Assembly (NCBI GenBank): GCA_945872365.1
Contig: CAMBZJ010000017.1
Span: forward strand, 1-64,000
Reading direction: 5' to 3'
DNA length: 64,000 bases
DNA from: Klebsiella pneumoniae
Lineage (GTDB): Bacteria; Desulfobacterota; Binatia; UBA12015
Under the pieces are notes generated by a model. That model had not been told where the DNA came from. It was given only the letters and a program-made list of their open reading frames with translations, and did not search any database. Below are positions 1-64,000 of the stretch, piece after piece; within the stretch, counting starts at the first letter, position 1, and each line of letters starts with the position of its first letter. The position numbers were made by a program, and so were the translations under genes.

Positions 1-475
1 TGTAGACGCCGTCGAGTCCGTCGCCCTTGCCGGGTGACGAGGAGACGACCTGCACGGAGTGCGAGGCGTCGAGGGAGCCGAAACGGAAGTAGCCGAGCCC
101 GTCGGCCGTGGTCGAGCCGATGGTGACCCACTGGCACTGGTCGATGCAATAGCCCCAGATATCCTTGGCCGGGCAGCGTGGTGGGCAGACGTCGCGCCGC
201 TTGAGGTGTTGCTGGTAGGCCTGCAATTCGATGGTGGCGTTGCGCGTAGCGCAGTGGCCGCGCAACTCGTTCAGGTCGTTGCCGTGGGTCTTGATGGAGT
301 CGAGGAGCGGGATGCCGCCGGTCGGGCAACTGCACTGAGCGCGGGCGTCGAGCGGCGCGAAAGCGAGTGCAGCGAGAGCGACTGCGGCGAGGAGCCGGAG
401 CGGGGCTGGTCGACCCGCACGACGACGAGTCGAGCGTGCGGCAGGGAGCGGTGTCGTGCATTCTAGGGTCTTCAT
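1..475 (-). CDS. Secreted Cys-rich protein, C-terminus cut by window edge
   Basis: An open frame of 158 complete codons starts at the ATG at 475 and runs off position 1. The first ~46 residues form a signal peptide: a basic stretch, then an Ala/Leu-rich core ending in PLDARA. The mature part begins QCSC and carries Cys at residues 48, 50, 75, 97, 101, 110 and 114, so disulfide bonding in the periplasm or outside is likely. The visible end (about residues 122-145) looks like a beta-rich strand-turn pattern. The start overlaps the stop of the upstream TPR gene as ATGA, so the two are probably translationally coupled. I do not recognise the family and the C-terminus is unseen. Confidence 0.75.
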   Translation of the reverse strand, partial: MKTLECTTPLPAARSTRRRAGRPAPLRLLAAVALAALAFAPLDARAQCSCPTGGIPLLDSIKTHGNDLNELRGHCATRNATIELQAYQQHLKRRDVCPPRCPAKDIWGYCIDQCQWVTIGSTTADGLGYFRFGSLDASHSVQVVSSSPGKGDGLDGVY

Positions 476-1512
476 CGGGCGACTCCTTTGCGGTCGGCGA
501 CGAGGCTGATCACCAGGTCGGCGTCGGCGCGGGCGTTTCGATCGAGAGCGCGCAGCAGGAAGGGCAGGGGCCCTTCGCTCCAGTCGGGCCGCGCGACGAA
601 GAGCGCTGCGAGGCGCGCGACGAAGGCGCGTGGCGCAAGGCGCAGGTCGGCGAGCGAGGGTGCGTTGCCGGGCAGGCTGGCCGGTCCGGTGGCGGAAGCG
701 GGCAGTCGTCGCAGCCGCAGGATGGTCTGGCGCGCGGACGACGGCTTGCCGGCATCGATCTGGGCGATGGCGATGGCGAGCTCGACGTCGTCGGCGAAGG
801 AGGAATGGCGCACCACCCGGCGCAGGCCGCGCAACTCGTGCTGCGCGCGCCGGGGCTCGCCGGCGGCCGTCCAGGCGCGTGCGAGGCTCCAGGTCGCGGC
901 CACGCGCAGCACGGGATCCGTCGCGTTTCGCGCGACTGCGGCGAGCGGCGTGATCGCGCCGGCGGTGTCGCCTTGGACGAGGCCGGCCCATGCGGCTCCG
1001 ATCGCGGCGAGGTCGTGGGCGGCGGTTTCGTCGCCGGACCGCGCGGCGCCCGCGAAGGCGGCTCGGGCGGTGACGGGATCACCCGAGGCGAGGGCGAGCC
1101 AGGCGCGCGCCAGCGCGAGTCCGTCGCTCGCGGCCAGCGCGCCGCTGCCGGCGACCTGGGGAAGCGCGAGTGCGCGCTCGGCCGCCTCCCGGTGGCCGGT
1201 GGTGAACTCGAGCGCGGCGAGCAGCATTGCGGATTCGACCCCGCGCGCGGAGGTCGGCTCCAGCGCGCATGCCGCGAGGAGCGAGGCCCGGGCCCGGGCC
1301 GAATCACCGGCGGCGAGCGCGTAGCGCGCGCGCCGCAGGAGCAGGCCCGGCGACGGCCGGTCGTCGGCAAGGCCGGGTGTCGAATGCGCCAGCACGGCGG
1401 CGGCGACCAGTCCGAGGAGGAAGCGCCGCGGACGGCGGCGTTTCCTCCTCGGGCCCGCGCCGGAGCGAGCGGCGGGAGGGCGTGGACGGACGTGGATGCA
1501 GGAATCACGCAT
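472..1512 (-). CDS. Exported TPR-like repeat protein
   Basis: 346 residues from the ATG at 1512; another in-frame ATG lies at 1524. An Arg-rich N-terminus is followed by a hydrophobic core at residues 31-42 and a likely cleavage after GLA near 49, so the protein should be exported. The rest is almost entirely Ala/Arg-rich helix with a repeating pattern of small residues typical of tetratricopeptide repeats (for example LLRRARYALAAGDSARARAS near residue 60). Such repeats usually mediate protein-protein contacts; no enzymatic motif is visible. It sits directly upstream of the Cys-rich secreted gene and overlaps it by 4 nt, so the pair probably works together. The repeat assignment is from pattern only. 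Confidence 0.75.
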   Translation of the reverse strand: MRDSCIHVRPRPPAARSGAGPRRKRRRPRRFLLGLVAAAVLAHSTPGLADDRPSPGLLLRRARYALAAGDSARARASLLAACALEPTSARGVESAMLLAALEFTTGHREAAERALALPQVAGSGALAASDGLALARAWLALASGDPVTARAAFAGAARSGDETAAHDLAAIGAAWAGLVQGDTAGAITPLAAVARNATDPVLRVAATWSLARAWTAAGEPRRAQHELRGLRRVVRHSSFADDVELAIAIAQIDAGKPSSARQTILRLRRLPASATGPASLPGNAPSLADLRLAPRAFVARLAALFVARPDWSEGPLPFLLRALDRNARADADLVISLVADRKGVAR

Positions 1513-1929
1513 GCGAACCTCCATCGTCCCGGAGCCGGTGGGAACGGGGCCGGGAAGGGATCGGGCCGCACCGGGGAGCACGACCGGAGAGGTGCGGCCG
1601 GGGAGCCGCGGGGCAGGTCCGAAGCACGGCCCGTGCCGAAGGGGCGAGGCGTGTCGACGCGGTTCGACGGACGTCGCCGGTGGTCGTGTGCTTCTGGTGG
1701 AAACCTCCCGCTGCAACGCGTGAAAGACCTTGCTTCGCGCGACCGCGCCGGTCGGAGCCATGGATCGCGCTGCGCGGGCCGGACGTCGCGCGTGCTGCTC
1801 GGCGCGATGCAGCCCGGGCAAGGCGGCGGGTCGTGCGCTCGCATGCCGCGGGCCACGTGATAATCTCCGGCGCGCGTCGCCACGACCCGCCTTCTTGCGA
1901 GCCGGGCTCGCGCGAGGACGAACGAGCGC
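1513..1929. other. Divergent intergenic region, ~417 bp
   Basis: This separates the minus-strand TPR gene from the plus-strand helicase gene and must carry promoters for both. A TGATAATCT stretch near 1857-1865 could be an extended -10 element for the helicase gene, but I see no matching -35. No convincing small gene is present; the open frames crossing it are GC-driven. Confidence 0.4.
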
Positions 1930-4815
1930 ATGGACGAATCGGCCGATCACGGTGGGGCCGGGGCCGCGGCCTCGCGCGAGGTCCTCGCCGCCTCGCTCGC
2001 CCGAGCGACGCTGCCCGACGCCGCGGCCTGCGCCGCACTGACCGACGCGCTCGGTCCGTTCGCGGTGGTCGACCTGGAGACGACCGGGCTCGACCCGGCC
2101 CGGGCGAGGGTGATCGAGGTCGGCGCCGTCATCGTTCGCCCCGGTTCCCCGGCGGGGCTCTTCCACCGCTTCGTCGATCCGCGCGAGCCGCTCCCGGCGT
2201 TTGCGAGCCGGCTCACCGGTTTGCGCGATCGCGACCTCGTGGGCGCTCCGACCTGGGATCGCGCCTCGCGCGAACTCGCGCGCGAAATCGGCGGGATGGC
2301 GGTGGTCGCTCACAACGCAGGCTTCGAGCGCGGTTTCCTGGGCGGCATCCTGCCCGCGGGGACGCCGTTTCTCGACAGCCTGGAACTCGCCTGCGTCCTG
2401 CGCCCGGAACTGCCGAGTCACAGTCTGGAATCGCTCGCGCGGGGCTTCTTTGGGCGGGTCGAGCGACATCGCGCGCTCGACGACGCGATCGACACGCTGG
2501 CCCTGCTCGACCTGTTTCAGCGGGAGGTCTCGCTCGGCCAGCACGAGAGCCTCGTGCGAGTCAGTGGACGCGACCCGGACTGGACCTGGGCGGCCTGGTT
2601 GCGGCGCGCTGCGCGCTCGGGGGAAGGGGACTTCCGACTGCGTGCGCAGGGTCCGTCCCGGGGGACGAACGGGCCGGTCCGCGGCCGTGCGATGACGGCC
2701 GCGACCGAGACGGTCCCGGCAGCGTGGCTCACCCGCGACTTCGTGCGGACGCTGCTCGAAGACGAGGCGCGCTGGCGGCGTGTGTTCCCGGGCTACCGGG
2801 TGCGCGACGGACAGATCGATCTCGCCTGCGCGATCCTCGAAGCCTTCGGCTCGGATCGGGCCTTCGCGGCCGAGGCCGGTACGGGGATCGGCAAGACGCT
2901 CGCCTACGGACTCATCGCCCTGCTCCATGCCCTGCATCGCGGCGAGCGGGTGGTCGTGAGTTCGGCGAACCGCACCCTCCAGGAACGACTCGTCGAGGAG
3001 GAGTTACCGCGCATCGCAGCGGTGCTGGGCGTGGCGCCTCCGCCAGCTCTGGTCCTGCGCGGCCGTGCGAACTACGGCAGTCCACGCCGGATGCGGAATC
3101 TCGTGGCCGAACCCGATGCCTTCGGCCTCCCGCTCGCCCCGGCCTCGCGGGCCTACGTCGCGAGCTTCCTCGAGCGCTGCGCCGATCGCGACCTGCAGGG
3201 CTTCGGCGGCTGGCTCGGCAGCCGCGACCCGGCGCTGCGCGCCGCGCGCGAGCGGATCGCCTGCGATCTCGACTGCGACGAGGATCGCTGTCGGGCCGGT
3301 GAGGACGGCCCATGCGCCTACCTGCAGCGGGTCGACGAGTTGCGCACGGCGGCGATCGTCTCGATCAACCACGCGCTCCTGCTGAAGTGGCCCCAGCGCT
3401 ATGGCCCGATCGATCGCCTGGTCATCGACGAGGCGCACGAACTCGCCAACGAGGCCGACCGTTCGTTCTCCGAGGAGGTCGCCGCGCGCGACTTCCGCGG
3501 CTGGTTGCGCCGCCTGGAAGGAAGCGCGGGTCGGGTCGGGATGATCGCGGCGCTCGCGATCGACGAGGGCGGGATCGAGACGGCGCGGCGGGCGGCCGGT
3601 CTCGCCGGGGAGAGTTCGGTCGCGATCGAAGAGGCGGGGCGCGCCCTGTCGCTGGTTGCGGCCTCGGGCGAAATCGCCGTGCCTCCCAACGCCGCGGTCG
3701 CCGACGAGCGCTGGGGGCCGGCGGGCGAGGCACTCGGCCGGCTCGCCCGGTCGGCCGGGCAACTCGGTGATGCCGTCGAGGAACTTCTCGTCCTGTACCG
3801 GCGTTGCCGCGGCGGCGACGCCGACGACACGCTCGCCTCGGAGGCCGCCGTGCTCGCCACGTCGGTGGGGGCCGCGGCCCGCGGGCTTCTCGGTGACGTC
3901 TTCGAGCAGTCGCGGCCCGACACCGTGTACTCGGTGCGCGCTCACCGGCGCGGCGACGGCCACGAGTGGTGGTTGCGGGCGACACCGCTCGAGACCGCGG
4001 CTCTCGTCCACGCGAAGCTGCTCGACCCGGCCCAGACGGTGGTCGCCGTGTCGGCGACCCTCGGCGTCGGTGGCGACCCCGGGCCGTCGCTGCAGAAGAT
4101 CGGCTGGCACGGCCTCGAGCGCGTGCGGCGCCTCCCCTCGCTGGTCGTGCCGTCGCCCTTCGACTTCCGGGAGCGTGCGGTCCTCGCGATGGTGCGCGGC
4201 GACGGCTGGCGGCGGGCGGGATTCGCGCAGCGCTGCGCCCATGCGACCGCCGACGTGGCCCGTCTTCTCGGCGGGCGGACGCTCGCGCTCTTCACCAGTC
4301 GCCAGCGACTCTCGGAGACCGCCGCCCGCCTGGCACCGATGCTCGCAGCCGACGGCATGGCGACCCTCGTCCACGATCGTCCCGGCGGAGCGGCGCGCCT
4401 GGTCGAGCAGTTCGCGGCCGATCCGCGGGCGGTGCTGCTCGGGACGCGCAGCCTCTGGCAGGGAGTCGACATCCCGGGCGAGGCCCTGTCCTGCGTCATC
4501 ATCGACAAGCTTCCCTTTCCGCGTCCGGAGGACCCGCTGCTGGTCGGCCGAAGCACGCGCCTGCGGGAGTCCGGCGGCGACCCGTTTCGAAGCCTCGCCC
4601 TCGAACCCGCCGTGATCGGGTTCAAGCAGATGTTCGGCCGGCTGATCCGCAGCGAGCAGGACCGGGGATTCGTCGTCGTTCTCGGCGCCGACCCCGCCAA
4701 GGGCTACATCGAGGATTTCGTCGGCTCCCTGCCGGGGCCGCCTCGGTTCCTCGCCGCGGACTGGCCGGAGATTCTCGAGGAGATGCGCTCGTTCTTCGCC
4801 GACCTCGAACGCTGA
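1930..4815 (+). CDS. dinG: DnaQ-like exonuclease fused to DinG-family helicase
   Basis: 961 residues. The N-terminal domain is a DEDDh 3'-5' exonuclease: VVDLETTGLD places the catalytic Asp/Glu at 48/50, followed by VAHNAGFERGF and HRALDDAIDTLAL. The C-terminal two thirds is an XPD/DinG superfamily-2 helicase. Walker A (AGTGIGKT) is at 316-323, the DEAH box at 500-503, and four Cys at 445, 449, 454 and 462 fit the Fe-S cluster insert. Motif VI-like sequence appears near the end (FKQMFGRLIRSEQDRG). E. coli DinG lacks the exonuclease, whereas Bacillus-type DinG carries it but usually lacks the cluster cysteines; here both are present. It is probably a 5'-3' DNA (or R-loop) helicase-nuclease in repair. 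Confidence 0.93.
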   Translation: MDESADHGGAGAAASREVLAASLARATLPDAAACAALTDALGPFAVVDLETTGLDPARARVIEVGAVIVRPGSPAGLFHRFVDPREPLPAFASRLTGLRDRDLVGAPTWDRASRELAREIGGMAVVAHNAGFERGFLGGILPAGTPFLDSLELACVLRPELPSHSLESLARGFFGRVERHRALDDAIDTLALLDLFQREVSLGQHESLVRVSGRDPDWTWAAWLRRAARSGEGDFRLRAQGPSRGTNGPVRGRAMTAATETVPAAWLTRDFVRTLLEDEARWRRVFPGYRVRDGQIDLACAILEAFGSDRAFAAEAGTGIGKTLAYGLIALLHALHRGERVVVSSANRTLQERLVEEELPRIAAVLGVAPPPALVLRGRANYGSPRRMRNLVAEPDAFGLPLAPASRAYVASFLERCADRDLQGFGGWLGSRDPALRAARERIACDLDCDEDRCRAGEDGPCAYLQRVDELRTAAIVSINHALLLKWPQRYGPIDRLVIDEAHELANEADRSFSEEVAARDFRGWLRRLEGSAGRVGMIAALAIDEGGIETARRAAGLAGESSVAIEEAGRALSLVAASGEIAVPPNAAVADERWGPAGEALGRLARSAGQLGDAVEELLVLYRRCRGGDADDTLASEAAVLATSVGAAARGLLGDVFEQSRPDTVYSVRAHRRGDGHEWWLRATPLETAALVHAKLLDPAQTVVAVSATLGVGGDPGPSLQKIGWHGLERVRRLPSLVVPSPFDFRERAVLAMVRGDGWRRAGFAQRCAHATADVARLLGGRTLALFTSRQRLSETAARLAPMLAADGMATLVHDRPGGAARLVEQFAADPRAVLLGTRSLWQGVDIPGEALSCVIIDKLPFPRPEDPLLVGRSTRLRESGGDPFRSLALEPAVIGFKQMFGRLIRSEQDRGFVVVLGADPAKGYIEDFVGSLPGPPRFLAADWPEILEEMRSFFADLER

Positions 4816-4840
4816 ACGGCCGACTTCCGCTATGCCGCGC

Positions 4841-6310
4841 TCAATCCCCCGTGCCGCCGGTGCCGGGGCCGCCGCGACGGGCGGCGAGGCCCAGGTCGAG
4901 CAGTTTCTTGCGCAGCGTGTTGCGGTTGATGCCGAGGATCTGGGCCGCCCGCAGTTGGTTGCCGCCGGTCTTCTCCAGCGTGACCTCGAGCAGGGGCCGC
5001 TCGAATTCCGAGAGCAGGTTGGCGTGGAGGTCGACCGGATCGATCGACCCCAGCGACGAGAAGACCTCGCGCGCGCGTGCCCGTACCGCTTCGGGAAGCG
5101 AGCGGCCGCCGGAGGGGGGCAGCGACGTCGAGGGAGACAGGGCGAGATCGCCCGCCATGAGCGTGCGGCCCGGTGCCACGACGGCCGCGCGTACCAGGGT
5201 GTTCTCGAGCTCGCGCACGTGGCCGGGCCAGGAGTGCCGGGCGAGGATCTGCTCCGCCTCCGGAGACACCCCGACGACCTCCGTGCCGAACTCGCGGTGG
5301 ATCTTGGCGATGAAGTGCTGAACCAGTTCGGGGATGTCGGCCGGCCGCTCGCGCAGCGGCGGCAACTGGATCGGCACCACGTTCAGGCGGAAGTACAGGT
5401 CCTCGCGGAAGCGACCTGAGCGGGATGCGCGCGCGAGATCCTGGTTGGTGGCTGCGATGACCCGGACGTCGGTGCGCAGGGTCTCGCGGCCGCCGACACG
5501 GTTGTACTCCCGCTCCTGGAGGACGCGCAGGAGTTTCGCCTGCAGCTCGAGGGGCATGTCGCCGATCTCGTCGAGGAAGAGCGTGCCGCCGGCGGCCTGC
5601 TCGAACTTGCCAAGCCTTCGCTCGACGGCGCCGGTAAAGGCGCCGCGCTCGTAGCCGAAGAGTTCGCTCTCGAGGAGGTCGCGTGGGATGGCAGAGCAGT
5701 TGATGGCGACGAAAGGGCCCTGCCAGCGTGGCGAATGGAAGTGGACCGCCTTCGCGATGAGCTCTTTGCCGGTGCCGCTCTCGCCCTGCACCAGCACGGT
5801 GGCGTCGTTCTTCGCGACGCGCCCGACCAGCTTGTAGATCGACTGCATCGCCGGCGACTGGCCGATCAGGTCGATCCCGCCCTCGGTGCGTCGCCGCAGT
5901 TCCCGGGTGAGGTGGTCGACGTTGGAGTTCAGGCGGCGGGTCTCGATCGCGCGCTCGACGAGCAGGCGGACGACTTCGAGGTCGAAGGGCTTGGTCAGGT
6001 AGTCGTAGGCGCCGCGCTTCATCGCCTCGACCGCGTTCGACATGGTCGCTTGCGCGGTCATGATGACGATCGTCGTGCGACATCCATCGGCGCGTGCGCG
6101 CGTCACCACCTCGAGGCCGCTCGGCTCGGGCATCCGGATGTCGACGAAGGCGATGTCGATATCGCCGCCGGCGAGGGCGGTGAGCGCCTCCTCTCCACCG
6201 GTCGCCTCCACGACCTCGTGGCCCTCCGCGCGGAGCGCCTCGCCGAGCACCCAGCGGATCGAGCGCTCGTCGTCGACGACGAGAATGCGGGCGGGGACGG
6301 GCTCAGGCAT
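4841..6310 (-). CDS. ntrC: NtrC-family sigma-54 response regulator
   Basis: 489 residues from the ATG at 6310; a GTG at 6319 is a weaker alternative. The receiver domain (1-120) has acidic pocket D13/D14 and phosphoacceptor D57 (FVDIRMP). The AAA+ sigma-54 interaction domain has Walker A GESGTGKE near 176-183, and the sigma-54 contact loop GAFTGA at 223-228 is intact. A Fis-type helix-turn-helix closes the protein (GGNQLRAAQILGINRNTLRK). It therefore activates sigma-54 promoters by ATP-driven remodelling once phosphorylated. It overlaps ntrB by 8 nt and pairs with it as a two-component system, classically for nitrogen control. No glnA is nearby, so the exact regulon is inferred from similarity to NtrC only. 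Confidence 0.95.
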   Translation of the reverse strand: MPEPVPARILVVDDERSIRWVLGEALRAEGHEVVEATGGEEALTALAGGDIDIAFVDIRMPEPSGLEVVTRARADGCRTTIVIMTAQATMSNAVEAMKRGAYDYLTKPFDLEVVRLLVERAIETRRLNSNVDHLTRELRRRTEGGIDLIGQSPAMQSIYKLVGRVAKNDATVLVQGESGTGKELIAKAVHFHSPRWQGPFVAINCSAIPRDLLESELFGYERGAFTGAVERRLGKFEQAAGGTLFLDEIGDMPLELQAKLLRVLQEREYNRVGGRETLRTDVRVIAATNQDLARASRSGRFREDLYFRLNVVPIQLPPLRERPADIPELVQHFIAKIHREFGTEVVGVSPEAEQILARHSWPGHVRELENTLVRAAVVAPGRTLMAGDLALSPSTSLPPSGGRSLPEAVRARAREVFSSLGSIDPVDLHANLLSEFERPLLEVTLEKTGGNQLRAAQILGINRNTLRKKLLDLGLAARRGGPGTGGTGD

Positions 6311-7409
6311 GGGCGGCACTCCGGTCGACGGGCAGGGTCATCGTGAAGGTGGCCCCATGCCCGGGCTCGCTCTGCAGACGGAGGACCCCGCCGTGCTCCG
6401 CCACGATGCGTTGCGAGATGGCGAGTCCAAGGCCGGTGCCCTCGCTCTTCGTCGTGAAGAACGGCGCGAAGACCCGGGACTGGTTTTCCTGCGAGATGCC
6501 GGGCCCCTGGTCGCTCACGTCGATCGAGAGGAATTGCTCGCGGCCGTTCGAGTCGGAGACGTAGAAGGACGTCTCCATGCGGGTGCTGACCGTTACCTGT
6601 CCGCCCGGGGGCGACACTTCGACGGCGTTGCGGACGAGGTTCAGGAGGACCTGGGTCAGCCGGCCGCGGTCGCCGCGCACGCACGGCAGGCTCGGGTCGA
6701 AACGGCGCAGGAACTGCACGCGGCGCTCGTCGCCCGTACCTTCGATCGCAAGCACCTGTTCGACGATCTCGTGCATGTTGACGCGCGACTTGTCGAGACG
6801 TGCGGGCCCGGTCAGGTCGAGCAGCTGGGTGAGCAGGCCGTTCAGCCGGTCGATCTCGCCGAGGATGATCTGGGTGCACTCGCGTCGACGATTCTCGTCG
6901 GCGTTGCGGGTGGCCAGCAACTGCGCGGCGCCACGCATGCCGGAGAGCGGGTTCTTGATCTCGTGGGCGAGGCCGGCGAGCAGGATCTCGAGCTGGCCGA
7001 GTCGCTCGGCCTCGCGGTTGCGCGATTCGAGCTCGCGCTCGTAGCTGCGATCATGGAGGGTGATCAGGCTGCCGACGTGGGTGCCGACGGCGTCGGTCAT
7101 CATGGTTGCGGCGGCCCTGAGCGGACGCTCGCGTCCGAAGCGGCCGGTCAGCGTCGCGTCGACCTGCACGTTGCGAACCCCGGAGGTGCCGGTCGCCTCG
7201 AGGAGATCGTCGAGCCATCGATTGCCCCGCAGCACCTCGTTCGCCCGGTGCCCGGTCGCCTTCTCGATCGAGAGGCCGGTCAGGAGGGCGGCCGATTCGT
7301 TCATGAAGCCGATGCGTCCCTCGCTATCGAGCACGAGGAGGCCGTCGTCGAGGCTCTCCAGCACGTTGACCCAGTGCTCGGCGAGGAAGCGGTTTTCTGC
7401 TTGTTTCAT
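6303..7409 (-). CDS. ntrB: NtrB-type PAS sensor histidine kinase
   Basis: 368 residues from the ATG at 7409. There is no membrane segment, so this is a cytoplasmic kinase. An N-terminal PAS domain (about 8-120) begins NVLESLDDGLLVLDSEGRIG. The H-box GLAHEIKNPLSGMRGA places the phosphorylated His at 149. The N box (LLNLVRNAVE), G1 (DQGPGI) and G2 (GTGLGLAIS) follow in order, giving a complete HATPase domain. This is the canonical NtrB arrangement. It phosphorylates the NtrC encoded immediately downstream, and the 8-nt overlap fixes stoichiometry. I see no strong Shine-Dalgarno before the ATG. A sigma-54 type -24/-12 promoter upstream was looked for and not found. Confidence 0.93.
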   Translation of the reverse strand: MKQAENRFLAEHWVNVLESLDDGLLVLDSEGRIGFMNESAALLTGLSIEKATGHRANEVLRGNRWLDDLLEATGTSGVRNVQVDATLTGRFGRERPLRAAATMMTDAVGTHVGSLITLHDRSYERELESRNREAERLGQLEILLAGLAHEIKNPLSGMRGAAQLLATRNADENRRRECTQIILGEIDRLNGLLTQLLDLTGPARLDKSRVNMHEIVEQVLAIEGTGDERRVQFLRRFDPSLPCVRGDRGRLTQVLLNLVRNAVEVSPPGGQVTVSTRMETSFYVSDSNGREQFLSIDVSDQGPGISQENQSRVFAPFFTTKSEGTGLGLAISQRIVAEHGGVLRLQSEPGHGATFTMTLPVDRSAAHA

Positions 7410-7585
7410 GGGCAAGTGCTCACGATTTAAGCACAGATGTTCCCTTGCGCGATGCGAGCAGCGTTTTCTGCAGGGGTTCGCGCCGTTTGCCTCACGCTTA
7501 GCAAGTCCCTGCCCAGACCGGCGCGGGGGAGGGCGGGCTCGGCGGGCGTTTGACCCGGGTCCGCGGGGTAAGGAAAAACCGACGC

Positions 7586-8827
7586 ATGATCTCCGTCGCC
7601 GAAGCTCTCGATCTCGTTCTCGGTCGGGTCCGCCCCGGGCCCGCCGAGGAAGTCGGCCTCGACCAGGCCGTAGGCCGGGTGCTCGCCGCCGATGCGGTCG
7701 CCGGGCTCGCCTTGCCGCCGTTCGCCAACTCCCAGATGGACGGGTTCGCCGTTCGGGCCGAAGACCTCGCGGGCGCAACGGCAGAGCGCCCAGTGGCTCT
7801 CCGCGTGGTGGGTACCGTCGCGGCGGGCTCGGTCGCCGCCACGCGAGTGGAGCCGCGGACGGCGATGCGGATCATGACCGGCGCACCAATCCCCGGCGGG
7901 GCCGACGCGGTGGTGCGCCAGGAGGACACGGCGAGCGAGGGCGACCGGGTCGAGGTGCGCGTGTCGGTCCGTCCGGGGGAATTCGTCCGTCCCGTCGGGG
8001 AGGATGTCGCCGAGGGCGAGACGGTGTTGCCGCGGGGACGAGTCCTCGGTGCGGCCGACGTCGGACTTCTCGCGGCCCTCGGGCGCGCGATCGTTCCGGT
8101 CGCCGCGCGCCCCCGCGTCGCCGTGCTTTCGACCGGCGACGAGGTCGTACCCCCCGGCCAGCCGCTTCCGCCGGGATGCATCTACAACTCGAACGCCTGG
8201 GCGCTCGCGGCGGCTTGTCGCGAGATCGGCGCCGAGGCCGTGGTCCTGCCGATCGCACGCGACGACCGTGCGGCGTTGCGACGCTCGATCGCCGAGGCGG
8301 CGGCCTTCGACGTCGCGCTTTCGATCGGCGGCGTCTCGGTGGGCGACTTCGACCACGTCAAGAGCGTGATGGACGAGATCGGCCTCGAACGACTGTTCTG
8401 GCGTATTGCCCAGAAGCCGGGCAAGCCGCTCACCTTCGCCGAGCGCGACGGGCGACTCTTCTTCGGACTGCCCGGCAACCCGGTCTCGGCGCTGGTCTGC
8501 TTCGACCTCTACGTCGCGCCCGCGCTGCGCAGCCAGCTCGGCATGTCGACCCCGTTTCCCGCCGCTGTCGAGGCGGTCCTTGCCTGCGACGTGAATACGT
8601 CGCGCGACCTGACCGAGTTCGTGCGCTGCGCGCTCGACTTCGAGGACGGCCGCTGGACGGCGCGTCCGACCGCAAACCAGAGCTCGGGAGCCCTGCGTTC
8701 GCTCGCGCGCGCCGATGCGCTGGTCGTGTCGCCGCCCGGCACCGACCGACTGCGCGCCGGTTCGACCGCGCGTGCCCTGCTGCTCGGTGCGGTGCGTCCG
8801 CTGTCCGCGACGCGCCCGTTCGACTGA
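7586..8827 (+). CDS. moeA: Molybdopterin molybdenumtransferase MoeA
   Basis: 413 residues, the normal MoeA length. The start ATG at 7586 lies after an AAGGAA ribosome site. Domain order is as in MoeA: the N-terminal region with the PPFANSQMDGFAVRAEDL signature near 44-63, the MoCF/MogA-like domain with RVAVLSTGDEVV, SIGGVSVGDFDHVK and GLPGNPVSALVCF, then a beta-barrel C-terminal domain. The enzyme inserts molybdate into adenylylated molybdopterin to make the molybdenum cofactor. No other Moco gene is in the window. It converges with the small FmdB-like zinc-ribbon gene (12-nt gap). FmdB-type proteins were first named beside molybdenum formylmethanofuran dehydrogenase genes, but that adjacency may be chance. 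Confidence 0.95.
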   Translation: MISVAEALDLVLGRVRPGPAEEVGLDQAVGRVLAADAVAGLALPPFANSQMDGFAVRAEDLAGATAERPVALRVVGTVAAGSVAATRVEPRTAMRIMTGAPIPGGADAVVRQEDTASEGDRVEVRVSVRPGEFVRPVGEDVAEGETVLPRGRVLGAADVGLLAALGRAIVPVAARPRVAVLSTGDEVVPPGQPLPPGCIYNSNAWALAAACREIGAEAVVLPIARDDRAALRRSIAEAAAFDVALSIGGVSVGDFDHVKSVMDEIGLERLFWRIAQKPGKPLTFAERDGRLFFGLPGNPVSALVCFDLYVAPALRSQLGMSTPFPAAVEAVLACDVNTSRDLTEFVRCALDFEDGRWTARPTANQSSGALRSLARADALVVSPPGTDRLRAGSTARALLLGAVRPLSATRPFD

Positions 8828-8839
8828 GCGGGCGATCCC

Positions 8840-9220
8840 TCAGTCGAAGCCGTCGCCGCCTGGCCCGCCGGACCCGCCCGCGCCCGGATCGTCACCCGGA
8901 TCCTCGCCGGACTCGATCGAGTCGACCATCTCGTCGAAGTCGGCCCCCCCGACCTCGTCGCCCATCTCCTTGCCCATTCGACGCATCCACCGGGCGACGC
9001 TGCGCGGGTCGTTCTCGTCGACGCTGCCGAACGACGACGGGTCGGCCATGGAGTCGAGTCGGCTCTCCTCCGAGCGCGGCATGGCGAAGCGCGACATGAG
9101 ACGGTCGAGTCTGCAGCCGCCGCAGTGCTGGCATACCTCGTCGACCTTCTCGCTCACCCGCAAGGTGAGGATCTGGGAGCGGCGTCGGCAGTCCCGGCAA
9201 CGGTACTCGTAGATCGGCAT
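8840..9220 (-). CDS. FmdB-family zinc-ribbon protein
   Basis: 126 residues from the ATG at 9220. It opens MPIYEYRC, the hallmark of the FmdB/CxxC regulatory-like family. Zinc-ribbon cysteines are at 8, 11, 30 and 33, with an extra Cys at 36. The rest is acidic and disordered and ends in a Gly/Asp-rich tail (GAGGSGGPGGDGFD). Family members are called putative regulators but no biochemical role is firmly established. The gene is convergent with moeA and is probably monocistronic. The family assignment is firm; the function is unknown. Confidence 0.9.
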   Translation of the reverse strand: MPIYEYRCRDCRRRSQILTLRVSEKVDEVCQHCGGCRLDRLMSRFAMPRSEESRLDSMADPSSFGSVDENDPRSVARWMRRMGKEMGDEVGGADFDEMVDSIESGEDPGDDPGAGGSGGPGGDGFD

Positions 9221-9403
9221 GGTCGGCCCCTCGGCAACGCTTCGGCACCCGGTCCGGCGGATCGGGCAGTATTCTCTTCCTAGCGCGCCGCGCGCAGCAT
9301 CGACAAGCACCGGGGCGGGTTGCAGGCCGACGGTGATTTCCGTTCAAGGGCCGGGGCGAAAGCGGCCGTGACGCGAAATCGCGGGACGGGAAGGGAGTCG
9401 AGC

Positions 9404-10171
9404 GTGGACATCGAGAAGAGCGTGGCCCTGGTGACGGGCGGAGCCTCGGGACTCGGGGCGGCGACGGTGCAGGCGCTGGTCGGTGGTGGTGGACGGGCGG
9501 TCATCGTCGACCGCGATGCCGCGACGGGCCAGGAACTCGCCCGCTCGATCGGCGACGCGGTGCGCTTCGTCGCAGCCGACGTGACGAGCGAGGAGGACAT
9601 CCGCAAGGCCATCGCCACGGCGCGCGAGGCGTTCGGCGGACTCAACGTCACCGTCAACTGCGCGGGCGTCGGTGTAGCCGCGAAGACGATGAGCAAGCGC
9701 GGTCCGTTCCCCCTCGAACTCTTCCGCAAGTGCATCGAGGTGAACCTCATCGGCACCTTCAACGTCATTCGGCTCGCCGCCGAGGCGATGGTCGAGCAGG
9801 CTCCGAACGAGGACGGCGAGCGCGGTGTCATCGTCAACACGGCCTCGGTCGCGGCGTTCGAGGGCCAGGTCGGGCAGGCGGCGTACTCGGCCTCGAAGGG
9901 TGGCGTCGTCGGCATGACGCTCCCGATCGCGCGCGACCTCGCCTCGCACGGCATCCGCGTGCTGACCATCGCACCCGGGCTCTTCAATACGCCGATGCTC
10001 GCGATGATGCCTGAGGAGGGGCGCCGGAAACTCGCCTCGCAGATCCCGTTTCCACACCGCCTCGGCGAGCCGCGCGAGTACGGCCAGCTGGTCCGCGCGA
10101 TCGTCGAGAACGCGATGCTCAACGGCGAGACGATCCGACTCGACGGCGCGATCCGCATGCAGCCGGTCTGA
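9404..10171 (+). CDS. HSD10-like short-chain 3-hydroxyacyl-CoA dehydrogenase
   Basis: 255 residues from a GTG at 9404, preceded by a good AAGGGAG site. The short-chain dehydrogenase fold shows TGGASGLG at 11-18 for the dinucleotide, Asp36 after the second strand favouring NAD(H), NCAG at 85-88, and the catalytic Ser148, Tyr161 and Lys165 (YSASK). The segments [20 protein letters not shown] and [20 protein letters not shown] closely match 17-beta-HSD10 / type II 3-hydroxyacyl-CoA dehydrogenases. It probably oxidises L-3-hydroxyacyl-CoA in fatty- or branched-acid beta-oxidation, or a steroid/alcohol substrate. A small cytochrome c gene follows after 8 nt on the same strand, likely co-transcribed. 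Confidence 0.88.
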
Positions 10172-10179
10172 ACCGGAAG

Positions 10180-10506
10180 GTGCGGGTGTACGTTCGCGGC
10201 AGGCATCGGCGCGGGACTCCGCACCGTGCGATCCGGCGGCCCGGCGTGGTGGTGCTCCTGCTCTCCCTCGGCCTCGCGGCGAGCTGCCGTCGGCCGCTGC
10301 CCGATCAGGACGGCCCGGGCGCCCAGACCTACGCGGAACAGTGCGGCCTCTGCCACCCGGCCTACCAGCCCGGCCTCATGACGGCGGCCATGTGGGAGAT
10401 CCAGGTCGGTCGCATGGACGAGCAGCGCGCCCGTCGCGGCGTGCCGCCACTTTCGGACGCGGACCGGCGCGTCATCCTCGAGTATCTGAAGGCGCATGCC
10501 GAATGA
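10180..10506 (+). CDS. Small membrane-anchored monohaem cytochrome c
   Basis: 108 residues from a GTG at 10180. A basic N-terminus and a hydrophobic stretch (24-35) end in LAASC, a plausible lipobox with Cys36, so this is probably a lipoprotein held on the periplasmic side. A single haem motif CGLCH lies at 55-59, and Met residues further on (around 67-80) could supply the sixth ligand. The size fits a minimal class I-like c-type electron carrier. It sits 8 nt after the dehydrogenase gene and just ahead of pepA, so the three may be one transcript. The partner redox enzyme is not evident. An uncleaved anchor is the alternative to lipidation. Confidence 0.8.
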   Translation: MRVYVRGRHRRGTPHRAIRRPGVVVLLLSLGLAASCRRPLPDQDGPGAQTYAEQCGLCHPAYQPGLMTAAMWEIQVGRMDEQRARRGVPPLSDADRRVILEYLKAHAE

Positions 10507-10534
10507 GTCCGGGAAGCGGCCCGGGGGAGAGCCC

Positions 10535-12061
10535 ATGATGGAGATCGACAGGAGCCGAACCACGCCTGCGCGATTGCGGGTGGAGATGCTCGCCGTGGCG
10601 CTGTGCTCGGGGACCGAGCCGGGCGCGGAGATTGCGGCTCTCGACGAGCGCACGGGAGGGCGTCTGCTCGTCGAGTTGTACCGGCGATGCCCGGACCCGA
10701 CCAAGCGAGGGGCGACCTTCGTCTACCAGACCCACGGGGAGATGCCGCAGGAACTGATCGCGGTCATCGGTCTCGGCGCATCGGACGCAGAGGCGGCGTC
10801 GAGCGAGGACTGGCGGCGCTTCGCCGGTCAGGCGGTCGCCGCCGCCCGCCAGGCGCGGGTGCGCACGCTCGGGCTGTCGGTCGCGCCGTGCGATGGCAGG
10901 ACGGCGGTGCGGGCGGCCGGTGCCGTGACCGAGGGGACGCTTCTCGCAACCTACCGCTTCGGTGGCTACCGCTCGAAGAAGTCCGACGCGCCGCTCGCAC
11001 GCTGTACGGTCGTCGGTGCGCCGGCGACGCGCGCGGTGGAGGTCGTGGAGGCCCGCGCCCGAATCGTCGCCGAGGCGACGGCTCTCGCGCGCGACCTGGT
11101 GAATCTGCCGGCCGAAACGGTCACGCCGGCGCATCTCGGCGCGACAGCGCAGCGCATCGCCCGTTCGTCGCGCCTCGCGGTCCGGGTGCTCGGCCCGCGC
11201 GAGATGAGCCGGCTCGGGATGGGCGCGATTCTCGCCGTCGGACGGGCGAGCCGCAACGAGCCGCGGCTGATCGAACTCGTCTATCGCCCGCGCGGTGCGC
11301 GGCGTCGCAGCGCGTCGGGGCCGGTTCTCCTGGTCGGCAAGGGGATCACCTTCGACTCGGGCGGCCTGTCGCTCAAGCCGGCGCAGGCGATGGAGATCCA
11401 GAAGCGCGACATGGCGGGTGGTGCCGCCGTACTCGGCGCAATGCGCGCAATCGGTCAGCTCGCACCCCCGATCGAGGTGCGCGGCTACGTCGCCGCGGCC
11501 GAGAATATGCCGGGTGGCGACGCCTATCGCCCGGGCGACGTGCTGCGCACCTGCATCGGCAAGACGATCGAGGTCCTGAACACCGATGCCGAGGGTCGGC
11601 TGGTGCTCGCCGATGCGCTCGGCTTCGCCACTCGCCCGCGGCGCGGTGGGGCTGCGCCTTCCTGCGTCGTGGATCTCGCGACGCTCACCGGTGCGGTCGT
11701 GACGGCGCTCGGCCGTGGCGTGGCGGCGGTCCTCGGGAACGACCCGGCGCTAGTCCGCTCGGTGATCGAGTCGGGGCGGGAGGTCGGCGAGACGATCTGG
11801 GAACTCCCGCTCGTCGACGACTACATGGCGGGGCTCGAGAGCCCGATCGCCGATCTGCGCAACACCGGCGACGGCACGGCGGGAACCATCTATGGCGGGC
11901 TCTTCCTGCGCGAGTTCGTCCACCGCGTGCCGTGGGCCCACCTCGATATCGCCGGCGTGGCCTTCAGCGACAAGGGTTCCTCGTACGTGCCGCGCGGCGC
12001 GGTCGGCTGGGGCGTGCGTACACTGGTCGAACTCGTCGAGCGCGTCGCGCGCGACGCCTGA
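10535..12061 (+). CDS. pepA: Leucyl aminopeptidase (M17)
   Basis: 508 residues from the ATG at 10535, chosen because GGGGGAG lies 6 nt upstream; an upstream in-frame ATG at 10496 overlaps the cytochrome gene and lacks such a site. The M17 signature NTDAEGRLVLADA starts at 349 and carries metal-binding Asp/Glu. The first metal/catalytic block GKGITFDSGG has Lys269. Further conserved blocks are VDLATLTGA and IADLRNTG near 446. The enzyme is a cytoplasmic, hexameric, two-metal exopeptidase releasing N-terminal Leu and other residues; some family members also bind DNA as transcription factors. The N-terminal domain is of normal length. It is convergent with yceI. Confidence 0.95.
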   Translation: MMEIDRSRTTPARLRVEMLAVALCSGTEPGAEIAALDERTGGRLLVELYRRCPDPTKRGATFVYQTHGEMPQELIAVIGLGASDAEAASSEDWRRFAGQAVAAARQARVRTLGLSVAPCDGRTAVRAAGAVTEGTLLATYRFGGYRSKKSDAPLARCTVVGAPATRAVEVVEARARIVAEATALARDLVNLPAETVTPAHLGATAQRIARSSRLAVRVLGPREMSRLGMGAILAVGRASRNEPRLIELVYRPRGARRRSASGPVLLVGKGITFDSGGLSLKPAQAMEIQKRDMAGGAAVLGAMRAIGQLAPPIEVRGYVAAAENMPGGDAYRPGDVLRTCIGKTIEVLNTDAEGRLVLADALGFATRPRRGGAAPSCVVDLATLTGAVVTALGRGVAAVLGNDPALVRSVIESGREVGETIWELPLVDDYMAGLESPIADLRNTGDGTAGTIYGGLFLREFVHRVPWAHLDIAGVAFSDKGSSYVPRGAVGWGVRTLVELVERVARDA

Positions 12062-12079
12062 AACGGACCCGTCCGGCGA

Positions 12080-12697
12080 TCAGGATCCGCCGGCGGCCGG
12101 CACGACGGCCTCGACCCGGACGGAGACATCCTGGTCGACCGAGAGGGGGTTCAGGCTGCTGTGTGGTGCGCCAATGCCGAAGTCGGTGCGCTTGATCGTC
12201 GCCTCCCCGGTGAAGCGACGGGCGGCGCGGTCGGTCACCCGGAACTTCATCGGGAAGCTTCCCGTTGTGCCGTGCAGGTCGAGTGCGACGTCAGCCGTGT
12301 AGCTCCCGTCGCCCGAGGGACGGAAGCCCGAGAGTCGCGCGGTCGCAGTGGGAAAGCGCTCGACGTCGAAAAAGTCGGCGTTGCGGAGGTGGTCGTCGCG
12401 CCGCTTGCTGTCGGTGTCGATGCTGGCGAGATCGACCACGACCACGACCTCGGACTTCTCGGGATGCGCCTCGTCGATCGAGGCGCGCGCGATGCGCCAG
12501 CTCTTGAAGCGTCCGTTGGCGGTCGCGATCCGGTTCTGCGCGACGAAGCGGATCTCGCCGGGCAGCCTGCCCGCGGTCGCGGCCTCGGTTGCGGGTGCAC
12601 CCGCCGTTGCGGGAGCCTCGTCGGCGAGAAGGACCCGCGGGCAGGCCGCGCAGGCGAGGAGAACGGCAAGCGCGAGCAGGGCTGCACGTCGGTTCAT
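12080..12697 (-). CDS. yceI: YceI-like periplasmic polyprenyl-binding protein
   Basis: 205 residues. The ATG at 12697 has AAGGAG 5 nt upstream and overlaps the pepP stop as ATGA. A signal peptide covers about residues 1-25 and an Ala/Thr-rich linker follows. The YceI lipocalin-like barrel then starts at GEIRFVAQNRI. Conserved pieces include the SWRIARASI region, VVVVDLASIDTDSKRRDDHL and RNADFFDVERFPTATARLSG, the family signature. Family members bind long isoprenoids such as octaprenyl compounds in the periplasm and some are linked to acid or base stress. It is last in the operon after pepP. Confidence 0.9.
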   Translation of the reverse strand: MNRRAALLALAVLLACAACPRVLLADEAPATAGAPATEAATAGRLPGEIRFVAQNRIATANGRFKSWRIARASIDEAHPEKSEVVVVVDLASIDTDSKRRDDHLRNADFFDVERFPTATARLSGFRPSGDGSYTADVALDLHGTTGSFPMKFRVTDRAARRFTGEATIKRTDFGIGAPHSSLNPLSVDQDVSVRVEAVVPAAGGS

Positions 12698-14019
12698 ATC
12701 CACTCCTTCTGGGCCAGCATCTCGTCGAGTTGCTTGGGGATCGCGGCCGAGAGCACCTCGAAGCCGTCCGCGGTCACGAGCACGTCGTCCTCGATCCGCA
12801 CGCCGATGCCGCGACAGGCGTCGGGTGCCTCGGCGCAGGTCGGTGAGAAATAGAGCCCCGGTTCGACGGTCAGGACCATGCCCGGTTCCAGCATGCGCGA
12901 ACCACCGTCGCGTCGGTAGGCGCCGACGTCGTGGACGTCCATGCCGAGCCAGTGGCTGGTGCGATGCATGTAGAAGGGCTTGAAAAGGCCGTCGGCGACG
13001 GCCTTCTCTCGCGCGACGTCGATCGCCCCGAGGCGCATCAGCCCGTCGATCAGGATCTCGACGGCCGCCTCGTGGACGCTCTCGAAGCTGACTCCGGGGC
13101 GGATGCGCTCGATTGCGGCGCGTTGTGCATCGAGGACGATCTCGTAGACCTGGCGCTGCACGCGCGTGGGCTCGCGGTCCACCGGGAAGGTGCGTGTCAC
13201 GTCGGAGCAGTAGCCGCCGAGTTCCGCGCCCGCGTCGATGAGCAGCAAGTCCCCTGCACCGAGCGCATGGTCGTTCGACGTGTAGTGCAGGACGGTCGCG
13301 TTCACGCCGCCCGCGACGATCGACGGGTAGGCCCAGCCGTCGGCTCCCCGGCGCCGGAACGTGTACTCGAGCAACGCCTCGATCTCGTGCTCGCCCATCC
13401 CGGGCCGCGCCTGCCGCATCGCCGCGACGTGCGCCTCGGCGGCAATGTCGATCGCGGCCCGCATCCAGGCGAGTTCCTCGGGGGTCTTGTGCAGTCGCAT
13501 CTCGTGGACGATCGGTCCCGTGTCGACGATCGACAGCGGGATGTCGTTCGCGGTGCGCGGCCGCGTCGCCCAGCCGCGCTTGGCGAGCGCGAGCATGCGG
13601 CGGTCGAACTCCTCCTCGCGGCCGAAGCGGAAGTGGAGGGGACCGGACCTGGCGATCATCGGGACGAGGTGCTGATCGAGTTCCTCGATCGGGTAGGCGG
13701 CGTCGGCCGCGAAAGTCGTGAGCGCGCCTTCGATGCCGTGGCGCCGACCGGTCCAGGTCTCGCGCTCCACGTCGCGCGGCGGGACGAACAGCACGAACTT
13801 CTCGCGGTCGGCCGAGGCGTCCAGAACGGCGACGGCGTCCGGCTCGGGGAAGCCGGTAAGGTAGAAGAAGTCGGCCTCGCGCCGGTAGCGATGCTCGACG
13901 TCGTTGTGGTGGGTGACCAGGGCCGGTGCGCGGAATACGGCGATGCCGCCGTCGATCCGATCCAGCACCGCGGCACGCCGCGCGGCGTGGTTGAAACCGG
14001 GCAGTTCGGCGCGCGTCAT
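12694..14019 (-). CDS. pepP: Xaa-Pro aminopeptidase (M24B)
   Basis: 441 residues, as expected for PepP. The N-terminal creatinase-like domain (YRREADFFYLTGFPEPDAVA) is typical of aminopeptidase P. In the pita-bread domain the dinuclear Mn site is visible: the two Asp of IDAGAELGGYCSDVTRTF, His in SHWLGMDVHD, Glu in TVEPGLYF and Glu in GVRIEDDVLVT. It removes an N-terminal residue ahead of proline in the cytoplasm. It is the middle gene of three minus-strand genes joined by ATGA overlaps at both ends (14016-14019 and 12694-12697), so expression of all three should be coupled. Confidence 0.95.
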   Translation of the reverse strand: MTRAELPGFNHAARRAAVLDRIDGGIAVFRAPALVTHHNDVEHRYRREADFFYLTGFPEPDAVAVLDASADREKFVLFVPPRDVERETWTGRRHGIEGALTTFAADAAYPIEELDQHLVPMIARSGPLHFRFGREEEFDRRMLALAKRGWATRPRTANDIPLSIVDTGPIVHEMRLHKTPEELAWMRAAIDIAAEAHVAAMRQARPGMGEHEIEALLEYTFRRRGADGWAYPSIVAGGVNATVLHYTSNDHALGAGDLLLIDAGAELGGYCSDVTRTFPVDREPTRVQRQVYEIVLDAQRAAIERIRPGVSFESVHEAAVEILIDGLMRLGAIDVAREKAVADGLFKPFYMHRTSHWLGMDVHDVGAYRRDGGSRMLEPGMVLTVEPGLYFSPTCAEAPDACRGIGVRIEDDVLVTADGFEVLSAAIPKQLDEMLAQKEWI

Positions 14020-14405
14020 TTCGGCGTGTTCCTCGCGTCGAGGCCCGAGGCGAAGCCGGGAACGACCGGACCGCCGCCGTGGGGCGTGGCGGCCGGGCCT
14101 GCCACCTGGATCCGCCTCGCCACCGGCGGGTCGCCGTCGGCCGAGATCACGACCCGGTCGCCGTGGTGCAGGTCCGCCATCGTCTTGTCGGAGCCCTTCT
14201 CCCGGATCGAGATATCGGGACCGACCTGGAACTTCCGGCGACGCCCGGCGTCGTCGAGTATGATCTCGCCGGCACCGGCATCGACCGAGAGGATGCTGCC
14301 GGAGACCCGCTGCTCATGCTCGGCGCGGGACGGGGCCGGCCAGGCCACCTCCGCGGCGAGCGCCAGAAGGAGGACCAGGGTCGAACCTGTGCGTCTCGGT
14401 CGCAT
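14016..14405 (-). CDS. Small secreted protein of unknown function
   Basis: 129 residues from the ATG at 14405; an ATG at 14432 is the alternative, and neither has a strong ribosome site. A signal peptide (about residues 5-28, ending APSRAE) is followed by a short beta-rich domain: GSILSVDAGAGEIILDDAG then KFQVGPDISIREKGSDKTM. This resembles small single-domain beta-barrel proteins (DUF5666 or OB-like), but that is pattern inference. A Pro/Gly tail ends the protein. It is the first gene of the pepP-yceI operon, overlapping pepP by 4 nt. Confidence 0.7.
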   Translation of the reverse strand: MRPRRTGSTLVLLLALAAEVAWPAPSRAEHEQRVSGSILSVDAGAGEIILDDAGRRRKFQVGPDISIREKGSDKTMADLHHGDRVVISADGDPPVARRIQVAGPAATPHGGGPVVPGFASGLDARNTPK

Positions 14406-14569
14406 GTCTCGAGGAGGCACGACGGGCGGCATACCTGAAACGCTAACCGCAGGCTGCCGGCCTGACAAGGCCCGCACCGCCAAGGCGAGGTTCGGAGAAG
14501 TGCCCATCCTTCGAGGATTCCCGCCGGGATTGCCGGGTCCAGCTACGGGCGGTACGGCTCAACCGGATC

Positions 14570-14674
14570 ATGCTTTCGGCGAGCGATGCCCATGACCTCG
14601 TGGCCACGGCGGCCGGCACACCGGTCGGCGGTCTGCTGCGTCGCTACTGGATGCCGATCGCAGGCGTGGCCCTG
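14570..14674 (+). pseudogene. N-terminal remnant of a Rieske oxygenase
   Basis: About 35 codons from the ATG at 14570 read MLSASDAHDLVATA, then GTPVGGLLRRYWMPIAGVAL. This matches the characteristic N-terminus of phthalate-dioxygenase-type Rieske oxygenase large subunits, where a GTPxGxLxRRYWxP segment precedes the Rieske domain. The frame then degenerates into Pro/Arg-rich sequence and stops at 14791, and no Rieske CxH...CxxH motif follows. It is most simply the 5' end of a deleted gene just upstream of the ExbB gene. It could instead be expressed as a 73-residue peptide. Confidence 0.6.
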
Positions 14675-14807
14675 CCGCCCACCGCCGCGCCCTCCGCCCC
14701 CGCGGCGACTCGTCTGCGGCGCCGCCCGTCGCCCCCGCCCGACGCCACCCGCCCCCGCGGTCGAGTTTCGGATCGACGCATCGTCCTGTAGGACCCACAG
14801 GCCCGCC

Positions 14808-15464
14808 ATGGACTCCCTCTCCTTCCTCGACCTGATCCGCCAGGGCTACTACGCGACCTACCCGCTGTTGTTCTGCTCGGTCGTGGCACTCGCCGTCGCC
14901 GGCGAGCGCATCTGGGCCCTGCGCGGCCTCAGCTCGCGGATGAGCGCGCTCTCCAAGCAGATCGGTTTCTTCCTTCGCCGGGGCGACGTCGCAGGAGCGC
15001 AAGCCATGGTCGAGCGCGATGCCGCGGATCTGCCCCTCGGCCGGGTCTACCACGAACTCCTGCCCCGGGTCGGCGACACGCCGGTCGAGGAATTGCTCGC
15101 GATCGGCGAGGGGCACCGCATCGAGCAGACCCAGGCGCTGCGGCGCAACATCTGGCTGCTCGGCACGATCGCGTCGGCGGCGCCGTTCATCGGTCTGTTC
15201 GGCACGGTCGTCGGCATCATGCGAGCCTTCCACAGCATGGCCCAGAGCGGTGCGGGCGGCTTCGCGGTGGTGGCGTCGGGCATCTCGGAAGCGCTCGTCG
15301 CGACCGCGCTCGGGCTGGCCGTCGCCATCATCGCACTCGTACTCTATAATTACTTTCAGGTGCGACTGAACGACATCGCGACAACCATGCGCGTGGGCCT
15401 CACGCGCTTCGTGGACGGCGTATGCGCCCATCGGGGGGAGCGTGGCACTCGGCCGGCTTCCTGA
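14808..15464 (+). CDS. exbB: MotA/TolQ/ExbB proton-channel protein
   Basis: 218 residues from the ATG at 14808. Three membrane segments are in the usual places: one near the N-terminus (YPLLFCSVVALAVAGERIWA) and two after residue 115 (LLGTIASAAPFIGLFGTVVG and ISEALVATALGLAVAIIALV). The second is the TolQ/ExbB signature region. A cytoplasmic helical segment lies between them. With ExbD it forms an inner-membrane proton channel that energises TonB- or Tol-type outer-membrane work. The next gene overlaps by 23 nt. No TonB, TolA, TolB or Pal gene is nearby, so the partner is unknown. Confidence 0.92.
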   Translation: MDSLSFLDLIRQGYYATYPLLFCSVVALAVAGERIWALRGLSSRMSALSKQIGFFLRRGDVAGAQAMVERDAADLPLGRVYHELLPRVGDTPVEELLAIGEGHRIEQTQALRRNIWLLGTIASAAPFIGLFGTVVGIMRAFHSMAQSGAGGFAVVASGISEALVATALGLAVAIIALVLYNYFQVRLNDIATTMRVGLTRFVDGVCAHRGERGTRPAS

Positions 15465-15867
15465 CGGCGGGGGCGACGGCGACGAGCCGATCATCGCCGA
15501 GATCAACATCACGCCGCTCACCGACATCTTCCTCGTCCTCCTGATCATCTTCATGATCACGAGTTCGGCAATGGTCGAGTCGGGACCGAAGGTGAACCTG
15601 CCCCAGGCGGGAGTCACCAGCACGGAGACCAAGGGCGTGGTGGTGACGGTCGATCCGCAGCAGAACGTCTACGTCGACGGGCACCAGGTCGCCCGGGACG
15701 GGCTCGCCGAAGGCCTGCGCGCGGCGGTTGCCGCGAGCGACGTCAAGCGAGTCGTGCTCCAGGGCGATCGCGACGTGATCCTCGGCGACGTCGTCCACAT
15801 CCTCGACGAGGCGCGCAACGCCGGGGCCGAGGAGGTCGCGATCGCGGCGACCCGCAAGGGCCCGTGA
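15442..15867 (+). CDS. exbD: ExbD/TolR biopolymer-transport protein
   Basis: 141 residues from a GTG at 15442 inside the end of exbB. A short cytoplasmic N-terminus contains INITPLTDIF with the proton-conducting Asp28, followed by one membrane helix (29-46, LVLLIIFMITSSAMV). A periplasmic domain of the ExbD/TolR type follows (VVVTVDPQQNVYVDGHQVAR to the C-terminus). It works with ExbB to couple the proton gradient to outer-membrane processes. The 23-nt overlap with exbB and the next gene 13 nt downstream indicate one operon. Confidence 0.92.
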   Translation: MALGRLPDGGGDGDEPIIAEINITPLTDIFLVLLIIFMITSSAMVESGPKVNLPQAGVTSTETKGVVVTVDPQQNVYVDGHQVARDGLAEGLRAAVAASDVKRVVLQGDRDVILGDVVHILDEARNAGAEEVAIAATRKGP

Positions 15868-15880
15868 GAACCCGACAGCC

Positions 15881-16258
15881 ATGGCGCGCGAAGACCTCAT
15901 CCTAGGACCGGAATCGCTCGAGACCCTGATCGCGGGACTTGGCGACCTGCGTACGGCACTCGGCCCGCGGGCGGCGCCCGGCCTAGAGGCGGTGCGTGAC
16001 GACCTGCGACGCGCGCTCGCGGCACGCCAGGGCGGCGACCGCGACGGTGCCATCGAGGGGATCACGACCGCGATGCGACGGCTTGGCGGTTTGGCCGACC
16101 TGCTCGATCCGGCCGAGGCCTCGATGATGCGCGCGGTGGCGTCGCAGTTCGAAGGAGCGCTGCGGCGCGGCGAGGCGGGCGACGCTGCCCGGTCGGTCGA
16201 TCTCATGCGGGAACGCTCCGGGGCGCGCAAGAAGCGAGGCGACGAGAACAAGCTCTGA
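15881..16258 (+). CDS. Uncharacterised helical protein in the exbBD operon
   Basis: 125 residues from the ATG at 15881, 13 nt after exbD. The sequence is almost wholly amphipathic helix rich in Ala, Arg, Leu and Asp (for example RDDLRRALAARQGGDRDGAI), with a basic C-terminal tail ending KKRGDENKL. There is no signal peptide, membrane segment or Cys. I recognise no family. Its place between exbBD and two other small cytoplasmic proteins suggests a shared transcript, and it may be a cytoplasmic partner of the ExbBD motor. That is inference from position only. Confidence 0.7.
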   Translation: MAREDLILGPESLETLIAGLGDLRTALGPRAAPGLEAVRDDLRRALAARQGGDRDGAIEGITTAMRRLGGLADLLDPAEASMMRAVASQFEGALRRGEAGDAARSVDLMRERSGARKKRGDENKL

Positions 16259-16306
16259 AGACGAGTGCCGCCGGTTGCACGACCGGCAGGCGCGAGGAAG
16301 GCGGCC

Positions 16307-16513
16307 ATGGCGAAGGCGAGCGATAGGAAGGGAGTCCGGACCGACGAGGGAGCGTGCTGTGCCGCGACGCGGCGCAAGCTCATCGACTCGATCCGCAGGA
16401 ACTACCTGAGCTTCCCGGTGATCCGGCGCATGGCGTGTCCTGAGTGCAAGATGATCCTGAACGTGAAGGTCTTCGAGCGGCCCGAGGACGAGGCCGCGGA
16501 AGGCCGCGCCTGA
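16307..16513 (+). CDS. Small CPEC-motif protein
   Basis: 68 residues. The ATG at 16307 has GAGGAAGG just upstream; a longer frame from 16265 lacks a site. The protein is basic at the N-terminus, then shows ACCAATRR and RMACPECKMILNVKVFE, ending in an acidic tail. The CxxC pair in CPEC plus the upstream CC could bind a metal jointly, but only one clean knuckle is present, so a homodimeric zinc site or redox role is possible. The next frame begins with CTG overlapping this stop. No family recognised. Confidence 0.7.
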   Translation: MAKASDRKGVRTDEGACCAATRRKLIDSIRRNYLSFPVIRRMACPECKMILNVKVFERPEDEAAEGRA

Positions 16514-17175
16514 AGCTCCCCTCCGACCCGAGCGCGGGGCGCGACCAGGTCCCGGGGCGCGAGGCGCTCGGCCCCGACGAAGAGACCCTGCTCCTGCTCG
16601 CAGTGCGGGGTCCGATGCCGACGGCCCAGGTCGCCGCGTCGCTCGACCTGCCCGGACCCGTGGTCGCCTCGACGATCGGGCAACATGCGGCAGCGGGCCT
16701 CGTGGAGTTCTGGACGGGAGATCGGGTCCGCCTGACGGGTGGCGGGATCGCCGCGGCCACCGCGGTCCTCGCGCGCGAGCGGAGCGCCCTCGGCACCGAC
16801 ACCGAGAGCATCGCCGAGCGCTTCGACGAGTTGAACCGGCGCGTGAAGGCGGCGATCACGGACTGGCAGGTGGTGCGCGTCGCCGGCGCCGTCGTGCCCA
16901 ACGATCATTCCGACGCCAAGCGCGACGCGATCGTCGTCGCGCGGCTCGCGTCGGCGGTGGGCACGGCGTCGGTCCTGCTGCGCCCGCTCGCGCGCTTGCG
17001 CCGGCGCATCGCCGTCCTGCTCGGCCGGCTCGAAGGCGCGCTCGGCCGGGTCTCGGCCGGCGGGGGCGACTGGGTCTGTGGCCTCGGTGTCGACTCGGTG
17101 CACGCCGTCTGGTGGAACCTGCACGCCGAGCTGCTCGCCCTCCTTGGACGCGAGCGCGGCGACGCGGACGCCTGA
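16510..17175 (+). CDS. Winged-helix-like protein, possible CTG start
   Basis: About 221 residues if translation starts at the CTG at 16510, which overlaps the previous TGA and has GGAAGG 6 nt upstream. In-frame GTG at 16444 lies inside the preceding gene, and the next ATG/GTG would cut into the first domain. Residues about 20-90 look like a winged helix-turn-helix: EETLLLLAVRGPMPTAQVAA then LPGPVVASTIGQHAAAGLVE. A long helical C-terminal half with Arg/Leu-rich repeats follows (LRPLARLRRRIAVLLGRLEG). It is last in the exbBD-led operon and may be its regulator; this is inferred. Confidence 0.65.
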   Translation: MKLPSDPSAGRDQVPGREALGPDEETLLLLAVRGPMPTAQVAASLDLPGPVVASTIGQHAAAGLVEFWTGDRVRLTGGGIAAATAVLARERSALGTDTESIAERFDELNRRVKAAITDWQVVRVAGAVVPNDHSDAKRDAIVVARLASAVGTASVLLRPLARLRRRIAVLLGRLEGALGRVSAGGGDWVCGLGVDSVHAVWWNLHAELLALLGRERGDADA

Positions 17176-17235
17176 GATGCAAGCCCCGCGAAGCGACCGC
17201 CCGAAAGGGCTCTGCGCTATGGCCGCCCGGCCGGA

Positions 17236-18096
17236 TCAGGCGAGGGCGCGCGAGCGCGGGAAGTCGCGGCGGTGGGCCTCGCGTTCGGCCGCGGTCGCCC
17301 GGGAGGGTGCCCCGACCAGGTGGGCCGCGTAGACGACCGCGAGCGGAACGAAGACGAAGCTCCCCACCATCGCGAGGAGCGGTTCGCCGATGCTCGCCGC
17401 AAGGGCGATGCCGAGTGCTGCGACCGCCGCGTAGACGAGCGGCTCGAAGAGTCCGCCGAACGGCAGGTGGGCCTGTCCTGCGCGCAGGAGCGGGCTCGGC
17501 GTCACGAGCCGGGAGTCGATGCGCTGGAAGAGGAAGATGGCGAGCGCCGCGACCGCCGCCCAGCCGACGATCGCCGTTGCCGGCACGCCGAAGAAGATTC
17601 CCGGGGTGCCGAAGTCGTGCAGGCGGCCGAGGAACCAGCGGTCACCGAGCGCCGAGAGGGGGGCGAGCAGCACCTGCGGCAACATCGCGAGGATCGAACC
17701 GGTGAGCAGGACGCGGGCCGAGCGACGGATCGGGAGCGTGTCGAGCACCTGGAGATCGTGCGCCGTCGCCTCGACGGGTGAGTGCAGCAGCACGGCGAGT
17801 TGGAAACCGAGCCAGGCAAGCGCGCAGGAGGCGAGGGGACTCCAGGCCGGCACGCCCGCGATCCAGAGCTCCGAACCGTGCGCCGCCTCGAGGAAGTGGT
17901 GCTCGCCGAAGGGGAAGCCCCAGCGCAGCGAGGTCAGCTCGGCGGCGAACCCGGCCCCGCCGGCAATCGCGGCAAAGACGAGCGCACGCACCCAGCCCGT
18001 CTTCGTCACCGCGCCGAGGAGGAAGGCGGCGAAGAGAGCGAGGACGTAGGGGCGTCCGGTCGAGGTGGCGAGGACTTGGCTCGCGATGGTTGGCAC
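17236..18096 (-). CDS. Carotenoid biosynthesis membrane protein (CruF/DUF422-like)
   Basis: About 286 residues from a GTG at 18096; the start is uncertain because no clear ribosome site is visible. Six or seven hydrophobic segments make it an inner-membrane protein. The conserved polar stretch GFPFGEHHFLEAAHGSELWI, then AGVPAWSPLASCALAWLG, matches the PFG-Y/H-Y ... GVP-PLAW pattern of the Caroten_synth (DUF422) family. Members such as CruF hydrate carotenoid ends (1',2'-hydratase), and others have unknown roles. No phytoene synthase or desaturase is in the window, so the substrate is unknown. It is convergent with the operon on its right side. Confidence 0.8.
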   Translation of the reverse strand: MPTIASQVLATSTGRPYVLALFAAFLLGAVTKTGWVRALVFAAIAGGAGFAAELTSLRWGFPFGEHHFLEAAHGSELWIAGVPAWSPLASCALAWLGFQLAVLLHSPVEATAHDLQVLDTLPIRRSARVLLTGSILAMLPQVLLAPLSALGDRWFLGRLHDFGTPGIFFGVPATAIVGWAAVAALAIFLFQRIDSRLVTPSPLLRAGQAHLPFGGLFEPLVYAAVAALGIALAASIGEPLLAMVGSFVFVPLAVVYAAHLVGAPSRATAAEREAHRRDFPRSRALA

Positions 18097-18212
18097 GTCG
18101 ACGATAGAGCCGAAGTGAACGCGCGGTGTCAATCCGTCGCGATCGCGACCCGGCCCGGCGCCCAAGAGGCCCCGGTTGCGCCAAAGCCGGTGACGTGGCA
18201 CGGAGCCGGGCG

Positions 18213-18461
18213 ATGGACGACATGATTCGCCGCGCCCTCGAGGCCGACATCCAGATGACCCACGACCGCTTCGTGCAGGCGATGGAGACGCGCCTGCCGA
18301 AGATCGAGCCGGAGTCGCTCGAGCGCTACTTCGCGGTGCTCTCGAAGCTGGTCGGCAAGCTCGAGGACGATGCAAAGCCGCTCAACCAGGTCATGAACGA
18401 GATGATGGCCGAGGCGGCGGGGCTGCTCATGGCCGAGATGCAGTTCCGTCAGAAGGGATGA
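18213..18461 (+). CDS. Small helical protein of unknown function
   Basis: 82 residues from the ATG at 18213. It is entirely helical, moderately acidic and Met-rich (QVMNEMMAEAAGLLMAEMQ), with no Cys, signal peptide or membrane span. The heptad-like spacing of Leu/Met suggests a coiled coil or helical hairpin that binds another protein. It lies 41 nt before the metallo-hydrolase gene on the same strand, so the two may be co-transcribed. I recognise no family. Confidence 0.6.
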   Translation: MDDMIRRALEADIQMTHDRFVQAMETRLPKIEPESLERYFAVLSKLVGKLEDDAKPLNQVMNEMMAEAAGLLMAEMQFRQKG

Positions 18462-18502
18462 CCCTGCGTGCGGCGCCGCGGCGCCCGCGCTAGGAATCGC
18501 TC

Positions 18503-19558
18503 ATGGCGTCTTCCTTCGCCCCCCGGCTGGTGAACGGCCCGTTCGGTGACCCGGGATTGCTCGTCGAGCTCCGCTGGCAGGGATCGGCCGTGCTCTTCGA
18601 CCTCGGTCGCAACGACGGGCTGCCCGCGGCGGAACTCCTCAAGGTGTCGCACGTGTTCGTGTCGCACACCCACATGGACCACTTCATCGGGTTCGACCGG
18701 CTGCTGCGCCTCTTCCTGAACCGCGACCGCCGCATCTTCCTGCACGGCCCCAAGGGGATCGGCGACTGCGTGGCCGGCAAGCTCTGCGGCTACGTCTGGA
18801 ATCTCACCGACGGGTATCCATTCGTCTTCGACGTGACCGAAATCACCGCCGTCGGCCGCAGGCGCTGGGAGTTCGCGGCGGCGACCGGGTTCGCACGCGT
18901 GGAGCGGTCGCCGCTCGAATTGCCTGCGTCGTCGGATCCCGGAGCGCCGACGACGCCGCTGCTCGTGGACGAGGGACACTTCCGCGTGCGCGCAGCGATC
19001 ACCGACCACAAGATCCCCTGCCTCGCCTTCGCGGTCGACGAGCCGACGCATATGAACGTCGACCCGGCGCGGCTCGCGGCGGGTGGGCTCCTGCCCGGGC
19101 GCTGGCTCGCGCGATTGAAGGACATGCTGCGCGACGGTGCGCCCGACGACGCGACGCTCGCCGTGCAGAACACCGATCGCACCCAGTCCGAGCGGACCGT
19201 CGGCGACTTGCGCGCGCTTGTCCTTTTTACGCCCGGCCAGAAGATCGGCTACGTGGTCGACACCCGGTTCCACGCGGCGAACCTCGAGGTCCTCCTCCCG
19301 GTGCTGCACGAGTCCGACATCCTGTTCTGCGAGTCTCCCTTCCTCGACGAGGACCGCGACCAGGCGGCGATGCGCTACCACCTGACCGCCGCGGAGGCCG
19401 GGACGATCGGCCGCATGGCGCGCGCCCGCCGCCTGAAGGTCTTCCACTTCTCTCCGCGCTACCAGGGCCGTGGCGACATGCTCCGGGCCGAGGCCGAGGC
19501 CGCCTTCCGCGGCCGGATCGACCCGGGCGTGCTCGCCGAACTCGGCGCCGTCGCCTGA
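18503..19558 (+). CDS. RNase Z-like metallo-beta-lactamase-fold hydrolase
   Basis: 351 residues. The MBL fold is shown by SHTHMDHFIGF, with zinc ligands His55, His57, Asp59 and His60. A later Asp (GYVVDTRFH) and His (KVFHFSPRYQG) complete the site, and HLTAAEAGTIGRMA is typical of RNase Z-like members. RNase Z trims tRNA 3' ends, and none of the five tRNA genes here encodes CCA, so 3' processing is relevant. However, the middle section (about 100-210) is longer than in bacterial RNase Z and lacks an obvious flexible arm. It may act on a small molecule or RNA; the fold is certain, the substrate not. Confidence 0.85.
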   Translation: MASSFAPRLVNGPFGDPGLLVELRWQGSAVLFDLGRNDGLPAAELLKVSHVFVSHTHMDHFIGFDRLLRLFLNRDRRIFLHGPKGIGDCVAGKLCGYVWNLTDGYPFVFDVTEITAVGRRRWEFAAATGFARVERSPLELPASSDPGAPTTPLLVDEGHFRVRAAITDHKIPCLAFAVDEPTHMNVDPARLAAGGLLPGRWLARLKDMLRDGAPDDATLAVQNTDRTQSERTVGDLRALVLFTPGQKIGYVVDTRFHAANLEVLLPVLHESDILFCESPFLDEDRDQAAMRYHLTAAEAGTIGRMARARRLKVFHFSPRYQGRGDMLRAEAEAAFRGRIDPGVLAELGAVA

Positions 19559-19584
19559 CGCGCGCGTTTCGGGCGGGCAGGAGC

Positions 19585-20037
19585 TTGCTGGGCGACGAAG
19601 ATCGGGCGTTCCTCGAAGGCGCACGGCGCGCCTTCCTGGCGACGTCGGGTGCCACCGGTGCGCCGCACGCGATCCCGGTCTGCTTCGCGTTGCTGGACCC
19701 CTCCACGGTCGTCTTCGCGATCGACGACAAGCCCAAGCGGCCGGGCCGGCGCCTGGAGCGCTTGAGCAACCTCGGGGCGAACCCCCGCTTTGCGCTGATC
19801 GTGGACCGCTGGGACGAGGACTGGGCGGGGCTCGCCTGGCTGCTCCTGCGCGGCGTCGCGGTGGCCTGCACCGACCCGGGACGCCGCGTGGCGGCGATCA
19901 CGGCGTTGCGTGCGCGCTACCCGCAGTACGTCGTGATGGATCTCGATGCGCAACGCCACGAGGTGATCGAGCTGCGGGTCGAGTCGGTGCGGCGCTGGTC
20001 GGGGGCGGGGCACGACGGCATCGCGACGGCGGACTGA
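19585..20037 (+). CDS. PPOX-class F420/FMN-binding oxidoreductase
   Basis: 150 residues from a TTG at 19585 (AGGAG lies close to it). The split-barrel pyridoxamine-5'-phosphate-oxidase fold is indicated by RRAFLATSGATGAPHAIPVC, then VFAIDDKPKR and the NPRFALIVDRWDEDWAGLAW stretch. This pattern resembles the TIGR03668-type PPOX proteins annotated as F420-dependent. The likely role is reduction of a small organic substrate with F420H2 or flavin in the cytoplasm. F420 biosynthesis genes are not in the window, so cofactor choice is inferred from family resemblance. Confidence 0.82.
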   Translation: MLGDEDRAFLEGARRAFLATSGATGAPHAIPVCFALLDPSTVVFAIDDKPKRPGRRLERLSNLGANPRFALIVDRWDEDWAGLAWLLLRGVAVACTDPGRRVAAITALRARYPQYVVMDLDAQRHEVIELRVESVRRWSGAGHDGIATAD

Positions 20038-20090
20038 GGCCGGGTCCGCGGGCGACTACTCCACGAGACGTCCGTTCTTCGGCGTTCCCG

Positions 20091-21617
20091 TCAGCGCTTG
20101 GCGGGGCCGCGGTCGGGGGGAGCGGCCCGGTCCGCGACCGGCGCAGGCGGCCCGTCGTCGCGCGGCTCGCCGCGGTGCCGGGCGCGCCAGTCGGCCATGC
20201 GGCTCGCGATCGCCGCCTCGGCACCCTGATCGGTGGGTTCGTAGTAACGCCGACCGCGCAGGGCCTCGGGCAGGTATTCCTCGGCGACGAAGTGGCCGGG
20301 AGCGTCGTGCGGGTAGCGGTAGCCGGCCGCGTAGCCGAGCGAGCGCATGAGCCCGGTCGGCGCGTTGCGCAGGTGCATCGGCACCGCCAACGTTCCCGTG
20401 CGCTCGACGTCGGCCGTGGCGCGCCCGAGGGCTGCGTAACTCGCGTTCGACTTCGGCGCGGTCGCGAGAAAGGTGACGGCCTGCGCGAGCGGGATGCGTC
20501 CCTCGGGAAGTCCCACGAAGTGCACGGCGTCCTTGGCCGCGAGCGCCACCTGGAGTGCGCGCGGGTCGGCGTTGCCGATGTCCTCGGCGGCGAAGATCAC
20601 CATGCGTCGCGCGACGAACATCGGGTCCTCGCCGGCGTCGAGCATCCGCACGAGCCAGTAGAGGGCGGCGTCCGGGTCGCTGCCGCGCAGGCTCTTGATG
20701 AAGGCGGATACGACGTTGTAGTGCTCCTCGCCGTCGCGGTCGTAGCGCAGCATCCGGCGCTGCGCGGCCTCGGCGACGATCTCGGGCGTGATCCGGCCCT
20801 GCCCGGTGCGCATGGCGAGTCCGGCCGCGACCTCGAGCGTGCCCAGCGCGCTGCGCGCGTCCCCCTGGGCGTGCTCGACGAGCAGTGCACGGGCGTCATC
20901 GTCGAGCGTGGTGCGGCTCGCGCCGAGCCCGCGGACCTCGTCGGCGAGAGCGCGGTCGAGGAGTGCAACGAGCGCGGCTTCGCCGAGTGGCTCGAGTGTC
21001 AGAACGCGCACCCGCGACAGCAGTGGCGAGACCACTTCGAACGAGGGATTCTCGGTCGTCGCCCCGATGAGGACGATCGCGCCGCTCTCGACGTGGGGCA
21101 GAAGCGCGTCCTGCTGTCCCTTGTTGAAGCGGTGGATCTCGTCGACGAAGACGACCGTCGACCGCCCCGTCGCACGTCGCTCGATTCCGGCACGTTCGAC
21201 CTCGGCGCGCAGGTCCTTCACCCCGGCGAGCACCGCCGAGAGCTGTGTCCACGGCAGGTGAAACGCGCGCGCAAGAAGGCGGGCGAGCGTCGTCTTCCCG
21301 CTGCCCGGAGGCCCCCAGAGCAGCAGCGAGTGGAGGCGCCCGGAATCTACCATGGCTCGGACGACGCGCCCGGGGCCGAGCAGGTGCTCCTGGCCGACGA
21401 CCTCGTCGAGCGAAGCCGGGCGCATGCGCTCGGCGAGCGGCGCTCCGTCGCAGGGTCCGGTCGACGCTCCGGCAACGACTTCGGTGGCAACGGCGGGATC
21501 CCCGCTGCTTCGGCTCTGCAACTGCGAGGGGTCGGGTCTACCGGCTCGGACCCGGCGCCCGCGCGGCGTCGGCGCGGCAAGTCCGGGGAAGAGTTCGGGT
21601 TCGGAGTCGTCGGCCAT
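20091..21617 (-). CDS. rarA: Replication-associated recombination ATPase RarA/MgsA
   Basis: 508 residues from the ATG at 21617. After a poorly conserved N-terminal extension of about 60 residues comes the clamp-loader-like AAA+ module: Walker A GPPGSGKT at 102-109, Walker B/DEIH in [20 protein letters not shown], and sensor 1 [18 protein letters not shown]. The C-terminal half is the MgsA tetramerisation domain ([35 protein letters not shown]). RarA acts at stalled replication forks and interacts with SSB. It is divergent from nadK with a 43-bp gap. The Pro-rich C-terminal tail is variable. Confidence 0.95.
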
Positions 21618-21660
21618 CGAGGTCGTTCCGTCGGCGGAGTTAGACACGCGAGGAAGCCGT

Positions 21661-22545
21661 ATGCTAGCGCCGAGTCGCGTGGCAGCCGCGATGCCCACCG
21701 TCGGTCTGGTCCTCAAGCGCGGCGCGCCCGGCGCCCGGGAAGTCGCTCGTCGGGTGATCGTGCGCCTCGCGGAACGTGGCCTGCGCGTCGTAGCCGAGTC
21801 GGAGGAAGCGGCTGCGCTCGGCTGCGATCCGGTGGTGGACAAGGCGGCGATGTTCGAGATCGCCTCGATCATCGTGGTCTTGGGCGGCGACGGCACCTTC
21901 CTCGCCACGGCACGCCTGACCGGGGCGAGGAGCGTACCGGTCCTCGGCGTGAACCTGGGCGGCCTGGGCTTTCTCACCGAGGTGACGGCCGAGGATCTCG
22001 CGGCCGCTCTTGACGACGCCCTGGCCGGTCGGGCGCCGATCGATGCTCGCTGCATGCTGCGCGCGCTGGTGCGACGCCCGGGCGGCGGGGAGGAATCGTA
22101 TCAGGCGCTCAACGACGCCGTGCTGAGCCGCGGCTCGCTCGGGCGCGTGATCGCAATCGACGCCCGGATCGACGGGCAGCCGCTCGCTTCGTTCAAGGGC
22201 GACGGGGTCATCTTCGCGACCCCGACCGGTTCGACCGCCTATGCGCTCTCCGCGGGTGGACCGATCGTACACCCCTCGGTTCGGGTCTTCGTGATTGCGC
22301 CGATCTGCCCGCACACGCTCAGCGTGCGCCCGATCGTGATCGACGACGCGGCCCGTATCGAGTTCCGGCTCACCACGCCCAACGAGGACATGGTGCTCAC
22401 GCTCGACGGCCAGCAGACGGTGGCGATGGGTCCCGCCGACGTCGTCGAGATCTCGCGTTCACCCTATACGGCGTCGATCGTGCGCTCGACCCGGCTCGGC
22501 TTCTACGACCTGCTGCGCACGAAACTCGGCTGGGCACGGACCTGA
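21661..22545 (+). CDS. nadK: NAD kinase
   Basis: 294 residues from the ATG at 21661, chosen for GAGGAAG 5 nt upstream; the ATG at 21691 is closer to the conserved start ([11 protein letters not shown]). The signature [12 protein letters not shown] carries the catalytic Asp, followed by [25 protein letters not shown] and the NAD/ATP-binding [20 protein letters not shown]. The enzyme phosphorylates NAD to NADP using ATP or polyphosphate in the cytoplasm. The pairing nadK-recN in the same direction (23-bp gap) is a widespread bacterial arrangement and supports both calls. Confidence 0.96.
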
Positions 22546-22568
22546 CGCGGGCGGGCGGAGGGACGGGC

Positions 22569-24413
22569 ATGCTGCATGAACTGCGGATCACGGATCTCGC
22601 GCTGATCGAGGATCTCCGGCTCGAATTCGGTCCCGGACTCAACGTCGTCACCGGCGAGACGGGGGCCGGCAAGAGCCTGTTGCAGCGGGCCCTCGCGCTC
22701 GCCGCCGGGCATCGCGCGGGCTCAGAGGTCGTACGGCGCGATGCCGAGACGGCTCGGATCGCGGCGGTCTTCGACCTGCCGGGCGACGCCGCGCGCGCGG
22801 CTCGCCTCACGGAGATCGGGGTCGCGACCGAACCGGGGTGCCGCCTGGAGGTCGTGCGCACCGTGGCGCGCAGCGGTCGCGGGCAGGTGCAGTTGAACGG
22901 CAAGACCGTCGCGCTCGCGAACCTGCTCGAGGTGGGCGGTGATCTGGTCCACCTGCAGGGCCAGCACGAGTCGCTGCGCCTCGCGCAGCCCGAGACCCAC
23001 CTCGCGATGCTCGACCAGGCGGGCGGAACCGGGGACCTCGCACGGCGCTACCGCGAGGCCTTCTCCCACGCGGGGCGACTGGTCGACCGGCTGGAGGCGT
23101 TGGAGCGCGGAGCGGCCGAGATCGAGCGCCGCCTGGAGATCGCACGCTTCGACCTCGACGAACTCGCGCGCGCCGGATTCGCCGACCCGAACGAGGACGC
23201 GGCACTCGAACGAGAGCGGACCCGCCTGCGCAACGCGGGGCGTCTCGTCGGGCTCGCCGAGGAATTGCTCGAGCGACTGCACGGGGCCGACGGCGCGGCG
23301 CTCTCGGCGGTCGAGAGTGCCGCGCGACGGCTCGCGGAGAGCGTGACCCTCGATCCGGCGCTCGAACCGATCGCGGCGGCGCTCGCCGAAGCGGTCGCAC
23401 CGCTCGACGACGGCGTGCGATCGCTGCGCGCCTATGCCGAGGACCTGGCGGCCGATCCGGGGCGTCTCGAGGAGATCGAGGAGCGACTTGTGCTGATCGC
23501 ACGACTCGCCCGCAAGCATCGCGTCGAGAGCGTGGCGGGACTCGTCGCGCGACGGGTGGAACTCGAGGCCAAGGTCGAGCGCTCGGATCGCGACGTCGCA
23601 CATCCCGAGGAACTGCGCGCCGAACTCGAACGCGCGGCGGACGCGGCGTGGAAATTCGCGGTTGAACTCGCCGCGGCGCGCCGCGCGGCGTCGATATGCC
23701 TCGAGGCCGCGATGGACGCGGAACTCGCCGAGCTCGGCATGCCCGGTGCGCGCTTCTCGGTGCGCGCCGAGGACCTGCCGGCCGGCCCGGCGCGTGGCCC
23801 GGCGGCACCGCTCACGCGCGAGGGCGTCGGGCTCGGACCCGACGGCTCCGAGCGCATCGAGTTCGACCTAGCGGCGAATCCCGGCGAGGGAGCACGGCCG
23901 CTGGCTCGCGTCGCCTCGGGCGGCGAGTTGTCGCGCATCATGCTCGCCTTGCGCCACGTCGCCGGCGGGTCCGAGGTGCCGACGCTCGTCTTCGACGAGG
24001 TCGATGCCGGCATCGGCGGTGCTGCGGCCGAGGTCGTGGGGCGTCGCCTGCAGTCGCTCGCGCGGGGTGCGCAGGTGATCTGCATCACCCATCTCGCGCA
24101 AATCGCGGCATTCGCCGATAGGCACTATGCCGTCGCCAAGGACGCGGCGGGTGGACGCACGCGCACCGCCGTCACGCTCGTCGAGGGCGACGACCGGGTG
24201 CGCGAACTCGCGCGCATGCTTGCCGGCTCGGCGAGCGAGGCCGGCTTGCGCCATGCGGCCGAGTTGCTGGAATCCTCGCGCGCGGCAGCCGTCGCCGACG
24301 GTGCGGATCCCGTCGCCGCGGCCGGTGCAGCAACGGTGGCCGGGCCGGCGAGGAAGCCGGGTGCCCGCCGTCGGACGATGGGTGCCACGGCCGGGGGCGG
24401 CGGCAAGAGTTGA
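22569..24413 (+). CDS. recN: DNA repair protein RecN
   Basis: 614 residues. The start ATG at 22569 follows GGAGGG. This SMC-like ABC ATPase has N-terminal Walker A GETGAGKS at 29-36, a coiled-coil middle (about 150-480), then the signature region RVASGGELSRIMLAL and Walker B TLVFDEVDAGIGG near 475-490. A D-loop/H-loop segment follows (ITHLAQIAAFAD). RecN holds broken ends during double-strand-break repair. The last ~50 residues are an Ala/Gly/Arg tail not typical of E. coli RecN. GC-rich inverted repeats follow the stop. Confidence 0.95.
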   Translation: MLHELRITDLALIEDLRLEFGPGLNVVTGETGAGKSLLQRALALAAGHRAGSEVVRRDAETARIAAVFDLPGDAARAARLTEIGVATEPGCRLEVVRTVARSGRGQVQLNGKTVALANLLEVGGDLVHLQGQHESLRLAQPETHLAMLDQAGGTGDLARRYREAFSHAGRLVDRLEALERGAAEIERRLEIARFDLDELARAGFADPNEDAALERERTRLRNAGRLVGLAEELLERLHGADGAALSAVESAARRLAESVTLDPALEPIAAALAEAVAPLDDGVRSLRAYAEDLAADPGRLEEIEERLVLIARLARKHRVESVAGLVARRVELEAKVERSDRDVAHPEELRAELERAADAAWKFAVELAAARRAASICLEAAMDAELAELGMPGARFSVRAEDLPAGPARGPAAPLTREGVGLGPDGSERIEFDLAANPGEGARPLARVASGGELSRIMLALRHVAGGSEVPTLVFDEVDAGIGGAAAEVVGRRLQSLARGAQVICITHLAQIAAFADRHYAVAKDAAGGRTRTAVTLVEGDDRVRELARMLAGSASEAGLRHAAELLESSRAAAVADGADPVAAAGAATVAGPARKPGARRRTMGATAGGGGKS

Positions 24414-24422
24414 GTCGACGGA

Positions 24423-24474
24423 GCCCGGGGCCGCGCTCCGGCCGAACGGCCGCGGTGCAAGCGGCGCCCCGGGC
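24423..24474 (+). terminator. Branched GC-rich inverted repeat after recN
   Basis: A 9-bp perfect inverted repeat (24423-24431 with 24466-24474) encloses a smaller hairpin. There is no U-tract, so it could be a factor-assisted terminator for nadK-recN. A second hairpin with a 7-bp stem follows at 24485-24507. Confidence 0.4.
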
Positions 24475-24534
24475 GTTGCAAAAGGCTTTCGGGTTGCTTA
24501 CGAAAGCGCGGTCGGCCGGCCGTCCGACACTCCT

Positions 24535-24607
<73 letters not shown>

Positions 24608-24616
24608 CTCCGGCAT

Positions 24617-24647
24617 CCGCGGGGTTAGCCCCGGGCTAACCTCGCGG
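24617..24647 (+). terminator. 14-bp hairpin between tRNA-Ala and GT87 gene
   Basis: The 31 nt form a 14-bp stem (one G-U) with a 3-nt loop, starting 10 nt after the tRNA and ending 14 nt before the next ATG at 24661. No U-tract follows. It is either the tRNA terminator or a leader hairpin limiting expression of the membrane protein gene. Confidence 0.5.
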
Positions 24648-24660
24648 AGAACCACCGGGC

Positions 24661-26052
24661 ATGCCTCCCGACGAATCGCCCGCGCCCAGAGACGAGGACC
24701 CCGAGTTCGGCGGACTCGTCGATCGCCTGGTCGCCCGCCTCCCGCGGTGGGTGCTCGTCGCCCTCGTGGCGATCCTCGCCGCGTTCGCGGTGCTTCGCAT
24801 GGAGGCCGGCTACCGCGGGCTCCTGATCGTCGCGCCTGCCGTGCGTTCCGCGGGTTTCTATGTGGCGACGGGCCTGGGTGCGGTGGACCTCGTGTCGCGT
24901 CGCATCGAGGCGATCGATTACTTCGCCGCGGAGGCCGGTTGCCGGCAAGTGTATCCGCCGGCGACCTACGCGCTCCTGTGGCCCTTCATCGCCTCGGGCA
25001 GCGTCGAGGCCGCGCGCTGGACCTGGGCCGTCGTCGTAGGGGCCGCGCTCGCGTGGCTGTGCCGGGCTTGCGCGCTCGCTTGCGGGTTCCGCGATCCGCG
25101 CGCGCGGCTCGCCTTCGGACTCCTGCCGCTCACGTTCCTCGCGACGTCCTCGGCCGTCGCCGTCGGGCAATTGACACCGGTCGTGATCGCGCTCCTGGTA
25201 GCCTCCACGCTGCGGCTCGCCCGGTCGCCGCGTAGCTTCCGCGACGACGCCATCGGGGCGAGCCTGTTCGCGCTCGCCGCCGTGAAGCCGACCCTCGCCG
25301 CACCGTTCGGCTGGTTGCTCCTCTTCGTGCCGCACTCGTTGCGCCCGGCAGCGCTCGCGGCGGCCGTTTACGGGGCCCTGACGGCCGTGGCCCTGATCGG
25401 TCGTCATGTCGGCGTCACGGCCGCGGCCGTTGCCAGCCATGCGGTCGCGACGACGGCGCTCCGAGTCCATGGCGGAGCGGTCGCCGCGAAGCCGAGTCCA
25501 CCGCTTCCACGTCTGACCCCCGATCCGATCGGGGCTGCGGCCTCCTCGCTCCGGCGCACGAAGCGCGTGCTGCAGGGAGGCTACGCGAACCTGCAGAATC
25601 TCCTCGTGGACCGGGGAGTCGATCTCCCGTGGCTCATGCTTCCCGCGCTGCTCGTGCTGGCGGCCTTCGGCCTCTGGGCTTGGCGTCGGCGTCGCGCCGA
25701 TCCGTGGGTCCTGCTCGGCGTCGGCGGGCTGGTCGCCCGCTTCGCGTTCTACCACCGCTTCTACGACGACATGCTGGTCATCCCGGCACTCGTCGCGCTC
25801 GCTCGTCTCGCTTCGGGGGCTCTCGCCACGGCCGGCGGGGGCAGGGTGGTGGTTGCGGCGGGCCTCTCCCGCATGGCGCTTGCGACCCTGCTTTTCACCG
25901 TGGGCGCCATGCTGGCGCCGCGCAACTTCCCGCCCTTCGAGTGGCGGGCGCTCGCGGCGACCTGCGGATGGATCACGGCTCTGTTCGTTCTCGTCGTCGC
26001 CGTCGGACCCGGGGCGACCGCGCGCGGATGGACCAGGCCTGCGAGCGAGTGA
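24661..26052 (+). CDS. GT87-like polyprenol-dependent membrane glycosyltransferase
   Basis: 463 residues with 10 or more hydrophobic segments, an integral inner-membrane protein. The GT87 (DUF2029) family pattern is visible: an acidic-aromatic stretch after the first helix (AIDYFAAEAGCRQVYPPATY) giving the YPP motif, and LFALAAVKPTLAAPFGWLLL with the conserved KP. A later FYHRFYDDMLVIPAL also fits. Family members transfer mannose or other sugars from polyprenyl phosphates outside the cytoplasm to lipids or polymers. The immediate upstream hairpin leaves only 14 nt before the ATG with no clear ribosome site. The acceptor is unknown. Confidence 0.82.
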   Translation: MPPDESPAPRDEDPEFGGLVDRLVARLPRWVLVALVAILAAFAVLRMEAGYRGLLIVAPAVRSAGFYVATGLGAVDLVSRRIEAIDYFAAEAGCRQVYPPATYALLWPFIASGSVEAARWTWAVVVGAALAWLCRACALACGFRDPRARLAFGLLPLTFLATSSAVAVGQLTPVVIALLVASTLRLARSPRSFRDDAIGASLFALAAVKPTLAAPFGWLLLFVPHSLRPAALAAAVYGALTAVALIGRHVGVTAAAVASHAVATTALRVHGGAVAAKPSPPLPRLTPDPIGAAASSLRRTKRVLQGGYANLQNLLVDRGVDLPWLMLPALLVLAAFGLWAWRRRRADPWVLLGVGGLVARFAFYHRFYDDMLVIPALVALARLASGALATAGGGRVVVAAGLSRMALATLLFTVGAMLAPRNFPPFEWRALAATCGWITALFVLVVAVGPGATARGWTRPASE

Positions 26053-26075
26053 GTGATCGTCGATTCATGGTGCGG

Positions 26076-27329
26076 TCACTCGCGCCGGGCGCCACCCCGC
26101 CGGTCGATCTCCTCACCGATCCGTCGCGCCACGACCGCATTGGTGAAGGGCGTGTAGTGGACGGCCCCGAAGACCTCTTCGAGCGGCAGGTTCGCGGTCT
26201 CGCCGTGGATCGTGTCCAGCAGGTCCACCGTCGCGAAGCCGCGCCTGCGTAGCGACTCGACGAGCCCGGCCGAGAGTTCGGGCTTGTCCTCGCGCCTGCG
26301 CTGCAAGTCGTTGCGGTTGGGAAAGAACACGAGGATCGGCTCGGCGCCCGATTCCTGCACCGAGCGGCAGAACCGGTCGAGCACGGCGTCGGTCACGCGA
26401 TAGGCGATCCCGCGCGGCGCATAGGAGGTCTCGAAGGCGAACGGGTCGCGGGCGATCCGGGCGACGCGCTTCGCCAGCCGCAGGAGCCTGACCGACGGCA
26501 GGAAGTCGAGCGGCGTGCCGGGATACCAGCCCGAGCGCCCGTACCAGACGTCGTTGCGGCCGAGTTCCGCGAGCGTCGCGACTGGCCTGTCGAGCAGTGC
26601 CCGGTAGTCCTCCACCTCGCGCATCGGCGTCGGCAGCAACTCGAGGCGGCCGTCCTCCCCGAGTGCGAAGAGCGGCTTGGCGAGCCGCATCGTGGTCTGC
26701 GGCGTGTAGAACGGCCGGAAGACGTTGATCGTGCGGCCGCTGTTCTCGGTCATGAAGCCGATCAGGACGATCGACGGTCGCAGCGGCCGCCCGTCGCGCT
26801 CCCAGCGCAGGAGCGCCTGGTCGGGGCCGTAGCCGCTGGCGCCGAAGTTCAGCACCTCGAGGTCGGGCCGCGAGCGCTCGAGGACGGCGGGCCAGTTCGC
26901 CTGGTCGTCCACCTCGTCGCCGTGGACGAACGAGTCGCCGAAGGAGGCGACCCGCAGGACGCCCGGCGGCGCCTCGGGTGCGTATTCGCGCAACGAGCGC
27001 AGGCCCCGCCCGTTGCTCGTCGTGGCCGGGCGGGTGCCCGCCGCGGCTACGTGAGTCGAGGGCCGGATGGTCCAGCCGAGGTCGGGATCGGGCCGGTAGT
27101 AGAATCCCCGCCCGACCTTCAGGAACTCCTCGATCTTCTTGCGGTCGGTGGCCGAGAAGAAGTCCTCGAGACGATGGTACTCGAGCCCGTTGCGGCGCGC
27201 GACGAGCCAGAGAGCGGCGAGGCTCAGGCCCTCGATCACGAGCCAGGCCAGCAGCGCCACCGCGAGCCAGCGGGCGAGGTGCCGTGACGAGCGGACGGGC
27301 CTCGCGTCGTCGTGTCGCGTCGGGGACAT
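26076..27329 (-). CDS. Membrane-anchored SGNH/GDSL hydrolase-like protein
   Basis: 417 residues. One N-terminal membrane helix (20-44, WLAVALLAWLVIEGLSLAAL) places the rest in the periplasm. The catalytic block I motif VASFGDSFVHGDEV carries Ser133 of GDS. NFGASGYGPDQALLRWERDG supplies the Gly of block II. A candidate catalytic His sits in VHYTPFTNAVVARRIGEE near the end, where SGNH enzymes usually have DxxH; here the Asp is replaced. FMTENS may supply the Asn. It resembles the SGNH domains of O-acyl transferases or carbohydrate esterases (AlgJ/AlgX-like). Substrate unknown. A second SGNH gene lies at 42444. Confidence 0.8.
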   Translation of the reverse strand: MSPTRHDDARPVRSSRHLARWLAVALLAWLVIEGLSLAALWLVARRNGLEYHRLEDFFSATDRKKIEEFLKVGRGFYYRPDPDLGWTIRPSTHVAAAGTRPATTSNGRGLRSLREYAPEAPPGVLRVASFGDSFVHGDEVDDQANWPAVLERSRPDLEVLNFGASGYGPDQALLRWERDGRPLRPSIVLIGFMTENSGRTINVFRPFYTPQTTMRLAKPLFALGEDGRLELLPTPMREVEDYRALLDRPVATLAELGRNDVWYGRSGWYPGTPLDFLPSVRLLRLAKRVARIARDPFAFETSYAPRGIAYRVTDAVLDRFCRSVQESGAEPILVFFPNRNDLQRRREDKPELSAGLVESLRRRGFATVDLLDTIHGETANLPLEEVFGAVHYTPFTNAVVARRIGEEIDRRGGARRE

Positions 27330-27365
27330 GCGGGAAGTTCGCGGAGGTGCGGGGTGGACGGACGG

Positions 27366-28430
27366 CTAAGGACGTCCGTCGCCGATCCGTGCGGCGCCCG
27401 GCGCGCTCGCCCCGTCCGCGTATCGATCGACGACCCGGCGCATTTCGGCGACCACGCCGGGGAGGTGCGCGAGAAAGCCCATGTGGCTCGACGAATACCA
27501 CCGCACCTCGGGAATCGCCCACTCGCGCGCCATGCGTTCGACCACCTTCGGGTCGAAGAACCGGTCGCTCGAGGCCGCGAACGGATGGATCCGATCGGGC
27601 GGCACCAGGGGCCGCAGGTCGTACCAGCCGATGCGTTCGACGAAGCCCCGGAAGTCCTGCGGCTCCCAGCCGAAACCGCGCAGCTGGCGACGCATCGTGT
27701 GCAGGACCGGCGCGTCGCTGACCATCGCCGCCAGGTCCATGTGCGCGATCAGAGGGATCGAGAAGGCGAAGCGGTCCTCGACGCAGGTGAGCCCGAGCGC
27801 GAGCGCTCCGCCGAGGCTCAGCCCCGCAACGCCAACCGGACGGGGGTCCTCGGCGAGCATCCAGGAGAGCAGGGTGCGCGCGTCGTGCAGGGTCTGGCGG
27901 AGAGCCTCGAAGCTGCGCACGAGGTCGGCGGTCCAGAAGAGTTCGCCGCCGAAGACGGTGCCGCTCGGCGAGCGTCGCCCGTGGAAGGCGGGCTGGATCT
28001 GCACGACTTCCGCGCCGAGTCGCAGCGCCGCCGCCCCGACCATGCCGACCTCTTCGAGCATGGTCTCCGGCTGCATGAAGCCGTGCAGGTAGAGCAGTCG
28101 CGGGCGGTCGGCGGAAGCTTCAGGCCGCAGCCGGCGCGCATAGACGGTACGGGTCTCGGCGTAGGCCGACTCGAATCGCCGTCGATATCCCGGCGCGAGT
28201 GGCTCGTGGGTCGAGGCGAAGACCAGGTCCTCGCTGGTGAGGCCAGGCAGGCGCCAGCGCGGGGTGACGTTCACCTTCGGCAGCGCGACGGGTGCGGGGA
28301 ATAATACCTCGCGGGTGCGGCCCTCGTAGACGTGCAACTCCGAGCGCGTGTCCTGGGCCCGCGGGCCGAGCAGGTGCAGCGCCGCATCCGTCACGAGGCC
28401 GGCCAGGTCGTCGGCATGGATCGAGATCAT
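27366..28430 (-). CDS. Alpha/beta-hydrolase fold protein
   Basis: 354 residues from the ATG at 28430, with AAGGAA just upstream. No signal peptide is seen. The fold is shown by LLYLHGFMQPETM (oxyanion HG) and the nucleophile elbow VGVAGLSLGG with Ser205. A later Asp (FAASSDRFFDP) and His (YSSSHMGFLAH) complete a likely triad. Residues 60-110 (GLTSEDLVFASTHEPLAPGY) look like a lid or N-terminal cap. It may be an esterase or a polyester/PHA-type hydrolase acting in the cytoplasm. It follows the SGNH gene in the same direction (36-nt gap), so they may be co-regulated. Confidence 0.8.
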   Translation of the reverse strand: MISIHADDLAGLVTDAALHLLGPRAQDTRSELHVYEGRTREVLFPAPVALPKVNVTPRWRLPGLTSEDLVFASTHEPLAPGYRRRFESAYAETRTVYARRLRPEASADRPRLLYLHGFMQPETMLEEVGMVGAAALRLGAEVVQIQPAFHGRRSPSGTVFGGELFWTADLVRSFEALRQTLHDARTLLSWMLAEDPRPVGVAGLSLGGALALGLTCVEDRFAFSIPLIAHMDLAAMVSDAPVLHTMRRQLRGFGWEPQDFRGFVERIGWYDLRPLVPPDRIHPFAASSDRFFDPKVVERMAREWAIPEVRWYSSSHMGFLAHLPGVVAEMRRVVDRYADGASAPGAARIGDGRP

Positions 28431-28757
28431 GCGTTCCTTGCCTCGCGCACCGGCGCAGCCGGGTCAACTCCGGGTGCCGGGCGAGCCGTCGCGCGCGCCG
28501 GCCGGCGCGCGACGGCAAGAGAGTGCCGCCGGGCCGCCCCGGGTCCGCCGAACCCATGTGGCCATGCCCGCGCGCAACCTGTGGAATACGCGCGGCAGGG
28601 GCAGAACCCGCTGCTGTGGAACAACAGCCTCGGCGCCACAGCGCTCGCCCATGGTGGTCGCGGGTTTCCGCTCCGGGGCGACGGGCACGTCGGCGGGGAG
28701 CGGAATCTGTGCTAGCAACGGCGCTGGTGAACCCCCGAAAGGGGAAGGAGGAATTCC
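28431..28757. other. Divergent intergenic region, ~327 bp
   Basis: This lies between the alpha/beta-hydrolase gene (minus) and the HdeD gene (plus). Its last part holds a 4-bp GAAA-tetraloop hairpin (28733-28744) immediately followed by AAGGAGG at 28745-28751. No gene or other clear signal is seen in it. Confidence 0.5.
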
Positions 28758-29297
28758 ATGCATGGATTGATCTCGAAGTACTGGTGGTTGTTCGTTCTGC
28801 GCGGCGTTGCGGCGATCATCTTCGGGCTGCTCGCGTTTCTGAAGCCGGGGATCACGCTCGAGACCTTGGTGCTCTTCTTCGGGGCCTATGCGCTGGTCGA
28901 CGGTATCTTCTCGCTGATCGCGGCCTTCGGTGGGCGCGACCACACCGAGCACTGGGCGGTGCTGCTGCTCGAGGGACTGCTCGGCATCGCGGTCGGCGTG
29001 ATGACCTGGCGCTCGCCGGGGATCACGACGATCGCGCTGCTGTTCTACATCGCGGCGTGGGCGCTGGTGACGGGCGTGCTCGAGATCGTCGCCGCGATCC
29101 GGTTGCGCAAGGAAATCGAGGGCGAAGGCTGGCTAGCGCTCTCCGGGGCGCTCTCGATCCTGCTCGGGCTCATCCTCATGTGGATGCCCGGCGCCGGCGC
29201 ACTCGGCCTGATCTACGTGATCGGCTCCTACGCCGTGGCCTTCGGCGTAGCGTTGATCATGCTCGGGTTCGCGGTCAGGAAGGCCGCGGTGGCCTGA
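28758..29297 (+). CDS. HdeD-family (DUF308) membrane protein
   Basis: 179 residues from the ATG at 28758, with a near-perfect AAGGAGG site 6 nt upstream, so translation should be strong. Six hydrophobic helices come in three similar pairs, each with the DUF308 pattern (RGVAAIIFGLLAFLKPGITL, LEGLLGIAVGVMTWRSPGIT, ALSILLGLILMWMPGAGALG). HdeD of E. coli is an acid-resistance membrane protein; most homologues have unknown functions. The last 23 nt overlap the 3' end of the convergent LssY_C-type gene. A GAAA-tetraloop hairpin directly precedes the ribosome site and could regulate it. Confidence 0.88.
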   Translation: MHGLISKYWWLFVLRGVAAIIFGLLAFLKPGITLETLVLFFGAYALVDGIFSLIAAFGGRDHTEHWAVLLLEGLLGIAVGVMTWRSPGITTIALLFYIAAWALVTGVLEIVAAIRLRKEIEGEGWLALSGALSILLGLILMWMPGAGALGLIYVIGSYAVAFGVALIMLGFAVRKAAVA

Positions 29298-29988
29298 GGA
29301 CGGCCAGCGCGAGCATGCCGTCGGTGCGCCACGGGTCGCCGCCGCCGTTGCGACCCTCCCGGTCGCGGTGGAAGTCCTCGATGCGACCGCGTCTCGCCGA
29401 GCAACCGGCCTTCTCGAGATCGTCGAGAAGGCCGTCGCGCTCCTTGTCCACGTCGGCCTCGATATGGTGGGTCACCTGCCCGGTGGTGTGGCTGAAGCCG
29501 ACACTGCGGTCGAAGGTGGCGGCACCGACCCACAGGGGGCGCCCCTCGCGATCGAGCGAAGCGCTGCGCCAGAAGCGCACGTGGTGGCGCAGCCGGGCAT
29601 CGTTGCCGACGGGTTTCTCGAAGGCCAGGTCCTCGCGTCGTCCGAAGAGGAAGAGGTTGCTGACCGGTGCGGTTGGATAGGGTCGGTGGAGCAGGGCGCT
29701 GCCGACGATCCCGAGCGAGGAACGCAGCGTGATCGGGTCGGCGGGGAACCATCCCGCAGCATTCATCGCGACGGCGACGTCCTCCTCCCGACCGATGAGA
29801 CCCAGGTTGATCGGGTCGCCCGGGATCCCGGCTGCGGTCGTGACCACCCGTTGCGCGTCGGCGAGCCCGGGATGCTCGCGGCTGCGCCGGCGCCAGAGCG
29901 CCGGCATGAGCAGGTAGGCGACTGATCCCCAGAGCGAGATCCCGAGCGGGAGGAGGATCGCCGTGTCGTCGATCCGGTGCAGGCTCAC
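29275..29988 (-). CDS. LssY_C-domain protein
   Basis: 237 residues from a GTG at 29988 that overlaps the stop of the upstream glycosidase gene as GTGA. One N-terminal membrane helix (about 6-25) precedes an LssY C-terminal-like domain: PINLGLIGREEDVAVAMNAA, then GWFPADPITLRSSLGIVGSA and DRSVGFSHTTGQVTHHIEAD. In LssY this domain follows a PAP2 or DedA domain; here it stands alone behind a single anchor. The function of the domain is unknown. Translation is probably coupled to the GH63 gene. Its 3' end overlaps the 3' end of the HdeD gene. Confidence 0.78.
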   Translation of the reverse strand: MSLHRIDDTAILLPLGISLWGSVAYLLMPALWRRRSREHPGLADAQRVVTTAAGIPGDPINLGLIGREEDVAVAMNAAGWFPADPITLRSSLGIVGSALLHRPYPTAPVSNLFLFGRREDLAFEKPVGNDARLRHHVRFWRSASLDREGRPLWVGAATFDRSVGFSHTTGQVTHHIEADVDKERDGLLDDLEKAGCSARRGRIEDFHRDREGRNGGGDPWRTDGMLALAVLRPPRPS

Positions 29989-32705
29989 TTCGCCCTCGCG
30001 GCGTCGGCTGCGTCGCGGCGTTCGCCGATCTCCTGGAGCAGGCTCGCAACGAGCGCGGTCCAGCCGGTCTGGTGGCTCGCGCCGAGCCCGTGGCCGTCGT
30101 CGCCGTGGAAGTACTCGTGGAACGGCAGGTAGTCGCGCCAGTGGGGGTCGGACTGGAAAAGTTCGCAGGCCCCGAAGACTGGCCGGCGACCCTGCGCGTC
30201 GCGCAGGAAGATTCCGACGAGTCGCATCGAGAGGTCGTCTGCGATGTGGTCGAGCGACTTCTCCGTGCCGGAGCCGGTCGGCGACTCGACCCGGAAGTCG
30301 TCGCTGAAATAGAGGTGGAAGCGGCGCAGCGCGGCGATCGCGAGGTAGTTCACGGGCATCCAGACCGGGCCGCGCCAGTTCGAGTTGCCACCGAAGGTAC
30401 CGGTGCGTGACTCGCCCGGCTCGTAGGCCACCTCCGATCGCACTCCTCCCGATTCGAACACGAAGGGGTGCTCTGCATGGAAGCGCGAGAGCGAGCGCAG
30501 CCCGTGCGGGGAGAGAAACTCGGCGGGATCGAGCATGCGGCGCAGCACACACTTGATGCGATGGCCGCGCATGATCGCGAGCAGCCGGCGCTCGCCAAGG
30601 CCGGGTTCGTACCAGCGCGACACCAGGTCGGCGAGGCGCGGCCGGTGCTGAAGGAACCACTCCAGCCGCTTGCGGAAATCGGGCAGGCGATCGATCGTCT
30701 CGGGCTCGATGGTCGCGACTGCGAAGAGTGGCACGAGTCCGACCATGGAACGGGTGCGCAGCGCAATCGGCTGGGCATCGTCTACCTGGAGGAAGTCGTA
30801 GTAGAACTCGTCGGTCGGATCCCACATGTCGATGCCCAGGTTCGCGACGTGGTTCATCGAGCCGACGATGTAGATGAAGTGCTCGAAGAACTTCGTCGCG
30901 ATGTCCTCGTAGACGGGGTCGTCGATCGCGAGTTCGAGGGCGATCTCGAGCAGCGTGAGCGCGAACATCGCTACCCAGGCGGTGGCGTCGCTCTGGTCGA
31001 TGAAGCCGCCGGTAGGCAGGGGGGCGCTGCGGTCGAATACGCCGACGTTGTCCATGCCGAGGAAGCCGCCCTCGAAGATGCTGTTGCCTGCGCGGTCCTT
31101 GCGGTTCACCCACCAGGTGAAGGTGAGCATCGCCTTGTGGAATACTCGCTCGAGAAAGGCTCGGTCGGCCTGCCCGGAGCGCTTACGGTCGAGCTGGTAG
31201 ACGTGCCACGCGGCCCAGGCGAGCAGCGGCGGGTTTACGTCGCCGAAGGCCCACTCGTAGGCGGGGATCTCGCCGTTGGGGTGCTGGTACCACTCGCGTC
31301 CGAGCAGTACGAGCTGCTGCTTGGCGAAGCCGGGATCGACGAGCGCAAGCGGTATGCAGTGGAACGACAGGTCCCAGGCCGCGAACCACGGGTACTCCCA
31401 CTTGTCGGGCATCGAGATGATGTCGGCTGCGCCGAAGTGGATCCAGTCGTGGTTGCGCCCACGCTCCCGGCTCGCGGGCGGCGGGGGCTGGGTCGGGTCG
31501 CCCTGCAGCCATCGACGGACGTCGTAGTGGTAGAACTGCTTCGACCACAGGAGGCCGGCGAACGCCTGGCGCTGTACGCGCCGCTCGTCCTCGTCGAGGC
31601 TTGCCGGCTGGAGTTCGCCGTAGAACTCGTCGGCGTCGGCAAGACGGGCCTCGACGGCTCCGTCCACCTCGGCGAGAAGATCGGCGGGCGCCGGCGAGGC
31701 CGAACCGGCATGGCGCGCGAGGCGCATGCGCAGCACGGCGGCTCCGCCACCGGGGATCGTGAGCGCGTAGTGCGCGGCCGCCTTGGTGCCGCGCTCCGAG
31801 GGGTTCACGGCCTCTGCCTCCCCTTCGACGACCGCCCGGTGGAAGGCATCCTTCACCCAGCGCGATGCGCTCGGCGCGCCGAAGAGTCGCTCGACGTTGG
31901 TCTCGTTCTCCGTGAAAAGAAGCCTGGGCTCCACGCTCGCCACGCTCGTGCCGTCGAGCCTGGTCACCTCGGCGGCAGCGAAGAGCAGCTGGAAGGTGCC
32001 CAGCGTCGCGTGCTCGGCGAAGATCGCGTGCTCGGCGAGCGGGGAACGTCGTAATTCCGGGCGCGCCCCCTCGGGCGGGTTCGACCATGTCCAGGTGTTG
32101 CGGAACCAGAGCGTCGGCAGCACGTGCAGCGTGGCCGCATCGGGGCCGCGGTTCTCGATGCGCCAGCGAATCGCGACGTCGTCGGGCGAGGCCTTCGCGT
32201 ACTCCACGAAGACGTCGAAGTAGCGATCGCCGGCAAAGACGCCGGTGTCGACGAGTTCGTACTCCGGCTCCGCCTTCGAGCGGCGGCGATTCGTGTCGAC
32301 CAGGTCCGCGTAGGGAAAGGCCGCCTGCGGGTACTTGTAGAGCATCCGCAGGTAGGAGTGCGTCGGGGTCGAGTCGAGGTGGAACCAGTATTCCTTCACG
32401 TCCTCGCCGTGGTTGCCCTCGGGGCCGGAGAGCCCGAACAGGCGCTCCTTTAGAATCGGGTCCCTGCCGTTCCAGAGGGCGAGGGCGAAGCACAGGCGCT
32501 GCTCGGCGTCGCACAGGCCGGCGAGCCCGTCCTCGTTCCAGCGGTAGGCGCGCGAGCGCGCATGGTCGTGCGGGAAGTAGTCCCAGGAGGTTCCGTCGGC
32601 GCTGTAGTCCTCGCGCACCGTGCCCCAGGCCCGGTCCGACACATAGGGCCCCCAGGCGAGCCATTGTTCTCGATCGTCGGCGAGGCGGTCGCGTTCCTTC
32701 GACAT
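29985..32705 (-). CDS. GH63-like glucosidase (MGH1-type)
   Basis: 906 residues from the ATG at 32705, with GAAGGGG just upstream. No signal peptide is seen, so it is cytoplasmic. The N-terminal [20 protein letters not shown], then [19 protein letters not shown], is the hallmark of the bacterial GH63 subfamily. A beta-sandwich N-domain is followed by an (alpha/alpha)6 catalytic barrel with [53 protein letters not shown] and [14 protein letters not shown]; acidic residues in these blocks are the candidate catalysts. Relatives hydrolyse alpha-glucosides, glucosylglycerate or mannosylglycerate. It is upstream of and coupled to the LssY_C gene. Confidence 0.9.
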
Positions 32706-32874
32706 CGGCCCCTTCAGATAGGCCCTTCGGATCGCTCGCGCCAGCGCGTCCGGCCGGGAGATTTGTCGGACCCGAGGGGCTGCGCTAGCGTCGGCGCGTC
32801 CGGTGTCGGGCGGTGTCGGCGCCGGGGCGCGCCCCGCAAGCCGCGGCGCCGATTCCCACAACAGCGAGGTAGTC

Positions 32875-33357
32875 ATGGCGATCAAGCAAGGCGAGAAACT
32901 TCCCGACGTGCAGGTGACCGAAGTGGTGGACGGCAAGCCCACCCCCGTCGCCCTCTCCGAGTTGGCCAGGGGCAAGCGCATCGTGCTCTTCGCGGTGCCC
33001 GGAGCTTTCACCCCGACGTGCTCGCTGAAGCACCTGCCCGGATTCGTGGATCACGCCGCGGCGCTGCGGGCCAAGGGCGTGGCCGACGTCTTCTGCGTAG
33101 CGGTGAACGACCCCTTCGTGATGGACGCCTGGGGCAAGCAGAGCGGCGTCGCCGGCAAGGTTCGCATGCTCGCCGACGGCAACGGCACGCTCGCGCGCGC
33201 GCTCGGGCTCACGATGGACGGCAGCGCCTTCGGCCTCGGCGAGCGCTCGCAGCGCTATGCCATGGTGATCAACGACGGCACGGTCGAGAAACTGCTCGTC
33301 GAGCCGGGTCCGGGCCTTGCCGCGTCGAGCGCCGAGTCGGTGCTCGGCGCCCTCTGA
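32875..33357 (+). CDS. Prx5-type peroxiredoxin
   Basis: 160 residues from the ATG at 32875, preceded by GAGG. The thioredoxin-fold motif VPGAFTPTCSLKHLPGF has the peroxidatic Cys at residue 49 with Thr and Pro in the expected places. FCVAVNDPFVMDAWGKQ is characteristic of the Prx5/AhpE-like group. A further Cys lies in VFCVAVND and is more likely structural than resolving, so it may work as a 1-Cys enzyme with thioredoxin or glutaredoxin. It reduces H2O2 and organic hydroperoxides. The gene stands alone between the divergent GH63 gene and the convergent DUF2889 gene. Confidence 0.94.
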   Translation: MAIKQGEKLPDVQVTEVVDGKPTPVALSELARGKRIVLFAVPGAFTPTCSLKHLPGFVDHAAALRAKGVADVFCVAVNDPFVMDAWGKQSGVAGKVRMLADGNGTLARALGLTMDGSAFGLGERSQRYAMVINDGTVEKLLVEPGPGLAASSAESVLGAL

Positions 33358-33379
33358 TCGGAACACTCGCTCCGCCGGC

Positions 33380-34435
33380 TCAGCGCCGGTAGTCGCTTCC
33401 GGCGTCGCGGCGCTGCCCGAGGGCACCGCCGCGACGCCACATCCAGCAGGAGTCGGCCAGTCCGCCGGTCTCGGCGCTCCCGGTGTCGCCGCCGGAGGTC
33501 TTCGCCCACGGCACCCGCGTCCAGGTGTCGACGAACGAGGCGAAGCACTGAACGGTCGAAGGGGCGAGCATGAGCAGCGCGTCGAGCAGCGGCCGGTCGT
33601 CGCCTGCGTCGGCGAACTGGCGCATCAGCTCTGCGGTGATCCCGGCCCGCATCGAGAGCCCGACGAGGGGCGAGGCACGCTCGGGGCGCGGTGTCCACAC
33701 GGCGTCGTCGAGATCGGCGGGACCCCGGCGGCGCTCGGAGATCTCGACCGACGCAAGGCGCATATCGGCCATTCCGAGCGTCGCCGCGACGCGCAGTTCG
33801 AGTTGGCCGGCGAAGCGGTCGGTCGCCGCCGCGATCTCCGGCTGGGGGCGGAAGTGCAGGTCGCCGAGTTGAAGCACGAGGGCGAGTTCTCCCTGTTCGG
33901 TCGCCCAGCCGTCGACGACCAGGTCGCGGCGGAACAGGCGCTCGCCGTCGCGCCGCGCCGGGCGCCGCCCGGAGGCACCGCCTAGGATGCGGGCGTCAGC
34001 GCGCAGCGCCCAGGCGGCCGTCGGCCCGAGCAGGTGGACCAGCGTCAGGACGTGCGAGCAGCCGCGCGGCCCGCCGATTTCGCCGCCGACGCGCCGCCCG
34101 AAGCCATCCTCGAGCGGGGTCCCGGCGAGCGATTCCACGTTTCCGACTAGATCGCGGCAGCTTTCGCCGGCGGTCGCCGGGCTCGCCTCGAAGGCGACCG
34201 TGGGCATGCGCGCGGCGATCGTCGCGATCGTGCCGGAGGGCTCGTCGATCGTGCCGGCCACCTGCATCTGGTGGATGATGCCTGCGCCCTGGAGGTCGCC
34301 GCCGACCGGCACGAAGCCGCGTTTGCGCAGGTCGAGGATCCCGCCGTCGAAGGCGATGCTGCCGGGCCCCGCCTCGCGTAGCGTGACCTGCAAGGCGCGC
34401 GAGTGGATCGGGACACCCTTGAGGGAGAATTCCAT
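33380..34435 (-). CDS. DUF2889-domain protein
   Basis: 351 residues from the ATG at 34435. The N-terminal ~180 residues match the DUF2889 pattern: short strands starting FSLKGVPIHSRALQVTLREA, then GAGIIHQMQVAGTIDEPSGT, and Cys in GESCRDLVG and GGPRGCSHVLTLVHLLGP. The last is the conserved G-C-(S/T)-H-L segment. The C-terminal part is less conserved and Arg-rich. DUF2889 has no established function; the conserved Cys and His could bind metal. The gene starts 67 bp after bufC in the same direction, so it may belong to the bufferin transcript. Confidence 0.75.
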   Translation of the reverse strand: MEFSLKGVPIHSRALQVTLREAGPGSIAFDGGILDLRKRGFVPVGGDLQGAGIIHQMQVAGTIDEPSGTIATIAARMPTVAFEASPATAGESCRDLVGNVESLAGTPLEDGFGRRVGGEIGGPRGCSHVLTLVHLLGPTAAWALRADARILGGASGRRPARRDGERLFRRDLVVDGWATEQGELALVLQLGDLHFRPQPEIAAATDRFAGQLELRVAATLGMADMRLASVEISERRRGPADLDDAVWTPRPERASPLVGLSMRAGITAELMRQFADAGDDRPLLDALLMLAPSTVQCFASFVDTWTRVPWAKTSGGDTGSAETGGLADSCWMWRRGGALGQRRDAGSDYRR

Positions 34436-34502
34436 CGCCCGGGGTTGTGCCGGTCCGCGCCGCGCGCGGCAAGCCGGCCCCTCCGCGCGAAGATCGGCGG
34501 GG

Positions 34503-35351
34503 TCAGGAAGGGGGACGGGGAAGGGTGTCGACCAGGAGTCCGTCCTCGAGCCAGCGGGTGAGCAGTCCGAGCACCACGGTCGCGGGTTCCGTCGGCACGG
34601 GCTTCGGGATCCCGGGGGTCGCCTCGGTCACCGGCGCGATCTCGCAGAGTTCGGCGAAGGGGAGTCCCTGCCGGGACGCGCCGAGCAGGTCGGCTTCGAA
34701 GCCCGTCGCCCGCCGATGGAACACGCGCTCGTCCTGTCGCCAGACGAGGAGGGACGCGGGCGGGGGCCGCAGGTCTTCCGGCGGTTCGTCGGCGAGCAGC
34801 CGTTCGCGCAGATCGTCGACCGGAGAGGCGGGCCGCAGGACGACGAGCGAGGCGACGGGCTGCACGAGCAGGTCGCACCAGGCCTCGGGCGCGAGGCCTT
34901 CGAGGCGGGTTGCGGTCAACGGGCTCTCGTCGCCCGCGTCGAAGGACGCACAGATCGCATGCTCGAACGCGATCATCTCCGCTAGCCACCCGGGTGCTCC
35001 GGCCGGCGGGCAACGCGAGGCGTGCAGCGCGAGGCGTTCGCCGGCATGGCGCAGCGATGGATTGCAGGGCGGATGCAGCGCGAGGAATCCGCGCAGGAGG
35101 TCGGCAAAGGCTCGGTCGCCGAGCGCCCGGCGCGTCGCGGGATGGTCCTCGGCGATCGCGTCGTGGATGCGCGCGAACCACATCCCCGCGTAGATGCCGA
35201 CGCGCCCACCGGCGTCGAGCCGATCGTTGCCGACGACGCCGATCGCCTGGGCGGCCGCGCGACGCTCGCCGAGCGCGGCCTCGTCGCCGGGCGGGGTCCC
35301 GGTGACCAGGCGGGCGAAGCCCCGCTGGAGGTCAGCGAGGGACGGCGGCAT
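34503..35351 (-). CDS. bufC: BufC/HvfC-like partner protein (DUF2063)
   Basis: 282 residues from the ATG at 35351, which lies 20 nt inside the end of bufB, so translation is coupled. The N-terminal DUF2063 pattern is clear: LADLQRGFARLVTG, then RVGIYAGMWFARIHDAIAED, HPATRRALGDRAFADLLRGF and NPSLRHAGERLAL. A C-terminal domain of about 130 residues (LLVQPVASLVVLRPASPV and VWRQDERVFHRRATGFEAD) is the second HvfC domain. In bufferin and MbnC systems this protein delivers the precursor to the TIM-barrel oxidase BufB. It is called from family resemblance and gene order. Confidence 0.85.
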   Translation of the reverse strand: MPPSLADLQRGFARLVTGTPPGDEAALGERRAAAQAIGVVGNDRLDAGGRVGIYAGMWFARIHDAIAEDHPATRRALGDRAFADLLRGFLALHPPCNPSLRHAGERLALHASRCPPAGAPGWLAEMIAFEHAICASFDAGDESPLTATRLEGLAPEAWCDLLVQPVASLVVLRPASPVDDLRERLLADEPPEDLRPPPASLLVWRQDERVFHRRATGFEADLLGASRQGLPFAELCEIAPVTEATPGIPKPVPTEPATVVLGLLTRWLEDGLLVDTLPRPPS

Positions 35352-36261
35352 CGCCTGCTCCGGCGCCGCGATGTTCGCTGCCGCGCGGTGACGGGTCGAG
35401 GCTCCCGGACACCCCGGCGAGACAGGTTCGCGCGCGCCGGGCTTCGCGTTCGACTCGTTCGAGCGGTGGCACGTCGCCGTCCCACTCGACGAGTGTGCTC
35501 ACCGGCCCGAGGCGCTCGAGGGCATGGCGGAAGAGTTGCCAGACCTCCTCGTGCACTGGTTGGTCGTGGCTGTCGAGCAGGTGCGTGCCGTGGTCGGTGT
35601 GCCCGGCCAGGTGGACCTGGATCACCCGCTCGGCGGGAATCGCGTCGATGAGCCGGCGCGGGTCGACGCCGTGATTCGCCGCGTTCACCCAGGCGTTGTT
35701 GACGTCGAGCAGCAGCAGGCAGTCGGCGCGCTCTGCGACCGCGCCGAGAAACTCCTCCTCGGTCATCGTCGAGTGGGCGAAGCGCAGGTAAGTCGAGACG
35801 TTCTCCAGCGCGATGCGGCGGCCAAGCCGGTCCTGCACCCGGCCGACGCGCTCCACGACATGGTCGACCGCCTCCTCGGTCCACGGCAGCGGCAGCAGGT
35901 CGTGGAGATTGTGGCCGCCGTTGCCGGTCCAGCACAGGTGGTCCGAGATCCAGGCCGGCGCGAAGCGCTCGGCGAGGGCATGCAAACGGTCGAGGTAGCC
36001 GCGGTCGAGCGGGTCGGTGGACCCGATCGAGAGGGAGACACCGTGGAGGGTGACCGGGAAGTCGCGGCGGACCCGCTCCAAGACGCGCAGCGGTCGCCCG
36101 CCCGCACAGAAGAAGTTCTCGCTGAGCACCTCGAACCAGTCGGCGGTCGAACCTCGTTCCAGGATCTCGTCGAAGTGGCGGGTCCGGAGCCCGACGCCCG
36201 AGCCGAGAAAGGGCCCCGGGGAATTCGCTCGCCGGCGTTCCGGTTCGGCGTTCCTGTCCAT
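35332..36261 (-). CDS. bufB: BufB/MbnB-like multinuclear iron oxidase (DUF692)
   Basis: 309 residues from the ATG at 36261. The DUF692 TIM-barrel signatures are present: ISDHLCWTGNGGHNLHDLLP (Asp107, His108, His117), IALENVSTY (Glu153), LLLDVNNAWVNAANHGVDP (Asp186, Asn188, His197), IQVHLAGHTDHG (His217, His221), DSHDQPVHEEVWQLF (His232) and TLVEWDGDVP (Glu259). These carboxylates and histidines build the iron site that, in MbnB and bufferin enzymes, oxidises precursor Cys residues into thio-oxazole or oxazolone/thioamide groups. It lies directly after the Cys-rich bufA and overlaps bufC by 20 nt. Iron dependence is inferred from the family. Confidence 0.9.
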   Translation of the reverse strand: MDRNAEPERRRANSPGPFLGSGVGLRTRHFDEILERGSTADWFEVLSENFFCAGGRPLRVLERVRRDFPVTLHGVSLSIGSTDPLDRGYLDRLHALAERFAPAWISDHLCWTGNGGHNLHDLLPLPWTEEAVDHVVERVGRVQDRLGRRIALENVSTYLRFAHSTMTEEEFLGAVAERADCLLLLDVNNAWVNAANHGVDPRRLIDAIPAERVIQVHLAGHTDHGTHLLDSHDQPVHEEVWQLFRHALERLGPVSTLVEWDGDVPPLERVEREARRARTCLAGVSGSLDPSPRGSEHRGAGAGDAAVPR

Positions 36262-36319
36262 GTCGCTGTGCCCCCCGTCGACGCCCCTGGGCCGAGGCTT
36301 CGGGGTGACGCTGGGCGGA

Positions 36320-36592
36320 TCAGTCGGCGATGATCTTGCCGCCCTGCTTTTCGCAGTCAGCCCGGGAGGTCTCGACCACGCCCTTGCCCTTGCAGGAGTT
36401 CGTTCCAGCACAGCTGTTCCCGTTGCCGTGGCAGCTGCCCTTTCCGGAGCACTCGTTGATCCCGGCGCAGCGGACCTTGGCGTCGGCTTTGGACGAGTCT
36501 GTCGTTCCGCCGTCGGTGGCGCGGGCGTCCCGCGCCGCAAAGAGGGCGGCGACCGAAAGGGCGATCAGGGTACCCTTGGTGGAATTTTTCAT
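36320..36592 (-). CDS. bufA: Bufferin-like Cys-rich RiPP precursor
   Basis: 90 residues from the ATG at 36592. A signal peptide occupies about residues 1-25 (IALSVAALFAARDARA). The mature region carries six Cys at 42, 48, 54, 61, 67 and 80, in an imperfect CxGxNxCxGxG repeat (CAGINECSGKGSCHGNGNSC and CAGTNSCKGKG) followed by DCEKQGGK, the typical C-terminal end of the HvfA/BufA families. A classical EGKCG modification motif is absent, so it is closer to the second, Cys/Lys/Gly-rich BufA type. The export signal plus BufB/BufC next door imply a modified, periplasmic metal-binding peptide, as shown for copper in bufferins. Confidence 0.85.
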   Translation of the reverse strand: MKNSTKGTLIALSVAALFAARDARATDGGTTDSSKADAKVRCAGINECSGKGSCHGNGNSCAGTNSCKGKGVVETSRADCEKQGGKIIAD

Positions 36593-36905
36593 CTTCGTGC
36601 GTCTCCCGAGATCCCGCACCGCGAGGCCATTCCCCGCGGTGATCGACTGCCCCAACGCTGCCACGCAGGCGGAAAGCCCGCAAGTTTCGGGGCGCGCAAA
36701 GTCCGAATCCGGCGCCCTGTCCCGCCCGCGCGGTGGGCGCCGTCCTGCGCCGAAAACGACCTCGAAGAAATGGAAAAAACGTGCTCGCAGGGTCCCTGGC
36801 GGTTGCGGACTCTGGGCCGGGTTGCCAGAGTCAAGTTGTTGCGGGATTCTTGAAATCGACATCGTGCGTGGCGGTAGTTCGCGGCGCAAGGCGGAGGAGA
36901 TGGGG
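36593..36905. other. Divergent intergenic region, ~313 bp
   Basis: This lies between bufA (minus) and the zinc-finger gene (plus), and should contain the promoter(s) of the buf operon. It is locally less GC-rich around 36755-36865, with a run of A at 36774-36779. No firm -35/-10 pair or metalloregulator operator is apparent. Confidence 0.4.
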
Positions 36906-37340
36906 ATGGAAAAGAAGAAGGAAGGTGTCAGCCGGCAGACCCTCTGGCAGCGCAAGCACCGCGCGATGGGACTCTGCGTGGTGTGCAGCGAGCCGGCCTA
37001 CAAGGGGTGGCGCTGCGTCAAGCACTACGAGCAGCACAAGATCGTGATGCGGCTCCGCTACATCCCCCGCGTGAGGGGGCGTTACGACGTGGGTGGGTCG
37101 ATCGACATTGCGGCTGTGGCGGCGCGTCGGAGCCGCGAATCCGGCATGATCGCCGGAGGCCCTTTCGGGCCGCTGCCGATCCCCGCGGCCATGCCCCTAT
37201 CGGCGGCAGTCGAAGCGCGGACGAAGTCCTCGACCAAGGACGGTCGCACGCTTCAGGCCAAGCGCAACAAGACCGCTGCGAAGACGGAGAAGAAAACCGC
37301 GCCGGTGCGAGCGTCGGCCGGGGCGCGCAAGAAGGCCTAG
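36906..37340 (+). CDS. Zinc-knuckle protein with Lys/Ala-rich histone-like tail
   Basis: 144 residues. ATG at 36906 is preferred over 36900 because GGAGGAG is correctly spaced for it. Residues 10-45 hold a compact CxxC...CxxH site: Cys24, Cys27, Cys37 and His40 (GLCVVCSEPAYKGWRCVKHY), similar to short zinc knuckles of HNH or recombination-type proteins. No catalytic HNH residues follow. Residues 100-144 are a low-complexity basic tail (KRNKTAAKTEKKTAPVRASA) like histone H1 or AlgP tails. Together this suggests a DNA- or RNA-binding protein. The family is not recognised. Confidence 0.72.
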   Translation: MEKKKEGVSRQTLWQRKHRAMGLCVVCSEPAYKGWRCVKHYEQHKIVMRLRYIPRVRGRYDVGGSIDIAAVAARRSRESGMIAGGPFGPLPIPAAMPLSAAVEARTKSSTKDGRTLQAKRNKTAAKTEKKTAPVRASAGARKKA

Positions 37341-37394
37341 TCCCGAGGTTTTCCCCTCAGCCCGGCGGCCCGGTCCCCGCGAACACGCCCCCGA

Positions 37395-37790
37395 TCAGCG
37401 CGGGGACGCCTCCGCTCGGCAGCACTGGCCAAAGGTGCTGCAGTCAGGGTCCGTCTCGTCGACCCGGCGAGAACCCGGCGGGCAGGTCGGGGTGGGCGCC
37501 GGGGTGCGAGCCTGCCGATTCGGGGTGGGCCTCGGGGTGGGCGCCAGCGCGGCATGCACCGCTTCCCGGGGCCGTGGCGGGCGTGGTCGCTGCGCGCGAT
37601 CGGGTTCGCTGCGCGTCGTGGGCGGGGCCGGCGCGTCTGTGGCGGCGGGCCGGCCGGGGATCGGCGTCGCGACGGCCGCCGTAGCGCTCGGCGCGTGGGA
37701 CGTCGGCTCGGGTGATCCGGAACAGGCCGCGAGGATCAGCGTGAAGAGCGGCAGGGCGAGGAGGCACCGGGACCTAGGGGGCGGCAGCAT
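37395..37790 (-). CDS. Pro/Thr-rich lipoprotein
   Basis: 131 residues from the ATG at 37790. The lipobox LILAAC ends at Cys23, so it is lipidated and membrane-attached. The mature part is a low-complexity Pro/Ala/Thr/Arg stretch (PTPRPTPNRQARTPAPTPTC) that would be extended. It ends in a small Cys cluster (CPPGSRRVDETDPDCSTFGQ followed by CC), probably a disulfide-bonded knob. The layout suggests a spacer that holds a small domain off the membrane. No homologous family is recognised. Confidence 0.68.
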   Translation of the reverse strand: MLPPPRSRCLLALPLFTLILAACSGSPEPTSHAPSATAAVATPIPGRPAATDAPAPPTTRSEPDRAQRPRPPRPREAVHAALAPTPRPTPNRQARTPAPTPTCPPGSRRVDETDPDCSTFGQCCRAEASPR

Positions 37791-38216
37791 GGCTGCAGAA
37801 TAGCGGATGGGCGCTCGCGTCACCCACACGGGGAGTCGCGCTCGCGAAGCCTTGACTGAGCAGGCACTCGAGTAAGACTTGTGAGGCTCGCCCGGGTGAC
37901 CGAGGCTCACCACGGTCCGCGCACGCGGTGCGGACGATTCCGCCTGGGCCCGCTCGTCGTGTCCGACGACCTTCACATCGAGGGCCCGGGGAACTCGAAG
38001 CTACCTACCTGGCAGAGCGGCACGGCCTCTCGCTTAAACTCCCCCGTGAACGTCCGCCTCTTCCGCTTCCTCATGGATCACCCCCGGCGCTTTCTCGCGC
38101 CTTCTCGGGCGAGCACCGAGCCCGTCGCCGGCGGGTAGAGGACGATTCCACGCCACTCCCCTCGCGGCGCCCGGTGCGGGCTCGACGGCGGAGTCGCCGA
38201 AGCGTCGAAAATTCAA
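37791..38216. other. Intergenic region, ~426 bp
   Basis: No gene is supported here between the lipoprotein gene and tRNA-Glu. The open frames have no ribosome site or family pattern. Because tRNA-Glu and tRNA-Gln are on the minus strand, this is their downstream flank. An ATTGAATTTTC stretch on the minus strand follows tRNA-Glu immediately. Confidence 0.45.
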
Positions 38217-38288
38217 TGGTCCCAAGGGGAATCGAACCCCTGTTACCGACGTGAGAGGCCGGTGTCCTAACCGCTAGACGATGGGACC
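38217..38288 (-). tRNA. tRNA-Glu (CTC anticodon)
   Basis: A 72-nt cloverleaf on the minus strand. Acceptor GGTCCCA pairs with TGGGACC, discriminator A. The anticodon stem CCGGC/GTCGG encloses loop CTCTCAC, giving CTC, which reads GAG. The T arm AGGGG-TTCGATT-CCCCT is perfect. CCA is not encoded. It lies 8 nt downstream of tRNA-Gln. Confidence 0.97.
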
Positions 38289-38296
38289 GAAACGAA

Positions 38297-38369
38297 CTGG
38301 GGAGGTAGGACTCGAACCTACAATCGCCTGATCCAGAGTCAGGTGGCTTACCAATTAGCCGACTCCCCA
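38297..38369 (-). tRNA. tRNA-Gln (CTG anticodon)
   Basis: A 73-nt cloverleaf on the minus strand. Acceptor TGGGGAG pairs with CTCCCCA, discriminator G. The anticodon stem CCTGA/TCAGG encloses loop CTCTGGA, giving CTG, which reads CAG. The T arm GTAGG-TTCGAGT-CCTAC is perfect. It precedes tRNA-Glu by 8 nt, so both are probably cut from one transcript. Confidence 0.97.
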
Positions 38370-38521
38370 ACGCGACGGGCGACCCTGTCCCTAACACTCC
38401 GGCGTTTGGCTGGCTAGTGCCGCTGCGAGCGCCGTTCTCGGCCGCGCCGAACCGTCGCTCCGGGGGCGAGGGCGGGCCGCGCGTCCCCGCAACAGGAGGT
38501 GCTGCCCGACCGGGCCCCGGA

Positions 38522-39946
38522 TCAGGCTGCCCCGGGGGCCGTCCCGATCCGGGCGATCGCCGCGTCGAGTCGCGCGAGCGAGCGCTCGCGCCCGAGCACG
38601 TCGAGGACCTCGAAGATGCCGGGACTCACCGTGCCGCCGGTGACCGCGACCCGCACCGGTTGGGCGAGAGCGCCGAGCTTGCGGCCGCTCGTCTCCAAGA
38701 TGCCTGCGAACACGCCCTCGATGCCCCGGGTGTCCCAGGCGGGCAGGGCCCCGAGCCCCGCGGCGAGATCGCGCAGCACGCCCGCGTTGTCGGGCACGAG
38801 GAACTTGGCGACGGCCTTCTCGTCGAAGACGAGTTGGTCGGAGAGGTACCAGTGCGCCGACTCGGTCAGCTCGAGCAGGGTCTTCGATCGCTCCTGGAGT
38901 GTCGCCGCCATGCGCGCAAGCCAGGCGTCGTCGCCCGGGATGGCGATGTCGCGCGTCTCCATGAAGGGGCGCAGGTCCGAGGCGAGTTGCGCCGGCGTGC
39001 GCTGCTTCAGGTAGTGCGCGTTCAGCCAGTCGAGCTTCTCGAGGTTGAAGACGCCCGCCGACTTGCCGACGTGGTCTAGGTCGAAGGCGGCGACGAGTTC
39101 CTCGCGCGAGAAGATCTCCTGGTCGCCGTGCGACCACCCGAGCCGGGCGAGGAAGTTGACCAGCGCATCGGGGTAGTAGCCGAGTTCCCGGTAGGACGTG
39201 ACCGCAGTCGCGGCGTGGCGCTTGGAGAGCCGTGCCCGGTCCATGCCGAGGACCTGCGGCAGGTGGGCGAAGCGCGGCAGCGCCGCGCCGAGCGCGCGGT
39301 AGATGTGGATCTGCTTGGGCGTGTTGGCGAGGTGGTCGTCGCCGCGGATCACGTCGGTGATCGCCATGTCGGTGTCGTCCACCGCGACGCAGAGGTTGTA
39401 GGTCGGCGTGCCGTCGCCGCGCGCGATCACGAAGTCCTCGATCTCGACGTTGGCGAATACCACGCTCCCCTTGACCGCGTCCTCGATCACGATCTCGCCC
39501 TCGAGCGGGATCGCGAATCGGACCGCGCCTGCGACGCCGGGGGTCGGCCCGGGGCCGATGCCCGGTCGACAGTGGCGATCGTAGGCAGGGCGCGCCCCGG
39601 CGGCGATCGCGGCCTTGCGCCGCGCATCGAGATCCTCGGGCGGACAGGTGCAGTAGTAGGCCGAGCCGCTCTCGAGCAGTCGGTCGATCGCGCGCAGGTA
39701 GTGCGCGGTGCGCTCGGTCTGGAAGAACGGGCCCTCGTCCCAGTCGAGCCCGAGCCAGCGCATGGCGCCGAGGATCTCCTCGGTCCACTGCGCCTGCGAG
39801 CGCTGGCGGTCGGTGTCCTCGACGCGCAGGAGAAAGGTCCCGCCGTGGTGGCGGGCGTGCAGCCAGTTGAAGAGCGCCGTGCGAACGCCGCCCACGTGAA
39901 GGGCTCCGGTGGGGCTCGGAGCAAAGCGCGTCCGCGTCGAAGACAT
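38522..39946 (-). CDS. gltX: Glutamyl-tRNA synthetase
   Basis: 474 residues, the usual bacterial GluRS length, starting MSSTRTRFAPSPTG from the ATG at 39946. The HIGH-equivalent motif PSPTGALHVGG is at 10-20 and the KMSKS-equivalent LSKRH at 240-244. Zinc-like Cys appear in the YYCTCPPEDL insert (Cys99, Cys101, with Tyr/Cys later at 122-126). The anticodon-binding domain is the helical GluRS type (FNLEKLDWLNAHYLKQRTPA). It charges tRNA-Glu, and may also charge tRNA-Gln if the cell uses the GatCAB route. tRNA-Gln and tRNA-Glu(CTC) lie just downstream on the same strand. Confidence 0.96.
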   Translation of the reverse strand: MSSTRTRFAPSPTGALHVGGVRTALFNWLHARHHGGTFLLRVEDTDRQRSQAQWTEEILGAMRWLGLDWDEGPFFQTERTAHYLRAIDRLLESGSAYYCTCPPEDLDARRKAAIAAGARPAYDRHCRPGIGPGPTPGVAGAVRFAIPLEGEIVIEDAVKGSVVFANVEIEDFVIARGDGTPTYNLCVAVDDTDMAITDVIRGDDHLANTPKQIHIYRALGAALPRFAHLPQVLGMDRARLSKRHAATAVTSYRELGYYPDALVNFLARLGWSHGDQEIFSREELVAAFDLDHVGKSAGVFNLEKLDWLNAHYLKQRTPAQLASDLRPFMETRDIAIPGDDAWLARMAATLQERSKTLLELTESAHWYLSDQLVFDEKAVAKFLVPDNAGVLRDLAAGLGALPAWDTRGIEGVFAGILETSGRKLGALAQPVRVAVTGGTVSPGIFEVLDVLGRERSLARLDAAIARIGTAPGAA

Positions 39947-40075
39947 TCGGCCGGGACTAGCAAAGCAGCCGAAAACGCGCCAATCTCGGGCTTCGAAGCC
40001 AGAGCTTCGCAGCCCCCGAGGCGGGCGCGCAGCAACGCGATCGAACGGATCAGGACGCAAGCGGTGGCGACGGCG

Positions 40076-40483
40076 ATGCGCAAGCGGATTCTCGTGGTGG
40101 AGGACAACGAGGACAATCGTCGGATCCTGCTCTTCCGCCTGCGCAAGCTCGGCGACTTCGAGATCGTCGAGGCGAACGACGGCGCGGCGGCGCTCGCGTC
40201 CGTCGAGACTCATCCGCCCGACCTGATCTTCATGGACCTGAAGATGCCGGTCATGGACGGCTGGGAAGCGACCCGGCGCATCCGCGAGACCGAGGTCGGC
40301 CGCTCCATCCCGATCATCGCGCTCACCGCACAGGCCATGGCGGGCGACGAGCAGAAGGCGCTCGCCCAGGGTTGCGACGACTACCTCGCCAAGCCGATCG
40401 TCGATCCGGATGTCCTGCGCACCAAGGTCGAGCGGTTTCTGGGGAGCGCCGTTCCCTTGCCTCCGCGATCCGACTTGGGATAA
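40076..40483 (+). CDS. Single-domain response regulator
   Basis: 135 residues from the ATG at 40076; a GTG at 40064 is the alternative. It is only a CheY-like receiver: RILVVEDNEDNRRIL supplies the acidic pocket (Glu9/Asp10), LIFMDLKMPVMDG the phosphoacceptor Asp54, PIIALTAQAMAGDE the conserved Thr, and YLAKPI the Lys. The VEDNEDNRR and KMPVMDGWEATRRIR blocks are typical of DivK-like or hybrid-kinase-output receivers. With no output domain it must act by binding a partner. No histidine kinase adjoins it. It is divergent from gltX. Confidence 0.92.
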   Translation: MRKRILVVEDNEDNRRILLFRLRKLGDFEIVEANDGAAALASVETHPPDLIFMDLKMPVMDGWEATRRIRETEVGRSIPIIALTAQAMAGDEQKALAQGCDDYLAKPIVDPDVLRTKVERFLGSAVPLPPRSDLG

Positions 40484-40560
40484 GGCCGTCGTTCCTGAGG
40501 ATCCGAAGCCGTCGTGCGCGCCCCGCAACGGGCCCGTTCGAGGGCCTTGAGGAGGGCTCG

Positions 40561-42312
40561 ATGGGGACGACTGGAACGAGGGGGAGGGTGGCGCTCGCCG
40601 CGGTCGCGGCTCTGGTCTGCATCGGTCTCGGTGCCGGTCCGGCCTGGGCGACGGTCCGTTGGGGCAACCTCCAGATCTCCGGAGACCTGTCGGCCCAGAA
40701 CCTGGTCCGGATGCGCACGCCGAGCGAGTACATGCCGGTGCAGCAGCGCAACACCGCGCGCATCCGGCTCGACTACGACTTCATCAAGGACGACAAGGTT
40801 GCCGCGCGCTGGGACTCGCCGAACTTCCTCGAGAGCGTCCGATTCTACATGCTCTACCGGGGCGTCTACGACAGCTACTACGACTTCGCCCCGGGCGGCG
40901 CGCTCTACGATTTCACCGGGAAGAAGATCCCGACGGTTGGGCTCGCCGGGCAGCCGCTGCCCGGCTCTCAGTCGGCCGTTCCGACCTCCGCGCGCGACGC
41001 GGTCAAGTTCGAGAACACGCTGCGCGAGGCCTACATGGATCTCGCCTTCAAGGGAGCGCCGCTCAGCTTCCGCATCGGTCGCCAGCAGATCGTCTGGGGC
41101 GAGACCGATAACTTCCGGCTGCTCGACCGCGTGAACGCCCTCGACCTGACCTGGCACCTCCAGCAGGAGACCGAGATCGGCCACAGCTGGGACCAGTTGC
41201 GCATCCCCTACTGGGGCATCAAGGGCCTCTACCAAGTCGGCAACTTGGGCCCGGTGAACAACGGCTACCTCGAAGCGTTCTGGAACCCCGGCACCTGGCA
41301 GCCGAACAAGCGCCGCTTCCTGCCCTACTCGCCGTGGAGCAACCCGATCGGCAGCCCGATCGATTATGCCGGTGTGTTCCCCGGCGGCCTCGCCTCGGGC
41401 ACCCTCTATATCCAGGGCGATTACGCCCGGAACATCAAGGAAAACAGCCAGGCCGGCATCCGCTTTGGCGGCCAGGCCCCGGGCAGCATCGACTTCACGC
41501 TCGCCTACATCTACTCGCGCTACAACGGCGACGACGGTGCGAACACTGCGCTCGTTCAGGCAATCCTCGACCAGGACCAGGCGGTCGCGGCCTTCAGCAA
41601 GAGCCAGGTGCCGGCCGTCTACTACACGCCCTACACCCACAACGTCGGCTTCTCGATGAACTACTTCGACGACTTCACCGAGGCCGTGCTGAAGACCGAG
41701 CAGGTCTTCGTGATGGGCATGCCGTTCAACAGCGGAGACCTGCGCTCGCCCATCCTGCCGGCCCAGCTCTTCGGCACCAAGCAGAAGAACATGTGGCAGG
41801 GCATGATCGGCTTCGACCGCCCGACGTGGGTCCGCTGGCTCAACCCGCGCGCGACCTGGCTCATTCTGGGCCAATTCTTCTGGCACTACCTGATCGACAA
41901 CGAGCACTCGGTCGGCAACCAGGTCGGCCTCATCGGCAACCTGATCCCGAACGGCCAATCCAACCTGGTTCAGCGCGGCACGGGCGCGCCCTGCAACGGC
42001 CCGAATTTTGACGGCTGCAAGGCCCGGGACACGGTGCGCGACTGGGAGCTTCTCGCCACGATCGCGGCGACGAGCTTCTACCTGAGCGGCACGCTCGTCC
42101 CGCAGCTCACCTACGCCATCGACCCGGTGAACAGCTTCAACATGATGGTCGCCTGGAGCATGGACTACTACGTCACGAACGACATCATCGCGAACATCGG
42201 GCAGCGCTACTACATCAACACGACCGAGGCGCCGGTGTACGAGACCTGGGGCCTCGGCGGCGTGAACCGCGGCCGCAACGAGACGCAGGTGCGCCTGACC
42301 TGGCAGTTCTGA
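40561..42312 (+). CDS. DUF1302 outer-membrane beta-barrel protein
   Basis: 583 residues. The ATG at 40561 follows GGAGGG. A signal peptide runs to about residue 30 (GAGPAWA). The mature protein is rich in alternating aromatic strands, and the DUF1302 signature RIGRQQIVWGETDNFRLLDR with DLTWHLQQETEIGHSWDQLR is clear. It ends on the outer-membrane barrel pattern RNETQVRLTWQF with a terminal Phe. DUF1302 proteins are usually paired with a DUF1329 lipoprotein in uptake or export of hydrophobic compounds; that partner is absent here. A strong hairpin follows. The cargo is inferred only from the family. Confidence 0.92.
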   Translation: MGTTGTRGRVALAAVAALVCIGLGAGPAWATVRWGNLQISGDLSAQNLVRMRTPSEYMPVQQRNTARIRLDYDFIKDDKVAARWDSPNFLESVRFYMLYRGVYDSYYDFAPGGALYDFTGKKIPTVGLAGQPLPGSQSAVPTSARDAVKFENTLREAYMDLAFKGAPLSFRIGRQQIVWGETDNFRLLDRVNALDLTWHLQQETEIGHSWDQLRIPYWGIKGLYQVGNLGPVNNGYLEAFWNPGTWQPNKRRFLPYSPWSNPIGSPIDYAGVFPGGLASGTLYIQGDYARNIKENSQAGIRFGGQAPGSIDFTLAYIYSRYNGDDGANTALVQAILDQDQAVAAFSKSQVPAVYYTPYTHNVGFSMNYFDDFTEAVLKTEQVFVMGMPFNSGDLRSPILPAQLFGTKQKNMWQGMIGFDRPTWVRWLNPRATWLILGQFFWHYLIDNEHSVGNQVGLIGNLIPNGQSNLVQRGTGAPCNGPNFDGCKARDTVRDWELLATIAATSFYLSGTLVPQLTYAIDPVNSFNMMVAWSMDYYVTNDIIANIGQRYYINTTEAPVYETWGLGGVNRGRNETQVRLTWQF

Positions 42313-42357
42313 CCGGCCCGGCCCGGTTCGCGGCGACGCGAGGCGGGTGATCCCGGG

Positions 42358-42395
42358 CGAGGGGCGTCGTCGGGTCGAGCCGGCGACGCCCCTCG
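42358..42395 (+). terminator. 16-bp hairpin after the DUF1302 gene
   Basis: A perfectly symmetrical hairpin: a 16-bp stem with one G-U and a 6-nt loop, starting 45 nt after the porin stop codon and followed by GCATTTC. It is the best terminator candidate in the window, separating the highly expressed-looking porin gene from the SGNH gene. Confidence 0.65.
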
Positions 42396-42443
42396 GCATT
42401 TCGGCCACCCGTGCCGAGCTGCCCAGGCGGAGGAAAGGCGCCC

Positions 42444-43760
42444 ATGACGAGGTCTCTCGACAGGTCGGCGATCGGTCCGCTGCGACGCGCCGGCCGCATC
42501 GGTTTGCTCGTCGCAGCCGCGATCCTCGCGAGCGAGGCGAGTCTTCGACTGCTCGCACTCGCTTCGCCGCAGGTGCGGCGAGTCCTTGCGGCGACGGGGC
42601 GCCCGATGATCCGGCTCCGGGAGCCCGACGCGCTCCTCGGGCTGCGCGGCAACCCGGCCCACCCCGAGCATGACGCGCACGGTTTTCGCAGTGGTCGCGA
42701 GCCTGCCGGAAAGCCCTGGCTCCTCGCGCTCGGCGATTCCCTCACCTACGGCATGAACGCGCCCTACGAAGGGGCGTGGCCGCGACAGCTCTCGGCCCTG
42801 GTCCACCGCCCGGTCTACAGCATGGCCTTCGGCGGTTACGGCCCGGCTCACTCCTGGCTCCTGTGGGACGAGGCGATGGAACTCGCACCGCAGGTGGTCG
42901 TGCTCGCCGTCTACGACGGCAATGACCTCTACGACGCTGCGTCGCTCGTGTACTCGAAGGACGCGGCCGCCGCGCTCCGCTCCGGTTCCGCCGAAGTCCG
43001 GGCCGCGATGAGCGGTGCGTACAAGGTGAAGCGACGGGCGCTCTCGCGCCGTGCGCAAACCCGCCGCGAGGCCCGCGGTGCAGGCGGGGCCCGCGGTGAA
43101 TCGGACGAGGCGGACCCGGAGGCTCGCAACGCCCCGTTGTTTCTCGCGCGCTCGAAACTCGTCGGCCTGCTCCGGGGCCTCAGGAACGGGGTCATGCTCG
43201 AACCGGTGCCGGAGCCGGCGTGGGATGCGCGAACGCTCGACGATTCCGGCTGGGAGCGGCGCAAGCGGCGTGCCGGCGGGCGCGACGACGTCCTGGTCGT
43301 CGACGACGCCGCCCGCCGCACGATCCTCTCTCCGGAGTACCGCTTGCAGGCGCTCGACCTCGGACTCCCGCGGGTCCGGGAGGGCCTGCGGATCACGCTC
43401 GAAGTGATCCGGGATCTCCACGAGCGGGCGCTTCGCCGGGGTGTGGATTTCGTCGTCCTGATGCTTCCGACCAAGGAGCTGGTCTTCGCCCCCGACGTCC
43501 CGTCGGATCCCACGGAGCCCGCTCGGCGCCTGCTCGACGATCTCGTCCGCAACGAGGAAGAGGTGCGCGCGATCCTCGAGGCCGACCTGCGCTCGAAGGG
43601 CATCGCCTTCCTCGATGCGCTCCCGGCCCTTCGGGCCGCCCTCACGTCGGGACCGCCGCCCTATTCGGCGGGGATCGACGGCCACCCCAACGGCGAGGGC
43701 TACCGCGCGATCGCGCAACTGGTCGCTGCGGGAGTTTCGTCGCCGGCCCCGCAGGAATGA
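42444..43760 (+). CDS. SGNH hydrolase-fold protein with N-terminal anchor
   Basis: 438 residues from the ATG at 42444, with GGAGG upstream. An N-terminal membrane helix (about 19-40) anchors a periplasmic SGNH domain. Block I LLALGDSLTYG carries Ser99, SMAFGGYGPAHSWLLWDEAM gives the Gly, and VVLAVYDGNDLYD the Asn (N in YDGND). The catalytic Asp/His are in AGIDGHPNGEGYRAIAQL, a proper DxH arrangement. A 150-residue insert (about 180-290) rich in Arg/Glu separates blocks III and V. It resembles acetyltransferase or esterase SGNH domains acting on surface polysaccharide. The 26076 gene is a divergent relative. Confidence 0.83.
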   Translation: MTRSLDRSAIGPLRRAGRIGLLVAAAILASEASLRLLALASPQVRRVLAATGRPMIRLREPDALLGLRGNPAHPEHDAHGFRSGREPAGKPWLLALGDSLTYGMNAPYEGAWPRQLSALVHRPVYSMAFGGYGPAHSWLLWDEAMELAPQVVVLAVYDGNDLYDAASLVYSKDAAAALRSGSAEVRAAMSGAYKVKRRALSRRAQTRREARGAGGARGESDEADPEARNAPLFLARSKLVGLLRGLRNGVMLEPVPEPAWDARTLDDSGWERRKRRAGGRDDVLVVDDAARRTILSPEYRLQALDLGLPRVREGLRITLEVIRDLHERALRRGVDFVVLMLPTKELVFAPDVPSDPTEPARRLLDDLVRNEEEVRAILEADLRSKGIAFLDALPALRAALTSGPPPYSAGIDGHPNGEGYRAIAQLVAAGVSSPAPQE

Positions 43761-43853
43761 CGCCCGCGTCGCACGCGGGCGTCTCGCTCGATCGCGCTCT
43801 GCGAGCGGTGCTCCTCTCCCGTCTCTCCGGCGGTGCTGCTAAGGATCGTCGTC

Positions 43854-45356
43854 ATGACGAAAGCTCATGAAACCTCCGTGCAGGCAGCGGCTGTCGCCGA
43901 CTCCCCGGATCGCCGCGAATTCGACGTCATCGTGGTGGGCGGCGGCTTCGCCGGGATCGGCGTGGCGATCCGGCTGCGGCAAGCGGGCTTCGACTTCGTC
44001 CTGCTGGAGAAGGCGGCGGAACTCGGCGGTGTCTGGCGCGAGAACAGCTATCCCGACTGCGCCTGCGACGTCCCGTCGTCGTTCTACTCCTTCTCCTTTG
44101 CTCCCAAGGCGGACTGGAGCCACGTCTTCGCGCACCAATCGCAGATCAAGCGCTACGCGGCCGACACCGCGCAGGCCTTCGGGGTGTCCGACGCGATCCG
44201 CTTCGGCCACGAGATGATCGAGGCGCGCTGGGATCCGGCGGCTGCGCGCTGGCAGGTGGAGACCAACCGGGGGCGTTTCGTCGCGCGTTTCGTCGTCATG
44301 GCCTCGGGTCCGATGCACAAGCCGGTCATTCCCGCGCTGCCGGGCATGGAGACGTTCCCGGGGCCCTCGTTCCACTCGGCGAAGTGGAACCACGATGTGG
44401 ATCTTCGCGGGAAGCGCGTCGCCGTCATCGGAACGGGCGCGTCGGCCATCCAGTTCGTCCCGGCGATTCAGCCGGAAGTGGGATACATGGCGGTCTTCCA
44501 GCGCACGGCCCCCTGGGTGTTGCCAAAACTCGATGCGCCCGTCTCGCCGACCTGGCAGGGCCGCTTCCGTCGCCACCCGATCACGCAGCGCGCCCTGCGC
44601 AGGCTCCTCTACGTGCAGTTCGAGTTCCTCAACTGGAGCCTGAACAAGCCGCGGCTCCGCCAGCGGCTGGAGAAGGCGGCGCTCGGCAACGCCTTCCGCA
44701 GCATCAAGGACGAGGGCCTGCGCGCCAAGGTTGTCCCGAACTACTCGATCGGCTGCAAGCGCGTCCTGCAGTCCAACGTGTGGTACCGCGCCCTCGCCCA
44801 GCCCAACGTCTCCGTCCTCGGCGGCGTGCAGAGGGTGGAAGGCAGCACGATCGTCTCCAGCGACGGTACGCGTTTCGAGGCGGACGTCGTCGTCTTCGCC
44901 ACCGGCTTCCAGGTCGCCAACCCGCCGATCGCCGAGAACATCGTCGGCGCGAGCGGACGAACGCTCGCCGAGCAGTGGAACGGGCGGCCCGCAGCCTACC
45001 TCGGAACCACGGTAGCCGACTGCCCGAACTGCTTCCTCATGCTCGGTCCGAACCTCTATGCGTTCTCGTCGGCCTTCGTCATGATCGAGGCGCAGATCGA
45101 CTACGTCCTGAGCGCGCTCACCGAGGCGCGCAAGCGCGGTATCGGGAGGCTCGCGCTCAGGCCCGCGCCGCTCGAGGCTTATAATGCCGAACTCCAGGCC
45201 GCTCTCGGGACGACCGTGTTCAACACCGGCGGTTGCACCAGCTACTTCATCGACCGCACCGGCCGAAACAGCACCAACTGGCCGTGGACGGTATCGAAGC
45301 TGCGCCGGCGGTTGCGGCGCGCGGATCTCGGCGACTACGAGACGTCGCCCGCCTGA
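43854..45356 (+). CDS. Baeyer-Villiger-type flavin monooxygenase
   Basis: 500 residues from the ATG at 43854, with AAGGA upstream. The first Rossmann motif GGGFAGIG (29-36) binds FAD. The BVMO fingerprint FxGxxxHxxxW is exact: F168, G170, H174, W178 in FPGPSFHSAKW. The second dinucleotide motif for NADPH is VAVIGTGASAIQ, and DVVVFATGFQ is the usual C-terminal ATG motif. The protein likely oxidises a ketone to an ester or lactone, or S/N-oxygenates a substrate, using NADPH and O2. It is convergent with an amino-acid permease and near an Erg6-like methyltransferase. Confidence 0.9.
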   Translation: MTKAHETSVQAAAVADSPDRREFDVIVVGGGFAGIGVAIRLRQAGFDFVLLEKAAELGGVWRENSYPDCACDVPSSFYSFSFAPKADWSHVFAHQSQIKRYAADTAQAFGVSDAIRFGHEMIEARWDPAAARWQVETNRGRFVARFVVMASGPMHKPVIPALPGMETFPGPSFHSAKWNHDVDLRGKRVAVIGTGASAIQFVPAIQPEVGYMAVFQRTAPWVLPKLDAPVSPTWQGRFRRHPITQRALRRLLYVQFEFLNWSLNKPRLRQRLEKAALGNAFRSIKDEGLRAKVVPNYSIGCKRVLQSNVWYRALAQPNVSVLGGVQRVEGSTIVSSDGTRFEADVVVFATGFQVANPPIAENIVGASGRTLAEQWNGRPAAYLGTTVADCPNCFLMLGPNLYAFSSAFVMIEAQIDYVLSALTEARKRGIGRLALRPAPLEAYNAELQAALGTTVFNTGGCTSYFIDRTGRNSTNWPWTVSKLRRRLRRADLGDYETSPA

Positions 45357-45404
45357 GCGCAGCGGTCCTGCCGGCACCGGGGCACGCCGCCGACGCGACG
45401 GCGC

Positions 45405-46934
45405 CTAGCGGGGCGCGGGTCCCCCGATTTCGGCGAGCTCGCGTTCGATCGCGGCGATCTCCTCGGGCGTACCCTGCACGCGCGGCCCGGTGAACCAGAA
45501 GCGCGCGGAGACCAGCCACCAGCCGCCTGCGAAGCCGATCACGGCGAGTACCGCGACCGGCGTGTAGTTGAAGGTCTCGAACGTCACCGGGTAGGTCGTG
45601 GGGAGCATGAAGAGGACGCTCACGAACGCCGTCCAGGCGATCGCGACGATGCCCACCGGCCGGCTCCAGCGGCCGAGGTGCCAGGGGCCGGGTTCGAAGT
45701 CCCGGCCCCGCAGGAGCCGGAGCCAGGTCGGCAGCACGTAGGCGATGTAGAGCCCAATCACGGCGATCGAGGTGACGGCCGTATAGGCGGTTGCGTTCCA
45801 GAGGTAGGGCAGCCCGAGCAGGAAGGCGCCGGCGGCGGCGAGCCAGACGGCATTCGTCGGGGTTCGCGTGCGCGGATCGATGCGGTGCCAGAAGGTCGAG
45901 CCGGGCAGGGCCCCGTCGCGTGCGAAGGCGTAGATCATGCGCGAGTTCGCGGCGACCGAGGCGAGTCCGCAGAAGAGCTGCGCCCCGATCGAGATGACCA
46001 GCAGAATCTTGCCGCCGGTCGGCCCGAGCGCGTCGAGGAAGATCTGGGCGGGCGGCACCCCGGTCGGGCTCGCGAGCGTCGCGTCGTAGTTGCCGATCGA
46101 GAAGGTGAGGCCGAGCAGGAGAACCCAGCCCACGACGAGGGAGACGAGGATCGACGACACGATACCGCGCGGCCCGGCAAGGGCTGCATCGCGGGTCTCC
46201 TCGGTCATGTGCGCCGACGCGTCGTAGCCGGTGAACGTGTACTGGGCGAGCAGGAGTCCGAGCATCGCGACGTAGACCGGCGAGGACCAGCCGGTGCGGT
46301 TCACGAAGGCCCCGAAGACGAATGCGGCCGGGCGATGCGGCGTCGGTGCAAACGCCAGGGCGGCGACGATGGTCGCCACACCGAGCACGTGCCACCACAC
46401 GCTCGCCGTATGCAGGGCGGCGAGCCGTCGCGTGGCGAAGGTGTTGAGCAGCGCGTGGAACAGGAGGATCGCGCCGAACAGCAGGACGATCCGCGGGGGT
46501 GACGCCGCGATGCCGAATTGAAGGGTGAGCAGGGCACCGAGGAAGGTCGCGGCACCGAAGTCGATTCCGGCGGTGACGGCGACCTGACCGAGGAAGTTGA
46601 ACCAGCCCGTGAACCAGGCCCAGGCCGCCGGATGGGACGGCGCGAGTCTCGCGGCCCAGAAGTAGAGGCCGCCGGCGGTCGGGTAGCTCGAGCAGATCTC
46701 GGCCATGGCCAGTCCGACGAAGAGCGTCATCAGGCCGACCAGCGGCCAGCCCCAGACGATCACCGCGGGGCCGCCTGTCGTCATGCCGTAGCCGAATAGC
46801 GTGAGGCACCCGGAGAGGACAGAAATCACGGTGAACGAGACCGCGAAATTCGCGAATCCGTCGAGGTCGCGTCCGAGTTCCTGGGCGTAGCCGAGTTCGT
46901 GGAGGCGAGTCTCGTCGGAAGGGGAAGAGGGCAT
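45405..46934 (-). CDS. APC-superfamily amino-acid/amine permease
   Basis: 509 residues with about 12 membrane helices. The N-terminal hydrophilic start LHELGYAQELGRDLDGFANF and first helices (FAVSFTVISVLSGCLTLFGY) match the amino acid-choline transporter group of APC permeases. The consensus GGPAVIVWGWPLVGLMTLFV and AEICSSYPTAGGLYFWAARL lie in helices 2-3, and YTFTGYDASAHMTEETRDAA is the characteristic TM6-7 loop. It probably moves an amino acid or polyamine with a proton or in exchange. Start ATG at 46934 has no clear ribosome site. The gene precedes the BVMO end convergently and follows the methyltransferase in the same direction. Confidence 0.9.
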   Translation of the reverse strand: MPSSPSDETRLHELGYAQELGRDLDGFANFAVSFTVISVLSGCLTLFGYGMTTGGPAVIVWGWPLVGLMTLFVGLAMAEICSSYPTAGGLYFWAARLAPSHPAAWAWFTGWFNFLGQVAVTAGIDFGAATFLGALLTLQFGIAASPPRIVLLFGAILLFHALLNTFATRRLAALHTASVWWHVLGVATIVAALAFAPTPHRPAAFVFGAFVNRTGWSSPVYVAMLGLLLAQYTFTGYDASAHMTEETRDAALAGPRGIVSSILVSLVVGWVLLLGLTFSIGNYDATLASPTGVPPAQIFLDALGPTGGKILLVISIGAQLFCGLASVAANSRMIYAFARDGALPGSTFWHRIDPRTRTPTNAVWLAAAGAFLLGLPYLWNATAYTAVTSIAVIGLYIAYVLPTWLRLLRGRDFEPGPWHLGRWSRPVGIVAIAWTAFVSVLFMLPTTYPVTFETFNYTPVAVLAVIGFAGGWWLVSARFWFTGPRVQGTPEEIAAIERELAEIGGPAPR

Positions 46935-46997
46935 GGTCGAGGTTCCGACACCGGAGCCGAACGGCCGCTTGCGGCGCCGTCGAGCCCGCCGGCACGC

Positions 46998-48122
46998 CTA
47001 CAGGGGCTTGCGCCCCACGCAATGCCAGTTCAGCGTCAGGAGTTTCTCTTCCTCGGCCCGGATGTACGAGTGGCTGTTCTCGTTCATCCGCCGCATCATC
47101 GCGTCGGTTCTCGCGGGGATCACGCGGATCTTCGCCAGGAACTTGAAGATCGCTTCGTATCGGTCGAACAGGGCGACCTCTTTCCGGACCATCTCCACCG
47201 CGCTGCGCCCGACGGAGGAGAGCAACTCGAAGCCGGCGTTCCGGTAGGCGTCCTCCCAGTACTTGTAGTACCAGAATCCTCCGAAGACGGTCAGTTCGCG
47301 GGTGTGCTGGATCAGCGTCCGCTGGTGCTCGTCGTCGCGGTCGTAGGCGTCGAGGGCGGCGACGTCGTTCATCACGAACCGCCCGCCCGGCTTCAGGACG
47401 CGGTGGACCTCCCCGAACGTAAAGGCGTGATCGGTGACGTAGGTCAGGGGCTGGATCGCGTACACCGCGTCGAAGGTGGCGTCGTCGAAGGCGAGGGGTC
47501 GGTTGAAGTCGCCGACCGAGAAGTTGGAGCGCGGCAGGTTGGGGTTCCGCCACGCCTTGTGGATCTGCGACTCGTCGAGGTTGATTCCGTAAGGCGTTGC
47601 TCCGGTCACCGACGCGACATGCTCGGCAATCGCACCGCAGCCGCAGCCCAGGTCGAGGACCTTGTCGCCCGGGCCGATCTCGAGGTCCTTTGCGACGATC
47701 CGCTCGAAGAGGATCTGGTTTTCGAGCACCGATCGCCTAGGGTCGATCACCGGCGGCATGTACATCTTCTCGACCGACCCGAGCGTGCACAGCAGGTGGA
47801 TGATCCGATAGAGCTGCTGGAGTTCGGCGCTGCTCCCCTGCACGTAGCCCGTGAGCGGGACCCCGGCCTCGTAGTCGGCCTTCGTGTTCTCCGGCGAGTC
47901 GGTGAACAACTCGTCGTAGGTGCCCATGAAGGCATGAAACTCGGCATCGCCGACCCTCAGTAGACCGACGAGGGCACCGAGCCGGTCGAGCAGGGTCGTT
48001 GGCTGGTGCTTCACCACGGGTGGTCCGCGCTGCCGGGAACGCCAAGCGACGGGCGTGTCCGCCGATCGAACAATGGCATGCCGCGTCCTAGCCCATGCGC
48101 GAACGGTCGTCGATTCGGCCAT
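46998..48122 (-). CDS. Erg6-like SAM-dependent methyltransferase
   Basis: 374 residues if it starts at the ATG at 48122; GTG codons at 48017/48014 are alternatives and no ribosome site is convincing. The class I fold motif I is KVLDLGCGCGAIAEHVA (157-170). The block GINLDESQIHKA, the GDFNRPLAFDDATFDAVYAI stretch and GEVHRVLKPGGRF align with sterol 24-C-methyltransferase (Erg6/SMT). The following DVAALDAYDRDDEHQRTLIQ also fits the SMT C-terminal part. The SMT N-terminal YYDLxTDFYExGWGxSFHF motif is not recognisable. A methyl transfer to a sterol, hopanoid side chain or other lipid is plausible but unproven. Confidence 0.8.
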   Translation of the reverse strand: MAESTTVRAWARTRHAIVRSADTPVAWRSRQRGPPVVKHQPTTLLDRLGALVGLLRVGDAEFHAFMGTYDELFTDSPENTKADYEAGVPLTGYVQGSSAELQQLYRIIHLLCTLGSVEKMYMPPVIDPRRSVLENQILFERIVAKDLEIGPGDKVLDLGCGCGAIAEHVASVTGATPYGINLDESQIHKAWRNPNLPRSNFSVGDFNRPLAFDDATFDAVYAIQPLTYVTDHAFTFGEVHRVLKPGGRFVMNDVAALDAYDRDDEHQRTLIQHTRELTVFGGFWYYKYWEDAYRNAGFELLSSVGRSAVEMVRKEVALFDRYEAIFKFLAKIRVIPARTDAMMRRMNENSHSYIRAEEEKLLTLNWHCVGRKPL

Positions 48123-48140
48123 GGCCCGGCCGCCCGCCGG

Positions 48141-48164
48141 CCCGGCCCCGCCGTCGGGGCCGGG
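48141..48164 (-). terminator. GC hairpin downstream of tRNA-Lys
   Basis: A 10-bp perfect GC stem with a 4-nt loop, about 95 nt downstream of the tRNA-Lys 3' end and just before the methyltransferase start. It has no U-tract. It could terminate tRNA-Lys transcription or be a leader element of the methyltransferase gene. Confidence 0.35.
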
Positions 48165-48259
48165 GCCGGGGCCGAAGACTGCGGGCTGGCCCGACCACCC
48201 CGGAGGATTCGAGCGGTTCGAATCGCCGGAGATCCGCTCGATCGCCGGAGGGTCGTTGA

Positions 48260-48333
48260 TGAGCCGTCTGGGGATCGAACCCAGGACCCTCTGCTTAAAA
48301 GGCAGATGCTCTAACCGACTGAGCTAACGGCTC
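48260..48333 (-). tRNA. tRNA-Lys (TTT anticodon)
   Basis: A 74-nt cloverleaf on the minus strand. Acceptor GAGCCGT pairs with ACGGCTC, discriminator A. The D arm TAGCTCAGTCGGTTAGAGCA is normal. The anticodon stem TCTGC/GCAGA encloses loop CTTTTAA, giving TTT. The T arm CCTGG-TTCGATC-CCCAG (one mismatch-tolerant pair) is present. The first 23 nt overlap the 3' end of the nth reading frame. Confidence 0.97.
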
Positions 48334-49030
48334 GGCTCCGCCGCCCTTTAGCAGGTGTGCGGCCGATTTTCCGCGCCGGTGCCTTCGCCGACGTCGCCCG
48401 CCTGCGTGCCGCGGGCATCGCCCAGGAGCAGATCGGGCAAGCCTGCGGATCGTGCCCGCGTGCCGGGCAGTAGGTGCGACCGAAGTGGATGAGCTGGAGG
48501 TGGAGGCGGTTCCAGGCCGCCTTCGGGAAGACTCGCTTCAGGTCGCGCTCGGTCTGCACGACGTTGCGGCCCGCGGAGAGCCCCCAGCGCGCAGCGAGCC
48601 GGTGGATGTGGGTGTCGACTGGGAACGCGGGCACGCCGAAGGCCTGCGCCATCACGACGCTCGCGGTCTTGTGCCCGACGCCCGGCAGGGCTTCGAGCGC
48701 GGCGAAGTCGCCGGGGACCTGGCCGCCGTGGCACTCGACAAGCAACCGCGAGAGCTCCCGCAGGGCGCGCGCCTTGCCGGGTGCGAGTCCGCAGGTGCGG
48801 ATCAGTCCGAGGATCTCGCGCTCCGGCAGGGCCGCCATGCTCACGGGATCGGAGCCGCGGGCGAACAGGCCGGGCGTCACCAGGTTCACCCGCAGGTCGG
48901 TGCACTGCGCGGACAGCACGACGGCGACGAGCAGCGTGTAGGCGTCGCGATGGTCGAGCGGCACGGGCGGATCGGGAAAGAGTTGCTGGAGGATCGCGTC
49001 GATGCGCTCCGCCTTCTCGGCGCGGGTCAC
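48311..49030 (-). CDS. nth: Endonuclease III
   Basis: 239 residues from a GTG at 49030 that overlaps the hupE stop (GTGA). The helix-hairpin-helix LPGVGHKTASVV has the catalytic Lys121, and PVDTHIHRLA the catalytic Asp139. It is a bifunctional DNA glycosylase/AP lyase for oxidised pyrimidines. The cluster region reads CPARGHDPQACPIC with Cys188, 198 and 201; the fourth Cys of the E. coli 4Fe-4S set is missing and the first spacing is C-x9-C rather than C-x6-C. A basic tail of about 35 residues runs into the tRNA-Lys gene, where a TAG in the D-loop sequence stops it. Confidence 0.95.
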   Translation of the reverse strand: MTRAEKAERIDAILQQLFPDPPVPLDHRDAYTLLVAVVLSAQCTDLRVNLVTPGLFARGSDPVSMAALPEREILGLIRTCGLAPGKARALRELSRLLVECHGGQVPGDFAALEALPGVGHKTASVVMAQAFGVPAFPVDTHIHRLAARWGLSAGRNVVQTERDLKRVFPKAAWNRLHLQLIHFGRTYCPARGHDPQACPICSWAMPAARRRATSAKAPARKIGRTPAKGRRSRAVSSVG

Positions 49031-50298
49031 CTAAACGTCCTCGTGACGAACCAGTAGAGGCCGAGGCCCGCGATCGCAGCGGAGAGCGCCTCGGTCAGGA
49101 TCCGATCGGTCTCTTCGCCCGCCGTGCGCGCGTGCAGGCGGAGCAGCGGCCAGGCGATCGACACGACCGCGAGCTGGCCGAGTTCGACGCCTAGATTGAA
49201 GCCGACGAGCGCCGCGACGAGGCGCGCGCGCGGCAGGTCCATCTCGGCGAGGACGCCAGCGAAGCCGAAGCCGTGCGCGAGTCCGAAGGCGAAGGCCACC
49301 GCGGCGCGTAGCCGTCCGGGCTGCTTCGCACGGTCGAGCAGCGCGAAGTGGCAGAGCGAGAAGATCGCGAGGCCGGCGAGCGCGAGAGGTCCGATCGCCG
49401 CGGGGTGGCGCAGGCCGGCGAGGCCGACGAGACCGAGCAGGCCGGCCGCGGCCCAGGGGACCGCGCGGTGACGCCCGGCGAGCAGCCAGGAGTTCTCGGT
49501 TGCGGCGAGCGCGATCGAAAACCCGATGAGCGCTTCCACGGCACGCGCCTGGGGTCGCAGCACGCCGAGAACGGCGAGGGCCAGCGTCACGCTGTGCGCG
49601 ACCGTGAAGGCCGTGACGAGGGTCGCGACCTCGGAGAAGGTGCGCGCCAGGAGGAGGAGGGCGAGCAGGAAGGCGAGGTGGTCCCAGCCGGTCAGGATGT
49701 GCTGGACGCCGAGGGCCACGTAGCGGGCAAAGGAGCTTCCCGCGCCGGCATCCGCCCGTGGGCCCGCGGCGGGAGCGTCGAGGAGCCAGGTCGCGTCGTC
49801 GCCGCCGAGAATGCGCTCCACGACCTGCCCGGTGGCGAGCCTGACTCTGCCGAAGTGAATGTGGGCGGGGTTCTCAGGCCGGAGAATCCCATCGCGGATC
49901 TCGCGCGCCCCGGAGACCGGGCACTCGACGTGCCACTCGCGCGCGATCCAGCCGTCCCCGGCCGGCACGGCGCTCGGAGGCCCGCCGGGCACGCAGGCGC
50001 TTCCGCTGGAGAACAACTGCAGGCGCCGCGCGAGGTATGCGCCGACGCGATCGTCCCCGGTCGCCGGCGCGCTCGCCCCGGGCGTGGTGGCCTCGCGGGC
50101 GTCCGCGATCGCGCTCGCGTCGAGCGTGCTCATGCGCGCCTGCACCCGAGCCCCGGTCGGGGTCATCTCCCAACTCGAGTAGGAGAGGCTCTTCGCGTGC
50201 GCGTCGGCGTCGGGCGGAGCCGCGCCGCCGGCTGCGACGAGGATCGCGAGTGCGAGCGTCAGGGCGCGTGCGCGCCGGCGCACGGTGGCAAGCCTCAC
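49027..50298 (-). CDS. HupE/UreJ-family membrane protein
   Basis: 423 residues from a GTG at 50298, overlapping the PPIase stop by GTGA. A signal peptide (1-33, GAAPPDADAHA) is followed by a ~180-residue periplasmic domain and about seven membrane helices. The HupE/UreJ_2 signature is YVALGVQHILTGWDHLAFLL, then TFSEVATLVTAFTVAHSVTL. A second His-rich helix pair has LAHGFGFAGVLAE. HupE proteins transport nickel or cobalt for hydrogenase and urease; larger forms with a periplasmic domain, as here, have unknown substrates. It is flanked by a parvulin upstream and nth downstream in one operon. Confidence 0.9.
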   Translation of the reverse strand: MRLATVRRRARALTLALAILVAAGGAAPPDADAHAKSLSYSSWEMTPTGARVQARMSTLDASAIADAREATTPGASAPATGDDRVGAYLARRLQLFSSGSACVPGGPPSAVPAGDGWIAREWHVECPVSGAREIRDGILRPENPAHIHFGRVRLATGQVVERILGGDDATWLLDAPAAGPRADAGAGSSFARYVALGVQHILTGWDHLAFLLALLLLARTFSEVATLVTAFTVAHSVTLALAVLGVLRPQARAVEALIGFSIALAATENSWLLAGRHRAVPWAAAGLLGLVGLAGLRHPAAIGPLALAGLAIFSLCHFALLDRAKQPGRLRAAVAFAFGLAHGFGFAGVLAEMDLPRARLVAALVGFNLGVELGQLAVVSIAWPLLRLHARTAGEETDRILTEALSAAIAGLGLYWFVTRTFR

Positions 50299-51203
50299 GG
50301 CAGCTGCTCCGGCATTTCGAGGCGCGCCGCGGCGCGTAGCCCGTCGAGGTAGCTGCGCAGCGCCTGCTCGCCACGTCGCCGACGGAGTTCCGAGCGCACG
50401 AGCGGCTCCACTTCCCCGAGTGGCGGGACGTCGCCGGCATCGCGTTCGAGGATCTGGATCACGTGGAAGCCGTCGGGCGATCGGGTCGGGTCGGTCACCT
50501 GGCCGGGCGAGAGCGAGAGTGCGCTGCGCGCGGCTGTCGGCCCGAGGTACTCGACGACCTTCGCCGGCGGAAGCATCGCGTCGGGCAGGCTGCCGACGCT
50601 CTGGTCGCCGAGGTCCGCCGCGACCGCGGCGAAGTCCTCGCCTTGGCGCAGGCGCGCGGCCGCATCCTCGGCGCGCTTGCGGGAGCCGGCTTCGTCCGCG
50701 CCGGGCGCCACCCGCACGAAGACCTCGCGAGCGCGCAGCCGTCCGGGCGCGGCGAAGAAGTAGGTGTTCTCCCGGTAGAAGCCGGCTACCTCGTCGGCCG
50801 TCGGTTCGGCGGAGGACGCACCCCCGATCGCGGTGTCGATCACCGTCGAGACCAGGTCGTTGCGGATCTTGGCGTCGCGGCGCAGCAGCCCGAGTTCGAT
50901 GCCACGCTGGAGGAGGAGTTCCTCGTCCACCAGGCGGGAGAGGACGCGCCGGCGATCGTCGGGCGAGATCGGCTCGCGCCGGTCGCGGCCGAGTGCGTCG
51001 ACCGCGCGCAGGTATTCGCTGCGCGAGATGTCCTGACCGTTCACGCTCGCGATCGTCTCGTCGTCGGCTGGCAGGATGCGGGTGGGCTCCGGTCGCAGGA
51101 TCGAGGTCGCGGCGAGGGCGAGTCCGATGGCCGCACCGAGACCGAGCAGGACAAGCGACCGTCGCCCGCCGTCGCCGGGGGCCGGTGAGGAAGGCGCGAA
51201 CAT
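50295..51203 (-). CDS. Parvulin-type peptidyl-prolyl isomerase
   Basis: 302 residues from the ATG at 51203. One N-terminal membrane helix (about 16-38) places the rest in the periplasm. A SurA/PpiD-like N-terminal helical domain (about 50-145, for example VDEELLLQRGIELGLL) precedes the rotamase domain. The rotamase domain starts at LRAREVFVRVAPGADEAGSR and has DLGDQSVGSLPDAMLP and FHVIQILERDAGDVPPLGEV. It assists folding of exported or outer-membrane proteins. Coupling to hupE by GTGA is notable, because parvulin-hupE pairs recur in proteobacteria. Confidence 0.9.
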   Translation of the reverse strand: MFAPSSPAPGDGGRRSLVLLGLGAAIGLALAATSILRPEPTRILPADDETIASVNGQDISRSEYLRAVDALGRDRREPISPDDRRRVLSRLVDEELLLQRGIELGLLRRDAKIRNDLVSTVIDTAIGGASSAEPTADEVAGFYRENTYFFAAPGRLRAREVFVRVAPGADEAGSRKRAEDAAARLRQGEDFAAVAADLGDQSVGSLPDAMLPPAKVVEYLGPTAARSALSLSPGQVTDPTRSPDGFHVIQILERDAGDVPPLGEVEPLVRSELRRRRGEQALRSYLDGLRAAARLEMPEQLP

Positions 51204-51413
51204 CGGCGCCTGTCTAGCGGCCCGCACGGGGGTGCGCACCGGGCCATGGCGCCGCTGGGGATCACGTTCCCCCGCAGGAGAGGTTCCCACCGGGTCGTGC
51301 CGGCGCGAAACTTCCGCGCCGGCCGTCGCGAAAAGCACTCTCGGTTTGGCACCGACGGAGCGCGAGACCGGTTTCGGGAGCGCGGAGCGTCCCGGACTTC
51401 CCGAAAAACAGAA

Positions 51414-51488
51414 TGTCCCCGACGGGATTTGAACCCGTGTTACCAACGTGAAAGGCTGGTGTCCTTGGCCGAGCTAGACGACGGGGAC
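51414..51488 (-). tRNA. tRNA-Glu (TTC anticodon)
   Basis: A 75-nt cloverleaf on the minus strand. Acceptor GTCCCCG pairs with CGGGGAC, discriminator A. The anticodon stem CCAGC/GTTGG encloses loop CTTTCAC, giving TTC, which reads GAA. The T arm ACGGG-TTCAAAT-CCCGT is perfect. CCA is not encoded. It lies between the large secreted protein gene and the parvulin gene. Confidence 0.97.
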
Positions 51489-51570
51489 GAGCGCGAGGCT
51501 CCCTTGTGGTACCGGCGGCGGTCATGGCTGGCAAGGGACCCCCGCGCCCGCACGGTCCGACGGCGCGTCT

Positions 51571-53244
51571 TCAGGGGCGCGCGCCCCAGTTCCAGGTCAG
51601 CCACGAGGTGCCGTTTGCACCGGTTACGCGGCCGTCCCTGGTCCAGGCGTTCGTCGCCCACACCCGGCCGACGGAATCGGCGGTCGACGCCGCCGGGTCG
51701 GGCGTCGCCGCGGCGTAGTCACCCCAGCGGCAGACGCCGCCCCCCGAGGCGCAGGTGAAGTCGATCACCGGCCCCGGCGACGCACGCACGACGACCGGTG
51801 CCGAGGACGTGTCGTTGCCGCGTTTCGCGATCATGGCGATCGACGGGAAGCTCACCGACGACGACGTGTTGAAGCCGAGCACCATGTTGCTTCCGAATGC
51901 GCGCGTCGTGCCGGAGGCGACGCGGTCGGGCGAGATCGCGCCGTTGAACGCGTAGAGTCCACGCGGTGCCACCGTCTCACTCTGCAGCAGGACCCGGTTC
52001 AACGGGTCGATCTCATACCACCGCACCGCCGCACCGACGCCGCCGAGGATCGTGTGCTGCGTCCAGATGCCGAGGGCGTTGCCGCGCAGCGGGTCCTTCG
52101 CCGACACGGCTTGGGTCAGACGGCCGTCGCTGCTGTCGAGCAGGTAGCGGGTCCCCGACTGGGGCGCGTTGCGCGGTACGGTGAAACTCGGCACCGCGAT
52201 CTTCGCCCCGGCGGTCTGGATCGTCGGATAGCCGCTCGTCGACTTGCTCACGCGGAACAGCCCGAGCGAGGTCGCTGGAAGCGAGGCCGGGACGGTCACC
52301 ACCCAGCCGTTGGGGCCGGAATCGGTCTGGTTTGCCGGCACCGGCGTGAACTGGCGTGCGCCTGCCACCGAAAGATTGCGGCCGATCCCGAGCTTCAGGC
52401 TCGCATAGGTCGGGCAGCCCGGACCGGCGGCCGGCTTGCCGATCGCGATCAGGTCGGCGCCGCGGAAATCGTTGCCCGAGAATACGTTGACGCCGATCAT
52501 CAGGAAGTCGGCCGAGTCGCCGAGTTTCGGGTAGTCGGGAAACTCGGCCCCGTACTTGAGCGTGTAGCGGCACCAGTCGGAGGTGCCGAGTCCGGGTGAG
52601 GCCGACGTGCTCCAGCCGAAGGCGAGCCGGTTGTCGGTCGCGCCGTAGACGGCGTCGCCCGCGTAGAAGAAGCGCTCGGTGTCGGCATCCCAGATCACCT
52701 GGGGGTCGAAGACCGAGGCGCTGCCGACGTTCCACCAGGCGCCTAGCCCCGCGGTGGCGAGCGAGCGGCCGCTGCGGTCGTAGACCGCGACCTTCGAGTT
52801 CACGACCTCGACGTAACGGGTGCGACCGACCGCTCCGGTCGAGTCGGAGGGCGAACCACCGGGCTGGTCGATGCCGCTCCACGAAGGCGCGATCGTCGGC
52901 GCAGGCGACACGACGGAGGGAAGGGCGGACACCCCCGGCGCGATGGCGCCGAGCGGGTCGCCGAGGTCCTGCGCCGACGGCGCCGGAAACTCCGCGGCGC
53001 TGCGCTTGGCGCGCTCGAGCGCCGCGATGTCTGCCGGCAACGGGCCGCCGAGCATCGCGGCGAGCGCGGCCGGCCCCGGCAACGCCTGTGCCTGTTCGGC
53101 TGGCGCGGCGTCGGCGAGATGGGATGCGGCGTCGAGCCGCGTCCTGGCCGCATCGGCCGGATGCGGCGCGGCGGCGAAGACGGTCGCCGCCGCGACCATG
53201 GTGGCGGCCTGTGCGCCACCCTTCCAACGAGAGAGATTCGACAT
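51571..53244 (-). CDS. Large secreted protein, probable beta-propeller
   Basis: 557 residues. A signal peptide ends at about residue 32 (AAPHPADAA). After an Ala-rich linker, the sequence is a run of beta-strand blades: GSPSDSTGAVGRTRYVEVVN, SKVAVYDRSGRSLATAG, FDPQVIWDADTERFFYAGDA and YPKLGDSADFLMIGVN, typical of extracellular sialidase- or YncE-like propellers. Three Cys-containing spots (CRYTL, GPGCPTY and CASGGGVCRWGD) are scattered, and the C-terminal part ends WLTWNWGARP. I see no catalytic signature. It is likely an extracellular or cell-surface structural/binding protein. Its start codon at 53244 is an ATG. Confidence 0.75.
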   Translation of the reverse strand: MSNLSRWKGGAQAATMVAAATVFAAAPHPADAARTRLDAASHLADAAPAEQAQALPGPAALAAMLGGPLPADIAALERAKRSAAEFPAPSAQDLGDPLGAIAPGVSALPSVVSPAPTIAPSWSGIDQPGGSPSDSTGAVGRTRYVEVVNSKVAVYDRSGRSLATAGLGAWWNVGSASVFDPQVIWDADTERFFYAGDAVYGATDNRLAFGWSTSASPGLGTSDWCRYTLKYGAEFPDYPKLGDSADFLMIGVNVFSGNDFRGADLIAIGKPAAGPGCPTYASLKLGIGRNLSVAGARQFTPVPANQTDSGPNGWVVTVPASLPATSLGLFRVSKSTSGYPTIQTAGAKIAVPSFTVPRNAPQSGTRYLLDSSDGRLTQAVSAKDPLRGNALGIWTQHTILGGVGAAVRWYEIDPLNRVLLQSETVAPRGLYAFNGAISPDRVASGTTRAFGSNMVLGFNTSSSVSFPSIAMIAKRGNDTSSAPVVVRASPGPVIDFTCASGGGVCRWGDYAAATPDPAASTADSVGRVWATNAWTRDGRVTGANGTSWLTWNWGARP

Positions 53245-53484
53245 GATCGGCCCTCCGGGACCGCCGACATGGCGGTCGACCGGTGGAGGGCTGGAGCAGG
53301 CGGCGTACCGCAGCTGCGGTCGCGCAATTGCTCGACTTCGCGCGCGGGCTTGAAACGGAGTCGCACCGTGCGGTGGCGAGGGCGCTGCGCATGGTGCAAC
53401 GCCGTGCTGCCGGCCGCGGCCGCCCGCCCCGGCCCGCTGCGGCCCGCCCCAGAGAGGCCGGTCCGGCGGCCCTTCGCACCGGCC

Positions 53485-53934
53485 TCAGGGCCGCTCGCAC
53501 TCCCGCCGGGTCACCTCGTGCCGGAATGCGAAGAGCCGGTCGAGGCCGGCGCGCGCGATCGGTCCCCCGAAGAGCCGCCCAACGGGGCCGAGCGGCAGCT
53601 CGTACTCGATGTCGTCGGTCAGCAGGCTCTCTTCGGGGCCCCGGGGCGTGACGACGTGCTTGTGCAACCAGGAGGCGAAAGGCCCCCGGACCATCCGGTC
53701 GGCGAACATGTGCCCGGGCTCGTAGGCGACGTGTTCGGCTTCGATCGTCTGGAGGAAGGGCCCGAAGCCCGTGCGGAGGATCACGCGGGTGCCCACCTCC
53801 AGCGATCGAGGGGGCTGGACGATCTCGCTGCGGCCCCAGGGGGGCTGCAGGAGGGCAAAGGCGTCGGGACGTTCGTGGAAGGCGAAGACCCGCTCGGCAC
53901 TCGCCCGAATGATACTCTGCTTCAAGAAGCGCAT
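53485..53934 (-). CDS. SRPBCC/START-like polyketide-cyclase-type protein
   Basis: 149 residues from the ATG at 53934. It begins MRFLKQSIIRASAERVFAFH, the typical first strand and helix of SRPBCC proteins. The central part EVGTRVILRTGFGPFLQTIE, then AEHVAYEPGHMFADRM, continues the beta-grip, and the C-terminal long helix is LGPVGRLFGGPIARAGLDRL. Family members bind hydrophobic ligands or act as cyclases/aromatases. Nothing here identifies the ligand. It lies upstream of the large secreted gene in the same direction, with 240 bp of GC-rich sequence between them. Confidence 0.85.
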   Translation of the reverse strand: MRFLKQSIIRASAERVFAFHERPDAFALLQPPWGRSEIVQPPRSLEVGTRVILRTGFGPFLQTIEAEHVAYEPGHMFADRMVRGPFASWLHKHVVTPRGPEESLLTDDIEYELPLGPVGRLFGGPIARAGLDRLFAFRHEVTRRECERP

Positions 53935-54119
53935 GGGTCGGCCACGTGTGGATAATCCCCTATTGACCGCACCTTGCAACAGGGGTGTGGTGGGGCGGTC
54001 GCGAGCGGGCCCGGGCCTGCGCCCGGGGCGCCGGGCAAGCCTCGCCCGGTGCATGAGAAGTGCGCGAAACAACGATAGAATCCCGGAGGCGGACGTTGAT
54101 TTTCGAGGGTCGGAAAGCG

Positions 54120-56147
54120 ATGCGGATCGATTCGAGATCGAGGCTTCGGAGAACGCTCCTGCTGTGCGGGCTGCTGGTGCTCGTGCCGGGCGTTGCCCGC
54201 GCCTGGCGAAGCTCGCTCCCGGGAGTCGGGATGGCGCGTGCCGTCGCCGTCGAAGCCGACGGCCGGGTCGTCGCCGCCGGCGAGATCGCGGGCACGGGCG
54301 AGACGCTGTTTTCCGTCGCGCTCTTCGACGCGCTCGCGGGTACGTCGATCTGGCGCAAGGACGTCGCCGCCGGCGAGGCGACCGGGATCGCCCTCGACGC
54401 CGCGGGTGACATCCTCGCCTCCGGCTTCATCGGTTCGAAGGATGGCGCTGGGATCGTCAAACTCGACGACCTGACCGGCAACGAATCGTGGCGCTTCCGC
54501 GTTCCGCGTTCGGTCGTTTTTCCCGGCCGGAGCGTGGCCGCCGGGCGCGCCGTCAACGGCGACGGCCTGCTCGCGATCGGCCGCACGAGCGTCGCCGGCG
54601 ACCGCGTCCGCACGATCGTCTACCGACTGGGCAACGCGTCGGGTGCCGTCGTGTGGCGCAAGAATCTCGGCAAGCGCATCGCGCTCGAAATCGCGCCCGA
54701 CTCCAACGGCGACGTGATCGTCGCCGTCGCCGAGAAGAACCCCTCGCAGGGCAGCGGCATCCCCGGACCGCAGGACCCCGCGAAGATCTACAAGCTCAAC
54801 CGCGCGACCGGCGCCGTTCTCTGGGGCGCCTCTCCGGGCCTGCGCGCCGAGGATCTCCTGGCCGTGGTGACGACGACCGACGACGTGGTCGTCGCGGGTC
54901 GTCCGGATCTCGACGGGTCGGCCACCGTGGTCGCGCTCGCCAAACTGACCGGCCGGGAGCAGTGGCGCCGCGTGGTCGGCGGCAGCGGCGCGATCCACCT
55001 TGCCGCGGGCCCCGACGGCTACGTCGTGGTCGCCGTGGACCAGGCCGGCCCGCTGGCTGGAGCGCAGGTCGCCCGTCTCGCCGCCGCCGACGGCGCCCCG
55101 GTGTGGGATCAGGCGATCGATTCCGGCTCCGGGACGTCCTGCGGCGCCGCGGCGTTCTTCGTCACGCCGGCTGGAAACCCGATTCTCGGCGGGTGCGTCT
55201 CGTCGCCGCCGGCCGCCGACTTCCGCTTCCAGTTGACGAGTCTCTCCGGCGCCAAGGGCCAACTGCGCTGGCGTCGGGGGATCGACGGCCTGTCGCCCGA
55301 CCTGCTCGCCGTGTCGCTGCCGGTTCGGGCGATCGCGGCCGACCAAAGCGGCAACCTGGTCGCGGCGGGCGGTGCTGCGGACGGTACCGCGGCGCCGGCG
55401 TTCACGGTCGTCAAGTGGAACGACGATCGCGGCGACGACCTGCTGCTGCCCGCGGAGCGCACCTGCCGCGCGACGATCGTCTCGGCGGCCCGCAACTACA
55501 TCTTCACCCGCCTGCAGACGGTCGAGAGTTGCCGCGACCGCATCAACGCGGGGCTGCTCGACCTCGGGTTCGACGAGTGCGCGAAGGACTCGTCCTACGC
55601 GAACACGATGAAGCGCCTGACCACCCGGACGCGGAACTCAATCGTCTCGGATTGTGCGGGGCCGAACCTGCCCGAGGGCGTCTCCTGCGGCAGGACGATC
55701 GACGAACTGCTGAACGAGCCGAAGACGAGCGGGCAGGTGGGCTGCCTTCTCGACACCGACGACCAGGTCGGAGACGAAATCGCCGACACGGTGTATGCGA
55801 AGTCGCTCACGGGCACTCCGGCCGCGGTGCGTTCCTGCCAGACGGCCATCGGAACCGCGGGACGGCGCATCTTCGACACGGTCATGAGCGCGGCCGTCGA
55901 CTGCCGTGCCCGGGGTGCCGGCGATCTCTCCGAGTGCGAGGGGACGGCGGGCTTCGAGCAGCCGATCCTCGACAATGCCCTCGCACAGCGCGGCCGCATC
56001 GCGAGCAATTGCACGACGGCGAATCTGGCCGCGACGGGCACCTGCGCCGCGACGCTCGACGGGTTGATCGCCCCGACGGGCACCTCCGGTTGCCTCCTGG
56101 AGGTATCGAGGAGGGGCGCGATTCGCGCGGCCAGGGCGCAGGACTGA
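54120..56147 (+). CDS. Secreted beta-propeller with duplicated Cys-rich C-terminal domain
   Basis: 675 residues from the ATG at 54120. A signal peptide (1-28, LLVLVPGVARA) precedes six or seven PQQ-like propeller repeats, each with a core such as AVAVEADGRVVAAGEIAGTG and an aromatic W (IWRKDVAAGEATGIALDAAG). From Cys449 the sequence changes to a Cys-rich helical region made of two related halves (about 449-556 and 573-665). Each has a start C-x4-IG/VSAA, a mid Cys group and a G-C-LL end (GQVGCLLDTD and GTSGCLLEVS). The gene is followed after 22 nt by the giant beta-helix gene. The enzymatic role is unknown. Confidence 0.8.
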   Translation: MRIDSRSRLRRTLLLCGLLVLVPGVARAWRSSLPGVGMARAVAVEADGRVVAAGEIAGTGETLFSVALFDALAGTSIWRKDVAAGEATGIALDAAGDILASGFIGSKDGAGIVKLDDLTGNESWRFRVPRSVVFPGRSVAAGRAVNGDGLLAIGRTSVAGDRVRTIVYRLGNASGAVVWRKNLGKRIALEIAPDSNGDVIVAVAEKNPSQGSGIPGPQDPAKIYKLNRATGAVLWGASPGLRAEDLLAVVTTTDDVVVAGRPDLDGSATVVALAKLTGREQWRRVVGGSGAIHLAAGPDGYVVVAVDQAGPLAGAQVARLAAADGAPVWDQAIDSGSGTSCGAAAFFVTPAGNPILGGCVSSPPAADFRFQLTSLSGAKGQLRWRRGIDGLSPDLLAVSLPVRAIAADQSGNLVAAGGAADGTAAPAFTVVKWNDDRGDDLLLPAERTCRATIVSAARNYIFTRLQTVESCRDRINAGLLDLGFDECAKDSSYANTMKRLTTRTRNSIVSDCAGPNLPEGVSCGRTIDELLNEPKTSGQVGCLLDTDDQVGDEIADTVYAKSLTGTPAAVRSCQTAIGTAGRRIFDTVMSAAVDCRARGAGDLSECEGTAGFEQPILDNALAQRGRIASNCTTANLAATGTCAATLDGLIAPTGTSGCLLEVSRRGAIRAARAQD

Positions 56148-56169
56148 AACCGCGCCCGCGAGAGACGAA

Positions 56170-59100
56170 GTGAACACCCTCCGTGGAGCGCTCGATCGCC
56201 GGGGCCGCCGACCGAGGCCCCTGCGCGCCGTGCTGGTCGTCGCGGCCCTACTCGCGTCGCTCCGGCCGGGGGCGGCCCATGCGCTCGAGTTCTGGGTCGA
56301 CGGGGCCTCTGGCAGCGACGCGCGATCGCTCATCCAGGCGCAGTCCGCCGCGACTCCGTGGAAGACAATCGGCCATGCTCTCGCGACGGTGACGGCAGGC
56401 CACACCATCCGGGTACGCCCCGGGGTCTACCCGGAGCCGCTCGAATCGCAGTCGGCCGGGGTCTCCCTGGTCGCCGACGGTGCCCCGGGATCGGTGGTGG
56501 TCATGGTGGCGACCGGCGTCACCGCTCTCCTGGTACGGCACCCCGATTTCCTCGTCTCGGGTGTCTCCTTCCAGGGGGGATTGCGCGGTGTGCGCTCGAT
56601 CGGTGCCGCTCGACTCGTCGTCCGCGACGCGGTGGTCGCCGGGCACTCGGGGGACGCGGTCGTCCTAGACACGAGCCCGGGCGCGCGTCTCGAACGAGTG
56701 TCGACCACGGGCGGAAAGAACGGCATCCGCGTGACGGCCTCGCCCGGCCTGGGGATCGTCGACCTCGACGTCTCGGGTCATTCCGGCGACGGGGTTGCGA
56801 TCGCGACGAGTGGCGGGACGACGGCCGACGGCATCGCCCTCGCGGGCGGCGCGCGCGGCTTCGTGCTCTCGGGCAGTGATGCGAGCGTCGTCCACGACCT
56901 GCTCGTCGATCGTGGCACGGCCGTGCTCGGCGTGGACGTGGCGATCGACACGAGCGCCGGGGTGCAGTTCGAGAAACTCGAATCGAGGGGCGGGGCGGCG
57001 GCCTTCTTCGCGGATCGCTGCCCCGACCTGGGTCTGCGCGACTTCTCGGCGAAGGCTCCAGCGGACGCAGCCATCGACCTGTCGGCGAGTCCGCGCGCAA
57101 CGCTCGAGCGGGTCGTCGTCGCCGGGGGCGTCACCGCCGTAAGTCTCGCCGAGGGCGCCGGCTCGACGGTCCGCGACGCGACGGTCTCGGAGATTTCGGG
57201 AGTCGGCTTCTCGATCGGGACGAGCCCGAACTCGACGATCGAGCGTGCGACCCTTTCCGGTGGCACGACCGCGTTCGCGGTGACGGCGAGCGATGGCCTG
57301 GCGATTCGCAACGCGACGGTCTCGGGGATTTCGCAAGTCGGCTTCTCGATCGGGACGAGCCCGAACTCGACCATCGAGCGCGCGACCGTCGACGCTGGCA
57401 CAACCGCATTCGCGGTGACGGCGAGCGATGGCCTGGCGATCCGCGACGCGACGGTCTCGGGGATTTCGGGGGTCGGTTTCTCGATCGGGGCGAGCCCGAA
57501 CTCGACGATCGAGCGCGCCAGCCTTTTCGGTGGCACGACCGCGTTTGCGGTCACGGCGAGCGATGCCCTGGCGATTCGCGTCGCGACGGTCTCGGGGATT
57601 TCGCAAGTCGGCTTCTCGATCGGGACGAGCCCGAACTCGACGGTCGAGCGCGCGACCCTTTCCGGTGGCACAACCGCATTCGCGGTGACGGCGAGCGATG
57701 CTCTGGCGATCCGCGACGCGACGGTCTCGGGGCATTCCGGCGTCGGGCTCTCGCTCGTCGGAAGCGCCGGCGCGAGCATCGGGAACGCCTCGTTCACGGG
57801 AGGCCGCGACGGTCTCGTGGCGTCCGCATGCGGTGGTCTCTCCGCCACCGGGCTGCACGTCTCCGGGCACTCAGGGGTCGGTGTTTCGCTGCAATCGAGC
57901 CCCGAGTCGGTCTTCGACACGCTGACCCTGTCGGGTGGGGCGCGCGGCTTCGAGGCACTGGAGAGTGACGCCCTGGTGGTGCGCTCCGCGATGATTTCCG
58001 GGCCGCCGGCCGAGAGTTTCGTCCTCGAGGCGAGTTCCGGGGTCCAAGTCGACGGGTTGTCGGTGAGCGGCGGAACCGACGCGATCGTCGCAGATCGCTG
58101 TGCGAGCCTGCAGATGCGGGCGGTGACGGCGTCGGGCCATGCCGCCGCCGGCGTGCTCGTCTCGTCTAGTCCCGCGGCGAACCTCGACGGCGTCACCCTC
58201 TCGGGCGGAACCCGCGGTGTCCGTTTCTCGGCGGGCGACTCCCCGGTGCTGCGCCACGCGACGATCACCGCCGTGAATGGAAGTGCAGTCTCGATCGCCG
58301 ACGCGACCGGACCCCTCGTCGAGGACGTCCGGATCGACGGTTGCGTCGAGGGGCTCGAGATCGAGCGGGGTCCTGCGGCGATCGTGCGTCGACTCGATGT
58401 CTCGGGCGCCCTCGGCACTGCGGCGACCCTGCTCTCGGCGGCCGGCGCCCGCGTCGAGGACTCGAACTTCGACGGGGGCGTGTACGGGTTGCGCGTCGAG
58501 GGAGCCGACGGCGTCGTCGTCGAAGGTTGTCGGTCGGACTCGGCGAGCGTCGATGCGTTCGCGGTCATCGGGTCGGCCCGGCCGACGATCTCGAACTCGA
58601 TTGCGCTTTCGCCTGCCGGCCACGGCATACTGGTCGACCGCAGCCCCGGGGCCTATGTGCGCAACAACCTTGTGGTAGGTGCCCGCGACTGGGGAATCGA
58701 CCTCTCGAACGTCGCAACCCAGGGCGGCATCGCGCCGGTCTCGATCGGCAACGTCGTCGCGTTCAATACCGTAGCGAACTCGGGCGGGGGCTCGGCCGGC
58801 GGGCTTCGCATGCGCAACGCCACCGGGGAAGTGCGCGACAACATCTTCGCGGGCAACACGCCGATCGGACTCCGGCTCGACACCGCGGGGGTGCTCGTCC
58901 ATCACGATCTCGTCTTCGGAAGCGGTACGCCGGTCTCGCCGGAGAACTACGCGATCGGCGGCGGCGTGGTGTGGAGCGATCCGCGCTTCGTCGCGGGCGA
59001 CCCGACCCATCCGTTCGCGCTCGCCCAGGTGGCGGCGGGCCAGGCTGCGGACAGCCCCGCCGTGGATGCGGGATCGGCGGGAACGATCTCGCGCGATATC

Positions 59101-62100
59101 GGTGGCGCGACGCGGACCGACGGCGTGGCCGACACCGGCGTCGCCGACATGGGATTCCACGCCGACGCACCGGCTCCGGGCGGGCCGCCGGAGCCGGTGA
59201 AGCCGACGACGCTGTGGGTCAATTGCGCGACCGGCAACGACACCCGCGGACGCAACCAGGCGGTGTCCTCGCTCGCCCCGCTGTCGACGATCCAGCGTGC
59301 GCTCTCCATCGCGATCGAAGGGGATCGGATCGTCGTCCAGGACGGCACCTGTCCCGAGCGGGCGACGATCGACGTGCCCGGCTTGAGTCTCGAGGCGGAG
59401 AACGTCGGCGGCGTGGTGATCGAGGCCCCGGCCGATCAGGCGGCGATCCGCGTGCGCGCGAGCCGCGTCGCCGTGAGCGGCTTCGTCTTACGCTCCGCCA
59501 AAGAGGGCGTCGTCGTCGCGGCGAAGGACACCTCGACGCGTCTCATGCTGGTCCGCCTCCGCAACCTGCGGGTCGAGGCTCCCGAAGGCGGCACCCTTGC
59601 GACCAACGGAATCCGTCTGGTCGCCGTCGACCGCAGCCGGGTCGAGAGCTGTGAAGTGCACGGGGCCGGCCAACAGGGAATCGTCGCGCGCACGTCGGGG
59701 CGGCTCTGGATCCGCAACAACCTGGTCACCGGCAGTGGCGAGTGGGGCATTCACGTCGACAACGGCGACGGCGCTCCGCCGATCGAGGGCGGCAACGTGG
59801 TCCTCTTCAACACCGTCGACGGCAATGGCGGCAACGGCCCCGGCACCGGCGGTATCCGGCTCCAGAAGGCGACCGGCGAGATCGGCTGGAACATCGTCTC
59901 GTCCAACTTCGGCGCCGGCCTGAAGGCCGATACGGCCCCGACCTGGATTCACCACGTGAATTTCTTCGGCAACGCGGCGTCGATCGTCTCCGAACCACAG
60001 GCCCCGCCGACCGTCTGGTCGCTCGTGCCCGGCGATCCGCTGTTCGTGGACCGCGAGAACGGCGATTTCGCGCTCCGGCAGGTGGAGGCCGGGCAGGCGG
60101 CCGACAGCCCCGCGGTCGACGCGGCCGGGGTGAAGACCGGCAGGGCGCGCATCAAGGGCTCGACGCGCAGCGACGGCGTGAACGACGACGGGATCGCCGA
60201 CCTGGGCTTCCATGCGACCCGCAAGAAGCTCGGCACCAAGCCGGTGCTCGACGTTCCCCCCGAAGACGGCGGGCGCGTGCTCCACGTCGACGGCGCGATG
60301 GGCGACGACGGTCGCACGGCGATCGTGGCGATCGACCCGCAGACCCCCTGGAAGACCATCGCGCGGGCGTTCCAAGCCAACGGCGCACGCACCCGAGACA
60401 CGGTCGTCGTCGCGGCGGGGACCTACGACGGCGGGCTTGCCACGGTCGCTCCCGGCGTCACGCTACGCGCCTCGGGCGCGGTGACGATACTTGCTCCGAG
60501 CGACGGATCGGGGATCTCGGTCGGCCATGCGGACACGGTCGTCGAGGGCTTTCGCTTCGAGGGCGGCCGTCGCGGCGTGACGGCGAGCGGTGCGCCCGGC
60601 CTGGTCCTCCGCAGTTGCACGATCGTCGGCACGAAGAAGGATGCGGTCGTGCTCGATGCGAGTGACGGGGCGCTCGTCGACCACCTCGAGGTCCACGGGG
60701 GTAACGCCCTGCTACGGGTCTCGAATTCCGCGGGCCTCGTCGTGCGCGACCTCTCGGGCGAAGGCCACGAGGACGAGGGCATCGTCCTCTCGGGCAGCGC
60801 GAACGGTCTTCTCGAACGACTTGAGGTCGCCGGTGGCCGGACCGTGGTGGATGCTACGGGTTCGACGGCTCTCGTGATCCGTGACCTAAGCGCGACCGCG
60901 ATCCGCGGCGACGGGCTGATCCTCGTATCGACCGCCCATGCCCGGCTCGAGCGGGTGACCCTCGCGAGCCGTGATGCCGGCCTGCGCGCGACCGATTCGC
61001 CGGGCCTCGTGGTCTCGCATCTCGCGGTCTCGGGCCAGGAGGACGAGGGCGTCGTCCTCGCCGATGGCGGCGGGAGCGTGCTTGAGGACGTGGAGGTGAC
61101 GGGCGGCACACGCGGCTTCGCGGTCGCGAATGCGGCGGATACCCGCCTCGAGCGCGTGACCGTCACCGGCGCGAAGGGGGGTGTGGTCGTCGACGGGTCG
61201 AGTCGCTTCGTGCTGCGCGATGCGACCATCGGGGCCATCCTCGGCAACGGCGTCACGGTCCGGACGAGCCCGGAAGCCGTTCTCGACCGCCTCCACCTCC
61301 AGGTCCGCGATGATGCGCTCGCGATCTCCGACTCAGCCGGGATCTCGGTGAACGACCTCGATGCGAACGGTCACACCGGTGTCGGCGTGACCGTCACCGG
61401 GAGCGCGGACGCCTCGTTGGCGCACCTCGCGATGGGCGGAGGCCGCAGCCTGCTCGCGGCCGCGCTCTCGCCGCGCCTGGCGCTGCGCGACTCGATGGCG
61501 ACCGCGGTTCTCGGCGACGGTGTCAGGCTCGCCACGAGCCCGGGCTCCGTCGTCGAGCGCGTGGTGGTCGGCGTCCGCGACGATTCGCTCTCGCTCGCGG
61601 CGTGCGAGGGCTCGACCGTCCGCGACTTCGCGGCGACGAGCGAGGCCGGTGCGGGTGCGGTCGTGCACGCGAGTGCCGACACGGTGCTCGAACGCGTGCA
61701 CCTGACCGGCGGCGCGGGCCTGCTCTCGGCCTCGCTCTCGCCGCGTCTGGCGCTGCGCGACTCCGGTGCGACCGGGCTGACGGGAGAGGCGCTCGTCCTG
61801 CTCGGCAGCGAGGGCTCGGCCCTCGAGCAGGTCGAGATCGCAGGTGGTACGAACGCGCTTCGCGCAGAGATGTCGCCGGGGCTCATGATCACGGGATTCT
61901 CTGCGCGTGGTCATTCGGGGATCGGGATCGCGCTCTCCGCGGGTGCCGCGACGGAAGTCGAGACGGCCACGCTCGAGGGTGGCAGCGACGGCGTCGTTGC
62001 CGAGGGCTGCCCCGACCTGGTGCTTCGCGAGCTCGACGTGAGGGGTGCGAGCGGGAGCGGCGTCGACTTGAAGGCGAGCGCCCAAGTGGTGATCGAAGAG

Positions 62101-64000
62101 GTCTCGATCGACGGCGGGATCCGCGGTCTGCGGATCGCCGACGGCGCGGGGCTCCGCCTGAGCGACGCCTCGGTCGTGGGCGCGTCCGGCGACGGGATCT
62201 CGCTCGGAGCGAGTTCGGGGGCAGTGCTCGAACGGGTGACCGTCGAGGGTGGCAGCGCCGGCGTCGTGGCCGAAGGCTGCCCCGACCTGGTGCTTCGCGA
62301 GCTCGACGTGAGGGGTGCGATCGGGAGCGGCGTGGACTTGAAGGCGAGCGCCCAAGTCGTGATCGAAGGGGTCTCGATCGACGGTGGGATCCGCGGACTG
62401 CGGATCGCCGACGGTGCGGGGCTCCGCCTGAGCGACGCCTCGGTCGTGGGCGCGTCCGACGACGGGATCTCGCTCGGAGCGAGCTCGGGGGCAGTGCTCG
62501 AACGGGTCACCGTCGAGGGTGGCAACGACGGCATCGTCGCCGAAGGCTGCCCCGACCTGGTGCTCCGCGACATCGACGTCTCGTCGCACGACGGCAACGG
62601 CGCAGGTCTGGGTGCGTGCCCGCGAGCGATTGTCGAACGCATCCGGACGGCGGGCGGCAGCCATGGCCTGCGCGGGGAGGGCGTCGCCGGGATCGCGTTG
62701 CGCGACGGCGACTTCTCGGACTCGGACAGCGACGCCATCCTGCTCGTCGACGCCGCAGGAGCCCTAGTCGATGGGAACCGGGTCGACGGCGCCGGCGCGG
62801 GCGGCATCGTGATCGACGGCGCGTACGGCGCCTACGTGCACAACAACCGGATCGGGTCGATCGGCGACTGGGGCATCTCGATCGGCAATCCGACCTCCCC
62901 GTCACCGGCGAGGCTCGACGGTAACGTGGTCGCCTTCAACACCGTCTGGCAGGCGGGGCTCGCGTCCTCGTCGGCCGGCGGCGTGCGTTTCGAGAATGCC
63001 TCGGGCGAGATCCGCGACAACGTCGTCGTGGCGGCGGCGGGCAGCGTGGTGAAGACCGACCTGGCGCCGAGCGTGGTGCACCACAACGTCCTGTTCGGCG
63101 GCGCCCGCAGCTTCGACTCCAAGTCGGGGCAGGAGCCGGTTCGGCGGGCGAACCGGGTAGCCGATCCCCTGTTCGTCGCACCCGCCGGCTTCGATTTCGC
63201 GCTCCGGCAGACGGCGGCGGGGCAGGGGGCCGACAGCCCGGCCCGCGACGCGGGCTCCGGTCCGGTCTCGACTGCGGACATCGCCGGCACGACGCGGAGC
63301 GACGCGGTCCCCGATGCGGGACTCGCCGACGCCGGCTGGCATGCACTCGCACCGGCCGCGTCGATGCCGGCGCCGGCGATCGCGTTCACCTCGGGCCCCG
63401 GCCTCGGGAATGTCCTCTTCGTCGACCCGGCCGCCGGCGACGACTCGCGCGACTACGACACCGCGCAGGAGATCGTGACTCCTTGGCGGAGCGTTGCGCG
63501 GGCAATGCAGCTCGCCCGTCCCGGCGACGTGGTGGCGCTCGGTGCCGGCGTGTACGCCGGGTCGATCGAGATTCCCGACGACGCAATCACGCTGCGCGGA
63601 ACCGGTCCACGCGGCGGGTCGGTGGTGCAGCCGGCCGACGGCGAGCCCGGGATCGTCGTCGAAGGCAAGGCCGACGTCCAGATCGAGGACCTCGCGATCG
63701 AGGGCGGTTCGTACGGCGTCCTCGCGACGGCGGCCGACGGGCTGCGGCTCCGCCGGGTGGCCGCGGTCGTTCCGGCCTTCGTCGGCATCGATGTACGCGA
63801 CACCGCCGACGTCTTCGTCGACGGTTGCATCGTGACCGGGGCGGGTTCACACGGTATCGCGCTGCGGCGCAGCACGGGCTACGTCCACAACGACCTCGTC
63901 TATGCGAATGGGGAGTGGGGCATCTCGATCGACAACTCGGGGGCGTCCGAGCCGCTCTCTGGCATCGCGGTCGCTTTCAACACGGTGCACGGCAACGGCA
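56170..64000 (+). CDS. Giant secreted right-handed beta-helix protein, C-terminus beyond window
   Basis: An uninterrupted frame from the GTG at 56170 to the window end, at least 2,610 residues. A signal peptide covers 1-38 (LVVAALLASLRPGAAHA). Four modules each open with a [WH]V-D/N-x-A-x-GxDxR motif and a PWKTI-type segment (residues ~40, 1016, 1370 and 2415) and then fold as parallel beta-helix coils. Modules A-C close with a choice-of-anchor Q-like part (LxQxxAGQxADSPAxDAG then DxGxxH) near 998, 1346 and 2393. The third module is very long. Many coils read ATVSGISQVGFSIGTSPN or similar. No stop or anchor is seen, so surface attachment is unknown. Confidence 0.88.
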   Translation, partial: MNTLRGALDRRGRRPRPLRAVLVVAALLASLRPGAAHALEFWVDGASGSDARSLIQAQSAATPWKTIGHALATVTAGHTIRVRPGVYPEPLESQSAGVSLVADGAPGSVVVMVATGVTALLVRHPDFLVSGVSFQGGLRGVRSIGAARLVVRDAVVAGHSGDAVVLDTSPGARLERVSTTGGKNGIRVTASPGLGIVDLDVSGHSGDGVAIATSGGTTADGIALAGGARGFVLSGSDASVVHDLLVDRGTAVLGVDVAIDTSAGVQFEKLESRGGAAAFFADRCPDLGLRDFSAKAPADAAIDLSASPRATLERVVVAGGVTAVSLAEGAGSTVRDATVSEISGVGFSIGTSPNSTIERATLSGGTTAFAVTASDGLAIRNATVSGISQVGFSIGTSPNSTIERATVDAGTTAFAVTASDGLAIRDATVSGISGVGFSIGASPNSTIERASLFGGTTAFAVTASDALAIRVATVSGISQVGFSIGTSPNSTVERATLSGGTTAFAVTASDALAIRDATVSGHSGVGLSLVGSAGASIGNASFTGGRDGLVASACGGLSATGLHVSGHSGVGVSLQSSPESVFDTLTLSGGARGFEALESDALVVRSAMISGPPAESFVLEASSGVQVDGLSVSGGTDAIVADRCASLQMRAVTASGHAAAGVLVSSSPAANLDGVTLSGGTRGVRFSAGDSPVLRHATITAVNGSAVSIADATGPLVEDVRIDGCVEGLEIERGPAAIVRRLDVSGALGTAATLLSAAGARVEDSNFDGGVYGLRVEGADGVVVEGCRSDSASVDAFAVIGSARPTISNSIALSPAGHGILVDRSPGAYVRNNLVVGARDWGIDLSNVATQGGIAPVSIGNVVAFNTVANSGGGSAGGLRMRNATGEVRDNIFAGNTPIGLRLDTAGVLVHHDLVFGSGTPVSPENYAIGGGVVWSDPRFVAGDPTHPFALAQVAAGQAADSPAVDAGSAGTISRDIGGATRTDGVADTGVADMGFHADAPAPGGPPEPVKPTTLWVNCATGNDTRGRNQAVSSLAPLSTIQRALSIAIEGDRIVVQDGTCPERATIDVPGLSLEAENVGGVVIEAPADQAAIRVRASRVAVSGFVLRSAKEGVVVAAKDTSTRLMLVRLRNLRVEAPEGGTLATNGIRLVAVDRSRVESCEVHGAGQQGIVARTSGRLWIRNNLVTGSGEWGIHVDNGDGAPPIEGGNVVLFNTVDGNGGNGPGTGGIRLQKATGEIGWNIVSSNFGAGLKADTAPTWIHHVNFFGNAASIVSEPQAPPTVWSLVPGDPLFVDRENGDFALRQVEAGQAADSPAVDAAGVKTGRARIKGSTRSDGVNDDGIADLGFHATRKKLGTKPVLDVPPEDGGRVLHVDGAMGDDGRTAIVAIDPQTPWKTIARAFQANGARTRDTVVVAAGTYDGGLATVAPGVTLRASGAVTILAPSDGSGISVGHADTVVEGFRFEGGRRGVTASGAPGLVLRSCTIVGTKKDAVVLDASDGALVDHLEVHGGNALLRVSNSAGLVVRDLSGEGHEDEGIVLSGSANGLLERLEVAGGRTVVDATGSTALVIRDLSATAIRGDGLILVSTAHARLERVTLASRDAGLRATDSPGLVVSHLAVSGQEDEGVVLADGGGSVLEDVEVTGGTRGFAVANAADTRLERVTVTGAKGGVVVDGSSRFVLRDATIGAILGNGVTVRTSPEAVLDRLHLQVRDDALAISDSAGISVNDLDANGHTGVGVTVTGSADASLAHLAMGGGRSLLAAALSPRLALRDSMATAVLGDGVRLATSPGSVVERVVVGVRDDSLSLAACEGSTVRDFAATSEAGAGAVVHASADTVLERVHLTGGAGLLSASLSPRLALRDSGATGLTGEALVLLGSEGSALEQVEIAGGTNALRAEMSPGLMITGFSARGHSGIGIALSAGAATEVETATLEGGSDGVVAEGCPDLVLRELDVRGASGSGVDLKASAQVVIEEVSIDGGIRGLRIADGAGLRLSDASVVGASGDGISLGASSGAVLERVTVEGGSAGVVAEGCPDLVLRELDVRGAIGSGVDLKASAQVVIEGVSIDGGIRGLRIADGAGLRLSDASVVGASDDGISLGASSGAVLERVTVEGGNDGIVAEGCPDLVLRDIDVSSHDGNGAGLGACPRAIVERIRTAGGSHGLRGEGVAGIALRDGDFSDSDSDAILLVDAAGALVDGNRVDGAGAGGIVIDGAYGAYVHNNRIGSIGDWGISIGNPTSPSPARLDGNVVAFNTVWQAGLASSSAGGVRFENASGEIRDNVVVAAAGSVVKTDLAPSVVHHNVLFGGARSFDSKSGQEPVRRANRVADPLFVAPAGFDFALRQTAAGQGADSPARDAGSGPVSTADIAGTTRSDAVPDAGLADAGWHALAPAASMPAPAIAFTSGPGLGNVLFVDPAAGDDSRDYDTAQEIVTPWRSVARAMQLARPGDVVALGAGVYAGSIEIPDDAITLRGTGPRGGSVVQPADGEPGIVVEGKADVQIEDLAIEGGSYGVLATAADGLRLRRVAAVVPAFVGIDVRDTADVFVDGCIVTGAGSHGIALRRSTGYVHNDLVYANGEWGISIDNSGASEPLSGIAVAFNTVHGNG
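57181..57720 (+). repeat. Four tandem 135-bp repeats in the beta-helix gene
   Basis: Units start at 57181, 57316, 57451 and 57586, each beginning ACGGTCTCGG and 45 codons long, about two beta-helix coils. Units 2 and 4 share special variants, as do units 1 and 3, showing a 270-bp higher-order period. A fifth, diverged unit begins at 57721. Confidence 0.9.
61981..62580 (+). repeat. Tandem 270-bp repeats in the beta-helix gene
   Basis: Two complete units (61981-62250 and 62251-62520) differ at about 13 positions by eye, and a third, partial unit runs from 62521 to about 62580. Each unit encodes 90 residues, about four coils. The period equals twice the 135-bp unit of the first array. Confidence 0.9.

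Follow-up and report, generated by a model that had tools for sequence, protein, structure and literature searches.

A giant exported protein of five beta-helix rods in series, with a probable history of module duplication, module loss and coil expansion

Does an open frame that runs off the end of a stretch of G+C-rich DNA encode one real protein, and how would such a chain have come to hold several complete beta-helix units? The question arises in the window analysed here, a 64,000-nucleotide stretch (positions 1-64000 of a contig of 68,572 bases), in which a giant gene starts with GTG at 56170 on the plus strand and continues beyond the last base. A preliminary description of the window had reported a single frame of more than 2,610 residues. 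This is borne out, as the downstream sequence of the same contig carries the frame to its true stop at 65473-65475, which rules out a misread gene end and gives a protein of 3,101 amino acids with its true C-terminus. Since long open frames alone prove little in G+C-rich DNA, the G+C content of each codon position is an important test; for the giant gene it is 0.715/0.544/0.868 and steady across the whole gene. An antisense frame of 2,688 aa overlapping the giant gene of a relative (L006 1-8064, minus strand) is a reminder that frame length in such DNA is no evidence of a gene. Homologous frames without internal stops are present in all 13 other examined genomes of the family, several of them ending at contig ends, so the giant gene is no frameshift artefact. 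Codon-position signal and homologues together rule out an open-frame artefact of G+C-rich DNA. The giant gene is real and codes for an exported protein of five beta-helix rods in series, with the following features (window coordinates unless stated).

54060..56147, plus strand: PQQ-type beta-propeller gene (PQQ_2, 64.4 bits), ending 22 bp upstream of the giant gene
56170..56283, plus strand: signal peptide, aa 1-38, with an Arg-rich n-region, the core VLVVAALLASL and AHA before the first opening (read by eye)
56290..59163, plus strand: module 1 (M1, T1 type), aa 41-998; Beta_helix 167.5 bits, DUF1565 22.5 bits, lag-45 autocorrelation
57170..57732, plus strand: recent tandem repeats in M1, 4.2 copies of a 135-bp unit (TRF, L005 1170-1732, 87% matches)
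59164..59205, plus strand: linker between M1 and M2 (DAPAPGGPPEPVKP), from sequence reading
59200..60216, plus strand: module 2 (M2, T4 type), aa 1011-1349; Beta_helix 33.5 bits, AF2 model
60259..63345, plus strand: module 3 (M3, T5 type), aa 1364-2392; Beta_helix 159.9 bits, DUF1565 22.8 bits, lag 45/90 autocorrelation
61973..62579, plus strand: recent tandem repeats in M3, 2.2 copies of a 270-bp unit (TRF, L005 5973-6579, 94% matches)
63415..64000 and on to contig position 64407, plus strand: module 4 (M4, T6 type), aa 2416-2746; Beta_helix 53.5 bits, DUF1565 21.1 bits
Contig 64471-65472, outside the window, plus strand: module 5 (M5, T7 type), aa 2768-3101; Beta_helix 40.5 bits

Signal peptidase I cleavage is likely after ...GAAHA. 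Opening motifs stand at aa ~43, 1017, 1372, 2418 and 2770 (n = 5), and the closing motif D[AMLV]G[FWV]H at aa 993, 1344, 2387, 2741 and 3096 (n = 5; four internal). The preliminary description had counted at least three and a half units with three internal closings; repetition and internal closings stand, but the full frame raises the counts to five modules and to four internal closings, five overall. Its module lengths of about 960, 330 and 1,020 residues were right, and so was its view of one polypeptide repeating complete secreted beta-helix units, each module having its own opening, closing and Pfam match. Linkers between modules are 14 to 24 residues long and mostly Pro/Ala-rich; when inspected for signal-peptide remnants they show none, and no internal signal peptide was seen.

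Domain models were run on each module separately. All five pass PF13229 (Beta_helix; curated cut-off 25.9 bits) with the scores listed above. DUF1565 (PF07602), which is located at the module start and scores 41.9 bits for the in-window frame, is passed at its cut-off of 20.3 bits by M1, M3 and M4; M2 scores 13.7 and M5 18.2 bits. Modelled by AF2 with 14 related modules, M2 forms one right-handed beta-helix (pLDDT 84.4, pTM 0.82), with a closing part of low confidence (pLDDT about 50). A model of aa 180-1349 (1,170 residues; pLDDT 84.6, pTM 0.55) has two helices with a weak closing and linker stretch between them, the first being long (M1) and the second starting with its own small helical cap. 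Two of the checks proposed at the outset, per-module models and structure prediction, support separate helical modules.

The closing segments had been likened to choice-of-anchor endings, and their internal position had been taken as unusual. The likeness holds but membership of the choice-of-anchor Q model (NF041518) does not: only M1 is listed, and its 12.4 bits fall short of the cut-off of 25, while M2 to M5 are not listed at E values up to 10, and a genome scan with the choice-of-anchor Q model gave no match at the giant-gene locus. Nor is the internal position exceptional, as other frames in the phylum carry several choice-of-anchor Q matches. One frame of 1,989 aa (L062) has three of them together with three Beta_helix stretches, and another of about 3,960 residues (L063) has three choice-of-anchor Q closings. 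Proteins that combine PF13229/PF07602 with an NF041518 closing share with the giant the fold, a DUF1565-like opening and a similar kind of closing; in the giant, however, the closings fall below the cut-off, no anchor follows and five modules lie in one chain. The C-terminus ends at the closing segment ...LDLGVHR, with no hydrophobic or LPxTG tail. A literature search on choice-of-anchor Q found no papers. The segment is predicted with low confidence; it would form the cap, or C-terminal portion, of each rod and not a surface anchor. As a caution, a closing that looks like a choice-of-anchor domain can simply be what ends a beta-helix module, recurring within a chain.

What might such rods do? 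The protein is acidic (net charge about -118, calculated pI 4.8) with a mass of about 307 kDa. Structural neighbours of the M2 model reach Z scores of 23 to 28 over 233 to 274 residues to beta-helix chains, led by the alginate lyase 6kfn (Z 28.2) and the GH136 enzyme 5gqc (Z 28.0), followed by the alginate epimerase/lyase 8jaz (Z 27.6) and Pel9A 1ru4 (Z 26.6); by enzyme name, the closest solved structures (Z 24-28) include alginate lyase, lacto-N-biosidase, alginate epimerase, the pectate lyase Pel9A and NosD. Foldseek TM-scores are modest (0.3-0.6), and VIA-align was used as a second comparison. Most of the solved folds nearest to this predicted model are beta-helices that act on polysaccharide. 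Sequence-profile matches go largely to the same enzyme classes, the best of them spanning only part of a module. A shared beta-helix fold alone is no proof of glycan action. By analogy of fold and closest relatives, we consider it probable that the product is exported and rod-like, and that this acidic protein binds polysaccharide or processes it.

A role as adhesin or spacer on the cell surface, in which rod length would count more than any ligand, is possible, though we hold it unlikely. Coil number varies in strict register between species of one genus and module number varies from five to eight, as such a role would allow, and adhesin-like proteins of the gut methanogens Methanobrevibacter smithii and Methanosphaera stadtmanae carry up to seven beta-helix domains, with very long single helices (1,236 aa; PMC11532034). 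These proteins and the giant alike have several right-handed beta-helix domains per exported protein, whereas the archaeal ones have membrane-anchoring and mostly archaeal Big domains (PMC11532034) and the giant consists of beta-helix modules only, with no anchor, each module having its own opening and closing segment. A search of the giant for these archaeal features gave no membrane-anchoring or Big Pfam match and no anchor-like hydrophobic C-terminal stretch. More generally, a membrane or sorting anchor was sought at both ends of the mature protein and none was found, so that a partner would be needed for retention on the cell. Among bacteria, Apilactobacillus kunkeei has the giant exported surface proteins Giant1-5, of which Giant1-4 have a beta-solenoid domain and which are paralogues that arose by duplication (PMC12863079). 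They resemble the focal giant in size, export, solenoid and duplication, but in them a single N-terminal solenoid leads into a long rod built from alpha-helical repeats, and the host is Gram-positive (PMC12863079).

It is more doubtful that the giant is a multi-domain polysaccharide lyase, epimerase or glycosidase with several catalytic modules. Modular mannuronan epimerases and two-domain PL6 lyases are known to carry more than one catalytic module per chain, and the A-module of AlgE4/AlgE6 and the two-domain PL6 lyase AlyGC have beta-helix modules like those of the giant in size and fold. The top structural and profile matches are such enzymes, and R176 N177, R218, R227 D228 N229 and H250 are among the polar columns that are conserved in the module model. 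Against this, Gly, Pro and residues of the closing segment account for many of the positions under the strictest conservation, the enlarged M1 and M3 resemble structural expansion, and no enzyme family model searched with the frame and the modules reaches its cut-off. YGFDPH, the active-site motif of the mannuronan C5-epimerase AlgE A-module, was searched for in the giant and is absent, and no R-modules are recognised. Three other family assignments were tried and rejected: NosD (TIGR04247; cut-off 300), with 151.3 bits for the in-window frame and at most 69 per module; the LIC10774/LIC10365 surface protein family (NF047854; cut-off 380), with 41.8 bits for the same frame; and mycofactocin families, whose matches lie below cut-off.

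Two of the five modules are far longer than the others, and their residue sequence is periodic. In both M1 and M3 the autocorrelation is highest at lags of 45 and 90 residues, with 39% identity at the better one, whereas the maxima of shuffled sequences stay below a score of zero. The sequence fits rows of 45, almost gapless, for about 14 to 16 rows. Each 45-residue unit corresponds to two coils of 22.5 residues; the 135-bp unit of M1 thereby encodes 45 aa and two coils, and the 270-bp unit of M3 90 aa and four coils. The excess length amounts to 623 residues in M1 and 690 in M3. In a congener (L006/L042), M1 and M3 are enlarged as well, M1 by about 346 residues and M3 by about 400, while other genera lack such large arrays, a modest insert in module 2 being present in L040 and L048. 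These patterns indicate that the unequal module lengths arise from in-register coil duplication within the focal genus, and the great lengths of M1 and M3 would then not stem from different donor genes. The gene in L006 is 71-77% identical per module to the focal gene, and a genome search places it in the same genus; its record label, Alphaproteobacteria bacterium, is probably wrong.

To see how the modules themselves are related, we turn to the relatives. The search matched all 13 other examined genomes of the family, several copies being cut by contig ends. Complete copies in other genera split, by module profile, into seven or eight modules of about 350 residues each. In the module tree, which covers six genera, modules cluster by their position in the chain and not by genome, which implies that the array is older than the family and was inherited as a unit. 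With the chain of L040 as reference (T1-T8), the focal chain holds the types T1, T4, T5, T6 and T7. All five other genera show T3, and four of these show T8; both types are missing from the focal genus. A tree of the concatenated shared modules groups the focal genus with g2 and g3 (91/94), nested within lineages that all keep T3, so that loss of two module types in the focal genus is the simplest account on grounds of parsimony. The sister types T3 and T4 are adjacent in the chain, as expected under tandem duplication. Across 58 sampled genomes of the class, full-strength module matches (E below 1e-60) are confined to the family. Two shorter frames were also noted: a stand-alone frame of 854 aa within the family (L055 5822-8383) and one of 745 aa from another family of the class (L066). 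The modules of both nest inside the giant-protein module clade, a pattern suggesting that modules passed between genes at least once, by module exchange or gene transfer.

As judged from these sequence comparisons, it is well supported that the rods reflect ancient duplication followed by loss and internal stretching, and recent whole-gene fusion is not supported. End-to-end fusion of whole secreted one-module genes, the mode of growth first proposed, is very improbable: every module is complete with opening and closing, and the modules of the 854- and 745-aa superfamily relatives nest in the module tree, as fusion might predict, but against it stand the positional orthology across six genera, the adjacency of T3 and T4, the 45-residue expansion, the linkers free of signal-peptide remnants, a focal genome in which a search for a free-standing single-module donor gene found none, and the loss of modules in the focal genus.

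The locus has a history of its own. Relatives have the giant gene flanked by a divergent secreted-protein gene on one side and fabI on the other, some with one extra gene before fabI. The same neighbourhood is found in order on another contig of the focal genome (C13; L061 9706-12081) with the giant gene missing, and at the ancestral site only about 390 bases (L061 10518-10906) separate the secreted-protein gene from the small gene preceding fabI. With the site beside fabI empty, the giant gene has moved. At its present place it is perhaps co-transcribed with the PQQ-type gene, and a PhyH gene lies downstream on the same contig (C17); L007, from another genome of the genus, also has a PhyH gene close to its homologue. 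The unnamed conserved neighbours in relatives match no Pfam family and so give no explanation of function. Beyond the window, at the contig end (L005 11038-12570), a frame cut by the contig end carries a CBM_2 cellulose-binding domain after a long Thr-Pro linker.

Taken together, architecture and history are well supported, and the giant is a new protein of a known sort, multi-beta-helix proteins being already known, with an instructive history. In the explanation that we favour, the chain would be exported by Sec and lose its signal peptide, and the mature protein would fold into five independent right-handed parallel beta-helix rods on short, mostly Pro/Ala-rich linkers. Two GspD-type secretins above cut-off in the focal genome make a type II route possible, and the protein may leave the cell by this putative path. 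Rod faces would bind, or in some modules process, polysaccharide as part of a surface or matrix. Growth would have proceeded at two levels: whole modules duplicated in an ancestor of the family, after which they were retained or lost according to position, and individual rods lengthened as 45-residue, two-coil units duplicated in tandem and kept the helical register. A bolder proposal, which we put forward only tentatively and think unlikely, is that these family-wide giants have rods tuned in length by two-coil duplication, with module number and coil number evolving independently of each other and together encoding size and ligand for a polysaccharide matrix, the gene of the focal genus having fewer modules, more coils and a new locus. 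With five to eight modules over six genera, and large coil arrays in M1 and M3 in the focal genus only, the family offers a natural series that lets one ask how beta-helix proteins grow, on one scale by duplication and loss of modules and on another by in-register duplication of coils.
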